Virus record (IMG/VR): IMGVR_UViG_3300022074_000090
Span: 1-45,821 of that record
Strand: one strand, 5' to 3'
Length of the DNA: 45,821 nucleotides
DNA from: a virus
Below are positions 1-45,821 of this stretch, piece after piece. A program made the translations under genes and the position numbers. Within the stretch, counting starts at the first letter, position 1. Each line of letters opens with the position of its first letter. The notes under the pieces were generated by a model. The model saw only the letters and a list, made by a program, of their open reading frames with translations, searched no databases and had not been told where the DNA came from.

Positions 1-611
1 TATAACGCACGCTCTAATGGATCCTCAGCCAATTGTTTGCCTGATCCATGCAGTATGTGTGCGATCAATGCTTTAGCACCAGCTACGTTCCCTTCTCCGT
101 AGGAACCGTCTGGTCGCTCGCCGTATAACTTCTGTCTGATTGCAGTTTGCACAGCATCATCTGCACGTGAGACTGCATCTCCAGCCATGCGTACGTAGCC
201 TTGCATTCCATCGACTCCACCGACTGGCTCAGGCTTTACGAACACAGGCGTTATGGAAGTGTGCTCTTGCTGATGCACCTCCTTAACTGGAGCAACAATG
301 ACTGGCTTGGGTTCAAGCGCAGCCACAGCCTCTGTGAGCTGCTGACGCACATTGTCAGGCATAGTGCTGACATCTAATCCTTTATTTAATCCATATAGCC
401 GACGCATATCTTCAACTAGCTCAGCGTTGCCTTGGCCCGCTGAATGACCGTAGTTGTCATACGCACTCTCTATCTGTGGAGATGCTAGCTCTGAGCGATA
501 GTAGTCGCCTCCTCTTTCATCAATAAGACGCAGCATCTCTTCAGGAGACAGTTGGAGCATAGCTCCTTGCCTACGTGCAACTGCCTCTTCTGTAGCACGA
601 TTGCGTCTCAT
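1..611 (-). CDS. Hypothetical protein, C-terminus cut by window edge
   Basis: An open frame of 203 codons runs from an ATG at 611 leftward to the window edge without a stop, so the gene is partial. The N-terminus is Arg-rich and hydrophilic (MRRNRATEEAVARRQG). A Pro/Val-rich linker near residues 105-140 separates two mainly helical charged parts. No catalytic motif is visible. It is divergent from the small genes that start at 807. Given the virion-type neighbours to its right it could be a structural or scaffold-like protein, but that is only context. Confidence 0.7.
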   Translation of the reverse strand, partial: MRRNRATEEAVARRQGAMLQLSPEEMLRLIDERGGDYYRSELASPQIESAYDNYGHSAGQGNAELVEDMRRLYGLNKGLDVSTMPDNVRQQLTEAVAALEPKPVIVAPVKEVHQQEHTSITPVFVKPEPVGGVDGMQGYVRMAGDAVSRADDAVQTAIRQKLYGERPDGSYGEGNVAGAKALIAHILHGSGKQLAEDPLERAL

Positions 612-755
612 AATCTTATTTAATACCTCCTACAATTGTATAGCCATAGAACAGGGGAATAATGCTACTAAGAATATATATCATGCTCTCGTTATTCATT
701 GCTACGTGGCACCTCGTAGCTGAATATGAGCATCGTCAACTACATAACAGCCCCT

Positions 756-773
756 CCCCGGATAACTCCGGGG
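756..773 (+). other. UAAC-tetraloop hairpin without U-tract
   Basis: A perfect 7-bp stem (CCCCGGA/TCCGGGG) is closed by the loop TAAC. ACAGCC lies 3 bases upstream (747-752). No T-run follows, so it is a leader or processing hairpin rather than a classic terminator. It sits 33 bases upstream of the next start codon. Confidence 0.6.
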
Positions 774-806
774 ATATCACATGTGTACATAAACATCTGA
801 AAGACA

Positions 807-938
807 ATGGCTCGTTCATTATCCGGTGCTACCTTCAAGGGAAGCAACAATCGTAAAAAGACTCGCCAAGGCAATGGAACTAATTCCAAGCCTAAGCGTC
901 GTAACGGCAAGCTCCTCCGTGGACAAGGCAGAGGTTGA
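807..938 (+). CDS. Small basic protein, 43 aa
   Basis: The ATG at 807 opens a 43-residue frame rich in Arg, Lys, Gly and Asn (for example RKKTRQGNGTNSKPKRRNGK) and ending RGQGRG. Its composition suggests a nucleic-acid-binding or virion-packaged peptide. The next gene starts 3 bases after its stop, so the two are probably co-transcribed. It resembles in style the basic proteins at 3614, 11170 and 45041-45816. No family is recognised. Confidence 0.6.
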   Translation: MARSLSGATFKGSNNRKKTRQGNGTNSKPKRRNGKLLRGQGRG

Positions 939-940
939 AC

Positions 941-1057
941 ATGTTTGTACCTACTGAGTCCACAATCATCCTCGCTGTCATTGGTTTTGTAGGCATCTGC
1001 AGCACCGCATTGGTTGTTGCTACTGCCTTCAACCGCAATCAAGCAGCCAACTTCTAA
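941..1057 (+). CDS. Small single-span membrane protein, 38 aa
   Basis: The start ATG follows the previous stop by 2 bases. A hydrophobic stretch at about residues 8-28 (IILAVIGFVGICSTALVVAT) is followed by a short polar tail. The size and layout recall the tiny single-helix subunits of photosynthetic complexes, but I cannot match it to any of them. The stop codon overlaps an ACAGCC box that leads into the terminator at 1066. Confidence 0.6.
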   Translation: MFVPTESTIILAVIGFVGICSTALVVATAFNRNQAANF

Positions 1058-1065
1058 CAGCCTTT

Positions 1066-1088
1066 CCCCGTCTAACGACGGGGTTTTT
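1066..1088 (+). terminator. UAAC-tetraloop terminator
   Basis: The stem CCCCGTC/GACGGGG has loop TAAC and is followed by TTTTT. ACAGCC at 1057-1062 overlaps the upstream stop codon. A perfect 7-bp inverted repeat (CTTATGT/ACATAAG, 1090-1106) follows just before the next gene. Confidence 0.85.
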
Positions 1089-1115
1089 GCTTATGTAATA
1101 CATAAGTAATAAATC

Positions 1116-1319
1116 ATGACTGATTTCAAAATTCACTCCACAACTCAAGTTGCTGGAGTTGCTCTCATTGAGCCTCAAACGGAAGACGCATGGCGCTTCC
1201 TTGTTGATGAGTGCGATCTGCATGTGATGCAGAACGGCTCAGCTCCAATCGATACTCAGCTAGTCGGCGACTTCATGTCTGATGTCGCTTCCTGCTACCT
1301 CGATTGTGAGTACCTCTGA
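1116..1319 (+). CDS. Hypothetical protein, 67 aa
   Basis: An ATG start lies 28 bases after a terminator and is itself followed by another (1338), so the gene looks monocistronic. The protein is acidic and contains VDECDLHVMQNG and a Cys-containing C-terminus. There is no recognisable domain and no Shine-Dalgarno-like sequence upstream. Confidence 0.65.
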   Translation: MTDFKIHSTTQVAGVALIEPQTEDAWRFLVDECDLHVMQNGSAPIDTQLVGDFMSDVASCYLDCEYL

Positions 1320-1337
1320 GCTGTTTACAGCCAGGCT

Positions 1338-1363
1338 TCCGTCTAACGACGGATGCTTTTTTT
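1338..1363 (+). terminator. UAAC-tetraloop terminator
   Basis: The stem TCCGTC/GACGGA has loop TAAC, an outer GC/GC pair extending it past a mismatch, then seven T. ACAGCC lies at 1327-1332, 8 bases past the upstream stop codon. Confidence 0.8.
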
Positions 1364-1383
1364 CGTAAATATATACGTCACAT

Positions 1384-1794
1384 ATGACTTCATCAAACAT
1401 CCCTGAATCAGCTTCTACTGACTTCCTTGCGTCATTGCTGACTGAGAAAGCAGCTGACAAGATCATTGCTGATCTTAACGCTGAGCGTCTGGCCGAAGAG
1501 ACTGAAGGTCCCTTCAATGGACACGACGAAGAAGGCGTTATCTGCATTGCAGAATCCGCTCTTGAAGCAGCAATCCATGAGTGTGGTCACGTTATGACGC
1601 ACAAGGTCATGGCCTTGCTTATCTTCCAACGTCTTATCAGCTGGCATGAAGCCATTGCCTTCAAAGACGCTGAAGACAACATCAACTCAGCTATTGGCTG
1701 GGCTGATGACATGGGCAAACTCAAGGTTGCTTATGAAGCATTGCGCAACGTCCGCATCACTGATGAGGACTTCACTTGCGATGAAGCTGTCTGA
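1384..1794 (+). CDS. Hypothetical acidic helical protein, 136 aa
   Basis: The gene starts at ATG 1384, right after an AT-rich stretch (ATATATACGTCA) that may hold its promoter. The protein is rich in Ala, Glu, Asp and Ile and predicted helical throughout. An internal ECGHVMTHKV segment resembles a metal-binding stretch, but no complete motif is present. It is flanked by UAAC hairpin terminators on both sides, so it is probably transcribed alone. Function unknown. Confidence 0.65.
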   Translation: MTSSNIPESASTDFLASLLTEKAADKIIADLNAERLAEETEGPFNGHDEEGVICIAESALEAAIHECGHVMTHKVMALLIFQRLISWHEAIAFKDAEDNINSAIGWADDMGKLKVAYEALRNVRITDEDFTCDEAV

Positions 1795-1822
1795 CAGCCG
1801 TAACAACATAAATCCACTCCAC

Positions 1823-1843
1823 CCCGGCTAACGCCGGGTTTTT
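1823..1843 (+). terminator. UAAC-tetraloop terminator
   Basis: The stem CCCGGC/GCCGGG has loop TAAC, then TTTTT. ACAGCC at 1794-1799 overlaps the upstream stop codon. A second small hairpin (GGAGC/GCTCC, about 1858-1873) lies in the leader of the next gene. Confidence 0.85.
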
Positions 1844-1891
1844 GGAGTTTGTTCTTTCGGAGCAATCAAGCTCCACCATTTCATTTCAATC

Positions 1892-2377
1892 ATGGCTACT
1901 TACACCAACTACGCCAACTTCAACACCTTCACTGTCGAAGGCCGTATCAGCTACTCTGATGTCAAGAGTGGTCGTAACGGAGAGTTTCTCTCTGTGTCCG
2001 TTATCTCCACGCTTGTTAAAGACGGCGCTGAGGTTGAAGTTACTTTCACAGATTCCAACGGTCTGTTGGCTCTGTTCAACAAAGGCTACCTGCGCTCAGG
2101 TGCCATGGTCACTCTGACGGGTCGCCTTCAGGGCACTAGCGAAACTTACACCGATGCAAACGGTGAGCTTCGCATGCGCCAGCGTCCTCAAGTGACGATG
2201 GCTCAAGTGCAAATCATGACTGGCGGCCTTGGCCCTATCCCCACTAAGGGTGATGCCAAGCCTGCACGTAACGCTCGTCGTCCCGTGCAAGTCACTCCTG
2301 CTCAAGCATCCACTTCTGCTCCGGTTGATCAAGCTCCTTCTTGGGCTCTTGGTCAAACCGAAGAGGCTGCATATTGA
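1892..2377 (+). CDS. OB-fold single-stranded-DNA-binding-like protein
   Basis: The 161-residue protein has an SSB-like layout. An N-terminal beta-rich part (about 1-115) includes FTVEGRISYSDVKSGRNGEF, then VTFTDSNG and VTLTGRLQG strands, as in OB folds. A Pro/Ala-rich linker follows, ending in a short acidic tip with a terminal aromatic residue (TEEAAY). In bacterial and phage SSBs such tips recruit replication partners. It is monocistronic between UAAC hairpins. Two other OB-fold-like proteins occur at 12228 and 18088, so the division of labour is unclear. The SSB assignment rests on pattern only. Confidence 0.6.
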   Translation: MATYTNYANFNTFTVEGRISYSDVKSGRNGEFLSVSVISTLVKDGAEVEVTFTDSNGLLALFNKGYLRSGAMVTLTGRLQGTSETYTDANGELRMRQRPQVTMAQVQIMTGGLGPIPTKGDAKPARNARRPVQVTPAQASTSAPVDQAPSWALGQTEEAAY

Positions 2378-2385
2378 GCCTTTCT

Positions 2386-2411
2386 CCCTACCTAACGGTA
2401 GGGATATTTTT
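2386..2411 (+). terminator. UAAC-tetraloop terminator
   Basis: The stem CCCTACC/GGTAGGG has loop TAAC, then ATATTTTT. The stem sequence differs from the neighbouring hairpins while the loop is kept, which indicates selection on the loop. Confidence 0.8.
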
Positions 2412-2440
2412 ACTTTCTCTCACTACGTTCGATAACAAAA

Positions 2441-2632
2441 ATGATGTACGAAATCAAGAAAACTCGCTTTGGTCTTTACACGTCCTACGATAAAGACGGT
2501 AATGAGCTTGTCACTGGGCCTTCGCCTGAGGCTGTGGATTACGTGACTATGAATATCCACATCCCTGTTCAACAAGGCACCTTCGATGGGTATACCTCGA
2601 CGCCTTTCAGTGATGGTGGATACAAGCTCTAA
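2441..2632 (+). CDS. Hypothetical protein, 63 aa
   Basis: Two adjacent ATG codons (2441, 2444) open a small frame with alternating polar and aromatic residues (TRFGLYTSYDKDGNELVTGP), suggestive of a small beta-sheet protein. No Shine-Dalgarno-like sequence is present. It converges with and overlaps by 4 bases the minus-strand gene ending at 2629. No family recognised. Confidence 0.6.
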   Translation: MMYEIKKTRFGLYTSYDKDGNELVTGPSPEAVDYVTMNIHIPVQQGTFDGYTSTPFSDGGYKL

Positions 2633-3504
2633 GCAACAGCTACACCGTTGCGCTGACCGTTCTTCCCGTTGATACGCACGTTGTCAGCATCGATATAGTA
2701 GACCTTATCTCTGCTTGCACCTGGACTATCAATACGGGCAGGGGATTGACTGAGATACATATCCATCTCTTCGCCTCCAGCCATTCTCTTGGTTGGATAT
2801 ACAGCGTCAGTAATGGCTAGTAGATCATCAATCCTTGCTTCAGAAAGCGCTTCTCCTCTGAGCGCTTTGCCGGACCGGCTGAAATGCTGACGTGATTCAA
2901 TCTCACGACGCAGTGCATCAGTAGCAGCCTCATTCTGTGCTTGCTGTCGATCAAGGCCTACCTCTGTTTGATATTCTCTGGCTAGCTGCTCCCGATCCTT
3001 AAATTTATACCCAAGGTCACGCAATCGATCATCCATGATCGGCTGACCGTACTCAATCATTGTCCTCAATGCTTCCTTCTTCGCTTCAAAAGGAGCATCG
3101 GCGATTCTATTTAAAAAAGCATCTATCTTTGCACGCTCTTCTGCGCTCAAGTTATTTAGCTGAATGCGGTGGTCACCTGCATACCCATGCATCCCTGATA
3201 GGTGATCCCCCTCTGGCATACTCACGAAGTTCTTGGGGTGGTTACCCATGGGTACTCCCAAAGAAGCAGCAAAGTCATTCAGTACTGCAGCTTCTCCTTC
3301 ATCTGTATTTCTATAAATAGGCTCGTAAACATCAACGATTGCCGTGTGATGCATGTGCTCACCTGGCACGTATCCTCTGTCACTAGAGGTCATACCTTCT
3401 TTAATGGGTGCAGATTTATTGTAATCAAGAGAGTAATTCTTGCCTGTGTTCTGCATTGACTGCAGCAACATAGACGCACGCCTCTTGCGTGTGTCCGCAT
3501 CCAT
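2629..3504 (-). CDS. Hypothetical protein with possible His-Me-finger nuclease-like core
   Basis: A 291-residue protein. Residues about 48-115 contain GEHMHHTAIVDVYEPIYRN followed by GNHPKNFVSMPEGDHL and GMHGYAGDH. This spacing of His-His, Asn and later His residues recalls HNH/AHH-type nuclease cores, but the match is weak. The rest is charged and helical, with a possible coiled coil around 150-200. The gene is on the minus strand among plus-strand genes, converging with the 2441 gene and divergent from the basic protein at 3614. It could equally be a structural protein. Confidence 0.55.
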   Translation of the reverse strand: MDADTRKRRASMLLQSMQNTGKNYSLDYNKSAPIKEGMTSSDRGYVPGEHMHHTAIVDVYEPIYRNTDEGEAAVLNDFAASLGVPMGNHPKNFVSMPEGDHLSGMHGYAGDHRIQLNNLSAEERAKIDAFLNRIADAPFEAKKEALRTMIEYGQPIMDDRLRDLGYKFKDREQLAREYQTEVGLDRQQAQNEAATDALRREIESRQHFSRSGKALRGEALSEARIDDLLAITDAVYPTKRMAGGEEMDMYLSQSPARIDSPGASRDKVYYIDADNVRINGKNGQRNGVAVA

Positions 3505-3613
3505 TCATACTTATACCTAAGCTTTTTATCGCTTATGTATCACTAACCTACCTCTATATGCTACCGCTTTAATAATACCTACTAAAATAAAGTAGGCTTC
3601 CTAAGTAATAACT

Positions 3614-4651
3614 ATGGCGAGAAAAAGAGGTGGCAAAAAAGGTGGTGGTAAGAAAGGTGGAGGCTCACGTGGAAGGGCCAAGTCCAAGGCACAAGCACGT
3701 AAGTCAGCACCTAAAAAGTCAGCACCTAAAAAATCTGCCCCTACCCCTAAAAAATCTTCGCCAGCACCTAGCCGTCGTAGTAGTAGCGGCGGTGGTTCTC
3801 GCTCTTCTAGTGGCTCTAGTCGTGGAGGCGGTGGTAGCCGTGGACCGTCTAGACCTTCCCCTAGTAGGCCGAGCGGAGGTAACAGACCTTCGTCTTCCTC
3901 TCGGGGTTCATCCAGTTCTGGTAACAAGAACAATTCCCGGCCTACCCTGAGCCGTAAGAGCTTGGGTAATACCATTACCCGCTCTGAAGCAAATAGCCTT
4001 ACAAGGCAAGGCGTCTCTCAAAAACAAATCAATAAGTTTGCTAAGAAGTCTGGTGTCAAAATCACCAGTAAGTCACAGAAAGCTATCGAGAAAGCCAACG
4101 CTCAGAAGAACAAGGGCGTAGGCTTACGTGCCATGAACTTCGGTAATAAGTTCACTCGTTCTGATCTAAACGAAGCAAGAGATGCTGGCTTCAGTGATAA
4201 GAAGATTGGCAAGTTTCTTTCAAATACTGGTGCCCGTACTGGTGGCAAGGTTGACCGAGCCCTCAATAACTCTGGCAAAGGCAGTGGTGCCTTCAATCCT
4301 CAGCCTCAGCCGAAGCAAGAGCAGCAACCTAGAGGTACCTTTAGTACGCCTACGAAGTCACCTCAGAATGAGGATGACTATGGCTATTACGACGAGTTTG
4401 ATTACGAGGCATATCAAGATCAAATGCAAAGTTTCCAGGATCAGTTAGCTAACTTCCAGAATCAAGACTTCAACGCCTACGGAGGCGGTGGTGGTACTGG
4501 CCTGCAAGCGTTTGATGCTGCTGGCGCTATGGCTGCAATCCAAGCTCAAAACTCTGGCTTCTTCCAAGGCAAAGCTCGTGCTACCGGAATGTTCTCTGGT
4601 CAACGTGATTTCACTGGTGGTGGTCAGTCAGGCAAGCTGCCAACCATGTGA
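3614..4651 (+). CDS. Histone-like Lys/Ser/Gly-rich protein with two repeat modules
   Basis: The protein is 345 residues. Residues 1-120 are a low-complexity basic tail: GGKKGGGKKGGG, a tandem KKSAP repeat typical of H1-like tails, then Ser/Arg/Gly-rich sequence. Residues about 118-165 and 172-220 are two related modules (LGNTITRSEANSLTRQGVS and FGNKFTRSDLNEARDAGFS, each followed by a Lys-rich helix). The C-terminus is Gln/Asn/Tyr-rich and acidic, then glycine-rich. The layout suggests a DNA-condensing or virion-packaged protein, but no function is shown. The stop codon overlaps the stem of a UAAC hairpin. Confidence 0.75.
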   Translation: MARKRGGKKGGGKKGGGSRGRAKSKAQARKSAPKKSAPKKSAPTPKKSSPAPSRRSSSGGGSRSSSGSSRGGGGSRGPSRPSPSRPSGGNRPSSSSRGSSSSGNKNNSRPTLSRKSLGNTITRSEANSLTRQGVSQKQINKFAKKSGVKITSKSQKAIEKANAQKNKGVGLRAMNFGNKFTRSDLNEARDAGFSDKKIGKFLSNTGARTGGKVDRALNNSGKGSGAFNPQPQPKQEQQPRGTFSTPTKSPQNEDDYGYYDEFDYEAYQDQMQSFQDQLANFQNQDFNAYGGGGGTGLQAFDAAGAMAAIQAQNSGFFQGKARATGMFSGQRDFTGGGQSGKLPTM

Positions 4652-4666
4652 CCGGCTAACGCCGGT
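4651..4666 (+). other. UAAC-tetraloop hairpin without U-tract
   Basis: The stem ACCGGC/GCCGGT has loop TAAC and begins on the last base of the upstream stop codon. No T-run follows, so read-through into the next gene, 28 bases on, is likely. Confidence 0.6.
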
Positions 4667-4694
4667 TGAGTCGTAGGTATCTAAAGACCTACGA

Positions 4695-5213
4695 ATGAAA
4701 TACTTCAAGCAAGAGATGTTTGTGGGCGTCGAAATTGATCGCCCTAACAAACACTCTGTCGTGCAAGTCTTTGACTTTGACGACACAATCACGATCAAGC
4801 CTGAAGGGTTTGACAACACCGGCATGTCAAAGGACGAGTTCTTTACTGCATCTCGTCACTTTGAGCCGGACAGGCGGGTGACTGAGCTTCTCAAGCTTAC
4901 TTACGCCATGGGCGATCACATCGCTGTGGCAACGTCACGTCCGCCTGAGCGGATGTTTGAAACGCTCGCTTGGTTAGATGAAAACAATATACCTGTAGAT
5001 CAATTACTGATGTCTACTGGTGTTGTTAATTCAGCAATAGCTAAACAAGCAATGCTGCAGAAGTTGCAGCGTGATTACTATAAAGTTGGAATGTTAATTG
5101 ATGATAGTCCGTACAATTGTAGAGGAGCTGAACTTCAAGGAGTTCAGACTATTTGTGTTAGCAAGAACGATAAGTATTGGGCTTCTAACCCTGAACCCGT
5201 CTATCCCCTTTGA
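4695..5213 (+). CDS. HAD-superfamily phosphatase (PNK 3'-phosphatase-like)
   Basis: A 172-residue protein with the HAD motifs in order: motif I FDFDDTIT (nucleophile Asp and general-acid Asp, about residues 26-33), motif II AVATSRP (about 77-83), and the acidic motif GMLIDDSPYN (about 136-145). The layout fits small nucleotidases and the phosphatase half of T4 polynucleotide kinase; no kinase P-loop is present. Likely roles are 3'-end repair or dNMP hydrolysis, and the sequence cannot decide between them. It lies between the histone-like and the tail-lysozyme-like genes, starting 44 bases after a hairpin. Confidence 0.75.
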   Translation: MKYFKQEMFVGVEIDRPNKHSVVQVFDFDDTITIKPEGFDNTGMSKDEFFTASRHFEPDRRVTELLKLTYAMGDHIAVATSRPPERMFETLAWLDENNIPVDQLLMSTGVVNSAIAKQAMLQKLQRDYYKVGMLIDDSPYNCRGAELQGVQTICVSKNDKYWASNPEPVYPL

Positions 5214-5217
5214 TCTT

Positions 5218-5820
5218 ATGGCCACCTTCGGAGAAGCTAAAGACCGTGCTCAGTCTTACAAAGCAAGTAATACTGCCCCCAAAGGTGCGTTCAATATCAC
5301 CATGAGCCCTGACGATATTCCTGATCAACAGGATAACGTCTCGTATGCATACGAATGGCTGACTGGTAGTGGCATTGAAGATTACACCGGGGGTCGCATG
5401 AAGCGTATGTCTCCTGCCGGTGCTTCAGGCATGCTTGGTAACTGGATGACTGAGACTGGAGATAGCAATCTCCAAGATCTTGACATCATCGAAGCTAGGG
5501 CACGCAAGGGTCGTGGCATAAGTCAGTACACGGGTGCACGACGCACACCGTATGACTCTTGGCGTCAAGGTGTCTTATCTGAAGGCGGTGACCCTAACTC
5601 TATGCAGAATCAGCTGGAGTACTTCGCTGATGAATACTTAGGTAAGTATGACCCCAACGGGAACTCCCTCGTTGGCTATACCAAAGCTCTCGATGAACTC
5701 GGTGGTATGAATGCCACTCAGGCTGCTACCCACCTGCAGAGAGACTTCTTCCGACCCAGCGAACCCCACCTGGATAGGAGAATCAAAAACGCAAATAACG
5801 TTTTCAATAGGTTTAATTAA
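5218..5820 (+). CDS. Phage tail-lysozyme-like protein
   Basis: The ATG at 5218, 4 bases after the HAD gene, gives 200 residues. The stretch SGMLGNWMTETGDSNLQ, then GRGISQYTGARR, matches the pattern of virion peptidoglycan hydrolases of the phage tail-lysozyme family (GNw-x-ESG, then GigQWtg-x-R), with Glu of the TETG segment as candidate acid. A helical segment and basic C-terminus (HLDRRIKNANNVFNRFN) follow. It would help DNA entry by opening the murein, and is distinct from the endolysin at 35130. Confidence 0.65.
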   Translation: MATFGEAKDRAQSYKASNTAPKGAFNITMSPDDIPDQQDNVSYAYEWLTGSGIEDYTGGRMKRMSPAGASGMLGNWMTETGDSNLQDLDIIEARARKGRGISQYTGARRTPYDSWRQGVLSEGGDPNSMQNQLEYFADEYLGKYDPNGNSLVGYTKALDELGGMNATQAATHLQRDFFRPSEPHLDRRIKNANNVFNRFN

Positions 5821-5848
5821 GGACTGCTTATCAGCGGTTCCTTTTTTT
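5821..5848 (+). terminator. Terminator with UAUC loop
   Basis: An 8-bp stem (GGACTGCT/AGCGGTTC, with two G-T wobbles) is closed by TATC and followed by seven T. It ends the 5218 gene. The stop codon of the convergent metalloprotease gene lies inside the hairpin. Confidence 0.75.
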
Positions 5849-6895
5849 ATTCTTCCGGCCTTTCGCCCGGCTTTTAGTCACAAAAGCTGCTGCTAGCTGC
5901 CCTCCTGGTGCCGCTGCTTGCGGCTGTGCAGGCTGCTGATAGGGCACTGGTGCTACGTAAGGCTTATATGCAGCGTCGTTAATGTATGGCTGGAAGTTCT
6001 TCTTAATAGACTCATACTCTCGTTCACCCAACACACCTGTGCGAATACTTGCGTTGTAGCTCATGGGTGACGGATCTTTCTTATTCAACGTAAGGTCACC
6101 AGCGATGCCCATGCTGTGGCCCACTTCATGTTCCATGGTATGCCTACGTGTCTGCGCAGCCATCTTGTTGTAGTCGCCGCCTAATTGTGTGGCGAACTCA
6201 GCACCTTTGAATGGCCTGCCATAGCCAAGTGTTTTTAAATCTTCCCCACTAACATTCAACGAACGATTGAACTGGACATAATCATCCATCTGTGCAAAAG
6301 CAGGCAAGTGCCCGTGATCTTTGCTGACGTTAAAGTCAGTACTGTAGCCAAGAGCCTTGTCATATTGTCTACTTGGACCGGCCTTGCCTTCAGCTAACTC
6401 ACCGTAATTAGGCAAAGTTGCACCGTACTTATCTAGTGAATCTGGAGTGTTGTTTGTAAGATTTCTGTCAAAACGTTCAACAATTTTCTCTTCACCACGA
6501 TCTAGCATGTTGATGATTTCAGCATCATCTTGATTAGGAACACGAGTGAAGTTCAATCCTGTGCCTGTTGCCAGGTTGTCCATCGTTTCATTATATGAGT
6601 CCCCTTCTGAATACCAAAGGATATTCTGATCTTTGTACATATTTTGAATCTGATCTTCTTTGAATCCTTCCAAGTACTGAGGATAGCCCGTTGCCTTCTC
6701 AAACTTCTTCATCTCCTTCTTTGAAGGATTATCCCAGTTAGGGATTGACCAATCCTTACGGTTGAGCATGGCACCACGTGCTACATCCTCAGACTTACCC
6801 ATTCCTTTCGTCTTACCTTTTCCAAACCCTTGCTGCAGGACATCGCCTGCCATGCCTCCTCCCTTCTTATCCTTCTTACCTCTATTCTTAGACAT
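5831..6895 (-). CDS. Metzincin-type zinc metalloprotease
   Basis: A 354-residue protein. MEHEVGHSMGIAGD contains HExxHxxGxxGD, in which two His and a following Asp or His bind zinc. A downstream PSPMSY fits the Met-turn that defines metzincins. The N-terminus (about 1-30) and the C-terminus (KSRAKGRKNKKRNR) are Lys/Arg-rich tails, and a Pro/Gln/Ala-rich linker precedes the latter. Only the central part is expected to be catalytic. It has no signal peptide, so it acts in the host cytoplasm or is packaged in virions. Neighbours suggest a virion or entry role; the substrate is unknown. It converges with the tail-lysozyme gene. Confidence 0.75.
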   Translation of the reverse strand: MSKNRGKKDKKGGGMAGDVLQQGFGKGKTKGMGKSEDVARGAMLNRKDWSIPNWDNPSKKEMKKFEKATGYPQYLEGFKEDQIQNMYKDQNILWYSEGDSYNETMDNLATGTGLNFTRVPNQDDAEIINMLDRGEEKIVERFDRNLTNNTPDSLDKYGATLPNYGELAEGKAGPSRQYDKALGYSTDFNVSKDHGHLPAFAQMDDYVQFNRSLNVSGEDLKTLGYGRPFKGAEFATQLGGDYNKMAAQTRRHTMEHEVGHSMGIAGDLTLNKKDPSPMSYNASIRTGVLGEREYESIKKNFQPYINDAAYKPYVAPVPYQQPAQPQAAAPGGQLAAAFVTKSRAKGRKNKKRNR

Positions 6896-6940
6896 TAAGT
6901 TAAAGATATCACTTGCTGTCTAACATTTTATCAACACAAA

Positions 6941-6965
6941 AAAAGACCCCGGTTATTGCCGGGGC
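6941..6965 (-). terminator. Hairpin with T-run on the minus strand
   Basis: The stem CCCCGG/CCGGGG (loop TTATTG) is preceded on the plus strand by AAAAAAAGA, so read on the minus strand it ends in a T-run. It lies upstream of the metalloprotease start, where it would insulate that gene from transcripts coming from the right. Confidence 0.5.
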
Positions 6966-7046
6966 TTTGTATGTTTTCTTGAATCAAGTCAAGTTAGGAA
7001 GCTTTATCTATTGTATATATCACTTATTACATAACAGCCAATACCA

Positions 7047-7064
7047 CACCGCTTATCAGCGGTG
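7047..7064 (+). other. UAUC-loop hairpin without U-tract
   Basis: A perfect 7-bp stem (CACCGCT/AGCGGTG) has loop TATC and is preceded by ACAGCC at 7034-7039. It lies in the leader of the gene at 7095, about 30 bases before the start. An AT-rich TATATATCA just upstream (about 7010) may be the promoter. Confidence 0.55.
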
Positions 7065-7094
7065 GTTAGGTTGGTTGTAAACAATCATAGAAAC

Positions 7095-7304
7095 ATGGAT
7101 ACTCCAACTTGGAACTATCAGCAACAGCGTGAGTACTACAAAGGACTCATTGCTGACATCATTGCTGACTTCGGCGATGACTCTCGTAATGCACGCATTT
7201 TCTTTGATGCCTTAGATGAAGCTATCGAAGACTGGCGTTCATATCACGCTAAGGCTGAAAGCCGCTATCGCAGTTCTCTTCAAATGCTGAAGGACTACAA
7301 ATGA
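7095..7304 (+). CDS. Hypothetical helical protein, 69 aa
   Basis: I chose the ATG at 7095; an earlier in-frame ATG at 7062 lies inside the leader hairpin. The protein is acidic and helical (IADIIADFGDDSRNARIFFDALDEAIEDW), with aromatic residues that could form a small helical bundle. Its stop overlaps the next start (ATGA). No family recognised. Confidence 0.6.
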   Translation: MDTPTWNYQQQREYYKGLIADIIADFGDDSRNARIFFDALDEAIEDWRSYHAKAESRYRSSLQMLKDYK

Positions 7305-7387
7305 TTAGCGACGTTCACATGCTTATGTTGTGGACAGCAATCATTCTGCTCTCCATAACATTTACCCTCGTGGGTATTGTTATTTAG
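7301..7387 (+). CDS. Micro-membrane protein, 28 aa
   Basis: The start overlaps the upstream stop in an ATGA. After ISDVHMLM the peptide is one hydrophobic helix (LWTAIILLSITFTLVGIVI) reaching the C-terminus. Its size is like single-helix photosystem or cytochrome b6f subunits, but there is no specific match. Translational coupling and the terminator directly downstream support it being real. Confidence 0.5.
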   Translation: MISDVHMLMLWTAIILLSITFTLVGIVI

Positions 7388-7424
7388 CTATATTTGATAC
7401 GGGCTGTAGAAGAACGACGTCAGG

Positions 7425-7452
7425 CCCCAAACTGAAGGTTCAGGGGTTTTTT
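7425..7452 (+). terminator. Intrinsic terminator
   Basis: The stem CCC-CTGAA/TTCAG-GGG has an AAA bulge on the left arm and a GG loop, and six T follow. It ends the 7095-7387 pair. It is not of the UAAC type. Confidence 0.75.
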
Positions 7453-7523
7453 GTCGTTTCCACCCTGTTAATTGATCGCTCTTCAAGATCGCAACTTGAG
7501 GAGCGGCCCCTTAAATATTTGCT

Positions 7524-7694
7524 ATGGACAGACATCCTCCTTTACAGAAGATCCACGACATCATCGAAGAGAATGAGTGGAGATACCATGTGCTCGGGCA
7601 CAGTGGTTTAGTTAATGACTGGTACCTTGCTTACAAAGACCTAGACGAAGCAGTACGTGACTACTTTGGCATGGATAAGTCGTCGTTAGAATGA
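7524..7694 (+). CDS. Hypothetical protein, 56 aa
   Basis: The ATG at 7524 opens a 56-codon frame with a charged amphipathic helix (QKIHDIIEENEWRYHVLGH) and a second half rich in Tyr and Asp (DWYLAYKDLDEAVRDYFGM). No domain is recognised. The AT-rich stretch after its stop (ATATATTGACGTC) may contain the promoter of the next gene. Confidence 0.5.
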   Translation: MDRHPPLQKIHDIIEENEWRYHVLGHSGLVNDWYLAYKDLDEAVRDYFGMDKSSLE

Positions 7695-7719
7695 GATATA
7701 TTGACGTCTGTCTTCTCAA

Positions 7720-8496
7720 ATGGCTAGTCATCTAAAGAAAATAAAAGATCGCAATACACTCCAAGGGATGTATGGCGGTGAAATCCATAAGTCTCAAGGT
7801 CGTCCTGGTTCTTCTGGATACAACGGCGGGTCGTTAGCCGCTGAGCGTCGTACTGATGCTTCCCTTGCTCAGGCAATGAATAACGACTATGACGTCCGTC
7901 GTTACATGGAAGTTACTGGTAATGACTCTGCTATTGGCAACCTAGAGCAGGCCGGTGCAATCCATAAAGAGATGAAGAAGCGCCACGAAGGTGGTGGTGC
8001 TTACAGCTCTGCTCAAGACAAGATGAATATCTCTATGCAGGCTGTCGATGAGTACGAAGACAAGCGTGACTCTGGTCTGCGTAAAGACTTCCGTCAGATG
8101 CTGAAGAAGAACAATAAGAAAACGACAGCGTCTCAAAACACTGAAGCTGCTGTTGCTCCTGAAATAGGTCTTTCTGATGCTGCAAAAGATTCACAAGAGC
8201 TGCTCGCTAAGTACACGACAGGTATTACTGGGTCCACCCTTGGACGGGGTAGTTTTAATTCAGCTGATCCTTTTGACACTCGTGGGGCTGAACTTGGTAC
8301 TGAGTCGCCTGGTACTACACAGCCTGGCGCGTCGGGTGTCGAAGATGTGGTAGACGAGTCTCCCATTGACAGCACCAACGAGAATCTTGAAGAAGCAATG
8401 GACTTCAAGAACAAGTATTCATTCAACGTTGCTCAAGGCTTGAACCTTGCTGGTATCAAGACAAGTGGCAAAGGTGCAACTAAATTCGGATCCTGA
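7720..8496 (+). CDS. Hypothetical protein, 258 aa (possible virion protein)
   Basis: A hydrophilic protein. The N-terminal half is basic and helical, ending in a Lys-rich segment (FRQMLKKNNKKTTASQ, about 125-140). The middle is Ser/Thr/Gly/Pro-rich and probably disordered, and the C-terminal part is acidic then amphipathic. No motifs seen. The next gene starts 2 bases after the stop, so the pair is an operon. The low complexity and position suggest a minor virion protein, but that is inference. Confidence 0.6.
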   Translation: MASHLKKIKDRNTLQGMYGGEIHKSQGRPGSSGYNGGSLAAERRTDASLAQAMNNDYDVRRYMEVTGNDSAIGNLEQAGAIHKEMKKRHEGGGAYSSAQDKMNISMQAVDEYEDKRDSGLRKDFRQMLKKNNKKTTASQNTEAAVAPEIGLSDAAKDSQELLAKYTTGITGSTLGRGSFNSADPFDTRGAELGTESPGTTQPGASGVEDVVDESPIDSTNENLEEAMDFKNKYSFNVAQGLNLAGIKTSGKGATKFGS

Positions 8497-8498
8497 TC

Positions 8499-9176
8499 AT
8501 GCTTAACCCTAAAGAGATTGCTGACGTTGTCAGTAAAAAGAAAGGAACTCAAGCCGAGAAAGGCTTACGTAACCCTCAAGAAGTAAAGCTTCGTGGCTCT
8601 GCTATTTCTGAAGCATTTAACAAGAAAGCTGGCCCTGGTGAGTTTGGTGCTGCTGAGTTCAAAGGTATCCTTGGTCTGAAATCTGTTGATGAAGACAAGG
8701 CTTACTCTGAAGGAAGCACCACTGGTACCAAACAGACTGGTGCTCTTGGTACTTACCTGACTGAAAAGGACTACAACCGTCTTAAGGACAGCGACCAGAT
8801 CAAAGGCTTCTATGCTGATGTCCATGGGGAAGAGGCGATGAAAGAGAAGTTCGCTGATGGCGAAGGTCTCTCTATCAACGCATTCGATGCACTGATGGAT
8901 GATCTAAGTGAAGGTCAGAAAGATTCTGGTTTTGCTGAGCCTAAAAAAGTTCAGCTATCACAAGAAGCTGCTGAATCCAAAGCTTTGGTTGATACTTACG
9001 ATGATCACGTCATGTCTGGTGACCGGACTGAAATGATCTTTGGCACGAACCCCGTTGACGGTACTACTGACCGTAGCGGCCTTGACGACTTCACGTTCAA
9101 CTACAAGCAGAAAGTAAAAGAGTTGTTGGTGCCTACTCCTGTGCCTGGATCGCTTAAGAAAGGCAAGCAAGGATAA
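8499..9176 (+). CDS. Hypothetical protein, 225 aa
   Basis: A charged, Gly/Lys/Glu-rich protein starting 2 bases after the preceding stop. It has an N-terminal segment with PKEIADVVSKKKG, several Asp/Glu-rich helices and a basic C-terminus (PGSLKKGKQG). No catalytic motif or transmembrane helix. Probably functions with the 7720 product. It is followed by the longest non-coding region of the window. Confidence 0.6.
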   Translation: MLNPKEIADVVSKKKGTQAEKGLRNPQEVKLRGSAISEAFNKKAGPGEFGAAEFKGILGLKSVDEDKAYSEGSTTGTKQTGALGTYLTEKDYNRLKDSDQIKGFYADVHGEEAMKEKFADGEGLSINAFDALMDDLSEGQKDSGFAEPKKVQLSQEAAESKALVDTYDDHVMSGDRTEMIFGTNPVDGTTDRSGLDDFTFNYKQKVKELLVPTPVPGSLKKGKQG

Positions 9177-9206
9177 AACCACACCTAAACCACAAAACCA
9201 CACTTG

Positions 9207-9312
9207 CCACGCTAATTCTCTAACCCTTTAAAATTAAAATTCCTAGTAGAGGGATTGGGGTATAGGTACATTAAAAAAGAAGAATATAAGGGGACTTGTG
9301 CGGTTAGCGTGG
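9207..9312 (+). repeat. Element R1: 106-base element with inverted arms, copy 1
   Basis: Arms CCACGCTAA (9207-9215) and TTAGCGTGG (9304-9312) are perfect inverted repeats. Inside the left arm lies CTAACCCTT (9220-9228), then an AT-rich core. The same order of blocks at the same spacing recurs in reverse orientation at 33144-33251. R1 sits 185 bases upstream of the RHH gene at 9498, so it may be an operator, partition-like site or recombination site. The 9177-9497 interval holds this element and two terminator-like hairpins; I see no gene in it. Confidence 0.65.
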
Positions 9313-9362
9313 TTTACCCATCGAAAACAGCTCAGACCCCTTGGTACCACTTGCGTTACAGG

Positions 9363-9387
9363 AACCACACAACTTGCGTGGTTTTTT
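9363..9387 (+). terminator. Terminator-like hairpin downstream of R1
   Basis: AACCAC/GTGGTT flank a 9-base loop and a T-run follows. The sequence ACTTGCGT occurs twice here (about 9350 and 9373), and CTGTAGAA is also repeated just after. It may end a short transcript starting in R1. Confidence 0.45.
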
Positions 9388-9451
9388 CTGTAGAACTGTA
9401 GAAATGTATAACCAACCATACAGTTTTCCTGTCGCTAACATTATCTAGCGG

Positions 9452-9468
9452 CCCTGGTCAGGGTTTTT
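9452..9468 (+). terminator. Short hairpin with T-run upstream of the RHH gene
   Basis: The stem CCCT/AGGG has loop GGTC, then TTTTT. It is 30 bases upstream of the RHH start and could attenuate that gene. The stem is short, so the call is tentative. Confidence 0.4.
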
Positions 9469-9497
9469 ACCCTGCGAGGAGCGTCCCCTTGACAAAC

Positions 9498-9662
9498 ATG
9501 AAACGGGTCACCGTCGTCATGCCAGTCGATTTGCACAAGCAATTGAAGCTTCTCAGTTTTACTTCTGAGACGACTATGAATGACTTAGTACTTGCAGCTG
9601 TACAGCGGTACATGAGTGAGAATGGTAATCAAGTTAACAATTCCAAGACAGAAGAGAGCTAA
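9498..9662 (+). CDS. Ribbon-helix-helix DNA-binding protein (CopG/Arc-like)
   Basis: A 54-residue protein. KRVTVVMPVDLHKQLKLLS gives the N-terminal beta ribbon (alternating residues Arg, Val, Val, Met) and first helix; TSETTMNDLVLAAVQRYM gives the turn and second helix. This is the standard RHH plan of dimeric repressors and partition proteins. The C-terminal 15 residues are polar. The 321-base non-coding region before it contains R1, whose inverted arms are candidate binding sites. It is followed by a UAAC hairpin. It is the only clear transcription-factor-like gene in the window. Confidence 0.75.
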   Translation: MKRVTVVMPVDLHKQLKLLSFTSETTMNDLVLAAVQRYMSENGNQVNNSKTEES

Positions 9663-9681
9663 GCAGCCATAACAGCCACAC

Positions 9682-9697
9682 GCCGGGTAACCCCGGC
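9682..9697 (+). terminator. UAAC-tetraloop hairpin
   Basis: The stem GCCGGG/CCCGGC has loop TAAC, then TTTA. ACAGCC lies at 9672-9677. It separates the RHH gene from the DUF932-like gene, whose start is 37 bases further on, after a TATATATGTCA stretch. Confidence 0.65.
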
Positions 9698-9733
9698 TTT
9701 ATCCACAGTGTTCAACCTATATATGTCAACAAC

Positions 9734-10705
9734 ATGGCAGCTAATTTCACCTCCGGCTGGTTCGGTAACAACGAACACGCATGGCACGGACTCGGCGTTG
9801 TCGAGCCTGGCACCCGTCCCGCACGTCAAGCCTTTGAGCTTGCAAACGCACTCTTCCAAGTTGAGAAGAGGGAGCTTCTTTACCCAGTCGCACTTGGAAT
9901 TGACCCTGAAACAGGAGTCACTTCATCATCAACTCAAGCCTCAGGTGTCTACGGAGTTGTCCGTACAGACACCCAAGAGTTCTTCGGTGCTGTCTCGGAC
10001 CAATATGAATTGGTCCAGAACGATTCGCTCCTTCGGATGGCAGAGTTCATCAGAGAAGAGGCGGACATGGACAGCGTCGTTGTACTTGGCGGCGGTGCCA
10101 AAGTCGCCTTTACCGCCACACTCCGTGGTGCGTCGGAGGACATCGTCCCTGGCGACACAATGAAGCGTCGTCTCGTCGGCTTCCTTGGACACGACGGTAA
10201 GACAAGTGTCGGTGCAAAATTTACTGACATACGTGTCGTTTGCCAAAACACTCTAGCCGCAATGATGCGTGACAGTGGTGCGAAACAAACTCTCACTCAC
10301 AAGCAAGGCGTGAATGGCCAGTTCGATTCTCTAATCAAGAGCATCGACGTCGCCCGTCAATCCTTCAGTGATGACATGGACTTTCTGCGTACAACTGCTG
10401 GCGTTGAACTTGGCAGCTTTGCCGAGTTCGTCGAGCAGGTCTACGACGTCAAAGACATGATGAAGTTCCGTAAGTATCGCAGGCTTAACACTGCATACCG
10501 CTTCGGCATGGGTTCCAACTACGCCACTGGCTCAGTTTGGAATGCCATCAACGCTGTGACTCAGGTAGAGACTTCTCCTAGAGATCGTCAACTGACTCGC
10601 AATCAGCGTATGTCTAAGTTCAACAGTGCCAACTTTGGTACTGGCATGAACTACGCCAAAAAAGCAATTGAAGTTGCCAAAGAACTCATGCCTGCAATGG
10701 TGTGA
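9734..10705 (+). CDS. DUF932 / phage-plasmid-like protein
   Basis: A 323-residue protein. The N-terminus (GNNEHAWHGLGVV) and the later YELVQNDSLLRMAEF and RVVCQNTLAAMM segments match the DUF932 / TIGR03299-like family found in phages and plasmids. Its function is unknown, though it is often encoded near replication genes. The length is close to the family norm. It is monocistronic between two UAAC hairpins, and codon use looks well adapted, suggesting high expression. There is no Shine-Dalgarno sequence before the start. Confidence 0.75.
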   Translation: MAANFTSGWFGNNEHAWHGLGVVEPGTRPARQAFELANALFQVEKRELLYPVALGIDPETGVTSSSTQASGVYGVVRTDTQEFFGAVSDQYELVQNDSLLRMAEFIREEADMDSVVVLGGGAKVAFTATLRGASEDIVPGDTMKRRLVGFLGHDGKTSVGAKFTDIRVVCQNTLAAMMRDSGAKQTLTHKQGVNGQFDSLIKSIDVARQSFSDDMDFLRTTAGVELGSFAEFVEQVYDVKDMMKFRKYRRLNTAYRFGMGSNYATGSVWNAINAVTQVETSPRDRQLTRNQRMSKFNSANFGTGMNYAKKAIEVAKELMPAMV

Positions 10706-10719
10706 ATTAGGTGACAATA

Positions 10720-10743
10720 GAGGGGCTAACGCCCCTCTTTTTT
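10720..10743 (+). terminator. UAAC-tetraloop terminator
   Basis: A 7-bp stem (GAGGGGC/GCCCCTC) has loop TAAC and is followed by a run of T. It ends the DUF932-like gene. Confidence 0.85.
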
Positions 10744-10792
10744 GTCTTACGTAAACAACACCAGTTAAGCTAAAAATGGCTGCTGTATAACA

Positions 10793-10852
10793 ATGATTCT
10801 TACTACAATTATTCTTATCCTCGTGTCTTTGTCGTGTGTACTCCACTCATGA
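10793..10852 (+). CDS. Possible hydrophobic micro-peptide, 19 aa
   Basis: An ATG at 10793 opens 19 codons of almost continuous hydrophobic residues (ILTTIILILVSLSCVLHS). Its stop overlaps the start of the next gene (ATGA). The peptide may be a membrane peptide or a translated leader that couples expression of the 10849 gene. Real but very short; low certainty. Confidence 0.35.
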   Translation: MILTTIILILVSLSCVLHS

Positions 10853-11007
10853 GCTTCCTGGTTGCATATAGAACCGAAGATAATGACATCGTTAACCTCT
10901 GCACTCGTGCTGAGGACAAGTCCGCTGCACTTACTCAAGTGATGCTGGACATTCCATACCTTAGATATCGCCCATTCAATATCATTCACACCACGCAATT
11001 ACGATAG
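10849..11007 (+). CDS. Hypothetical protein, 52 aa
   Basis: The start overlaps the upstream micro-peptide stop. The protein reads SFLVAYRTEDNDIVNLCTRAEDK, followed by a second half with aromatic and basic residues; it looks like a small alpha/beta protein. No family recognised. After it, 11008-11110 contains no gene that I can see, only a GGCC-flanked weak hairpin. Confidence 0.5.
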   Translation: MSFLVAYRTEDNDIVNLCTRAEDKSAALTQVMLDIPYLRYRPFNIIHTTQLR

Positions 11008-11110
11008 TTTGTTATAGTTAAGCCTGGCCGTTGTGGTTGCGGCCTGGTTGTGTGTGTAGTGATAAGCGATAGGTTACTCGCTTGTTGCATATATCTTTAG
11101 AGATACTAGA

Positions 11111-11135
11111 AAGGCTCTCTTCGGGGAGCCTTTTT
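11111..11135 (+). terminator. UUCG-tetraloop terminator
   Basis: A 9-bp stem (AAGGCTCTC/GGGAGCCTT, with one wobble) has loop TTCG and is followed by T. It is the only UUCG terminator noticed in a window dominated by UAAC loops. Confidence 0.85.
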
Positions 11136-11169
11136 ATTGTGTAACAATATAAGAAACTTCTCTAATGTC

Positions 11170-11487
11170 ATGGAAAAGAAAAAGACTTCCAAAGGAAGTG
11201 ACTTCATCGAACGGATGAAAGCTAAGCGTGAAAAAGCAAAAGCTGGCGGCGGTCGTCTCGCAGAAGAGAACAAGCCTAAGAAAGCTCCTGCCAAGATGGA
11301 CGGTAAAGCTCGTCGTGAAGCTGGCCTCAAGAAAGGTCAGGAGATGATGAAGGCTAAAGCTGCTAAGAAGAAAGAGACTGTTAAGTCTGAAACCAAGCGT
11401 TCTGCAGCTAAGCCTGCTGCTAAGAAAGCTGGTACTTCTATGACTAAGCGTGGCGTTCGCAAAGTGCGTCGGGCTGCACGTAAGTAA
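11170..11487 (+). CDS. Basic histone-H1-like protein, 105 aa
   Basis: The start chosen is ATG 11170, giving MEKKKTSKGSDFIERMKAK; an upstream in-frame ATG at 11137 sits just past a terminator. The protein is about a third Lys/Arg with Ala, in patterns such as KSETKRSAAKPAAKKAG typical of H1-like tails, and ends RKVRRAARK. It is probably a DNA- or RNA-binding protein, possibly packaged. Together with the proteins at 3614 and 45041-45816 it forms a set of basic small proteins. Confidence 0.7.
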   Translation: MEKKKTSKGSDFIERMKAKREKAKAGGGRLAEENKPKKAPAKMDGKARREAGLKKGQEMMKAKAAKKKETVKSETKRSAAKPAAKKAGTSMTKRGVRKVRRAARK

Positions 11488-11524
11488 TAATTACTGTGCC
11501 ACTTAACTAAAGAACAGCCTTGAC

Positions 11525-11544
11525 TAGCCGGGTATCCCCGGCTA
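11525..11544 (+). other. UAUC-loop hairpin without U-tract
   Basis: A perfect 8-bp stem (TAGCCGGG/CCCGGCTA) has loop TATC and ACAGCC at 11514-11519. It lies 43 bases before the next start codon, and TATAAAGG follows. Confidence 0.6.
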
Positions 11545-11586
11545 ATATAAAGGTATGGCGAAGGCCATGTATATCTGTCCACATTG

Positions 11587-11757
11587 ATGATACTTTCAAG
11601 AGAACAGCTCAGCGAGCTGATTGAAGTAATTGAAGACACTGTCGAATATTACTGTGACCAACAAATCCTGTCAGGACAACTAGTCTGGACTTGCATAGAA
11701 AGCTTGGCTATTACCAAGTTGGCTGAACTCAATGGTGAGGTTAGCCATGATGTATAA
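11587..11757 (+). CDS. Hypothetical protein, 56 aa
   Basis: Starts at ATG 11587. It is acidic and helical (REQLSELIEVIEDTVEYYCDQQ), and its C-terminus overlaps the start of the next gene. No domain recognised. First gene of the 11587-12153 operon, after a UAUC hairpin leader. Confidence 0.55.
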   Translation: MILSREQLSELIEVIEDTVEYYCDQQILSGQLVWTCIESLAITKLAELNGEVSHDV

Positions 11758-11917
11758 AAACAAAGAGAAGTCTGTTGCCGAAGGTATAATGGGTTTTGCA
11801 GATGCATTAATTCTTCAGCATCACGCTGATGAAACCAAAGTACTGACCTACCTTGCTAAAGATATCAAGGTAAAGATCAATCTTATAGAAGGCAACGATT
11901 CCAATAGAAATCGATGA
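11747..11917 (+). CDS. Hypothetical protein, 56 aa
   Basis: Of three in-frame ATG codons (11732, 11747, 11750), I chose 11747 because GAGG lies 6 bases upstream. The protein reads MMYKNKEKSVAEGIMGFADALIL and continues as a charged helix; no domain is seen. It overlaps its neighbours on both sides, which indicates translational coupling. Confidence 0.55.
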   Translation: MMYKNKEKSVAEGIMGFADALILQHHADETKVLTYLAKDIKVKINLIEGNDSNRNR

Positions 11918-12153
11918 AAAATCGCAACGCTGTTGATTACGCATTTGCTGGCCTTATCTCGGCTTGCATTTACCTGTACTTCACAGCTGCGATTTGCTTG
12001 ACACTGCAGTTCTTTTCCATTCCTATCTATTACTACATAGGAGTAATGGGTGCAGATATCGATTTCAAAACTGTTTACTTTGGCGTGACTCTAACGATAA
12101 CGCTTTGGGGTTTAGCCCACCGTTTTTGGTTCAGAAGATACGACAAAAAGTGA
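11914..12153 (+). CDS. Two-span membrane protein, 79 aa (holin-like topology)
   Basis: Two hydrophobic helices are visible, at about residues 10-38 (FAGLISACIYLYFTAAICLT) and 52-70 (VYFGVTLTITLWGLAHRF), with a basic C-terminus (FRRYDKK). Two-helix small proteins with this layout include class II holins, but the endolysin is 23 kb away, so this is only a possibility. Its stop overlaps an ACAGCC box. Confidence 0.55.
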   Translation: MKNRNAVDYAFAGLISACIYLYFTAAICLTLQFFSIPIYYYIGVMGADIDFKTVYFGVTLTITLWGLAHRFWFRRYDKK

Positions 12154-12161
12154 CAGCCACT

Positions 12162-12177
12162 CCCGTCTAACGACGGG
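12162..12177 (+). terminator. UAAC-tetraloop hairpin
   Basis: The stem CCCGTC/GACGGG has loop TAAC, then TGTTAT. ACAGCC lies at 12153-12158, overlapping the stop codon. A second hairpin (TGTCC/GGACA, 12189-12202) follows in the leader of the next gene. Confidence 0.6.
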
Positions 12178-12227
12178 TGTTATCAACTTGTCCATTCGGA
12201 CAGTCAACCACACATTATTTTTGACTT

Positions 12228-12857
12228 ATGACCATTGCTACTAACTCTCCTCAAACCACTGATACCTCTGCTCTTGTTGCTGAGTTTGCTGGATCTAGCA
12301 GCACTTCTTATGACATCCTGGTCGGCATTGGCCTGGTGAAAGACAGCGACGCTGTGTTCTTCCAGTACAAAGGCGATGACCAGAAAGAAGCACTGATGCA
12401 GTCCAACGGCAAGCCCGTGACTCGTATCTATCCTGTGCAGATCACTGGCGTCAAGATTGAAGAGAATCCTTATGCCAACTCTGGCTTCTCCGGTACCAAG
12501 CTCAACATCGAGTTCACCACCCAAGGTGGCCGTACGGTCTGCCTGACCTCTGGCCTCACCACCATGTGGTCCCAGTGCATGATCACTAGCCTCTGCGGTC
12601 TTATGAACCAGCAGGGTCTGGGCCACCTCGTTGCTATTGACACTTGGAAAGGTGACTCCAAGTACGGCACTTGCTTTGCCTCCATTCGTGACAACGGCAT
12701 CAAGGTCTCTGACCAAGCCGTGTATGACACTCTGAAGGATGCACGTGCTACCAAGAACTTCGAGCTTCGTGACCAAGTTTTGCGTGACTCTGTGGCTGTG
12801 CTGCAGGGTTCTCTGTCAGTCGTTCCTGCCACCGTTACTGAAGAGGTTCAGTTCTGA
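12228..12857 (+). CDS. Possible OB-fold/ssDNA-binding-like protein, 209 aa
   Basis: The protein is beta-rich in its first 120 residues (RIYPVQITGVKIEENPY and TKLNIEFTTQGGRTVCLTSG) and ends in an acidic tip with terminal Phe (VTEEVQF), a feature of SSB-type proteins. Codon use is strongly biased, suggesting high expression. No named family is certain. It leads the operon that continues to ThyX and has no Shine-Dalgarno sequence but a hairpin-containing leader. Confidence 0.5.
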   Translation: MTIATNSPQTTDTSALVAEFAGSSSTSYDILVGIGLVKDSDAVFFQYKGDDQKEALMQSNGKPVTRIYPVQITGVKIEENPYANSGFSGTKLNIEFTTQGGRTVCLTSGLTTMWSQCMITSLCGLMNQQGLGHLVAIDTWKGDSKYGTCFASIRDNGIKVSDQAVYDTLKDARATKNFELRDQVLRDSVAVLQGSLSVVPATVTEEVQF

Positions 12858-13069
12858 TGGCTTTGAGTGCTGACTTTGATTCAGAGTTCTACTTTGATAT
12901 CAATCAGTACCTCATTGACACTTACTCAAAGATGAGCCTGCCGGACCGGCGGGCCATCTGCAGTCTGGCTCTTGAGGCACTTGAAAGTGAATCATTAGAA
13001 GAACAAATAGATGCTGTCGTTGCACAGTATGCCCTTGAAAAACTCAAATATATAGATCCCAATGAATGA
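12857..13069 (+). CDS. Hypothetical protein, 70 aa
   Basis: The start overlaps the upstream stop (TGATG). Acidic and helical: INQYLIDTYSKMSLPDRRAI followed by a Leu/Glu-rich helix. No domain recognised. Part of the nucleotide-metabolism operon. Confidence 0.6.
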   Translation: MALSADFDSEFYFDINQYLIDTYSKMSLPDRRAICSLALEALESESLEEQIDAVVAQYALEKLKYIDPNE

Positions 13070-13319
13070 TTTACAAACCGTAGATGTATTTAGTTACGAT
13101 CTAATGGATGCCGTGTGCTTGTGCCATGCAGCACTTGCGCAAGACAGTCCTCAGACCGAGCGTCATTACATCAATCAAATCCTTGGCTTGCTCTTTGCCT
13201 ATCTCACTAAAGAGCAGCGTGCGGAAGTAGACGCATATCTTGCAGATAAGAAATATCTGCCTCCAGTCAAGATCCAAATGGATCAGAACACCGTCCGTAA
13301 AAACATTATCCTCCCATGA
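13062..13319 (+). CDS. Hypothetical protein, 85 aa
   Basis: Overlaps both neighbours (8 bases with the upstream gene, ATGA with the downstream one). A helical protein with an N-terminal DVFSYDLMDAVCLCHAAL segment containing two Cys, a central TERHYINQILGLLFAYLTKE helix and a basic C-terminus. Not recognised. The position before the thioredoxin-like gene suggests a role in the same pathway, but nothing in the sequence proves it. Confidence 0.6.
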   Translation: MNDLQTVDVFSYDLMDAVCLCHAALAQDSPQTERHYINQILGLLFAYLTKEQRAEVDAYLADKKYLPPVKIQMDQNTVRKNIILP

Positions 13320-13666
13320 GTAACACTGTACTTTTCATCTTCACTCAAGAGAATTGTCCTCCTTGCTATCGCTTGAAGGACTTCATCAAAACTCTGCCCT
13401 CTGAGCAGCAGTCTGCCATTCAACTGGTGCCCTTCAAAACCACTACTGGTGAGAAGACAGCACTTGCTGAAGAGCTGAACATTGAAGTCACTCCCACCAT
13501 GGTTGTGGCTGCTGAAGAGCTGGTCTGTGATATCGACACGGATGAGTATGGCTTCCGTTACTGCGAACTCAAGGATGATTCCATTGAGACCATCGTTGGC
13601 GGACAAAACATCACCACTGCTTTGCCTGGCGTGATTCTGAACTACATTCTTTCGGAGGATCTGTGA
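13316..13666 (+). CDS. Thioredoxin/glutaredoxin-like protein
   Basis: A 116-residue protein with the redox motif CPPC after a first beta strand (VLFIFTQENCPPCYRLKDFI, about residues 4-23) and the conserved cis-proline stretch IEVTPTMVV (about 59-67), both diagnostic of the thioredoxin fold. It is encoded 1.2 kb upstream of nrdA, whose C-terminal CxxC needs such a reductant. An inserted loop containing DIDTDEYGFRYCELKD is longer than in classical thioredoxin. A GGAGG sits at its 3' end for the following gene. Confidence 0.8.
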   Translation: MSNTVLFIFTQENCPPCYRLKDFIKTLPSEQQSAIQLVPFKTTTGEKTALAEELNIEVTPTMVVAAEELVCDIDTDEYGFRYCELKDDSIETIVGGQNITTALPGVILNYILSEDL

Positions 13667-13833
13667 ATCAAATAGTTTTTGATTTTGTTTGTGATCAAGC
13701 TGATAGTGAAAGTATTGAAGGCTTAACCAGCGACAACGCTTGGGACGCCTCTCAATTTATCATTAATCACTTTGACTATCAGCAGATCTATTCCCAGATT
13801 GATGACTTACTTCATGATTACTTAGAGCAATGA
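13663..13833 (+). CDS. Hypothetical acidic protein, 56 aa
   Basis: The GTG start at 13663 overlaps the upstream stop (GTGA) and has GGAGG 6-10 bases upstream, one of the best ribosome-binding sites in the window. The product is acidic with aromatic residues (IIINHFDYQQIYSQIDDLLHDYLEQ-like C-terminal half). No domain. Too short for automatic calling but well supported by coupling on both sides. Confidence 0.6.
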   Translation: MNQIVFDFVCDQADSESIEGLTSDNAWDASQFIINHFDYQQIYSQIDDLLHDYLEQ

Positions 13834-13949
13834 TGACAGACGAATTTTTTGATTGGATAGACCAATGCCCTGTGCAGTGGTTTTTAATTGATGCCGATGG
13901 CGAACAAAGAACTTATCAATTTCTTAGTCCAGATGAAGAAGAAGAATGA
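13833..13949 (+). CDS. CPVQW micro-protein, 38 aa
   Basis: Starts at ATG 13833 inside a TGATG overlap and ends in an ATGA overlap with the next gene. The protein reads MTDEFFDWIDQCPVQWFLID, then a Tyr-containing strand and an acidic tail (PDEEEE). It is clearly related to the 43-residue product at 27741, which shares the W-[IL]-D-x-C-P-V-Q-W core, the later TY-x-F and the acidic end. Function unknown. One copy is in the nucleotide operon and one is between the polymerase halves. Confidence 0.6.
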   Translation: MTDEFFDWIDQCPVQWFLIDADGEQRTYQFLSPDEEEE

Positions 13950-14176
13950 ACAAAAAGACTTACGACTTCCTCGGTGAGATCGCTGAATGTATGAAAGAAC
14001 TCGGGTTCACCCATGAGGTTGAACTCGAAGTAGTCATAGGCGGCACCCAGATTTATGAGATCGAAGGTGCTGGCACTAAGTGGGCTCCCAAGAAAGGCAC
14101 CCGTAAATACAACGACGATGCATTCATCGTTATACGCAAACCAAAACCAGTTATATCCTCTCAATGTGATGTCTAA
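13946..14176 (+). CDS. Hypothetical protein, 76 aa
   Basis: A small mixed alpha/beta protein: a helix (KTYDFLGEIAECMKELGF), then strands (EVELEVVIGGTQIYEIEGAG) and a basic C-terminal strand (DDAFIVIRKPKP). No named family. Overlaps both neighbours by 4-8 bases. Confidence 0.6.
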   Translation: MNKKTYDFLGEIAECMKELGFTHEVELEVVIGGTQIYEIEGAGTKWAPKKGTRKYNDDAFIVIRKPKPVISSQCDV

Positions 14177-14357
14177 AACACGAGAACAGATGATTGATCG
14201 TCTCATTGAAGAGACTTATGAAGGCATGGATTACAAAGCCTTATGGTATTTCTTTGAATATCACCAGCAGCGTGAATTCGCTGAATGGAGTAACGAAGAG
14301 ATCCTAACTGAATACAACGAATATTTTACTGATGAGCAAGAAAGCGAATGTAATTGA
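14169..14357 (+). CDS. Hypothetical acidic helical protein, 62 aa
   Basis: The start ATG 14169 overlaps the upstream stop. The product is very acidic with a MIDRLIEETYEGMDYKALWY helix and an EEILTEYNEYFTDEQES end. It overlaps the IF-1 gene by 26 bases. The frame of an upstream ATG (14055) is mostly antisense-like sequence, so the shorter start is preferred. Not recognised. Confidence 0.55.
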   Translation: MSKTREQMIDRLIEETYEGMDYKALWYFFEYHQQREFAEWSNEEILTEYNEYFTDEQESECN

Positions 14358-14559
14358 GGCCAAAGGCGTCATATTTAAAGAATCAGGCAACGGATATTTC
14401 AACGTAGAGCTTGATGAACCTGCTGGGCATAAGTGCCTGTGCCGTGCATCAGGAAGACTTATTACCCGCAAGATTCAACTCCTTGTAGGTGACAAAGTTA
14501 CCGTCGAACTTTCCCCATTCGACCTCACAAAAGGTAGAATAACTTTACGAGCAAAATGA
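14332..14559 (+). CDS. infA: Translation initiation factor IF-1 homologue
   Basis: A 75-residue protein, the normal IF-1 length of about 72. VIEAKGVIFKESGNGYFNVEL matches the N-terminal strands, and VGDKVTVELSPFDLTKGRIT is nearly identical to the strongly conserved C-terminal block of bacterial IF-1. The middle (CLCRASGRLITRKIQLL) keeps the SGK/R position but diverges from the usual MRKHYIRI. IF-1 sits in the ribosomal A site during initiation and works with IF-2 and IF-3. It is encoded inside the operon between micro-proteins and MazG, overlapping both. A phage copy could alter start selection on phage mRNAs or compensate for host decline; both are inference. Confidence 0.88.
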   Translation: MSKKANVIEAKGVIFKESGNGYFNVELDEPAGHKCLCRASGRLITRKIQLLVGDKVTVELSPFDLTKGRITLRAK

Positions 14560-14900
14560 CAGCAGATCCTCAACAACAAGCCATAGAATTTCGTCACTGT
14601 TACGAAGTTCCGAATACTCCAGACAATACTGAAATGCAGTTGCGTCTTATTCAAGAAGAGTTTAAAGAGTTCGTCGCAGAAGACGAACCAGAAAACAAAC
14701 TCAAAGAGCTTGCGGACCTTGTATATGTGTGCTTCCAATATGCCGAGAATCTGGAGTGGGACTTAGTTACCGCTCTGCATCGTGTGCATAAAAGCAACAT
14801 GTCGAAGCTCGGTCCAGACCGTAAGCCTATCCGCCGTGAAGACGGAAAGATTCTCAAAGGTCCTAACTATCAACCACCCAACCTGAGTGACTTAGTATGA
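14556..14900 (+). CDS. MazG-like nucleotide pyrophosphohydrolase
   Basis: A 114-residue protein with the MazG-type metal-binding pattern: EEFKEF in one helix (about residues 33-38) and ELADLVYVC in the next (about 51-59), separated by an acidic loop, as in all-alpha NTP pyrophosphatases. The later HKSNMSKLGPDRKP segment fits the family's substrate loop. It would hydrolyse nucleoside triphosphates, either cleaning the dNTP pool or altering alarmone levels. It overlaps IF-1 and nrdA by ATGA junctions. Confidence 0.8.
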   Translation: MTADPQQQAIEFRHCYEVPNTPDNTEMQLRLIQEEFKEFVAEDEPENKLKELADLVYVCFQYAENLEWDLVTALHRVHKSNMSKLGPDRKPIRREDGKILKGPNYQPPNLSDLV

Positions 14901-16294
14901 AAAGCAAAATTGCACGTACAGGACGAGTTCAAAACTGGCTCGACAATCCTGACCAACGACTGCCTGCATCTTGCACGGTGTTCGTTGTAGAAGACACGAT
15001 CGAAGGCCCTAACGGTATTGAGGCGTCTTGGGACTTTGTGTCTCACGCTCTCCGCTATGGAGCAGGCTGTGCCGTGCACCTGACTAACCTTCGTCCTAAT
15101 GGCAGCAGCAATGACAAGGGTCTCGTAGCAAGCGGACCTGTCAGCTTTGCCAAGGTTTACTCAGTGCTGAATGAAGTTCTGCGCAGAGGTGGTGTTTGGA
15201 AAAACGGAGCTGTGGTCTGTCACCTCGACATCAGCCACCCTGACATCCTTGAGTTTGTCACCGCACGTCGTGAAGAACTCCCTTGGGTCAAGCGTTGTGT
15301 GAACGTCAGCGAGTTGCTCTGGAACAAAACTACCGACGAAGTCAAAGAAGCTATCTGTGCAGGTATTGCACGTGGTGACATCTGGCTTACCAAGATTCGG
15401 TATGACCACCGTGGCTTCCGTATCTACGGCAACGTGTGCCTGGAGGTCTTTCTCAAGTCCCGTGGCACCTGTCTGCTTGAGCACATCAACCTGGGTGCTT
15501 GCAAGATCAAAGACATCCCTCACGCATTCGTTGAAGGAATGACTGAGCTGTGTGAACTTCACAGCAAGACTGGCGTAGGTGAATCACGTGAGTATCTGTC
15601 TCCTGAAGTGGACAGGCAGGTCGGTTTAGGTGTCCTTGGACTAGCGAATCTACTGGCTCTGGAGAAAGTTACCTACGCACAATTGGCTGAGGCACTGGAT
15701 TTTTATCACGGTGCAGAACATGACGTCATGGTGACTCCTGGAGCCCGTAAAATAGTTGAAGCTCTCGATCACGGACTCAAGCTCGCTACGGAAATTGCAC
15801 GTGAATCCAACATGGATCGTGCGTTTGCAATTGCTCCTACAGCTAGCTGTTCGTATCGCTATGAAGACCGTGCTGGCTACACAACTACACCCGAATTGGC
15901 ACCCCCAATCGGACGTGTTGTTGACCGAGACAGTTCTACCTTTGGCGTTCAACAGTATGACTACGGCAACGTAGAGACTGCTGAAGAAGTCGGTTGGGAT
16001 GTGTACAAGCGAGTGGTGGATGGCATCTGTCAGATGTATCACAACACAGGCTTGTTCCATGGATACAGTTTCAACTCTTGGAGCGACATCGTTACTTATG
16101 ACGTTGCCTTTGTAGAGGACTGGCTCCGTAGCCCGCAGACCAGCTTGTATTACTCCCTGCAAGTTATGCAGAACACGCAAGCTAAGGATGACGCCATGGC
16201 TGCTCTTGATGGCGACTTCAGTGCGCTCTTTAACTTCGACGATCTGTCGGATGAAACAGAAGAGGCAGCTTTTTGCCCTTCCTGTGCCGAATAA
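14897..16294 (+). CDS. nrdA: Class I ribonucleotide reductase alpha subunit, compact form
   Basis: At 465 residues it is much shorter than the usual 750 or so, with no ATP-cone. Active-site features remain: Cys26 in LPASC, the N-x-C-x-E radical motif as NVCLEV (N179, C181, E183), Cys192 in TCLLEHINL, a Tyr-Tyr pair in SLYYSLQ for radical transfer, and a C-terminal CPSC for reduction by thioredoxin. It reduces ribonucleotides to deoxyribonucleotides with the adjacent NrdB. Compact NrdA proteins are known from cyanophages and were once mistaken for class II; the CxxC, YY and neighbouring nrdB support class I. Confidence 0.88.
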   Translation: MKSKIARTGRVQNWLDNPDQRLPASCTVFVVEDTIEGPNGIEASWDFVSHALRYGAGCAVHLTNLRPNGSSNDKGLVASGPVSFAKVYSVLNEVLRRGGVWKNGAVVCHLDISHPDILEFVTARREELPWVKRCVNVSELLWNKTTDEVKEAICAGIARGDIWLTKIRYDHRGFRIYGNVCLEVFLKSRGTCLLEHINLGACKIKDIPHAFVEGMTELCELHSKTGVGESREYLSPEVDRQVGLGVLGLANLLALEKVTYAQLAEALDFYHGAEHDVMVTPGARKIVEALDHGLKLATEIARESNMDRAFAIAPTASCSYRYEDRAGYTTTPELAPPIGRVVDRDSSTFGVQQYDYGNVETAEEVGWDVYKRVVDGICQMYHNTGLFHGYSFNSWSDIVTYDVAFVEDWLRSPQTSLYYSLQVMQNTQAKDDAMAALDGDFSALFNFDDLSDETEEAAFCPSCAE

Positions 16295-16309
16295 CTATCT
16301 ATCAAACAA

Positions 16310-17044
16310 ATGACAAAACCAACATCACCTTACGCACAACTGCATCAACGCAAGCGGACCTGGACTCCGGTCGAGGTTACCGCAGGAGACCTGCTGGAAG
16401 GCGGTGAAGAGGTCATTCAACGTGCGCTTGCACTCCGCTGTCTTGAGATTCCTGTCGGTGACTTCATTACTGAAGCCATGCGTGGGGATCTGCCGGACGA
16501 CCGTGCATGTATCAGGCTCCTTCAATCAAACGTAATCGACGAAGAAAAACATGACATTGCACTTAATTATGCAGCACGAGCCCACAAGGTTCCAACAGCC
16601 TTTGAGCGAGAAGCTGGGAAGATTTGCCAGACGTGGCTGGAACTTGATCGGCACCCTGTCCTCAAGGCTGTGGTCCTTGAAAGATCCGTCTTCTTCGTGT
16701 TGCTGCCAATTTTCAGGTTCCTTGGAGACACCGGGCTGCGCACGACAAGTGCCGACATCTCACGGGATGAACAGACCCACGTAGCGGCTAACTCGCTTGT
16801 TTGCTCTGAGATCGGATTGACAAGTGACAAAACTATCAACTCTCTCCGCCGAGCAACGATTGACTGGGTTACCCAATCTCTCGATGCCGAGCACGAGAAC
16901 AAGTACCTTTCCAAGAACTTCTGGCTCAAGTGTTCAGACAACCTGTACACCCGTGGAAAGGCAGAAGGCTTAGGTGATACCCGTGCTTCACGGATGCCTG
17001 CCTTCTTTGAATCAAACAACGTTAATTTACCTCAATACGCATAA
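16310..17044 (+). CDS. nrdB: Ribonucleotide reductase beta subunit lacking the radical tyrosine
   Basis: At 244 residues it is shorter than the usual 320-375. Candidate metal ligands are E46, E78 and H81 (EEKH), E124 (VLER), and E154 and H157 (DEQTH), with the same spacing as in E. coli NrdB. The position of the radical tyrosine (four residues after the first ligand His) is Leu85. This suggests a tyrosine-independent cofactor such as the dimanganese type of class Id, which is inference. It starts 15 bases after nrdA. Confidence 0.85.
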   Translation: MTKPTSPYAQLHQRKRTWTPVEVTAGDLLEGGEEVIQRALALRCLEIPVGDFITEAMRGDLPDDRACIRLLQSNVIDEEKHDIALNYAARAHKVPTAFEREAGKICQTWLELDRHPVLKAVVLERSVFFVLLPIFRFLGDTGLRTTSADISRDEQTHVAANSLVCSEIGLTSDKTINSLRRATIDWVTQSLDAEHENKYLSKNFWLKCSDNLYTRGKAEGLGDTRASRMPAFFESNNVNLPQYA

Positions 17045-17344
17045 GTGCCACATATTGAATTCTCAACTGAAGAGCTGACCAAGATGAAGTGTCAGGTCAT
17101 GGACCAGGGCATTGTGCCCGACACCTTCGATGACAGTCAGCTCCCAACAGACGTCCACATTGTTGAATACACTTTGGACGGACAACGGTTCTTTGATGTC
17201 GTCCGTGCTTACACCATGGTTGACATCTTCGACCCTTATTATGACCGTGTAATGGGTAAGGGCGAAATCATCTCTATCAAGAATGGCTACGGCAGAATTA
17301 GACCAAAACTATATGGCAAAATCCAAAACGAAAAGAAAGGCTGA
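17045..17344 (+). CDS. Hypothetical protein, 99 aa
   Basis: The GTG start at 17045 directly follows the nrdB stop. A mixed alpha/beta protein with a central VDIVEYTLDGQRFFDVVRAY-like strand pair and a basic end (IRPKLYGKIQNEKKG). The placement between nrdB and thyX suggests a role in nucleotide metabolism, but no domain is recognised. Confidence 0.6.
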   Translation: MPHIEFSTEELTKMKCQVMDQGIVPDTFDDSQLPTDVHIVEYTLDGQRFFDVVRAYTMVDIFDPYYDRVMGKGEIISIKNGYGRIRPKLYGKIQNEKKG

Positions 17345-17441
17345 TTATATAAATGAGTTAGTTGACCTAACACGAGATACAGCTGAAAAACTTACAGTAA
17401 AACAATTGAGAGTACTAGTAGCAAGACATGCACAAAGCTGA
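17313..17441 (+). CDS. Small basic helical protein, 42 aa
   Basis: The ATG at 17313 lies in another frame within the end of the previous gene, and its stop overlaps the thyX start. The sequence is AKSKTKRKADYINELVDLTR, followed by a Leu/Val/Lys helix. It may be a coupling ORF or a small nucleic-acid-binding peptide. Supported only by frame openness and tight coupling. Confidence 0.45.
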   Translation: MAKSKTKRKADYINELVDLTRDTAEKLTVKQLRVLVARHAQS

Positions 17442-18054
17442 ACTAATTTGGATAACACCTGATGCTGAAAAACTTGTGGGCAAGATTGCAAGAGTATCTA
17501 ACCCCAAAAACGAAAACAACCCTGACGTCACAAAGCTCCTTGGATACCTCATCAAACATAAACACTGGTCACCTTTTGAGATGGTCAGCCTATGCGTCGA
17601 GATTGAGACTACAAGGGCTATTAGTCCGCAAATCTTACGGCATCGCTCCTTTAGCTTCCAGGAGTTTTCACAAAGGTACGCTGAGGCCACGTCAGTAGAT
17701 GTACCCCAACTCCGTCGTCAAGACACAAAGAATCGGCAAAATTCTATTGACGATGTAGAGCCTCACATTGAAGAGTGGCTGCAGGAAAAAATCGAAGCAC
17801 ACAACCGTAGTGCTCTTGATATCTACAACGGCATGCTTGCTTATGGTATTGCCAAAGAATGTGCACGCAACGTGTTACCTTTATCTACGGCGACCCGTTT
17901 ATATATGTCGGGCACGCTACGTTCTTGGCTCCACTACTGTGACCTCCGCTGTGCCAATGGCACTCAGGCAGAACACAAGCAGATTGCTGATTCCGTAAAA
18001 GATATCCTTCTCGCTCAGGTTCCTACAATTGCCCACGCAATGTGGCCTGAATGA
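17428..18054 (+). CDS. thyX: FAD-dependent thymidylate synthase ThyX
   Basis: A 208-residue protein with the ThyX signature RHR-x7-S (R71, H72, R73 ... S81, in ILRHRSFSFQEFSQRY), which binds dUMP and FAD. Flanking helices carry the usual EMVSLCVEIETTRAI segment. It makes dTMP from dUMP with methylene-tetrahydrofolate and NADPH. The length is typical. It closes the thioredoxin-NrdAB pathway operon; no classical ThyA is seen. Confidence 0.93.
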   Translation: MHKAELIWITPDAEKLVGKIARVSNPKNENNPDVTKLLGYLIKHKHWSPFEMVSLCVEIETTRAISPQILRHRSFSFQEFSQRYAEATSVDVPQLRRQDTKNRQNSIDDVEPHIEEWLQEKIEAHNRSALDIYNGMLAYGIAKECARNVLPLSTATRLYMSGTLRSWLHYCDLRCANGTQAEHKQIADSVKDILLAQVPTIAHAMWPE

Positions 18055-18087
18055 TTATGATTGAGGCTGATATAAATACAGCCATAA

Positions 18088-18747
18088 ATGAACTTTATTG
18101 CAGCCACAGTTGAACTCAAATCTCTCGGATCAGATCCTGTCAATGCTTACGGTCTTGAGTATCAGTACGCTGATGTTGCTATCCCCGCTGGCAATAGTGC
18201 TGGAGAGGTCAAGCTCCGGGTTCTCGTTTACAACCGTCCAGGAGCAAAACTCGAAGCCCTCGGCGGATGGAAATCTGGCAACCGTGCACTGATCACAGGT
18301 CAACTGGTGTTTTCTGATGACACCGGCAAGCCTTTGGATCTGATCGCTACCACGATCGAAACAAACATCCCTAACGACATGTACTGCAATCAGGTCGTTC
18401 TGGGCAACGCATTCTTTGGTGCTACTGAAATCAAAGAACGCAAGAACGGTGTTGTCGCTACCAAGATTGGCACAACACTAGATAACTCTGATACAACCAC
18501 CTGGCTCTATCTCGAAACACATGAAAGCCGTTTATCTAAACTCGAATCTAGGATCCGCAAAGGGCGGGCTCTCTGCGTTCAAGGTTATCTGCGAGAATAT
18601 CGCAAGGATGATTCTGATTCGCCTTACAGAGCAATCGTTGCGTCTGACTTCTCTACTCGTAAGGACAGAGAAAGGAATACTGGCCGGGCAAAAGCGACGG
18701 GCTCAGCAGCTGGCTACGCTGAGACGGATCCGACACCTGAGTATTAA
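18088..18747 (+). CDS. Single-stranded-DNA-binding-like protein with OB folds
   Basis: A 219-residue protein. The N-terminus (NFIAATVELKSLGSDPVN) resembles the first strand of bacterial and cyanobacterial SSB proteins. Strands LRVLVYNRPG and GNRALITGQLVF complete a plausible OB fold, and a second beta-rich part follows (residues about 110-185). A polar, charged C-terminal tail ends TDPTPEY. It probably binds ssDNA in replication or recombination and opens the replication cluster. Confidence 0.6.
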   Translation: MNFIAATVELKSLGSDPVNAYGLEYQYADVAIPAGNSAGEVKLRVLVYNRPGAKLEALGGWKSGNRALITGQLVFSDDTGKPLDLIATTIETNIPNDMYCNQVVLGNAFFGATEIKERKNGVVATKIGTTLDNSDTTTWLYLETHESRLSKLESRIRKGRALCVQGYLREYRKDDSDSPYRAIVASDFSTRKDRERNTGRAKATGSAAGYAETDPTPEY

Positions 18748-18830
18748 GAACCCTAGCTGTAAGTACCGCAAGAGCGGTCCTTACTGGTGGGAGTCTCCGA
18801 TCTACAGAACCTCTCGTATTCGTATGTCCA

Positions 18831-18853
18831 GGGGCCTATAAGGCTCCTTTTTT
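18831..18853 (+). terminator. Intrinsic terminator
   Basis: A 7-bp stem (GGGGCCT/AGGCTCC with one wobble) has a 3-base loop and is followed by TTTTTT. It ends the SSB-like gene. The 18748-18830 stretch also holds a weak ACCGC/GCGGT hairpin (about 18767). Confidence 0.75.
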
Positions 18854-18920
18854 ATTACCTCACGTTTGCCATAGTTATTACTTATAGTCAATAAGTATCG
18901 AAAGTATTTGAATACAAACT

Positions 18921-19658
18921 ATGGAAATCCTGCCTCCTGAACTACTGGGTGAATCACAACCCAAGGACAAGATTGAAACTAAAGAACCAGATGCCTACTG
19001 GAAACCGTCTTCACTGAAGGACGGTGAGTCTGAGGAGTTCCGTCTTCTCGGCTGCTATGAAACTGGACACGCAGTAATGGGATGGCAATATCCCTCTGAG
19101 AAAGCTGATGAAAAGGGAGAGCTACGCTTTAACGGTTTCGTTGTTACTCGTACTTACCCCAAAGACCCGAGTGACATTGCAAGAGAAACTGACTGGTCTA
19201 AGCCTGACCGTCCAAAGATTGATGGCGTTTTTGCTAAGCCTCGAAAGTTTTTGGCCTGGATTGCTACCAGTGCTGCTCGTGGTCGCCTCGAAGTCCTCTT
19301 TATTGAGCAGCGAGGTCTTCGTGATCAGCTTACTGAAATTCTCCAAGAGATTGAGGACTATACATGGTCTGAAGAAGGTCTTGCTAACTTCAGTATCAAG
19401 ATCTCCCGTAAGGGAACTGGCCTTGAAACTTCTTACTCCATCCTTCCCAAGGTTCGCAAAGTGCCTGAGAAGATTCGCAAAGAGTGGGAAACTCAGAAAG
19501 AAACCATCTGGCTCCCTAACTTTTTTGAAGGCAAGAATCCGTTTGACGGTAAGCAAGTAGAAGGCAAGGGTCTACCTGCCGGTGGCGTTGACAAGAACGG
19601 CGCAACCGTTGCACCTGCCAAGCAACAACCAAAAGAAGAAACTGAAACTGAATTCTGA
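18921..19658 (+). CDS. Putative ssDNA-binding/replication accessory protein with acidic C-tail
   Basis: A 245-residue protein. An acidic N-terminus is followed by a beta-rich core (GESEEFRLLGCYETGHAVMG, then FNGFVVTRTYPKDP) and a helical part (RDQLTEILQEIEDYTW). A Lys/Pro/Gly linker leads to a strongly acidic tip with terminal Phe (KEETETEF). This architecture (globular domain, linker, acidic tip ending in Phe) is shared by phage ssDNA-binding proteins such as T7 gp2.5, but the core is not clearly homologous. It is the leading candidate for the main replication SSB. Confidence 0.5.
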   Translation: MEILPPELLGESQPKDKIETKEPDAYWKPSSLKDGESEEFRLLGCYETGHAVMGWQYPSEKADEKGELRFNGFVVTRTYPKDPSDIARETDWSKPDRPKIDGVFAKPRKFLAWIATSAARGRLEVLFIEQRGLRDQLTEILQEIEDYTWSEEGLANFSIKISRKGTGLETSYSILPKVRKVPEKIRKEWETQKETIWLPNFFEGKNPFDGKQVEGKGLPAGGVDKNGATVAPAKQQPKEETETEF

Positions 19659-19660
19659 TT

Positions 19661-19999
19661 ATGTCTTTAGAGAACTTACCACCCGAAATGCAACAACGAA
19701 TTGCAGCTATCATGGCAGGAGCGGCTGATCCGTCCAGTCCGCACCAGGCTGCTATTGCACAACCTGCCCCTGAGCCAACTCCGGCTCCTATTCAGCGTCC
19801 TCCGTCGCTGATGGATCACGTCATCTCTCTTCGTGGCGAAGTCCAAGCTTTACGTCAGCAAGTCGAAGCAAGCAGTCAAGTGACTGAAGCAGTCGGCAAT
19901 GCAGTTGGAGCGTTATATCAAATGTTTCAACCATCCCAAGGGGAGACGTATAGCCAACAGGCTTATGAAGAGAACTACCCTAATCAAGAGGATTTCTAA
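19661..19999 (+). CDS. Hypothetical coiled-coil protein, 112 aa
   Basis: The protein has a short N-terminal helix (LPPEMQQRIAAIMAGAA), a Pro/Ala-rich linker (PAPEPTPAPIQRPPS), then a coiled coil (VISLRGEVQALRQQVEASSQ, about residues 53-85) and a polar Gln/Tyr/Asn end. It starts 2 bases after the previous gene, and its stop overlaps the hli start. Probably an oligomerising accessory factor; not recognised. Confidence 0.6.
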   Translation: MSLENLPPEMQQRIAAIMAGAADPSSPHQAAIAQPAPEPTPAPIQRPPSLMDHVISLRGEVQALRQQVEASSQVTEAVGNAVGALYQMFQPSQGETYSQQAYEENYPNQEDF

Positions 20000-20106
20000 T
20001 GCGCAATCTATTTACAGAAGAAGCTGAAAAGCTCAACGGTCGTGTCGCAATGCTCGGCATCACCATCGCCATCATTACTCAACTGGTTGCCGGTTCTATC
20101 TGGTAA
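19999..20106 (+). CDS. hli: High-light-inducible protein (Hli)
   Basis: A 35-residue protein with the single-helix chlorophyll-binding motif: EAEKLNGRVAMLGITIAIIT matches the conserved A-E-x-x-N-G-R-x-A-M-x-G core, followed by Q-L-V-A-G. Hli proteins bind chlorophyll and dissipate excess light around photosystem II assembly. Marine cyanophages commonly carry one. The start overlaps the upstream stop (TAATG). The ORF is too short for routine callers. It ends on ACAGCC and a UAAC terminator. Confidence 0.9.
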   Translation: MRNLFTEEAEKLNGRVAMLGITIAIITQLVAGSIW

Positions 20107-20122
20107 ACAGCCAACAAGCAGG

Positions 20123-20145
20123 ACCCGGCTAACGCCGGGTTTTTT
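20123..20145 (+). terminator. UAAC-tetraloop terminator
   Basis: The stem ACCCGGC/GCCGGGT has loop TAAC, then T-run. ACAGCC at 20107-20112 directly follows the hli stop codon. Confidence 0.88.
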
Positions 20146-20170
20146 ACTAGCGTTCAACAATATAAGACTA

Positions 20171-20962
20171 ATGTCTGACCTTCCATATCGGATCTCTACC
20201 CCTAGCGGGTACCGTAAATACTTGTGCAGTGGCATGTATCTGCCGTCAGTGACGACTGTGTTGTCGGCGACAGAAACAGAGAAGGCTAAGAAAGGCCTTG
20301 CTACTTGGCAAAAGAACAATCCTGGCGGACTCGAAGCGGCAGCTGCTCGTGGTACCGCAGTGCACCTTGCCTGTGAGAATTACTTGCGTGGCATCACAGA
20401 ACCTGTACCTGAACAGTATGCAGGCTTCTGGAATGGCATGGATAAGTATCTCGACTGGTTCGAGGACATCTACTGGTCTGAGCGTCCACTCCGTCCAGAT
20501 TGGAACCACTTGCGTTCTGATGACAAAGAAGTAGCCTATGTATGGTCAACCGTACACAAGTACGCTGGTTGTCCTGACCTCATCGGTACTATCGGTGGTG
20601 TTAATATCATTGCGGACTTCAAGACAAGTAACGCACCATATCGTGACAGTTTTCCTGATAAAGGCGACAAGGGTGGTTACGGCGGTTTCCGCAAATATCA
20701 GAAGTGTGCTCAACAGATGGCTGCCTACAGGCTGGCTCTAGAAGAGCGTACCGGGTTCCGGTGTGACGCTGCATTGATCATCGTTACGACCGAAGAAACA
20801 ACACAAGGGTTGTTTATTGACAGTGACAAGCTGGATTTGTATGAGTCCCGCTTCCTGAAGCGCTGCGAAATGTTCCACGAAAAAGAATCTACTGAAGATG
20901 AAATTGAAAATATCCGTCAACAAGAAGTGTCTCAACAAGCAGAATCCACAGAAAGTTGCTGA
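20171..20962 (+). CDS. RecB/Cas4-type PD-(D/E)XK nuclease
   Basis: Start ATG 20171 (the frame also contains earlier codons overlapping hli and the terminator, which are rejected). In 263 residues the nuclease motifs appear in order: RGTAVHLACENYL (His of motif I, about 60-72), AGCPDLIG (metal-binding Asp, about 135), IADFKTS (Asp and Lys, about 150-156) and KCAQQMAAYRLALE (QxxxY motif, about 180-193). It would process DNA ends in replication or recombination. It overlaps the primase-helicase by 65 bases. Confidence 0.82.
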   Translation: MSDLPYRISTPSGYRKYLCSGMYLPSVTTVLSATETEKAKKGLATWQKNNPGGLEAAAARGTAVHLACENYLRGITEPVPEQYAGFWNGMDKYLDWFEDIYWSERPLRPDWNHLRSDDKEVAYVWSTVHKYAGCPDLIGTIGGVNIIADFKTSNAPYRDSFPDKGDKGGYGGFRKYQKCAQQMAAYRLALEERTGFRCDAALIIVTTEETTQGLFIDSDKLDLYESRFLKRCEMFHEKESTEDEIENIRQQEVSQQAESTESC

Positions 20963-23150
20963 TGGATGGCTCAACATCAATGAGGATCTGCGATGGCTTG
21001 AAGGTTGGGTTACAGCTGGCTACGGCTGGTGTGCAACCCACTTCGCCAATCGCTACCGCCTTACAGAGAACAGCAGGGGTTCTAACCTTATTGTTCTGGA
21101 CATTGATGGTGATACTACGCTTGACGCTTTCTGGGCTACGCATACAGCTAAGACATGGTGTGCGTGCACATACACAAGCTCTAGCCACAGCGAAACAGAG
21201 CACCGCTTCCGTGCTTTGTTCCCGCTCTCCATGGAGATGCAAACCATCGGACAGCACAAAGGAGCGTATTGGCTAATCGTCAATCGCCTCCTGGCTGACC
21301 TTGGGCTAGAGAAACTGGATGACAACTGCGGTCAGAAACCTGAGCGCCTTTGGTATGGCAATACTAATGCAGTCTTCCAGTACAACGACAGCTTTGAAGC
21401 TGTGCCGGACTTCCTACTTGAGAGCATCGAGTATGAAGAGGTAACTAACTTCAAGGCTGCCGACATTGAACCCATCGACGTACAACGTTGCCAGTGGCTA
21501 CTCAGAGAGTTTCTAAGGCCATCTGACGACGGTGAGTACAACGAATACTTTCTACCCGTTATGGCCGCTTGTGCGGGCGTAGGGGGCGAGATCTTCGACG
21601 ATTGGGTTGACTGGGTTATCCGTGGCCACCATGGTGCCAAGGAAGAAAACTATCAGTCTTGGAAGTGGAGAGGTCTCGGTAATTATGCCGGACACACTAC
21701 ACTTTATTCGCTGTGTAAGAAACAAGATCCTCACTGGACTAGGTTACTACCAGCGCACCTAAAGTTTGGTGCGGTGGGTACAGCGGCTGGGTACACAGAG
21801 TTTGACTCTCTACCCATATTTGAAAACGTAAACGATACCCCAAAGGTTATGACTGTCAAAGTAAAAGAAGAAAATTTTCAGGAACTGCCCGAGCCAACTC
21901 CTGATATGAGTACCCCAACTGTAAAAAAGTCTCGGGGTCGTCCCAAAAAATCCTCGGACGATCTAGCAAAGGAGCGAGAGTCCGACGTCAAAAAGGTGCA
22001 GGAGTTGTTGTCCGACCTGCGCAAGAACGAACTCACTTCCGCAATCGAGTACAACGATTCAACTGGCAGAGTTGTCGAGATGCAGGGCAACGATCTGGAT
22101 CTAATGACAACCAAGTTGTCCTGCGAGCACGGCGTGTTCATCCCCGAAATGCGGGTTAAGTCTGCCGTCCAGTACGCAGCTATGAAGAACAAGTATTGCC
22201 CCATCCGGCGGTACTTAGACAAGTGCTCTGCTGACAACGCACCGTTTGCTGAGTGGGATCGCATTGGCGAAATCTTCCTCGGCAATCCACATCAACTGGC
22301 AACGCTGGCCATGCAACGCATGATGATCGGCGCTGTCGCTCGGGCTTACAACCCTGGCTGCTCTATGTCCTGGCTACCGATTTTGGTCGGTGCTCAGGGC
22401 GTGGGTAAGTCAATGTTCTCCCGGTGCCTTGTGCCGGACAAGCTCTTCTCTGAGATCAGTACTCCTCTAGAGACACTGATGAAAGAGCAGTATCGCTTGC
22501 ACGTTGCTTGGCTTCTGGAGCTGCCTGAGATCGATCACTTCTTCAGCTCAAAAAATATCGAGAACTTCAAGAACTTGATCACCACTCGTGTGGATGAAGT
22601 GCGTCGTCCGTATGCGTCTCTGCCTGAGTCACTCAAGCGTCGCTTCGTGATGATCGGTACTACCAACCGTAACCAGTTCCTGGTGGACAGCACGGGTAAC
22701 CGTCGCTTCGTTCCCCTTGAGATTGGAGCTAACTTCCTGATCCCTTGGAAGGAACTGACTGAACAGCGTGATGCTCTCTGGGCTGCTGCTGTACAGGCAT
22801 ACCGTGTAGGTACTCCGTATGAGTTCAACTCTGGTGAGATTGCACAGATCTCTGAGTACATCGCTGAGTTCGGTGACCCCGATCCTTGGATGGACAAGAT
22901 CAGTAGCTACGTCAATCTCCGTGAGGAGCTGACTGTTGCTGAGGTTCTTACCTCTGCACTCGACCTTGACCCTCGTCAGCAGGGCCGTCGTGAAGCTCGC
23001 CGTGTGGCTGATGTGCTGCAAGTACTCAACTGGCGTCGTGTAAACACGTCACGCAAAGATCCCGTCACAGGGAAGTCCAAGTCTGTTCGCCTTTGGGTTC
23101 GCCCTAAGGATGATCCCATTTCTGAGGATCACATCCTGAACGACTTCTGA
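20898..23150 (+). CDS. Primase-helicase fusion: AEP-like primase plus VirE-type SF3-like ATPase
   Basis: A 750-residue protein. Residues about 45-175 form an archaeo-eukaryotic-type primase-polymerase domain: metal-binding LIVLDIDGDTT, the S-x-H motif in SSSHSETEHRFRALF, and KPERLWYGN. A basic linker near 345-375 (VKKSRGRPKK) follows. The C-terminal ATPase (about 440-650) is of the virulence-associated E type: Walker A VGAQGVGKSMFS, Walker B LLELPEID, sensor MIGTTNRNQF and arginine finger STGNRRFVPLEI. It would both prime and unwind DNA, replacing the T7 gp4 type expected with a T7-like polymerase. Confidence 0.85.
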   Translation: MKLKISVNKKCLNKQNPQKVADGWLNINEDLRWLEGWVTAGYGWCATHFANRYRLTENSRGSNLIVLDIDGDTTLDAFWATHTAKTWCACTYTSSSHSETEHRFRALFPLSMEMQTIGQHKGAYWLIVNRLLADLGLEKLDDNCGQKPERLWYGNTNAVFQYNDSFEAVPDFLLESIEYEEVTNFKAADIEPIDVQRCQWLLREFLRPSDDGEYNEYFLPVMAACAGVGGEIFDDWVDWVIRGHHGAKEENYQSWKWRGLGNYAGHTTLYSLCKKQDPHWTRLLPAHLKFGAVGTAAGYTEFDSLPIFENVNDTPKVMTVKVKEENFQELPEPTPDMSTPTVKKSRGRPKKSSDDLAKERESDVKKVQELLSDLRKNELTSAIEYNDSTGRVVEMQGNDLDLMTTKLSCEHGVFIPEMRVKSAVQYAAMKNKYCPIRRYLDKCSADNAPFAEWDRIGEIFLGNPHQLATLAMQRMMIGAVARAYNPGCSMSWLPILVGAQGVGKSMFSRCLVPDKLFSEISTPLETLMKEQYRLHVAWLLELPEIDHFFSSKNIENFKNLITTRVDEVRRPYASLPESLKRRFVMIGTTNRNQFLVDSTGNRRFVPLEIGANFLIPWKELTEQRDALWAAAVQAYRVGTPYEFNSGEIAQISEYIAEFGDPDPWMDKISSYVNLREELTVAEVLTSALDLDPRQQGRREARRVADVLQVLNWRRVNTSRKDPVTGKSKSVRLWVRPKDDPISEDHILNDF

Positions 23151-23175
23151 TTTATACACCTTAATTTTATTTCAA

Positions 23176-23409
23176 ATGAATACATCAAATATTTCCATCG
23201 GACTTCGTGTGCGTGTAAAAACTAATGGTCTCAACGCATTAGTTGTCGGACGTCCCGAGTATTACACTCCCCGAGCTAAACTTGTTCGTATCAAGTACGA
23301 AAATAGTACTCGATATGAATACATGATTAGCACCCAACTTCAGGAGCTGCCTATTGAAGAGCAGTATCCAGCATTGGGTGGGACCTACGGACAATCAACA
23401 GATGAGTGA
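23176..23409 (+). CDS. Hypothetical small beta-rich protein, 77 aa
   Basis: A small protein with SH3-like alternation (SIGLRVRVKTNGLNALVVGR and KLVRIKYENSTRYEYM). Such barrels often bind nucleic acid or protein, but no family match is certain. It overlaps the downstream gene by 8 bases. Confidence 0.6.
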   Translation: MNTSNISIGLRVRVKTNGLNALVVGRPEYYTPRAKLVRIKYENSTRYEYMISTQLQELPIEEQYPALGGTYGQSTDE

Positions 23410-24214
23410 AGCACAACCGAGTAAGAAGCGTGGCGGTCATGCATACGGTCGCCGTAATCTACAGCTGAGTAATACGGCTGAAGAGGGCGAACTATGTCTC
23501 TATCACGGCCACTCTTTGGGTCGGTTCTCTTCACATTCAATGAGATACGATAGTCATCAGGCATGTGTTCGCTGTGTAGCAGCAGCACGTGAAGGACGCC
23601 TATCTCTCGACATCGACAGGCTTGTCAAAAAATACAGAGCTAAGGCTCTCAAGTTTTGGTCACAAGTAGATATCGGTTCACCTGATGAATGCTGGAACTG
23701 GAATGGTTGTATTAACAAACGAACTAAGCAACCCCAGTTTGCATGGCGACGTCACGGCATTGCTAGCAGCACTCAGCATCACCCTCAACGTGTTGCTATG
23801 TGGTTTAGTTGGGGCGATCTCGGCTTTACCGGAGTCAAGACAACATGTGGCAACAAGTATTGCTGTAATCCTTTTCATCTCATCCCTCAACACATTGGGG
23901 TCTTTGTAGATGACGAGAGCTACATCGACAGCTTTGAGCTTGCCATTCAAATTCAAACACTGAAGCAGCAGGTTCAAGAGTATGTCATTGAGGAAGCACT
24001 CAAAGTCCAAGAAAGACTTGACCAAAGCGCAGAGATTGATGCTCGTAATAATCTTGTCATCAATCCTGACGTCGGCTTTGGAGACCGTTTTGAAGCTGTT
24101 CTAACCGATCTGCTTGCCGGACATCATCCTTCACTAATAGAACCTGACGAGCCTGGTCTTTTTCGTAAACCTGTTGATAACGAAGAAGACGAAAATCCCA
24201 CAGAAGACTATTAA
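23402..24214 (+). CDS. HNH-fold-derived zinc protein (probable inactive or divergent homing-type nuclease)
   Basis: A 270-residue protein starting at ATG 23402. The N-terminus has a Cys/His pair cluster (CLYHGHSLGRF ... CVRC, about 35-65). The core shows ECWNWNGCINKRTKQPQFAW and later CGNKYCCNPFHLIPQH, the frame of HNH_3-like homing nucleases. In active members a His precedes the CxNPxHL motif; here the matching stretch reads VKTTCGNK, so the catalytic His may be missing. The C-terminal third is helical and acidic. It may be a DNA-binding relic of a nuclease. Confidence 0.6.
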   Translation: MSEAQPSKKRGGHAYGRRNLQLSNTAEEGELCLYHGHSLGRFSSHSMRYDSHQACVRCVAAAREGRLSLDIDRLVKKYRAKALKFWSQVDIGSPDECWNWNGCINKRTKQPQFAWRRHGIASSTQHHPQRVAMWFSWGDLGFTGVKTTCGNKYCCNPFHLIPQHIGVFVDDESYIDSFELAIQIQTLKQQVQEYVIEEALKVQERLDQSAEIDARNNLVINPDVGFGDRFEAVLTDLLAGHHPSLIEPDEPGLFRKPVDNEEDENPTEDY

Positions 24215-24246
24215 ATTAACTTATTCTTACAAAAGAGTTTTCAATT

Positions 24247-24669
24247 ATGTCAAGACGCACAGATTTACTTAGACAGCTTCTCAACTCCGATAAATTTGGA
24301 GAAGAGAAAACTAATGAGCAAAAGTTCCTCGCAGCTACTGCTGAACTCATTCTCACGGATATGATCAATATTGCCATTAACGGCTTCCTTGTTCACGGTC
24401 CAGGCTCACTAATCATCAACCTTCTCAACGACAGCACCACTTATATGGGCGGTCATCAAATTGAAGAGGACTTGAGGATTGCTGAGACCAATGAGGATGA
24501 AGATATCGTTGACTTCTTGAGGGATCTGATGAAGCGTATTGACGAAAACAATTGGACCGACAACGTCTTACTTACGCTAATTTCAGATGCAGGATCAAGA
24601 ACATTTAGTCTCGAAGCAGGTCGGAGCCAAGAAAGCCTCCGAGAGGTCACAGCAGAACTTACAGAATAA
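24247..24669 (+). CDS. Hypothetical helical protein, 140 aa
   Basis: Mostly helical with an acidic middle (EEDLRIAETNEDEDIVDFLR) and an N-terminal basic segment (SRRTDLLRQLLNSDKFG). Its last 28 codons overlap the Dam-like gene in another frame. No domain recognised. Confidence 0.6.
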   Translation: MSRRTDLLRQLLNSDKFGEEKTNEQKFLAATAELILTDMINIAINGFLVHGPGSLIINLLNDSTTYMGGHQIEEDLRIAETNEDEDIVDFLRDLMKRIDENNWTDNVLLTLISDAGSRTFSLEAGRSQESLREVTAELTE

Positions 24670-25255
24670 GCTGCAACACGCTGGGCTCAAGTTACCTCTG
24701 TATCCCACACCGCAGATTATCGATCGTGCTCGTTCTGTTATGGGGTCTATTGATTTTGACCCTACTTCTGATCCTATTCAGCAAGTACTTGTTGACAGTA
24801 CTGCTGTTCCTTCTCTAGAGATTAATCCTCTGCAGGAGCACTGGTCGGGCAACGTCTTTGTTGCTCCAAAAGGTGCTGTCCGTAATACTCGCATTTGGTT
24901 TAACAAGACCATCAATGAGTATCGCAATAACTACATCAAATCATTCATATTCTTTACAAGTGCCTCCGAAATCCTTCGCAGTAGTCCTGCTATATTCGAC
25001 TATCCTGTTTGCATTCCTTTTAAAAGGGTCAAACAACTCCGAGCTACCCCAGACGGATTTGAGCCTGTCTCGCCATCTACCTGGAACGTCATTGTCTATG
25101 GGCCACCAGTTGACCCGGTAATGACTGACATCGACAAAGTTACCTTGTTCTACAACACGTTTCGTGACATCGGTCGTGTGATCTATAGCGAGTTTGCTGG
25201 AGACAGCTGGGCTAAAGATCTTGAGTACTACGAGCAGAAGCGAGGTAACGTCTGA
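24587..25255 (+). CDS. Dam-like N6-adenine methyltransferase-fold protein with altered active site
   Basis: A 222-residue protein. The layout follows phage Dam-like enzymes: YPTPQIIDRARSVMGSIDFD (family: P-x-x-x-F... DPCA-type stretch), HWSGNVFVAPKG where active members have vN-P-P-[YF], then IKSFIFFTSASEI and a C-terminal CIPFKRVKQLR ... WNVIVYG. The NPPY/DPPY catalytic tetrad is replaced by APKG, so methyl transfer is doubtful. It may bind DNA or be a derived enzyme. Confidence 0.6.
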   Translation: MQDQEHLVSKQVGAKKASERSQQNLQNKLQHAGLKLPLYPTPQIIDRARSVMGSIDFDPTSDPIQQVLVDSTAVPSLEINPLQEHWSGNVFVAPKGAVRNTRIWFNKTINEYRNNYIKSFIFFTSASEILRSSPAIFDYPVCIPFKRVKQLRATPDGFEPVSPSTWNVIVYGPPVDPVMTDIDKVTLFYNTFRDIGRVIYSEFAGDSWAKDLEYYEQKRGNV

Positions 25256-25671
25256 TGCAAAAATACTTCGCAGAAGGTACGTTCTATTGCCTGCCTTCAG
25301 GTAACAGCTATCACCCCTCCCGTCTAATCATTCGTGACGGCACTCTAACTTGGAAGGATGCATTGCACTGCAAGCTGGCAAACGTAACTCACATTCCTAC
25401 TGAGCTTGCTCACGAGCAGCACATCATCAAAACAGCTCAGCGTATGGAAGAACTCAATACCTGGGCTTCTATAAATATGGAGCTGTGGGAATGCATCAAA
25501 CCTGTGTCATGGTTCAATCCCACTATGGAAGGCTTTGAAGAAGGCATCATGCTTAAATTTAAGCACACCTCTTTCTCCAACAAACTAATGTGGGCACGTC
25601 TTGTGCCTCACATCAAAGCTCACGAATCATTGACTTCGGGGCCAAACTATCTCTCATTCAAGAGGTGCTAA
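25255..25671 (+). CDS. Hypothetical protein, 138 aa
   Basis: An alpha/beta protein with AEGTFYCLPSGNSYHPSRLI at the N-terminus and a helical part with His residues (LAHEQHIIKTAQRMEELNTW). The start overlaps the Dam-like stop (TGATG), suggesting co-expression. Not recognised. Its stop overlaps a UAAC hairpin. Confidence 0.6.
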   Translation: MQKYFAEGTFYCLPSGNSYHPSRLIIRDGTLTWKDALHCKLANVTHIPTELAHEQHIIKTAQRMEELNTWASINMELWECIKPVSWFNPTMEGFEEGIMLKFKHTSFSNKLMWARLVPHIKAHESLTSGPNYLSFKRC

Positions 25672-25690
25672 CCGGCTAACGCCGGTTTTT
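25671..25690 (+). terminator. UAAC-tetraloop terminator
   Basis: The stem ACCGGC/GCCGGT has loop TAAC, then TTTT. The left arm begins on the last base of the stop codon. It separates the plus-strand replication operon from the minus-strand pair at 25689-26257. Confidence 0.8.
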
Positions 25691-25895
25691 AGAGTGTTGT
25701 CAATCGGATAATGCCGTATGTGCATGCAGCGATTGATAGAAACGCAAGTGCTACTTGATCTTTCTTTCCTTCTACATGGAAGGTCGGAACACGTAGCATT
25801 TCTGTGACAATCCTGATGCTCAATGCATGGATGTAATATCCCTGAACAAAGCAGCTCAGGCCTACGAAACCTGTCACTAAGGACAGTTTCCGCAT
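25689..25895 (-). CDS. Hypothetical membrane protein, 68 aa
   Basis: The start chosen is ATG 25895 (MRKLSLVTGFVGLSCFVQGY); a longer frame would overlap the upstream gene. Two hydrophobic stretches are seen (about residues 4-20 and 50-66), separated by a segment with TFHVEGKKDQ. It follows the DUF3310 gene in the same orientation. Function unknown. Confidence 0.5.
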   Translation of the reverse strand: MRKLSLVTGFVGLSCFVQGYYIHALSIRIVTEMLRVPTFHVEGKKDQVALAFLSIAACTYGIIRLTTL

Positions 25896-25906
25896 TCTTG
25901 TACGAA

Positions 25907-26257
25907 TCACTCGCCTTCGAGCTTCGCAACTAAACGTGAGAGGTACCACTGTGCCTTCTTAGCGTCTTGTACTGCGTTCTCTTTGTTCCACAAACGAAGC
26001 AGATACTTCAGCACTTGAGCTTGAAGCATGCCTGTGATTGGACCCGGTGCATTTGCAATTGCTTCTTCAATGATTTCAATTGCTTCCTGCGTACCTTGAG
26101 TGTAATGACTAGGTGAGTTCACCATGTCGCTGCACTCTTCCTTTGGATGACATTCAATACGTGCTTCGTCGTTCTCATCGAAAACAATCTCGCACTTGTT
26201 ACGCAAGTCCCACTCGTTGTATTCGTTGAATTCGTCTAAGAATGTTTTGTAGTCCAT
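25907..26257 (-). CDS. DUF3310 protein (T7 gp1.7 nucleotide kinase-like)
   Basis: A 116-residue protein. The C-terminal half reads VNSPSHYTQGTQEAIEIIEE, then LKYLLRLWNKENAVQDAKKA and QWYLSRLVAKLE, the pattern of DUF3310, which includes T7 gp1.7, a thymidylate-phosphorylating enzyme. The first 50 residues are an acidic addition with Cys/His (IECHPKEECSDM). The pairing with ThyX and RNR in the same genome fits a dTMP-related role, which is inferred. Confidence 0.75.
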   Translation of the reverse strand: MDYKTFLDEFNEYNEWDLRNKCEIVFDENDEARIECHPKEECSDMVNSPSHYTQGTQEAIEIIEEAIANAPGPITGMLQAQVLKYLLRLWNKENAVQDAKKAQWYLSRLVAKLEGE

Positions 26258-26258
26258 G

Positions 26259-26309
26259 TATTCGCATATCGCTTTCTATGTACTTATCATAGGAGGAAAG
26301 ATACGAATA
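26259..26309. promoter_or_regulatory. Operator-like inverted repeat between divergent genes
   Basis: TATTCGCATATCGCTTTC (26259-26276) is matched by the reverse complement of GAAAGATACGAATA (26296-26309), an imperfect inverted repeat with about 20 bases between arms. It fills the 62-base gap between the divergent genes at 26257 (minus) and 26320 (plus), where both promoters must lie. Confidence 0.4.
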
Positions 26310-26319
26310 GTCAAGGTAA

Positions 26320-26901
26320 ATGGGTATCGTTAAAGGTGATCCAACGCATATATCTGACCAGGATAAATACTTCATGTCCATCGCAAAAGTGGTGGGTGAA
26401 GGATCGACTCATCCTGTAGCCCCCGGTGGGTGCGTGTTAGTACGCCAGCGGAACATACTTGGTGATGGCCGCAGTCTGCTTGCTTCTTGCAAAGTTGAAG
26501 TTGACTGTGTAACCTATGCCATAGGAGCAGCAGCTAGTAGAGGTACACCTCTGCAGGGATCTGTTGTTTATACAACCCGGTATCCATTCAGCGCAGCTAT
26601 ATTCCAATTGCACCTTATGGGTATCCGTAAGGTCATTGTCTTGGCTCATGAATGGGAGCCGTATTACAAAGACGAGTTCAGACGTGCTGCACGTTTGGCT
26701 CGTGAACTAAAAATATCTATTGAGCCACTATTTGAAGATGAAGATGAAAGATTCAGCACAAACAATCAAGCCCCCCGTTTCGACGACAAAGAAGCGCAGT
26801 TCGAGAACAAAGACCTCTACACGACAAGTCCGGTTGAAAGCGAATCTTTCGACATTGAGAAACATACAGAGTACTCAGATGACTTCAACACTGCTGTTTG
26901 A
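26320..26901 (+). CDS. dCMP-deaminase-fold protein lacking the zinc site
   Basis: A 193-residue protein. The fold of dCMP deaminase is visible: YFMSIAKVVGEGSTHPVAPGG, then VLVRQRNILGDGRSLL and the C-terminal GSVVYTTRYP ... LHLMGIRKVIVLAHEW. The catalytic HAE motif is replaced by VDCVTYAIGAA and the PCxxC motif by YPFSAAIF, so His, Glu and both Cys of the zinc site are gone. It is probably a non-catalytic regulatory or scaffold relative. Its acidic C-terminal tail (about 140-193) overlaps the exonuclease start by 23 bases. Long phage dCMP deaminases are allosteric, so a sensor role is conceivable. Confidence 0.65.
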   Translation: MGIVKGDPTHISDQDKYFMSIAKVVGEGSTHPVAPGGCVLVRQRNILGDGRSLLASCKVEVDCVTYAIGAAASRGTPLQGSVVYTTRYPFSAAIFQLHLMGIRKVIVLAHEWEPYYKDEFRRAARLARELKISIEPLFEDEDERFSTNNQAPRFDDKEAQFENKDLYTTSPVESESFDIEKHTEYSDDFNTAV

Positions 26902-27403
26902 CATTGAGAGCACTGGCCTGCTGCGTCAGGGCTCACGTATTCACTGCATCGTTGCTCGTGACATGCAGTCTGCTACCGATCCACTGGTCTATGACCATCG
27001 TGAAGATCGTTCCCTGGAGATGGGCATTGAGAAGCTCCGCAATGCTGCGGCACTTGTCGGACATAACATCATCTCCTATGACATCCCGCTCATCAAAGAG
27101 CGCTATGAATTTGACTTTCAAGGCGAAGTTATTGACACTCTCGTTCTAAGTCGTCTGTTCTATCCAAACCTAAAGGACAAAGACTATGAGCGTCAGCCTG
27201 CTGGCATGCCTATCAAGCTCTATGGCTCTCACAGCATGGAAGCTTGGGGCTACCGACTGCGTTGCTTCAAGGGCGACTTCGGTAAGCACGATGGTTGCTG
27301 GGAGACCTACACCCCAGAAATGCTCGACTACTGCATCCAAGACACAGAAGTCAACGTCAAGATCTTTGAGTTGATGATGCGTCGGATGAAAGATTATGAG
27401 TGA
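26879..27403 (+). CDS. T7-type DNA polymerase, 3'-5' exonuclease part encoded separately
   Basis: A 174-residue protein, start ATG 26879. DnaQ-type exonuclease motifs: Exo I FDIESTGLL (D8, E10), Exo II VGHNIISYDIP and Exo III YCIQDTEVN. IDTLVLSRLFYPNLKDKD and GSHSMEAWGYRL closely follow the N-terminal half of T7 gp5. It lacks any polymerase motif and ends with its own stop. Three small genes separate it from the polymerase part at 27853. Confidence 0.88.
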   Translation: MTSTLLFDIESTGLLRQGSRIHCIVARDMQSATDPLVYDHREDRSLEMGIEKLRNAAALVGHNIISYDIPLIKERYEFDFQGEVIDTLVLSRLFYPNLKDKDYERQPAGMPIKLYGSHSMEAWGYRLRCFKGDFGKHDGCWETYTPEMLDYCIQDTEVNVKIFELMMRRMKDYE

Positions 27404-27557
27404 TCGTGAACGTGAGCTGATGGCCAGCCTCACAATCGACAATCTTTGTAAGTGTCTCAAAGCAGACCTTACATCAACACTTGTTGTGCACAGCAACGGA
27501 ACTGTGCTCCGTAAACTTACACTTACCTTCCCTGAAAATGAAAGACATCACGATTGA
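27396..27557 (+). CDS. Hypothetical protein, 53 aa
   Basis: The ATG 27396 lies within the end of the exonuclease gene in another frame, and its end overlaps the next start. Its 53 residues include LTIDNLCKCLKADLTST and LRKLTLTFPENE, a possible small alpha/beta peptide. Supported by tight overlapping with both neighbours; not recognised. Confidence 0.5.
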   Translation: MSDRERELMASLTIDNLCKCLKADLTSTLVVHSNGTVLRKLTLTFPENERHHD

Positions 27558-27744
27558 AGATTACAACGAATATGGTCCCGAGTTCTTTGAAAAGTACGAA
27601 TACGTAAAGCAAGCACTTGGCAAAGATGCCAGGGCTGAAGACGTTATGAATGTAATGAAGGCACTCGGTGCTGTCGTTATGAAAAAGCGTGGCGAAAAGA
27701 AAGGTGGACCTTTCGGGTTCAACAAGCCTGAGGCTAAGGAATGA
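27538..27744 (+). CDS. Hypothetical protein between the polymerase parts, 68 aa
   Basis: The start ATG 27538 is preferred over a TTG/ATG frame start at 27481, which is inside the previous gene. The protein reads KDITIEDYNEYGPEFFEKYE and then a Lys-rich C-terminus (MKKRGEKKGGPFGFNKPEAKE). It is an acidic N-half plus basic C-half protein that overlaps the 27741 gene (ATGA). It may be a polymerase accessory, by position only. Confidence 0.55.
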   Translation: MKDITIEDYNEYGPEFFEKYEYVKQALGKDARAEDVMNVMKALGAVVMKKRGEKKGGPFGFNKPEAKE

Positions 27745-27872
27745 GCCGAGCTTTGTTTGAACAGTGGCTGGATGATTGTCCAGTCCAATGGCTCCGTCTG
27801 AGCTATCAACCAGACAGTACAACTTACGAATTTATATTTGACGAGGAAACTGATGACGACGAACCTATCTGA
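27741..27872 (+). CDS. CPVQW micro-protein, 43 aa (second copy)
   Basis: Starts in an ATGA overlap and overlaps the polymerase start by 20 bases. LFEQWLDDCPVQWLRLSYQP followed by TTYEFIFDEETDDDEPI matches the 13833 product (W-[IL]-D-x-C-P-V-Q-W, TY-x-F, acidic tail). Two diverged copies of such a short peptide support real function. Unknown activity. Confidence 0.6.
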   Translation: MSRALFEQWLDDCPVQWLRLSYQPDSTTYEFIFDEETDDDEPI

Positions 27873-29166
27873 CTGCGTCTCTCTTGAGATGCGCATGGCC
27901 ACCATGATGGCTGAACAAGAAGCATCTGGCTTCAAGTTTGACACCACAGCTGCCACTGATGTGCGTCAAGAACTGCAAGACGAGTTCGATCAGCTGTCTG
28001 CTTCTATCAAGTCACGCTTCCTGTACATCCCAGGCAAGGTGTTCACACCTAAGCGTAATGACAAAAAGAATGGCTATGTGTCTGGCGCACCTATGACACG
28101 CCTGACTGAGTTCAATCCGACCTCACGTCAGCACATTGCATGGGCTCTTCAGATGCACATGGGTGCTCGGTTCACCAAACTTACTGACACTGGTAAGCCC
28201 AAAGTGGACGAAGCAACGCTCTCTGAGCTTCGTGACACTGCTATCCAGCAAGGCAACGAGGAGCTTCAAAACGCCTGTGCTCTGTTCATCAAACTGCTGC
28301 AGCTACAGAAGTGGCTGGGGCAGCTATCGGAGGGAGCCAACTCTTGGTTCAACTCTATTGAGGGCGATGGCTGTATCCACCACAGCTGTCACCTTGCAAC
28401 AGTCACGGGCCGTAACGCTCACCGTGGTCCCAACCTCGGTCAGGTGGTGAGTGCACCTTGGGCTAGACGCCTCTTCGTGCCTCACGCCGGACATGTCATG
28501 GTTGGCTGTGACTTGGAAGGCTTGGAACTTCGCTGCCTCGGGCACTACCTCAGTGCCTTCGATGGGGGCTCTTTTGCTGACGTGGTTGTCAACGGTGACA
28601 TTCACCAGCAGAACGCTGACCGTGTGGGATGCACCCGGAAAGAGGTGAAGTCGTTGACCTACGCCTTTATCTATGGCGCAGGTGATCTCAAGCTGGGTCA
28701 CACAATGGATCCTGCATTGTCTGATGCTGCCAAGCGCACATTGGGCGGAGACTTGCGTAGGAAGTTCCTAGACGCTATTCCAGGACTTGAGCCACTGGTA
28801 GAAGCTGTTAAGGCCAAAGCACGCCGTACAGGGCAGCTGAAGGGCTTAGACAGGCGTCCCATCTTTGTCAGGGCAGAACACGCTGCCATCAACTTTCTGT
28901 TGCAATCGTCCGGTGCAATCTTGTCAAAACGCTGGTGCGTTATTTCTCAAGATATGATTGAAGAGGCTGGACTTACTTACAACAGAGATTACACACGTTG
29001 CGCATACGTACATGATGAACAACAATTCTCGGTTATCCCAAGCGAAGCTGATCGCCTTGCAAGAATCTTGGTTGAAGCAGCACCTGCTGCCGGTAAATAC
29101 TACAACTTTAAAGTTCCCATCACAGCGTCGTCAGACCAAGGCGTGACCTGGGCTGACACTCACTAA
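27853..29166 (+). CDS. T7-type family A DNA polymerase, polymerase part
   Basis: A 437-residue protein; start ATG 27853 with GAGGA about 8 bases upstream. Family A motifs are complete: motif A CDLEGLELRCLGHYL, motif B RKEVKSLTYAFIYGAGD and motif C AYVHDEQQF (catalytic Asp in A and C). The sequence runs parallel to the C-terminal two thirds of T7 gp5, including the LLQSSGAILSKRW segment. The exonuclease domain that precedes it in T7 is encoded by the separate gene at 26879, so proofreading requires assembly of two chains. Confidence 0.9.
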   Translation: MTTNLSDCVSLEMRMATMMAEQEASGFKFDTTAATDVRQELQDEFDQLSASIKSRFLYIPGKVFTPKRNDKKNGYVSGAPMTRLTEFNPTSRQHIAWALQMHMGARFTKLTDTGKPKVDEATLSELRDTAIQQGNEELQNACALFIKLLQLQKWLGQLSEGANSWFNSIEGDGCIHHSCHLATVTGRNAHRGPNLGQVVSAPWARRLFVPHAGHVMVGCDLEGLELRCLGHYLSAFDGGSFADVVVNGDIHQQNADRVGCTRKEVKSLTYAFIYGAGDLKLGHTMDPALSDAAKRTLGGDLRRKFLDAIPGLEPLVEAVKAKARRTGQLKGLDRRPIFVRAEHAAINFLLQSSGAILSKRWCVISQDMIEEAGLTYNRDYTRCAYVHDEQQFSVIPSEADRLARILVEAAPAAGKYYNFKVPITASSDQGVTWADTH

Positions 29167-29169
29167 CTT

Positions 29170-29358
29170 ATGGATCAAGATAATTACGAAAACATAATTG
29201 CCGTCACACTCAATGAGCGTGGCGTCCGTGCTATTTCATCAGCCGTTGAGTACACACTCGACAAATGGGCTGGTGAGGGCTTTATGGATCAGGAAGCGTT
29301 GATAGAAATACGCATGAAATTCCGAGCAATGATTCTAGAACTCAATCTTGACCTGTAA
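29170..29358 (+). CDS. Hypothetical acidic protein, 62 aa
   Basis: Starts 4 bases after the polymerase stop. The protein has an Asn/Glu-rich start (DQDNYENIIAVTLNERGVRA) followed by a helix (ISSAVEYTLDKWAGEGFMDQ). No domain recognised. Last gene of the replication operon before the riboswitch-like region. Confidence 0.6.
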   Translation: MDQDNYENIIAVTLNERGVRAISSAVEYTLDKWAGEGFMDQEALIEIRMKFRAMILELNLDL

Positions 29359-29386
29359 TGTAACGCCGTAAACTACGGTATTCATT

Positions 29387-29392
29387 TATACT
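29387..29392 (+). promoter_or_regulatory. Candidate -10 box of the riboswitch transcript
   Basis: TATACT lies 8 bases before the first base of the conserved RNA (29401), giving a transcription start close to 29399. A short hairpin (CCGTA/TACGG, 29366-29378) precedes it. No convincing -35 box; many phage and cyanobacterial promoters lack one. Confidence 0.45.
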
Positions 29393-29400
29393 TAATATAT

Positions 29401-29450
29401 CGTTCATCCCTGTAGAGGGGACGCAAGTAGGACAGAGTCCGAAGGAACGG
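29401..29450 (+). ncRNA. Glutamine-riboswitch-like RNA (glnA/Downstream-peptide type)
   Basis: The sequence carries the conserved blocks of this RNA class: CGTTCATCC, ACGCAAGTAGG and CCGAAGGAACG. Outer stem CGTTC (29401-29405) pairs with GAACG (29445-29449); inner hairpins TCCC/GGGA and GGAC/GTCC (about 29430-29440) form a three-way arrangement. In cyanobacteria this RNA binds glutamine and controls nitrogen genes or short downstream peptides. The 62-residue peptide gene starts 29 bases after it, matching the Downstream-peptide arrangement. Confidence 0.85.
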
Positions 29451-29478
29451 GAAATTTCACCTAACTATGGAGTTTCCA

Positions 29479-29667
29479 ATGTCTAACATTCAAGCAAATG
29501 CAATTGTCAAAGCTCGTCGTGAGCTAAGTGCCGCCAAGGCTGAGTACCAACGTGCTCTTACGCATGAAGTCAAGTCTTATCGTGGCGTTGCTACCCTTGA
29601 GCGCTCTATCGAGCCTCAGGAAGTGCACGGTACCTTTACCTATCGTGGTTTGAAGTACACTAAGTAA
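29479..29667 (+). CDS. Riboswitch-associated peptide with TYRG-x-KY end, 62 aa
   Basis: The start ATG 29479 has GGAG 7 bases upstream; the ATG 29467 is rejected because it precedes this site. A helical, charged N-half (NAIVKARRELSAAKAEYQRA) precedes a C-terminal FTYRGLKYTK, similar to the T-Y-R-G-x-x-Y motif of the small cyanobacterial DUF4278 proteins that sit after Downstream-peptide RNAs. Expression should follow the glutamine sensor. Its role is unknown. A UAAC terminator makes the unit monocistronic. Confidence 0.65.
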   Translation: MSNIQANAIVKARRELSAAKAEYQRALTHEVKSYRGVATLERSIEPQEVHGTFTYRGLKYTK

Positions 29668-29688
29668 TAACCAACCTTTAGGGTTTCA

Positions 29689-29713
29689 CCTCGGCTAACG
29701 CCGGGGTTTTTTT
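29689..29713 (+). terminator. UAAC-tetraloop terminator
   Basis: The stem CCTCGGC/GCCGGGG (one wobble) has loop TAAC, then seven T. It separates the riboswitch-peptide unit from psbA. Confidence 0.88.
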
Positions 29714-29804
29714 ATTGTTTAGCCCCGTGTTAGTGATCTCTCACTTATTATTAAGTAGTAGGCACTTTGTGCTGAGTTATACCCGACCTTATCTGTCTTA
29801 AATA

Positions 29805-30884
29805 ATGACTACAATGATCTCGGGTGCCCAGTCCCGTACAAACTGGGAATCTTTCTGTGAGTGGGTTACATCCACTAACAACCGGCTGTATGTCGGATGG
29901 TTTGGCATCCTCATGATTCCAACTCTCCTCGCAGCTGCAATCTGTTTTATTACTGCTTTTGTAGCAGCACCCCCGGTAGATATCGATGGCATTAGAGAAC
30001 CAGTCTCAGGATCCCTCCTCTACGGAAACAACATCATCTCAGGTGCCGTTGTTCCATCCAGCAATGCAATCGGCTTACACTTTTACCCCGTGTGGGAAGC
30101 CGCAACGCTCGACGAATGGCTCTACAACGGTGGACCATATCAACTCGTTGTCTTTCACTTCCTTATCGGTATCTTCTCTTACATGGGACGAGAATGGGAA
30201 CTTAGCTACCGGCTAGGGATGAGGCCTTGGATCTGTGTTGCGTACTCTGCTCCTGTTGCCGCAGCGTCTGCTGTGTTCCTTGTTTACCCGTTTGGTCAAG
30301 GTTCTTTCAGTGACGGCATGCCTCTTGGCATTTCCGGCACCTTCAATTACATGTTGGTCTTCCAGGCGGAGCACAACATTCTTATGCATCCTTTCCATAT
30401 GCTTGGTGTTGCCGGTGTATTTGGTGGGGCTTTGTTCTCAGCTATGCACGGCTCTCTGGTTACATCTTCCTTGGTCCGTGAGACGACTGAGCAGGAGAGC
30501 CAGAGCTACGGCTATAAGTTTGGGCAGGAGGAGGAGACGTACAACATCGTCGCTGCCCACGGTTACTTTGGGCGTCTTATCTTTCAGTACGCCTCGTTTA
30601 ATAACAGCCGTTCTCTTCACTTCTTCCTTGCTGCTTGGCCCGTCGTGGGCATTTGGTTTGCTGCCCTTGGTGTTAGCACTATGGCATTCAACCTGAATGG
30701 CTTTAACTACAACCAGTCGATCCTCGATCACTCAAGTCATGTAGTTAATACCTGGGCTGACATCTTGAACAGAGCTAACCTTGGCTTTGAAGTGATGCAT
30801 GAACGTAACGCCCACAACTTCCCATTGGATCTAGCTTCTGCTAGCTCTATTGAAGTGGCCTTGACTGCGCCAAGTATTGGCTGA
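29805..30884 (+). CDS. psbA: Photosystem II D1 protein, high-light (E130) form
   Basis: Full-length 359 residues, no insertion or intron. The Mn-cluster ligands are present: D170, E189, H332, E333, D342 and, after processing, A344; the C-terminal extension [15 protein letters not shown] would be cleaved by the host protease. Residue 130 is Glu (YMGREWEL), as in the high-light D1:2 form. D1 turns over fastest in PSII, and phage copies sustain photosynthesis during infection. It has its own upstream region (29714-29804) with a TATACC -10-like box, separate from the riboswitch transcript. An antisense endonuclease gene overlaps its last 38 bases. Confidence 0.97.
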
Positions 30885-31254
30885 GTTTAAGGATGCGTTG
30901 GAGGTCATCTCCTAGCAGTCCCAAAGCTGTGTTGCAATTGCTGCACAGCAACCCTCTTACTTTCCCTGTGTCGTGGCAATGGTCTACGTGCAGGGATTTT
31001 TTCTTGGGAGGTTGTCCGCAGACTTCACACTTGCCATCACAACGCACAAGCATTTGATCGTATTGTTCTAGACCAATCCCGTAGTTCCACTTCAGATTGC
31101 GATCTTTGGCGTGATCTTTACCTAAGCGGTCAGCTCGCTGTTTAACTCTCTTCTTATAGCAGGTCTTACATGAACCGTGTCTCTTGCCCTTCTTTCCGTA
31201 TTTATAGAAATCAGTATCCGGCTTTGTAGACCCGCACTTAGTGCAGGTTTTCAC
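30847..31254 (-). CDS. Endonuclease VII-like HNH nuclease
   Basis: A protein of about 135 residues with CTKCGSTKP and CKTC (zinc pairs), CEVCGQ and the catalytic [20 protein letters not shown] block (zinc pairs plus D-H), as in T4 endonuclease VII and related recombination or homing nucleases. The start is not certain: a GTG at 31254 (chosen) or a TTG at 31260. The gene runs antisense into the 3' end of psbA, overlapping 38 bases. Such nucleases next to psbA could promote its spread between phages by cutting alleles without the insertion; this is inference. Confidence 0.8.
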
Positions 31255-31291
31255 TATCAAATATATTGATTACTCTTCTAAAGTAATACTT

Positions 31292-31585
31292 TTACACCAG
31301 AGGTGAGGGCTTCTTGATACTCTCTGGTCTGAGGTTCTCAGCTCTCTGCTTGTTAGCCGAGACCTCCTGCATACGCATCTGCTGTGCCCTGATGCCCGGA
31401 GCGTAAGCGTTAGCGCCTTTATATCGCTTCGTTGTGTTTGTAGGACGTGAGTAGTTATATGCAGCAGCTCCACGCCGTGCACGGGTGCGTGCAAGTGCCT
31501 GAGCCCTGCGATTGCTCACTGCGCCTCTGTCTTCCTTACGGAGATAGCGTTTGTCAACTGGCTTGTTTCTAAGATTGGCAGACAC
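31292..31585 (-). CDS. Arg-rich protein, 97 aa
   Basis: GTG start at 31585. Arg/Ala-rich and disordered (RRAQALARTRARRGAAAYNY), with Tyr/Asn-rich middle and Pro-rich end (PESIKKPSPLV). The composition suggests a nucleic-acid-binding or capsid-associated protein. No domain. First of a series of minus-strand small genes. Confidence 0.55.
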   Translation of the reverse strand: MSANLRNKPVDKRYLRKEDRGAVSNRRAQALARTRARRGAAAYNYSRPTNTTKRYKGANAYAPGIRAQQMRMQEVSANKQRAENLRPESIKKPSPLV

Positions 31586-31605
31586 TATCTTCTATTGCAC
31601 TACAA

Positions 31606-31740
31606 CTATTTTATATCTTTCTTATACGCTCTTTCTAGTTTATTGACGTCAGCATCTTTATTATCAGTGACCGGCCAGCGTTGTAGCCGTAGCGCAGCAC
31701 GCCACAGCCGTAAACGATGCCGTAGCCACCAAATAAGCAT
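31606..31740 (-). CDS. Small Arg/Trp-rich peptide, 44 aa
   Basis: The start overlaps the upstream stop in TGATG. The N-terminal half is a dense Arg/Trp/Leu stretch (LIWWLRHRLRLWRAALRLQR), amphipathic and cationic; the C-terminal half is hydrophilic (DNKDADVNKLERAYKKDIK). It might act at the membrane, for example as a lysis accessory, but the evidence is only composition. Confidence 0.4.
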   Translation of the reverse strand: MLIWWLRHRLRLWRAALRLQRWPVTDNKDADVNKLERAYKKDIK

Positions 31741-31970
31741 CACACTCCAATAGTTTCTTTTACCTCACGCAATGCCTTGGCCATAGGGCTGACAGTGATC
31801 AGCATCTTCTTAGCCAGCTCAGCATTCTGTGCTTCGTTCTTTTGAATCAGCTCAGCACGCAATGCATTAATGTCATTAGCAAATGACTTACGACGCTGAT
31901 CATCAGTGTACTTGGTGAACTTCATTGCAACCAGCAGTGCAACGACAGGTCCCACGATCATCTCAACCAT
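31740..31970 (-). CDS. Single-span membrane/coiled-coil protein, 76 aa
   Basis: Starts VEMIVGPVVALLVAMKF, a transmembrane helix, then a charged coiled coil (DINALRAELIQKNEAQNAEL). This N-in membrane plus coiled-coil plan occurs in phage lysis accessories and spanin-like proteins. It ends close to the endolysin-bearing region but is not adjacent to the endolysin. Confidence 0.5.
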   Translation of the reverse strand: MVEMIVGPVVALLVAMKFTKYTDDQRRKSFANDINALRAELIQKNEAQNAELAKKMLITVSPMAKALREVKETIGV

Positions 31971-32008
31971 TTTCTTTACAAATATTCTTGGCTTAAATCT
32001 AACAATAA

Positions 32009-32353
32009 TCAGACAAAGGTGAGACCGTCGTCTTCAAGATCGTCGTTCTCCCAACCTTCATCTTCGATATCTGTGCTCATTACTTCCTCTTCCTGCATAA
32101 CAAGAAGCTCCATGAATGTGTCTTCAGACATGATCTCAGGTAGACCATTGCCATTCTCTTCAATCTTGATCAAAAGTCCATTGGCAGCCAGCGTTTGCTG
32201 AATGCCATTCTTCATATCCATGCGGGACTTAAGCAGCCGCAAGGCAGTCTTCTCCAGTGCGTGACGGCTCATTTTGCCGACTTCGTATCGTGCTCTCGAC
32301 AGTGCAAACCTTTGCTCGATACTTAACTTCACTGGACTCTGGTTCGAGGACAT
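32009..32353 (-). CDS. nblA: NblA-like phycobilisome-degradation adaptor with acidic extension
   Basis: A 114-residue protein. Residues about 8-52 (VKLSIEQRFALSRARYEVGK, then a Met/Ser/Leu helix pair) follow the NblA pattern L-[ST]-x-E-Q-x-F followed by two amphipathic helices. NblA marks phycobilisomes for Clp proteolysis. Family members are about 60 residues; this one has an additional C-terminal half that is Glu/Asp-rich (EEEVMSTDIEDEGWENDDLE). The first 125 bases overlap the 3' end of the HNH gene in another frame. Phage NblA proteins exist in freshwater and some marine cyanophages. Confidence 0.72.
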   Translation of the reverse strand: MSSNQSPVKLSIEQRFALSRARYEVGKMSRHALEKTALRLLKSRMDMKNGIQQTLAANGLLIKIEENGNGLPEIMSEDTFMELLVMQEEEVMSTDIEDEGWENDDLEDDGLTFV

Positions 32354-32675
32354 GGCGATTTTCTACCCATTCATGAATTAACTGTTCCGCAACTTCACTA
32401 TGAAAGTCTTGGTTTTGAAACCACTCTACCCAATCTTGACTTCCTTTGTCTTGATTGCATGAGTGACAACATGGAACAAGGTTAGAACGTAAATCGGAAC
32501 CACCTCGTGATCGTGGACGCAAATGGTCTACGGTCGTTGCTCTTTCGTTTCTACAAAAACAACACATACCTCCCCATGCATATCTAATACTGTGACGGAA
32601 CTGTCTCTTTGCGGATTGAGACGTAAGACACTGGAGGTTAGCCATAAGCTCACCCCACTCTTCGGGAATGCGCAT
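32229..32675 (-). CDS. HNH homing endonuclease overlapping nblA
   Basis: A 148-residue protein. The HNH core is complete: CCFCRNERATTVDHLRPRSR, GGSDLRSNLVPCCHSCNQDK. Two start codons are possible (32675 or 32645, MANLQ). The last 35-40 codons of the frame are read from the same DNA as the N-terminus of nblA, which suggests that the nuclease frame was extended by insertion upstream of nblA. It resembles free-standing homing nucleases that interrupt phage genomes. Confidence 0.8.
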   Translation of the reverse strand: MRIPEEWGELMANLQCLTSQSAKRQFRHSIRYAWGGMCCFCRNERATTVDHLRPRSRGGSDLRSNLVPCCHSCNQDKGSQDWVEWFQNQDFHSEVAEQLIHEWVENRHVLEPESSEVKYRAKVCTVESTIRSRQNEPSRTGEDCLAAA

Positions 32676-32701
32676 AAGTTGTTGTTACAACTGACTACAC
32701 T

Positions 32702-32950
32702 TTACTCGGGGTTTGAGTCATTTTTGGGGGTCCAAGTTGTTCTCATTTCACCACCCAAAAGTGTTTCCCCATCTTCTGTCTCAGTTGTTACCCACTCCCA
32801 TTCAGGCTTCAATGAGTCTTCCACAAGACGCAAATAATCTTCCTCCGCAGCATCGAGTTTGTGCGGAAGTGTTGCGTAGAATTTTCTATCTTGTATGTAC
32901 CGATGCACCGGATCCCAAGAACTACGTGTGTTGAACTTAAAAAGCCACAC
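32702..32950 (-). CDS. Hypothetical protein, 82 aa
   Basis: GTG start at 32950, with AAGGA 4 bases upstream. Aromatic- and acid-rich (FKFNTRSSWDPVHRYIQDRK) with a C-terminal Glu/Thr region. The frame remains open upstream of the GTG for about 50 codons, overlapping the 32971 gene, with plausible protein-like sequence. Not recognised. Confidence 0.5.
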   Translation of the reverse strand: MWLFKFNTRSSWDPVHRYIQDRKFYATLPHKLDAAEEDYLRLVEDSLKPEWEWVTTETEDGETLLGGEMRTTWTPKNDSNPE

Positions 32951-32970
32951 GCCATCCTTAGGTATGTTGC

Positions 32971-33114
32971 TCAGAGCTTTTTTCCAGACTTCATCTGACC
33001 AAGCACATGAAATACAAGTTGAATAATGCTGTTGTCCTTCAGAGGGCTGAGTGCAATGATTTCACTTGCAGCAGCAATACAGATCCAGAACGCAGCTGAT
33101 TCTAAAATAGCCAT
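32971..33114 (-). CDS. Small single-span membrane protein, 47 aa
   Basis: The ATG 33114 opens 47 codons: AILESAAFWICIAAASEIIA, then a polar loop with LSPLKDNS and a second hydrophobic stretch (IIQLVFHVLGQM) with a basic end (KSGKKL). It was not listed among longer ORFs but is clearly open with a proper start. It may be a membrane protein related to lysis or host envelope. Not recognised with certainty. Confidence 0.55.
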   Translation of the reverse strand: MAILESAAFWICIAAASEIIALSPLKDNSIIQLVFHVLGQMKSGKKL

Positions 33115-33143
33115 GACATTCACTTATCAACACATATATTCTA

Positions 33144-33251
33144 GCCACGCTAACTACCGTGGTTTTCTATAAATACCCTTTTTTATTCTCCCTCTCCTTC
33201 CTATCTGAATATTTATTTTCAAGGGTTAGTAGAGCAGTGTGGTTAGTGTGG
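33144..33251 (-). repeat. Element R2: second copy of the R1 element, inverted
   Basis: On the plus strand: GCCACGCTAA (33144-33153), an AT-rich core with AAGGGTTAG (33221-33229), and TTAGTGTGG (33243-33251). Read on the minus strand this is CCACACTAA, CTAACCCTT and TTAGCGTGG, the same blocks at the same overall length as R1 (9207-9312). It lies in the intergenic space upstream of the 33114 gene and near the integrase. The two copies point to a common binding protein. Confidence 0.6.
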
Positions 33252-33261
33252 TTTCGTGGCT

Positions 33262-33534
33262 TTACTCCCACTCGTCTAAATGATATTTGCGTTTCATAAA
33301 ATTTATGCGTGCCTGTTCCTCTGACACGTGAGCATCAATCTTATCCTCTAGACGTGCAAGCACCTTAAACAACTCTTGAAACTGGAGACGGAACTCTTCT
33401 TTAGTAACGTACCTTTCGGCAACTTTAAGTTCTAGTTGATCCATACGGCGGTCGGCAGCATCGATTTTTCTGAATGACACACCGAAGAGTGACAGCATTG
33501 CTGCTACTCCTGCGGCCATTAAGTATTCAGGCAT
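33262..33534 (-). CDS. Single-span membrane/coiled-coil protein, 90 aa
   Basis: Start ATG 33534 (GTG 33540 also possible). A short hydrophobic N-terminus (PEYLMAAGVAAMLSLFG) is followed by a long charged coiled coil (DAADRRMDQLELKVAERYVT). This is the typical plan of a small phage lysis-related or structural membrane-anchored protein. Like the 31740 gene, it is in the region before the endolysin. Confidence 0.55.
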   Translation of the reverse strand: MPEYLMAAGVAAMLSLFGVSFRKIDAADRRMDQLELKVAERYVTKEEFRLQFQELFKVLARLEDKIDAHVSEEQARINFMKRKYHLDEWE

Positions 33535-33669
33535 AATCACTACTCCGAGTGTACTAAATGAGAGTCTGCTTAAAGAAAGTACCCCTTTCTCATTTTATGC
33601 TATGCGCACACGTAACCACTCCAGGTACCCTTCCGCAGCAAGGTTATTGACTCATTGCTTTCTCAGGTT

Positions 33670-34446
33670 CTATTCTAATAGCTGTAACTGTTCATACTTA
33701 TCGTCAAGTAATATTTGACCGTAACTTGCGGTCATTCCTTTAGCAGAATGCCCAAGAATGCTTGCTGCAATTGAGTATTCTATCCGTGCTCTACGCATCC
33801 TAGTTGTTATGTGATGACGCAAGCCATGAGCAGAATGACCACACCGATGCTTCATGTATCTACTGAAGTTATCACCAGCTTTTGGGTTAGTACTAAAAGG
33901 GAAATTCTCGATAAATCTCTCGTAGTTCCGGTGTATTGGCACCTGCCTGCGACTGGGTTTGTTCTTAATTCCCCTGATCCCATTGGGGTATATCTTGAAG
34001 TGTGGGAAGTCGTGGTCTAAAAAAATATCTTCAGGCTGCAGATTACAAAGTTCTGAAACACGTAAGCCGTGATACCAGAGTCCCATGAACAGTGGGTGAT
34101 CTGCGAGGCCACATTCTTCGTAGTGGCTGAAGGGTAAAAACGGATAATCCTTCTCTCCCTTCTCCAGACCTTCTAATGATCCAACCCAAGGATTGGTTGT
34201 GACAGTGCGAGTTTTAATACCCCACTTCCAGATCGCTTGACAGTATCCAAGTTGCGTTCGGACGTAGCCACTTTTGTAGCCCCTGTCAAGTAGTTCGATG
34301 CGACGGTCAATGGCAAAGTCTTCGTCAACTGATTCCGCATCTTTGGTTTCAAATCCTCGGATTGCGTATTGCCAACCTTTGATGGTTGCGTTAGCTGGAC
34401 GTCTGAAAGAAGCAGATCGCTTCAGAAGCTGTTGAACCGTGGTCAT
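33670..34446 (-). CDS. int: Tyrosine recombinase (integrase)
   Basis: About 258 residues from ATG 34446 (earlier ATG 34461 or TTG 34467 are possible). Catalytic pattern of the family: R in GLRVSELCNL, H-x-x-R in SAHGLRHHITTRMRR, H in LGHSAKGMTASYG and the nucleophile Tyr in the same segment. An N-terminal SAM-like domain precedes it. Its presence indicates integration ability, as reported for some cyanophage genomes. The candidate attachment site is the tRNA-like repeat immediately upstream (34511-34620). Confidence 0.88.
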   Translation of the reverse strand: MTTVQQLLKRSASFRRPANATIKGWQYAIRGFETKDAESVDEDFAIDRRIELLDRGYKSGYVRTQLGYCQAIWKWGIKTRTVTTNPWVGSLEGLEKGEKDYPFLPFSHYEECGLADHPLFMGLWYHGLRVSELCNLQPEDIFLDHDFPHFKIYPNGIRGIKNKPSRRQVPIHRNYERFIENFPFSTNPKAGDNFSRYMKHRCGHSAHGLRHHITTRMRRARIEYSIAASILGHSAKGMTASYGQILLDDKYEQLQLLE

Positions 34447-34510
34447 TTGAAATATAAGCATCGCCAATACGGTTATACCGTTGACACAAGTTCCCTGTGG
34501 GGTTTACCTT

Positions 34511-34610
34511 TAGGGATCGCTCTTTGCGGGCGTTGTGTAATGGTAAGACCGCTCTGGTCTACCTGTTACACTTTCGGGTCGCCTTGCGGGTGTTGTGTAG
34601 TGGTAAGACC
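34511..34610 (+). repeat. Tandem 60-base imperfect repeat resembling a tRNA 5' half
   Basis: The two copies are in exact 60-base register: TTGCGGG(C/T)GTTGTGTA(A/G)TGGTAAGACCG occurs at 34525 and 34585. Each starts like a tRNA acceptor plus D-arm of tRNA-Gly type (GCGGG(T/C)G, D-loop TGGTA). No matching anticodon arm, T-arm or 3' acceptor follows, so it is not a tRNA gene. Copy 1 includes a hairpin (GGTAAGACC/GGTCTACC). It lies directly upstream of int and is a candidate att core. Confidence 0.5.
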
Positions 34611-34633
34611 GGCTTGACGTTGGCGGACTTACT

Positions 34634-34795
34634 TTACTCTGACTTGGGCTCGAATGACGGCAGATCTAGAGGATCTTTGCCTCCGTCGCAGATAGCAACA
34701 GCACGCTTGTAAAACATATTGTCACGCTTGTGATCGGGCAGCGTTTCAAAATAATCCTTGACTTTCTGCCAGTTGTCTTTTTCGTCTTGGCTCAT
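34634..34795 (-). CDS. Hypothetical protein, 53 aa
   Basis: Start ATG 34795 overlaps the previous stop (ATGA). A small basic/acidic helical protein (SQDEKDNWQKVKDYFETLPD, then KRDNMFYKRAVAICDGGKDP). It ends about 14 bases from the tRNA-like repeat. No domain. Its coupling to the upstream gene is clear. Confidence 0.5.
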   Translation of the reverse strand: MSQDEKDNWQKVKDYFETLPDHKRDNMFYKRAVAICDGGKDPLDLPSFEPKSE

Positions 34796-35067
34796 GAGTT
34801 TTCTATGGATTGAAGATGGTCCATCTCTGCGTGCATCTGGTCACTCAGCTGACAAACCTGTGCGCATGCACCGATGATTAAGCCGCGTTGATGAGGTGAA
34901 AGTTCTGCATCTAGAGCATCTTCAGAAAGAATGTGTGCAATATCTCCCAAACACATAATGATTGCTGGTAGACCCCACTTTTCCGTCAGACCGTGCATAA
35001 CTGAAAGCAGAGGATTGTCTCCACTTTCGACAGCATCCCAAAATTCTTGGCGTTCTTCAGGTAACAT
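34792..35067 (-). CDS. Hypothetical helical protein, 91 aa
   Basis: A helical protein with a hydrophobic middle (LPAIIMCLGDIAHILSEDAL) and His/Gln-rich end (CQLSDQMHAEMDHLQS). It contains no recognisable motif. It is divergent from the endolysin gene at 35130; the 62-base gap must contain both promoters. Confidence 0.6.
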   Translation of the reverse strand: MLPEERQEFWDAVESGDNPLLSVMHGLTEKWGLPAIIMCLGDIAHILSEDALDAELSPHQRGLIIGACAQVCQLSDQMHAEMDHLQSIENS

Positions 35068-35129
35068 GTTGATACTCTACCGTTAATTACATTGTAGTTG
35101 TAGAATTAGCGTAGGACAATATACAGAAT

Positions 35130-35909
35130 ATGGCCAAACTTACGCTTGATGAGTTTAAGAACTTCTTTAAGTATTACCAGGGTGAGCCTCACCAGCAGCA
35201 TGCAGTTGGCCTTCTTTACGATCACCTTGATCGTGCTCTATTTGACAATCAGCTATATACCGACAGTGAGTGGGTAGAAACGTATCGGCAATCGACACCT
35301 GCCACTATCGAAGATATGTGGGAAGAGGAGAAAGTTCCTGCTGCTCCGGCCAAGCAATGGCCTTGTACTAAAGAGCAACTCGGGGAGATAATGCTGTGTT
35401 CCCCCGATTCACTGCCGGACAGTTTGATGGATGATTTCGCTGAATGCGTTGAACTATATGACCTGAATGAAATTAATATTGCATATTTTTTGGGGCAGTG
35501 CGGGCACGAATCTGCTGGGCTGAGATATCCCGTCGAAATACACGATGGGAGCAACTATGAGTTCCGCCGGGATCTCGGGAATGTCTATCCGGGTGACGGA
35601 GTCAAGTTCGCTGGAACTGGCTGGATCCAAGTCACAGGTAGGTACAATCACTCACGCTTCAGTGAGTACCTCGATAAGAAGAACAAGCACGACAGCGGCA
35701 TTTTGAATATCGGTAAAACTTACACGTCCGAAAAATATCCCTGGAGTATCAGTGGTTTCTGGTGGTATGACAACAACATGGTTGACTATTGCAACACCAT
35801 GCCTGACGTGGATGAAGTTGGAGCCCGAGTGAACGGGCGTTATTTACCTAACGGGTATCAAGACAGACGGGACTACACCCGTCGTGCCTTCTCAGTCCTC
35901 GGTCTCTGA
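35130..35909 (+). CDS. Endolysin, GH19 (chitinase/lysozyme-like) type
   Basis: A 259-residue protein. Residues about 100-210 contain FLGQCGHESAGLRYPVEIHD (catalytic Glu in HES), AGTGWIQVTGRYNHSRF and later WYDNNMVDYCNTM, the pattern of GH19 phage lysozymes (E...G-x-G-x-I-Q-L-T-G-R). The N-terminal 80 residues (LTLDEFKNFFKYYQGEPH) are an additional domain, probably for cell-wall targeting. It has no signal peptide, so it needs a holin, and several small membrane proteins in the neighbouring minus-strand group are candidates. Confidence 0.82.
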   Translation: MAKLTLDEFKNFFKYYQGEPHQQHAVGLLYDHLDRALFDNQLYTDSEWVETYRQSTPATIEDMWEEEKVPAAPAKQWPCTKEQLGEIMLCSPDSLPDSLMDDFAECVELYDLNEINIAYFLGQCGHESAGLRYPVEIHDGSNYEFRRDLGNVYPGDGVKFAGTGWIQVTGRYNHSRFSEYLDKKNKHDSGILNIGKTYTSEKYPWSISGFWWYDNNMVDYCNTMPDVDEVGARVNGRYLPNGYQDRRDYTRRAFSVLGL

Positions 35910-36053
35910 TTCTTCTTCCGGGGCAAACTCAAGAGTTTCAACTAATTGTGAAATAAGGTTTGTCCCGAATGCAATCAAGTTACCGTCGCCGGTAGTACGA
36001 GCACTGGCGTAGGTATTAATTGCCGACACCAGTTCAGATTTTTTGCAAGCCAT
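35892..36053 (-). CDS. Small acidic-tailed protein, 53 aa
   Basis: ATG 36053, frame ACKKSELVSAINTYASARTT, then GDGNLIAFGTNLISQLVETL and a Glu-rich end (EFAPEEESETED). Its end overlaps the endolysin stop by 18 bases on the opposite strand. Probably a tail-region accessory; not recognised. Confidence 0.55.
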   Translation of the reverse strand: MACKKSELVSAINTYASARTTGDGNLIAFGTNLISQLVETLEFAPEEESETED

Positions 36054-36091
36054 TTATTTGAAGTAACTTGTAGTCAATCTAGCAAATAAGA

Positions 36092-38674
36092 TTAACTCTT
36101 AAGTGCGGTTATCTCGGCTTCAAGAGCTTCGATACGAGCCATGGCTTCTTGCAGGGCAGCTTGGAACTTCAGCGTCAGCACGGAGTACTTAACAGACTTA
36201 GTTGTGGTGCCCGTTTCTTGCTCACGGATTTCCGTCAACTGATTACCTTCATCATCCAACTGAGGTGAACCGTCTTCATTCCACAGGGGAACTTTAATAG
36301 TTTGCGTGTCGTCCGTTTCAGTGATTAGGCTTGGGCTAATAGCTTCAAGCTCTTGAGCGATAACACCCATACGCTCACCTTCGCCATGAGCTTCTTTGTC
36401 TTTGAACTCATACTTGACGAAACGCACAGCTTTTACAGAATCCCACTGTGATTCAACGTCACGAACATTCTCTTTCAGCTTGGCATCAGAAATAGCACCG
36501 TAGCTGTTGTTGGTGTTTATGACGTTACCATTGGTAGCCACAAGGAAAGACAAGGATGCGCCAGCTCCAGAAATACCAGAGGCGCTGTGTTGACCAAGAA
36601 TCAAGTTTTTGTTTGAAGCTGCACCCTGACCAGTGAATACATTTAAAGCGCCATTAGTCGAAGTACCTCTAATACGCAACATTCCGCCGGAATCAATTTG
36701 AAGGCGGTTTACTGCTGCTGTTTTAAAAGTTAGACTTTCATCACTATGGGAATATTCCACAGTACCTCGGTAACCGGAATCATCAGCCGAAGCGGCATCC
36801 GAAAAAACGATACCACTATTTGTAGTAGCACGAACTTCTATGTAACTAGAAGTTCTGTTAGCAGCACCAACTTGAAGGAGACGATCGGTTAAACCACTAG
36901 GGCTAAGATGACCTATGAAAACCTCCCCTTCGTTAGAGATAGCAAAATCGGTGTAGTTACCAGATCTAGTAATGAAGAACGGATCTCCAGTTACTGAACC
37001 TTCAATGCCCATGCCAACAGCATTAGCTCCTCTGAGTAATTGAATGTGCTGACTAGCTGCAATGCTGGCAGAATCACTAAGCTGCAGAGTGACACCGTTT
37101 GTTTGACCTAAGCCTTGTACTTTGACTTTTGCAGTGCTAGCAGCAGTGCCAATACCGAGCCTTCCGTTGGCGTCAATCTCAATGTGCTCAGTACCATCTT
37201 TATAGATCTTGAAGTTAACTGCACCTGCTTCTGCACCAAACTTCCAGTTAGCTCCTGAGCCACCATTAATTCCAGAGAACGTTTCATAGAAAGCACCTGC
37301 TCCTGCACCTGGATGTGCATTAATCCTGAGACCAGAAGTAGTGCCGTTTTCTTGAGTAATTTCAACTTGACGACTGGAGTTGACGCTGGTTTGGTTGAAT
37401 GCAGCACGACCGTTCGCATCAAGAAGGAACTTGACATTGCCTGCAACAGACCACTCATGTGCCAGAGCCCTGTATTTCAGGTTCATCCACAGGCTGGTGT
37501 CCCGATCATAGGACTGAATATGACTGGTATCTGCACTGCTTTTGAACAGCTCAAGACCAGCTCCTGAAGTAGGGGTGATGTTCTCAGTAATCTGAACACC
37601 GCCACTGACTTTCACCAGTCCAGTAGGAGAAATACCTAACCTTTCAGAAGTATTGCTAGAGTTTCTTGTCAACAATGACAGTCCACCTTCGTTTACATTT
37701 CCTGTTGAGACACCACGGATTTCAGCGAAATTGCGGATGGTGCTACCAGAATCATTACCTTGGAACTGAATGATTGGTCCACTTCCATCTGCATAAGCAC
37801 TGGTGTCTCTGAGTTTTACAGTTGTATTATCTCCATGAACCTCAAGCTGCTCTGTGCCTGTTGATGCTCCAATATACAGATGTCCGTTGTCATCGAGCCT
37901 CATCCGCTCAATACTATTTGTAGTAAAGACGAGAGTGTTGGCGGCGGGAGAACACAGCCCGTTACCCATGCCGGTTGTAGATCCAAAGTTGTCACGACAA
38001 ATAAAGCCGTGTGCCTTGACCCTTGCGTCTGTAGAGCTACTTGACCTGACTTCCAATCTTTCTGATGGATCGCTTGCATTTATACCGACCTTTCCATCGG
38101 TATCAATCCGAGCAATCTCTGTAGAACTCAATCCGTCAGCATTACCTTGGAAGAAACGAATAGGTCCATCTACGCCACGTAGCTGAAGCTCGTTAGTGTC
38201 TACACCGATGTAAGCACGCCTAGCATCATTGATATTGAATTCCTGATAAACGGCTGACCCCGTTGTACGTATCTCAAACTTAGTGTTCGCAGCACTTACG
38301 GTCCCAGTGCCGCCAAGCTTCAGCTCACCTTCTGAGTTTGAAATCTGACCAGAAGAGAACACAAGGTCACCAGACATTGTGTCTCCAGCCTTATCCACAA
38401 ACGGAGTGGTGATAACTTCATTGCCGTTCGTTGCTTTGATATTACCAACGTTATCTACATACAGCGCACGGTCACCACCACCGCCAAGAGTGGTAATGGC
38501 AAGATCACCTGTCATGGTGTCGCCACTGATATTTACATAGACGTCATCAACAACGTTCTGGTTGTCTGCTTTCCAAAAACCGTTAGGACTCGTACCTACG
38601 TAAGTATAGGTAACGCCATTTTCAGAATACGTATCCCCATTACTAGGAGAGTTGGGGAAATTCAGTACAGCCAT
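36092..38674 (-). CDS. Tail fibre protein with intramolecular chaperone (S74 type)
   Basis: An 860-residue protein. The first third contains repeated collar-like modules with GDTMTGDLAITTLGGG and GDTMSGDLVFSSG; the middle has repeats of the form VGIN-SDPSERLEVRSS and IGAS-TEQLEVHGD. The C-terminus has the endosialidase-type chaperone SDAKLKENVRDVESQWD and RMGVIAQELEAISPSL, which trimerises and is cleaved off. It makes part of the host-binding tail fibre. It has a coiled-coil end (EAMARIEALEAEITALKS). Confidence 0.85.
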   Translation of the reverse strand: MAVLNFPNSPSNGDTYSENGVTYTYVGTSPNGFWKADNQNVVDDVYVNISGDTMTGDLAITTLGGGGDRALYVDNVGNIKATNGNEVITTPFVDKAGDTMSGDLVFSSGQISNSEGELKLGGTGTVSAANTKFEIRTTGSAVYQEFNINDARRAYIGVDTNELQLRGVDGPIRFFQGNADGLSSTEIARIDTDGKVGINASDPSERLEVRSSSSTDARVKAHGFICRDNFGSTTGMGNGLCSPAANTLVFTTNSIERMRLDDNGHLYIGASTGTEQLEVHGDNTTVKLRDTSAYADGSGPIIQFQGNDSGSTIRNFAEIRGVSTGNVNEGGLSLLTRNSSNTSERLGISPTGLVKVSGGVQITENITPTSGAGLELFKSSADTSHIQSYDRDTSLWMNLKYRALAHEWSVAGNVKFLLDANGRAAFNQTSVNSSRQVEITQENGTTSGLRINAHPGAGAGAFYETFSGINGGSGANWKFGAEAGAVNFKIYKDGTEHIEIDANGRLGIGTAASTAKVKVQGLGQTNGVTLQLSDSASIAASQHIQLLRGANAVGMGIEGSVTGDPFFITRSGNYTDFAISNEGEVFIGHLSPSGLTDRLLQVGAANRTSSYIEVRATTNSGIVFSDAASADDSGYRGTVEYSHSDESLTFKTAAVNRLQIDSGGMLRIRGTSTNGALNVFTGQGAASNKNLILGQHSASGISGAGASLSFLVATNGNVINTNNSYGAISDAKLKENVRDVESQWDSVKAVRFVKYEFKDKEAHGEGERMGVIAQELEAISPSLITETDDTQTIKVPLWNEDGSPQLDDEGNQLTEIREQETGTTTKSVKYSVLTLKFQAALQEAMARIEALEAEITALKS

Positions 38675-38705
38675 CTGCTCGACACTTAGTGCTTTCTATA
38701 TTTTA

Positions 38706-39185
38706 CTAACTAATATCTTCTTCTACTGGTGCTGGATCCTCCCATGCAAGATACTCGCCACCTGTGATGTATGTTTCAAGATCTTCTACAGTTGTGCACA
38801 GGTTAATCGCCGCTTCGTACTCACCACACCATCTGCGGATATCTGAGCGCTCGTTAAGAATTTCAACAGGGATTGCCGTGCCTAGCTCAGCTCTTCTCAC
38901 AACATACCAATCACTTTGGACAAGAAGTTTGTTGGCTGAATCCTTTGCTTGAGCAATGAAGGTTTCTTTTAGTTGATCTAAGTCTTTAGGAATTTTGTTA
39001 CCTTCTTCATCAAAGCCCCAGTAAAACCGTTGATCATACGCTGGTTGTGCTTCAGCTACTTCAATGATGCCGATTGCTTGTTTCTCAGCTAAGGGGGATA
39101 GACGCAGCCAGTTAGCCGGGTACTGAATACCATTATGAGTAAATGCTTGATCATAAGCAAGCCGTTTACCATCTAACAAAAGCAT
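38706..39185 (-). CDS. Putative tail fibre assembly chaperone
   Basis: A 159-residue protein. The N-terminal part has FTHNGIQYPANWLRLSPLAE; the C-terminal half contains QAKDSANKLLVQSDWYVVRR, the D-W-x-x-x-R pattern typical of tail fibre assembly chaperones. Located between two fibre genes. The family match is by pattern only. Confidence 0.6.
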   Translation of the reverse strand: MLLLDGKRLAYDQAFTHNGIQYPANWLRLSPLAEKQAIGIIEVAEAQPAYDQRFYWGFDEEGNKIPKDLDQLKETFIAQAKDSANKLLVQSDWYVVRRAELGTAIPVEILNERSDIRRWCGEYEAAINLCTTVEDLETYITGGEYLAWEDPAPVEEDIS

Positions 39186-39217
39186 GATTCTAGTGCCTCA
39201 ATACTACAATTTTAACG

Positions 39218-42200
39218 TTAATAAGCTCTAGCAGTTTTAAACGGATGCTCAGCGAAGGTGGCAAAAAGATAAGTACGACCATTGTCTCCACCAGGAGCCC
39301 CATGATGGCGAATTTTAAATCCGTTGCTTAAGAAATCAAAGTTGACTTGGCTACTGCTGTAATAGGAATCTTCGGCATTAGAAACGTTGGCTGCTAATGA
39401 GCCACCGGCAGCACCATTAGGCCTACGTTCAGTGTCTAGCAAGATCCAATCGCCACCATGAAATGAAGTATTTCTGAATAATATAAATTTAGGCTTAAAT
39501 CCAGTGTAAACAAAAGTATTGTCTGAAGTACCATTGCCGGCATATGAACCAATAGAGCTATAGCCTTCGATGCTAGTGAAGCAATAAGCCACGTAATTAT
39601 CACCATTGTTTCCTGTGTAGCTATCGCCCGAAACAGATACAACACTAGAAGTAGGAGATGTATTGCCCCATACGTTAAAAGTTTGTGGCGATGTACTATT
39701 ATTTAGCATTAAATATTGAGTATTTGGAATGGCTTTATGCCAAACGGTCCAGGCTGCACTACTGTTTCTCCGTTTTACTATCACCATTTCAGGTGCAGCA
39801 TTTAGGCCGTGACCAAAGGTGCCGCCTTCTGTTCCTGTATAGGTAACAATAGAGAACCCAGCAAGTGGGTTGGCACGAACACTAGCTGTAATACTGCCAT
39901 CAGTATTAGTGACTGTTGAAGATCCAGCGTCCCAGATCCAACCGACATACGTTTGATTCAATTGGTTCACGTCATTTGCATTGCCCACGCTAAAACCTGT
40001 GGGATCGAAGGCAGTCACGTTGTTGGTCAAAGTATCTTCACCACTACCATCGTTTGCATACAAACGTTTGGTAGTACCCCGAACCGTATCTTGAATAACA
40101 TGATCTGATGTTCCAGATCGCTTTTTGATCCAAACAAAGTCTGGACTAAAGTCAGTTGCAATATTGCTTACATTGCCGTTGCCCAACCACTTCTTCACAT
40201 TGAAGTATTGATTGCCAGCAGCAATCGTTGGTTCCGGCAGATTGGTTGTGCAAAGTGACTTGTAACCTGTTGGTGGCGTGTAAGCAAATGGGCGTTGGCC
40301 GAAGTTAAAAAAAGCTGAGGTTGAAGGATAATATGATATGTAATAAGGAAAAACAGTATTTGACGCTAACGGCGAAGAAGAGATATTAATAGACCCCAGC
40401 GCCGAGTTGTTTTTGAAAAACTGTACTGTATTTCCATCTAAATCAATAGCAACTCCAAGAATATCGCCGTTAGCTAAAGCGCTGCCATAACTCACCCTAT
40501 TGGAACTTCCGCCCTGATCAAGCAAATACTTGCCATCATCACAATAAATAAGAGCACCATCGTCCATAACAGAAGTAGTGTCTTGTGGTGCATTGGCATT
40601 AATATCAACCCCAGCAGTTGCAATGCCTGCAAAAATTGAGGCAGTTTCTGTTTTAAGCTCGTAATACCATTTGCCAGAGCTAACTCCAAGAGTACCTCTG
40701 ATCCCACTCCACCCTGCGGATGCATTTTTAACTTCCATGTTGCCATTCTGCGTTGCAACATTAGACTTCATGTCTAATGGATTCATGACGCAATAGTTCC
40801 CGCCATTGTTGCCAGAATCTGCCGTGTAATTAGTCGGCGTGTCGATTAGGCTGTCAATGCCCTCCGAACCAGAACCAACAGAAATAAGGTTGCTTGCATA
40901 AACCCTATTCGATGCAGACATTCCTGCTACGTCATTAATGCCGCCGCTAGATGTAATAAGTGGAGACGATGGAACAGTGTAATTCGCAGTTCGACCTGCC
41001 CCGACATAAACAACCGCATCAAGCATATAACCAGCTACGTTGTAGCTAGTTCCGGATAGAGCAAAAAAATTAAATTGTTCATTCGCAGAAACCGTGTTGG
41101 TTGCGTTACCGCAACTTGCAGTCACAACAGCCGTACCGTCAACAAACCCAGTGAGCGTGTTTCCGCTCCTAGAAAGCGCAATGTGCTGCCAAGTGCCTGT
41201 ACTTAAAGGCGAGCCGGTGCTGGTAGCAGATGTACCAGGACTAACGTGTCTAATTTTTATATTTCCATCACTTCTCACTTCAAAGTATTTGTAAGCGCCT
41301 CCAATATCTACCCCTATTTGATTGCCAGCTGTGTGATCATCAAAATTGATCCAACAGGCCATAAAAAATTCTGTTGAAGCGCTATTTGTGGCATCAACAT
41401 TAAATCCACCTCTATTTAGACGTAATGCAGCACCTTCGTAGTGCGATGGGTTGCTCATAGGCAATGTCAACGAACTTGCTTGGCTTACCGTTCCATATTC
41501 AGTGTAAGTAGAGGATTCAGTGTCGTAATTTGAACCCCTAGGAGCGCTCAAAACGCTAGCCGCAGCAGAAATATTATTAGGAGTCCAAGTATTACTATTA
41601 CCACTACTACTGTCATTTCCGAGAGCAGCGTTAGTACTGTTGTCAGAAAAATCAAGATGGTAGGAATTAGCGCCTAGGTTGTCCTGAAGGATTTGGCCAT
41701 TCACTCTGATTGCATTGAACTCAGGTGCTCGGCTTGTCCGTGAAATTCTAATTTTAGTTATCGGGCCTGAGTATGTTGTTGGAGCGTGCCACTGTAATCC
41801 AGTTGGGTCACTTGAACCTTGATCAACTTGTGTGCTTCCATCAAACAAAGTAATAACCATACCTTGCCCAGAGCTAACAGCTGCATAAGCTTGCACACTG
41901 CCTGATGTAACATTTGCTTCATAAGGAATGTCTACATAAGCATTGGTAGTGTCACCTTCAAATCTGTTCCCTAAGTCTCCATTGAATCCCTGAGAAAGTG
42001 GGTGAGCACCAGCTGCGCCACCGCTGCTAATCGTAGCAATGTTTGTATAGACAGTACTGCTGGAGTATTCTCCAGTAAATGCTTTAGGCTGCCAAACACC
42101 ATAAGTATCGAACTCACCGAAAGCAGTGCAATCAAGTGCTTGACCGTCAATGAAGTTTACTTCGGCTAAATAGCCGTCGAAATAAGTGGTGCTCTGGACT

Positions 42201-42694
42201 CTTCCAATGTCATGCCTCTCAGTGCTATTCCACCTTGTATCTGCGTTTAAGCTAGGGTAAGTGGCATTAGCAAAACTTGTTATTTGCTCTCCGTTTATAT
42301 ATAACTTAATTCTGTCTGACTCTGTCGGTTGCGTGGTGTCGTATGCGATAACAAAGTGATACCACGCTGAAGGATCACGAAACACAGCATTGGTTCGTAA
42401 GTCATAACTGCCATCGCCATATATCCTAAGATTGTTTGGAGACTCGTCAGAGAAGCGTACAAAGTCGCCATTACCTGAGGTTCCTGCGCTTATTATTCCA
42501 ACGTTACTTGTGGGGATTGCGCTTCTTTTTAACCAAAGAGATATGGTAAACGTCTTCCGATTACTTGCAGACGATGGAGTTCTATTTAAATATGAAGTAT
42601 CACTACTGTTAAACCGAAGAGATCTTTCGATTTTAAATCCAGCAGCGGCTCCTTGTCCAGAGGCACCAGCAAGAATATTATTAAAAATGCTCAT
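39218..42694 (-). CDS. Large tail fibre with LamG-like and SPRY-like domains
   Basis: A 1158-residue protein. An N-terminal concanavalin-like/LamG segment (FTISLWLKRSAI ... WYHFVIAYDTTQ ... KLYINGEQITSF, about residues 45-165) and a second related module (FFMACWINFDDH ... GTWQHIALSRSG) are followed by an SPRY-like domain (KWYYELKTETASIFAGIATA ... VQFFKNNSALG). A C-terminal part with two repeated units (WIKKRSGTSDHV, MVIVKRRNSSAAWTVWH) follows. Such domains bind glycans or proteins on the host surface. It starts in an ATGA overlap with the preceding fibre gene. Confidence 0.8.
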   Translation of the reverse strand: MSIFNNILAGASGQGAAAGFKIERSLRFNSSDTSYLNRTPSSASNRKTFTISLWLKRSAIPTSNVGIISAGTSGNGDFVRFSDESPNNLRIYGDGSYDLRTNAVFRDPSAWYHFVIAYDTTQPTESDRIKLYINGEQITSFANATYPSLNADTRWNSTERHDIGRVQSTTYFDGYLAEVNFIDGQALDCTAFGEFDTYGVWQPKAFTGEYSSSTVYTNIATISSGGAAGAHPLSQGFNGDLGNRFEGDTTNAYVDIPYEANVTSGSVQAYAAVSSGQGMVITLFDGSTQVDQGSSDPTGLQWHAPTTYSGPITKIRISRTSRAPEFNAIRVNGQILQDNLGANSYHLDFSDNSTNAALGNDSSSGNSNTWTPNNISAAASVLSAPRGSNYDTESSTYTEYGTVSQASSLTLPMSNPSHYEGAALRLNRGGFNVDATNSASTEFFMACWINFDDHTAGNQIGVDIGGAYKYFEVRSDGNIKIRHVSPGTSATSTGSPLSTGTWQHIALSRSGNTLTGFVDGTAVVTASCGNATNTVSANEQFNFFALSGTSYNVAGYMLDAVVYVGAGRTANYTVPSSPLITSSGGINDVAGMSASNRVYASNLISVGSGSEGIDSLIDTPTNYTADSGNNGGNYCVMNPLDMKSNVATQNGNMEVKNASAGWSGIRGTLGVSSGKWYYELKTETASIFAGIATAGVDINANAPQDTTSVMDDGALIYCDDGKYLLDQGGSSNRVSYGSALANGDILGVAIDLDGNTVQFFKNNSALGSINISSSPLASNTVFPYYISYYPSTSAFFNFGQRPFAYTPPTGYKSLCTTNLPEPTIAAGNQYFNVKKWLGNGNVSNIATDFSPDFVWIKKRSGTSDHVIQDTVRGTTKRLYANDGSGEDTLTNNVTAFDPTGFSVGNANDVNQLNQTYVGWIWDAGSSTVTNTDGSITASVRANPLAGFSIVTYTGTEGGTFGHGLNAAPEMVIVKRRNSSAAWTVWHKAIPNTQYLMLNNSTSPQTFNVWGNTSPTSSVVSVSGDSYTGNNGDNYVAYCFTSIEGYSSIGSYAGNGTSDNTFVYTGFKPKFILFRNTSFHGGDWILLDTERRPNGAAGGSLAANVSNAEDSYYSSSQVNFDFLSNGFKIRHHGAPGGDNGRTYLFATFAEHPFKTARAY

Positions 42695-44997
42695 GAGTAA
42701 TTGAGAGTAGCTACAGCTTGAATTGATAAACCACTGCGAACGATGTAATCAATACGATCAACAGCGCCAGCGGCAGTACTGAGTGTGGGTGCTACACCGC
42801 CTGGGAACTCCCAGTAAGAGCCCCAGCTAATTGTATTTCCACCACCAGACTGAATGATCCAAATAGATCCACTTTGACCGACAGCAAGACTAGCGTTTGT
42901 TGGGTTAGCAATCGTTCTATTACCTGCAATCGTAACAGTAAATAGAGTACCTTCTGTGAAGTTAGGAGTAATGGTTGCTGCGTCAGTTAGCGTGTGAATG
43001 TCAGCACGTGCACCCTTAGTAACTGCAAGTGATTCGACAGCTACTGCGCCAGCAAAGGTCGCTGAGCCGTTACCGTACACAAGCACGGCATCACTCATTG
43101 AATCGTTTCTATTAAGTACTCGGAGGTAAGGCTGAGCTTGGTCTCCAGTCTTTTTAAGTGTTAGCTGTCCATCGGTTTCAATTGCTAATCCATTGTCAGC
43201 AAACGTCGCCGAGCCGTCAGCCATAAGCTTGGTTGCAGCTCCAGTACCATCGACACCTGTAGGATTGATGTAATAGCCTTGAGTCAAGAACAGGTGAGCA
43301 GAAGCATTGCCACTGTTATTGGCATTGCCCATGCGTAGCAAATTATCTGCTCCAGTATTATTAGGGTTTTGAATGCGAATGTTTCCAGCACCTGCATCAA
43401 TTGAGCATCTTGCATCACTAACATTTTCACTGGTAGAACCAATTAGCAATGAGCCAAAACGACTGATTCCACTAAAACGTCCTGCTGGAGTGCTAGCGCC
43501 TGAGATAGACAAGGCACCCCGCATATCAAGCTGACCGCCAGAACTGAAGTACCACTGCTGAACACCACCAACTATGCCTTGAGCACTGCCGCTGGCAAAG
43601 ATATTCGTGCCAGTTACAAGCTCACTACCAGCCGTAATTGTTGAACCAAACACCGCTGCTCCGTTAGCGGCTATTGTGACTGTCTGATCACTAGCAGCGT
43701 TTCCACCAACATAAGCTTCAAAAACGTTTGGAGTTGCTCCATCGTTGCGGACTTGAACAACACCAAAAGGACGGATGTTCGTGCCCGCTTGCGTAAGTGC
43801 TTGGGAGTTGACATCTACACTATTAGCAAACTTTGCGCTGCCGTCGCCTTTGATGGTTGCGGTCGGGGAGCTGGAACCTTCGTTAAACGCCAGGAACGCT
43901 TCTGTCCCAGATGCAGGGGTTACATAGATCGTACCGTTGGCGGAGATGTAAGAACCCTTCGTGCCGTCATATCCGTTGCCTCCCCACTGCTGGTTTCCAC
44001 TTACAAATATTTGAGTATTACCTCCAGCAAACTCTGCGCTGCCGTTAGCGAATATCTTGCTCGTGAAGTCAGCGGCAGCACCATCGTACGTCTGGAAACA
44101 AACTCCAGATGCGGCCGGATTGTTTACTGTAATACCATTAGATGTTTGCCACCTGAAGTATGAATCAGCCCCGACTCCAGTTGGACCAGCAACAAGTGAT
44201 CCATTAAACGTTGCGGTTCCTGTGACACTGAGGTTGCCACTCAATGAGCCAGCTGCAGCAGAGAGGGTTCCAGTAAATGTTCCGTTTCCATTTTCATCAA
44301 CGGTAAATAACGTCGTACCTGACGTGCCAGTACCGTTGTGGGCAATCTCAAAAGTATTGCTTGTGGAATCATTGTCAGCATCGATATTGATGATCAGACC
44401 GTCATCGGAATTAATGATGCCGTCTGATACACCGGAGTTGCCAATGAGCACTGGTCCTGTGAATGAAGCGGCTGCTGCAGCGTTAGAGAAGCTGACGGTG
44501 CCTGTAGCAATGTCGCCTGCAGCTTGTAGATAGCGAGTATCAGCTTCAGTCTTGCTGTAATAGTTAGTCGTTAGGTCAATGGTATCAGGAGCTGCATCAA
44601 CCCACTGGCTAGAGTCAGCGTCTGTGTAATAGATATAAGTACGTCCGTCGTCTTTGTTATACCAAAGCTCACCATTAACAGCTGAGGACGGGGGTGTAGC
44701 AGAGACACGAGCAACGCCACCAATGAATGCAGTGCCGGTAAGGTCTCCAGTCAGAGTGCCACCAGACAGCTTTACGTATCGATCGTCAAGTGTTCCAGAC
44801 TGATTGCTGCTGTCACTTAGATCCGGGAACAAACCCAGCTTGACATTACGAATACTATTCCCACTATCTTTGTAAAACAGGGTGGGGTCAGTACTTTCAA
44901 AGTTAATGGCAAGTTCGCCAAACTCCATCTGTGAAGCGGTTGGTGCCTTAGCCGCTCCGCCATCAAGGACGCTACTGCGCTTTAACTGAATCTTCAT
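42691..44997 (-). CDS. Tail fibre protein, first in the fibre operon
   Basis: A 768-residue protein. The N-terminus (KIQLKRSSVLDGGAAKAPTA, then QMEFGELAINFESTDPTLFY) matches a conserved module at the base of cyanophage fibres. Repeats such as GTLTGDLTGTAFIGGVARVS and many Gly/Ser/Thr-rich beta repeats form the shaft. The C-terminal part is more structured. Its stop overlaps the next gene start (ATGA), so the fibre genes are co-translated. Confidence 0.82.
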   Translation of the reverse strand: MKIQLKRSSVLDGGAAKAPTASQMEFGELAINFESTDPTLFYKDSGNSIRNVKLGLFPDLSDSSNQSGTLDDRYVKLSGGTLTGDLTGTAFIGGVARVSATPPSSAVNGELWYNKDDGRTYIYYTDADSSQWVDAAPDTIDLTTNYYSKTEADTRYLQAAGDIATGTVSFSNAAAAASFTGPVLIGNSGVSDGIINSDDGLIINIDADNDSTSNTFEIAHNGTGTSGTTLFTVDENGNGTFTGTLSAAAGSLSGNLSVTGTATFNGSLVAGPTGVGADSYFRWQTSNGITVNNPAASGVCFQTYDGAAADFTSKIFANGSAEFAGGNTQIFVSGNQQWGGNGYDGTKGSYISANGTIYVTPASGTEAFLAFNEGSSSPTATIKGDGSAKFANSVDVNSQALTQAGTNIRPFGVVQVRNDGATPNVFEAYVGGNAASDQTVTIAANGAAVFGSTITAGSELVTGTNIFASGSAQGIVGGVQQWYFSSGGQLDMRGALSISGASTPAGRFSGISRFGSLLIGSTSENVSDARCSIDAGAGNIRIQNPNNTGADNLLRMGNANNSGNASAHLFLTQGYYINPTGVDGTGAATKLMADGSATFADNGLAIETDGQLTLKKTGDQAQPYLRVLNRNDSMSDAVLVYGNGSATFAGAVAVESLAVTKGARADIHTLTDAATITPNFTEGTLFTVTIAGNRTIANPTNASLAVGQSGSIWIIQSGGGNTISWGSYWEFPGGVAPTLSTAAGAVDRIDYIVRSGLSIQAVATLNYS

Positions 44998-45040
44998 TGC
45001 TAAAAAGCTCTAAACGACGAGTAATAACCCTCTGTTTATT

Positions 45041-45292
45041 CTATCGATAACGTGCAGTCTTCTTAGCGACGTCGTCAGGCTGTTTGCTAAATTGCTTGCC
45101 TTTACGAATAGCAGCACGCTTCTTAGCTGTACTCCGTGCATACTCTTTGTCAGACAGCGCCTCACGAGCTTTCTTCGGCAAATAGCGTTCGCCAGTTGCC
45201 TTTTTGCCTTGGGTACTATTCTTCCCAGACTTCGTTCCCCAGTCTTCTTTCGTCCACTTGTCTAAGGACTTTTGAGTTTTGTGCTTAGCCAT
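45041..45292 (-). CDS. Small basic protein, 83 aa
   Basis: ATG 45292 is chosen (MAKHKTQKSLDKWTKEDWGT) over the longer frame start at 45325. It contains GERYLPKKAREALSDKEYAR and RAAIRKGKQFSKQPDDVAKK. Similar short basic proteins occur in algal viruses and some phages; their function is unknown. It overlaps the next gene by 8 bases. Confidence 0.65.
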   Translation of the reverse strand: MAKHKTQKSLDKWTKEDWGTKSGKNSTQGKKATGERYLPKKAREALSDKEYARSTAKKRAAIRKGKQFSKQPDDVAKKTARYR

Positions 45293-45437
45293 TGTCCGAA
45301 TGTGGATGTAAGTTTTTTGGAGCAACTATCCAAGGATGAGTATTCTGCAAATGAATTCTGTGCATTAATGGATGTTGATTACTTTGCTCAGATCTAAGCT
45401 GACGCATTCTTTTGCTCAGCTCTTTATGCAGATCCAT
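45285..45437 (-). CDS. Small His/Gln-rich peptide, 50 aa
   Basis: Starts with ATG 45437 overlapping the previous stop (TGATG). Sequence DLHKELSKRMRQLRSEQSNQ is followed by a His/Pro/Asn-rich end. It lies between two basic genes and is translationally coupled to both. It lacks recognised domains; real, but of low certainty. Confidence 0.45.
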   Translation of the reverse strand: MDLHKELSKRMRQLRSEQSNQHPLMHRIHLQNTHPWIVAPKNLHPHSDNG

Positions 45438-45634
45438 CAGCTACAACCTTTCTTGTAGCCACCGCCATTTTTCTTATAGCGATTAGCCAGAAGCTGAGCT
45501 TTACGTGCAGACCACTGACCAGGCTTACCACCTTTGCTGCCAGCTTTGATGCTATTAAACAGGTTCTTCCGCATCCCTGGCTTGGTGTAGCAGCCTGATT
45601 CATTGACTCTGGACTTTTTCTTCTTTTCAGCCAT
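45437..45634 (-). CDS. Basic GGKPGQWSARKAQLLA family protein, 65 aa
   Basis: The core KAGSKGGKPGQWSARKAQLL followed by ANRYKKNGGGYK is a recurrent motif in small basic proteins of algal viruses, cyanophages and bacteria; function unknown. The N-terminus is Lys-rich (AEKKKKSRVNESGCYTK). It is flanked by two more basic genes, suggesting a shared virion or DNA-binding role. Confidence 0.65.
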   Translation of the reverse strand: MAEKKKKSRVNESGCYTKPGMRKNLFNSIKAGSKGGKPGQWSARKAQLLANRYKKNGGGYKKGCS

Positions 45635-45816
45635 TAGTCTTTATTGATAATGTTCTTATAGAAGGTAGCCTTCCTCTTCATTTTAGTGGTTGCGTCAGGG
45701 TCTTTTAAAACCTTGTTCGCATATTGCTTGCGTCCAGCTGGAGTATCTGGATAGCCAGCTTTTGTTGCGGCTGCAGTGAATGTCCCTTTGGTTCCACCTT
45801 TTTTGCGGTGAGACAT
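45634..45816 (-). CDS. Small basic protein, 60 aa
   Basis: Starts with ATG 45816, five bases from the window edge, so an upstream extension cannot be excluded but is unlikely. Lys/Thr/Ala-rich (SHRKKGGTKGTFTAAATKAG) with an amphipathic helix (AGRKQYANKVLKDPDATTKM). The stop and the start of the next gene overlap (TAATG). Third of the basic cluster. Confidence 0.55.
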   Translation of the reverse strand: MSHRKKGGTKGTFTAAATKAGYPDTPAGRKQYANKVLKDPDATTKMKRKATFYKNIINKD

Positions 45817-45821
45817 TTTCT

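Follow-up and report, generated by a model that had tools for sequence, protein, structure and literature searches.

A gene for translation initiation factor IF-1 sits among the nucleotide-synthesis genes of a mid-sized cyanophage, and its product is probably a working IF-1 of the picocyanobacterial type that supplements or displaces the host factor on the 30S subunit. This is the best explanation on the basis of homology, predicted fold, C-terminal arginines, host-type ancestry, fixed synteny and purifying selection; against it stand the replaced basic positions of a central loop, a missing host-type tail and the phage S-EIV1, which manages without the gene. Phage-encoded translation factors have so far been reported mostly from huge phages, and phage IF-1 as such is already known; what is novel here is a host-matched, apparently core IF-1 in a cyanophage of moderate size. 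The window, i.e. the whole 45.8-kb virus record analysed, covers part of the genome of a cyanophage with psbA; besides this gene it encodes a split DNA polymerase, a primase-helicase, a class Ia ribonucleotide reductase, ThyX, an integrase, an endolysin and tail fibres. The psbA match (Table 1) bears out the call of a cyanophage in the initial annotation, which had been made from the sequence alone.

Table 1. Positions in the window of the IF-1 gene, segments of its product, neighbouring cluster genes and the psbA marker
Feature	Position	Strand	Evidence or remark
Thioredoxin-like protein, upstream	13316..13666	+	PF13098 2.3e-6, phrog_22 4.7e-6; next to IF-1 in relatives too
Small conserved phage protein (phrog_475), upstream	13946..14176	+	2.8e-16
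Small phrog_1352-type protein, 3' end overlapping the IF-1 start	14169..14357	+	phrog_1352 1.8e-4 on ORF 14055-14357; in-frame ATG at 14169
IF-1 (infA-like) gene, 75 aa	14332..14559	+	Family profiles, PDB IF-1 chains, predicted OB fold
Codons 29-30 (EP), 2-aa insert common to Cyanobiaceae IF-1, absent from other aligned bacterial IF-1s	14416..14421	+	Alignment; host sequences
Codons 40-54 (SGRLITRKIQLLVGD), expected A-site-facing segment, fixed in the phage clade, unlike host	14449..14493	+	50 distinct phage proteins (one truncated); host sequences
Codons 69-73 (RITLR), R69 and R73 the presumed equivalents of the IF1 rRNA-contact arginines	14536..14550	+	Invariant alignment columns
MazG-like nucleotide pyrophosphohydrolase, ATG overlapping the IF-1 stop (ATGA)	14556..14900	+	phrog_671 5.4e-33
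Ribonucleotide reductase large subunit (nrdA)	14897..16294	+	PF02867 6e-22, phrog_367 2e-40; overlaps mazG
Ribonucleotide reductase class Ia beta subunit (nrdB)	16310..17044	+	phrog_6799 1.7e-101
ThyX thymidylate synthase	17428..18054	+	PF02511 2e-46
Terminator-like hairpin and T run, downstream of the cluster	18830..18848	+	Pattern scan; by itself not evidence of function
psbA (photosystem II D1), cyanophage marker	29805..30884	+	phrog_182 4.7e-195

The open reading frame runs from an ATG to a TGA stop and encodes MSKKANVIEAKGVIFKESGNGYFNVELDEPAGHKCLCRASGRLITRKIQLLVGDKVTVELSPFDLTKGRITLRAK. The product matched the Pfam family PF01176 over its whole length (1.1e-15; 57.4 bits against a cut-off of 30.2) and the NCBIfam infA equivalog TIGR00008 (1.4e-18; 66.7 bits, cut-off 61.15). 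Against IF-1 chains of known structure in the PDB, E-values reached 1.4e-15. The family HMM search that the initial annotation had suggested thus gave scores above the curated cut-offs, in agreement with the whole-length IF-1 assignment made there. The same cut-offs were passed by all six phage copies and both host copies that were scored; on the equivalog model the host proteins reached 63.7-64.1 bits, so that by this measure the phage product is as good an IF-1 as the working host factor. In PHROGs it is placed in phrog_30201, annotated 'unknown function'. The reading frame and start are kept in about 50 distinct viral homologues. One copy (locus L048, 2875-3103) has a frame break past residue 28 and yields two matches in different frames, reflecting either an assembly error or a decaying gene. 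The N-terminal domain of RsgA was considered and rejected: PF16745 reached 29.1 bits compared with 57.4 for IF-1, true bacterial IF-1s also cross-match it weakly, and the circularly permuted, RsgA-type GTPase domain is absent from the 75-residue frame. A chance reading frame or another OB protein is ruled out by the equivalog match, the fold and the synteny.

The AlphaFold model, built on an alignment of 36 relatives, is a five-stranded OB fold with no second domain (pLDDT 86). All of the best 13 Foldseek matches were bacterial IF-1, 9FCO included, and the model superposed on 30S-bound IF1 (1HR0 chain W) with a TM score of 0.87 and an rmsd of 1.3; the structure prediction that the initial annotation had proposed thus returned the expected fold. 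The C-terminal block GD[KR]VTVELSPYDLxRGRIT is kept whole in the phage IF-1s, and R69 and R73 (numbering of the window protein) are invariant in the 49 complete phage proteins; in IF1, Arg64 and Arg69 have been named as 30S rRNA contacts (PMC4611024). The near-consensus C-terminal block and the diverging centre noticed at the outset are both real. As for the ribosome-contact residues, on whose presence the IF-1 proposal had been made to depend, the C-terminal arginines are invariant, but two basic loop positions are replaced.

These replacements lie in a segment with the consensus SG[RK]L[IV]TRKI[QH]LLVGD in the 50 distinct phage proteins (one truncated). About half of its positions differ from the host loop, including both basic positions thought to face the decoding site. 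At the sites of E. coli R41 and R46 (numbered with the initiator Met), every complete phage copy has Ile or Val and Gln or His, respectively, and the host has Thr and Lys; at those of E. coli N43 and Y44, the phages have Arg and Lys and the host Phe and Arg. Both of the former sites hold Arg or Lys in many IF-1s; however, the basic loop residues are not strictly defining for the family, because Arg is missing from the first of these sites in the sole IF-1 of the host as well. Together with the loop, the loss of the Arg/Gly tail and the presence of an N-terminal extension are fixed, phage-only traits. Judging from IF1-30S structures, the loop would face A1492/A1493. The part of the phage protein expected to anchor it on the 30S has thus been kept, and the part expected to lie at the decoding site has been changed and then frozen.

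IF-1 acts together with IF3 on initiation fidelity (PMC4611024), and a changed loop could therefore shift start choice, which makes it testable whether the choice of start sites by host ribosomes is retuned by marine phages. The same loop also bears on the suggestion that a modified IF-1 blocks or slows host initiation, occupying the A site without supporting start-codon checking and thereby shutting off or reshaping host translation. Such an inhibitor would account for a loop fixed in 50 distinct phage proteins in a form unlike that of the host at about half of its positions, both basic ones among them, and for the retained C-terminal arginines that would hold the protein on the 30S. Nevertheless, the phage depends on the same ribosomes, the gene stands among synthesis enzymes with no recognisable takeover cluster, and conservation outside the loop is at equivalog level, so that this reading appears unlikely.

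IF-1 and cold-shock OB folds are able to melt RNA, and the phage protein might alternatively act in RNA chaperoning or transcription antitermination and not in initiation. A small OB fold, an altered loop that weakens the case for normal A-site contacts, and a cluster rich in terminator-like hairpins (that at 18830-18848 is the top of 15 sites listed by the pattern scan, compared with 6.1 expected) would all suit such a role. It is nonetheless very doubtful, because the rRNA-contact arginines and the C-terminal block are conserved and a general chaperone has no need of them.

As the initial annotation had stated, the gene lies in a nucleotide-metabolism operon: IF-1, mazG and nrdA overlap one another and are followed by nrdB and thyX. 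Given this chain of overlaps, IF-1 is likely to be expressed together with the nucleotide-synthesis genes. A working IF-1 would then be made from the same cluster as MazG, ribonucleotide reductase and ThyX, presumably while the genome is being replicated; it would fold as an OB barrel, bind the A site of the host 30S and supplement, or perhaps replace, the single IF-1 of the host. In this way, it could sustain and perhaps retune initiation on phage mRNAs, with the altered loop possibly affecting start-site preference; a bias of ribosomes toward phage mRNAs, which had been proposed from the sequence, is possible. Shine-Dalgarno motifs precede 11-20% of phage genes compared with a background of 7-12% in a comparison confined to phages, the window being close to background and its relatives modestly above; these figures are context and speak neither for nor against a preference of the factor for SD-less mRNAs. 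Elsewhere in the window, a DUF932 protein (9734-10705, +, 6e-20) has counterparts of about 55% identity in each of the four large relatives.

The survey of related phage contigs suggested by the initial annotation recovered 53 viral loci through IF-1 matches, about 50 of them from the lineage of the window. A separate retrieval by nrdB gave 57 loci, of which 12 are cut off within 1.65 kb. In the 45 with enough DNA the place of the gene is fixed, upstream of mazG-nrdA-nrdB: all 45 have IF-1 at a distance of 1.8-2.0 kb from nrdB (1907 bp in L271), a count that includes near-duplicates and hence does not represent 45 independent lineages. TerL-positive contigs without IF-1 were rejected as true absences, being fragments that also lack a complete nrdB. 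IF-1 thus appears from its synteny to be a core gene of this cyanophage lineage. A bacterial or mis-binned origin of the contig, with the gene simply the infA of the host, is next to impossible: some IF-1 matches in the phage collection do look like bacterial contamination, but the gene is surrounded by phage genes for replication, endolysin and tail fibres, whose order is the same on dozens of viral contigs, and the host gene differs in sequence and in neighbours. Synteny already refutes this reading and rejects contamination as the source of the gene. As examples of such matches, the 'Acinetobacter phage' records CAKLQH020000005 and CAKLQF020000005 hold infA; the former has truA and leuB nearby and is apparently a bacterial chromosome in the phage collection, and matches labelled Listeria, Enterococcus and Staphylococcus phage may be bacterial DNA as well.

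When the window was compared with four large relatives, identity was 82-91% for IF-1, 73-77% for NrdB and 84-89% for PsbA, which ranks IF-1 with the best conserved proteins. The mean pN was 0.12 against a mean pS of 0.76 over 351 IF-1 pairs, and dN/dS was about 0.07 on unsaturated pairs, a rough figure only because synonymous sites are largely saturated. These comparisons point to strong purifying selection on IF-1. About 230 bases of a crowded operon are thus spent on a gene that is apparently core, host-matched and better conserved than ribonucleotide reductase. A plain gene-dosage copy, i.e. an ordinary host-like IF-1 that tops up supply as host transcripts decay, as psbA does for D1, would be consistent with conservation of the same degree as phage psbA and with exclusive clustering with host-family IF-1. 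However, identity to the host is only 58-61% and the loop is fixed in another form, and pure supply needs neither; we regard this explanation as quite unlikely.

The host-type ancestry of the phage protein is seen both in shared features and in the tree. Exactly one PF01176 match was found in 198 of 200 Cyanobiaceae genomes, at about 61 bits among the matches listed. In most other cyanobacteria a single ordinary IF-1 scores near 97 bits, and this usual type of infA is missing from the Cyanobiaceae genomes. In the two Cyanobiaceae genomes read (L371 and L372) the order is secY-adk-rpmJ with infA absent between, compared with secY-adk-infA in an ordinary cyanobacterium (L369). The Cyanobiaceae IF-1 gene lies outside the ribosomal-protein operon and adjoins a thioredoxin-reductase-like gene (named by eye from its sequence). 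Picocyanobacteria are thus shown to run on an unusual IF-1, and this divergent form may be a replacement. Throughout the family the host protein hardly varies; its sequence runs to [TS]RGRITYRERN, followed by an Arg/Gly-rich or basic tail.

The phage protein resembles the Cyanobiaceae IF-1 over its whole length, in the OB fold and the C-terminal arginines, and in the EP insert and the ExxGNG and EPxGHxCLCRA motifs, the CLCRA portion included. It differs in having ITRKIQ in place of the TKFRIK loop, in the MSKKAN extension and in the absence of the Arg/Gly-rich tail. Lacking the basic tail and the TKFRIK loop, it represents a sister type and not Cyanobiaceae IF-1 proper. In the phylogeny against host cyanobacteria, which had been among the checks proposed at the outset, phage and Cyanobiaceae IF-1 formed one clade (support 100/99), with the phages alone at 99/96. 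The central divergence noticed initially is therefore real but not purely viral, as divergence and EP insert are partly those of the host's IF-1; since the phage protein is host-type, part of it is inherited.

The sampled hosts are not nested inside the phages, because phage monophyly is supported at 99/96, and the same support argues against a host gene derived from within the sampled phage diversity. Host monophyly had a support of 65/0, so that transfer may have gone in either direction. A clade of host, phage and ordinary cyanobacterial IF-1 was not rejected (AU p 0.167), and deeper placement is uncertain in a tree of 75 columns. It seems improbable that the Cyanobiaceae IF-1 came from an ancestral cyanophage and that the phages have since kept a specialised form; if true, the most abundant phototrophs of the ocean would have had a translation factor that is universal and essential replaced by a viral version.

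The IF-1-bearing lineage is marine and represented mainly by metagenomic sequences, with genome sizes of about 80 kb. When the window was compared with phage records by Megablast, zero matches were obtained; its relatives reach 106 kb. One contig of 82,299 bp (G303) carries the same gene at both ends, which suggests circular permutation and a genome size of about 82 kb. The psbA gene represents a moved gene, being found downstream of the polymerase gene in the window but ahead of the IF-1 operon in the four relatives. An integrase (33670-34467, -, phrog_1 3.7e-21) is also present in this psbA-carrying window phage and in G304 and G311, while G303 and G295 had no match in the same comparison. 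An environmental genome group, G241, which bears psbA/hli, has been called a new cyanophage group (PMC5332604).

The nearest isolate found by terminase large subunit (TerL) is the Synechococcus phage S-EIV1 (KJ410740, 79 kb), with an identity of 56% (tested for the relative G304, as the window contig stops short of the head genes). It is similar to the lineage in genome size and picocyanobacterial host, but is only distantly related and differs in gene content: IF-1 and NrdB, both present in the window lineage, were not detected there. The T7-like cyanopodoviruses Syn5, S-CBP3 and S-RIP2 resemble the window phage in DNA polymerase (about 46%) and nrdB (about 57%) but gave no IF-1 match in tblastn. 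No cultivated cyanophage with IF-1 was found by tblastn among the 50,697 phage records of INPHARED, consistent with the initial view that IF-1 is not a standard cyanophage gene, and no relevant report of cyanophages with IF-1 was found in the open-access literature.

IF-1 genes in huge phages have been published (PMC7162821), gut Jug phages carry a 'translation initiation factor 1A' (PMC12363816), and the phage collection also contained IF-1 in Lak phages, Sinorhizobium phage Phosso and Bacteroides DAC phages. Like the window phage, all of these are tailed phages with an IF-1 homologue; however, they are about 160-600 kb in size compared with about 80 kb here, and their sampled IF-1s form separate long branches outside the cyanophage clade, in contrast to the host-matched core gene described here. 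Viral ribosomal proteins (bS21, bL12 and others) are thought to modify host ribosomes, and the main text of that report has IF1 only as a host target of the T7 kinase and not as a virus gene (PMC6375957). The window phage has no broad viral translation kit, because zero tRNA genes were found in the window and only three single ones (Leu, Met and Asp; L215 19550-19635, L216 30-104 and L220 12881-12954) in the four large relatives. Finally, viral contigs of 22-48 kb (L051-L053 and L054) carry different IF-1 genes, and that of L051 groups with Pelagibacteraceae IF-1 (98/81, long branches); judging from this grouping, host-type IF-1 may occur in other phages too.
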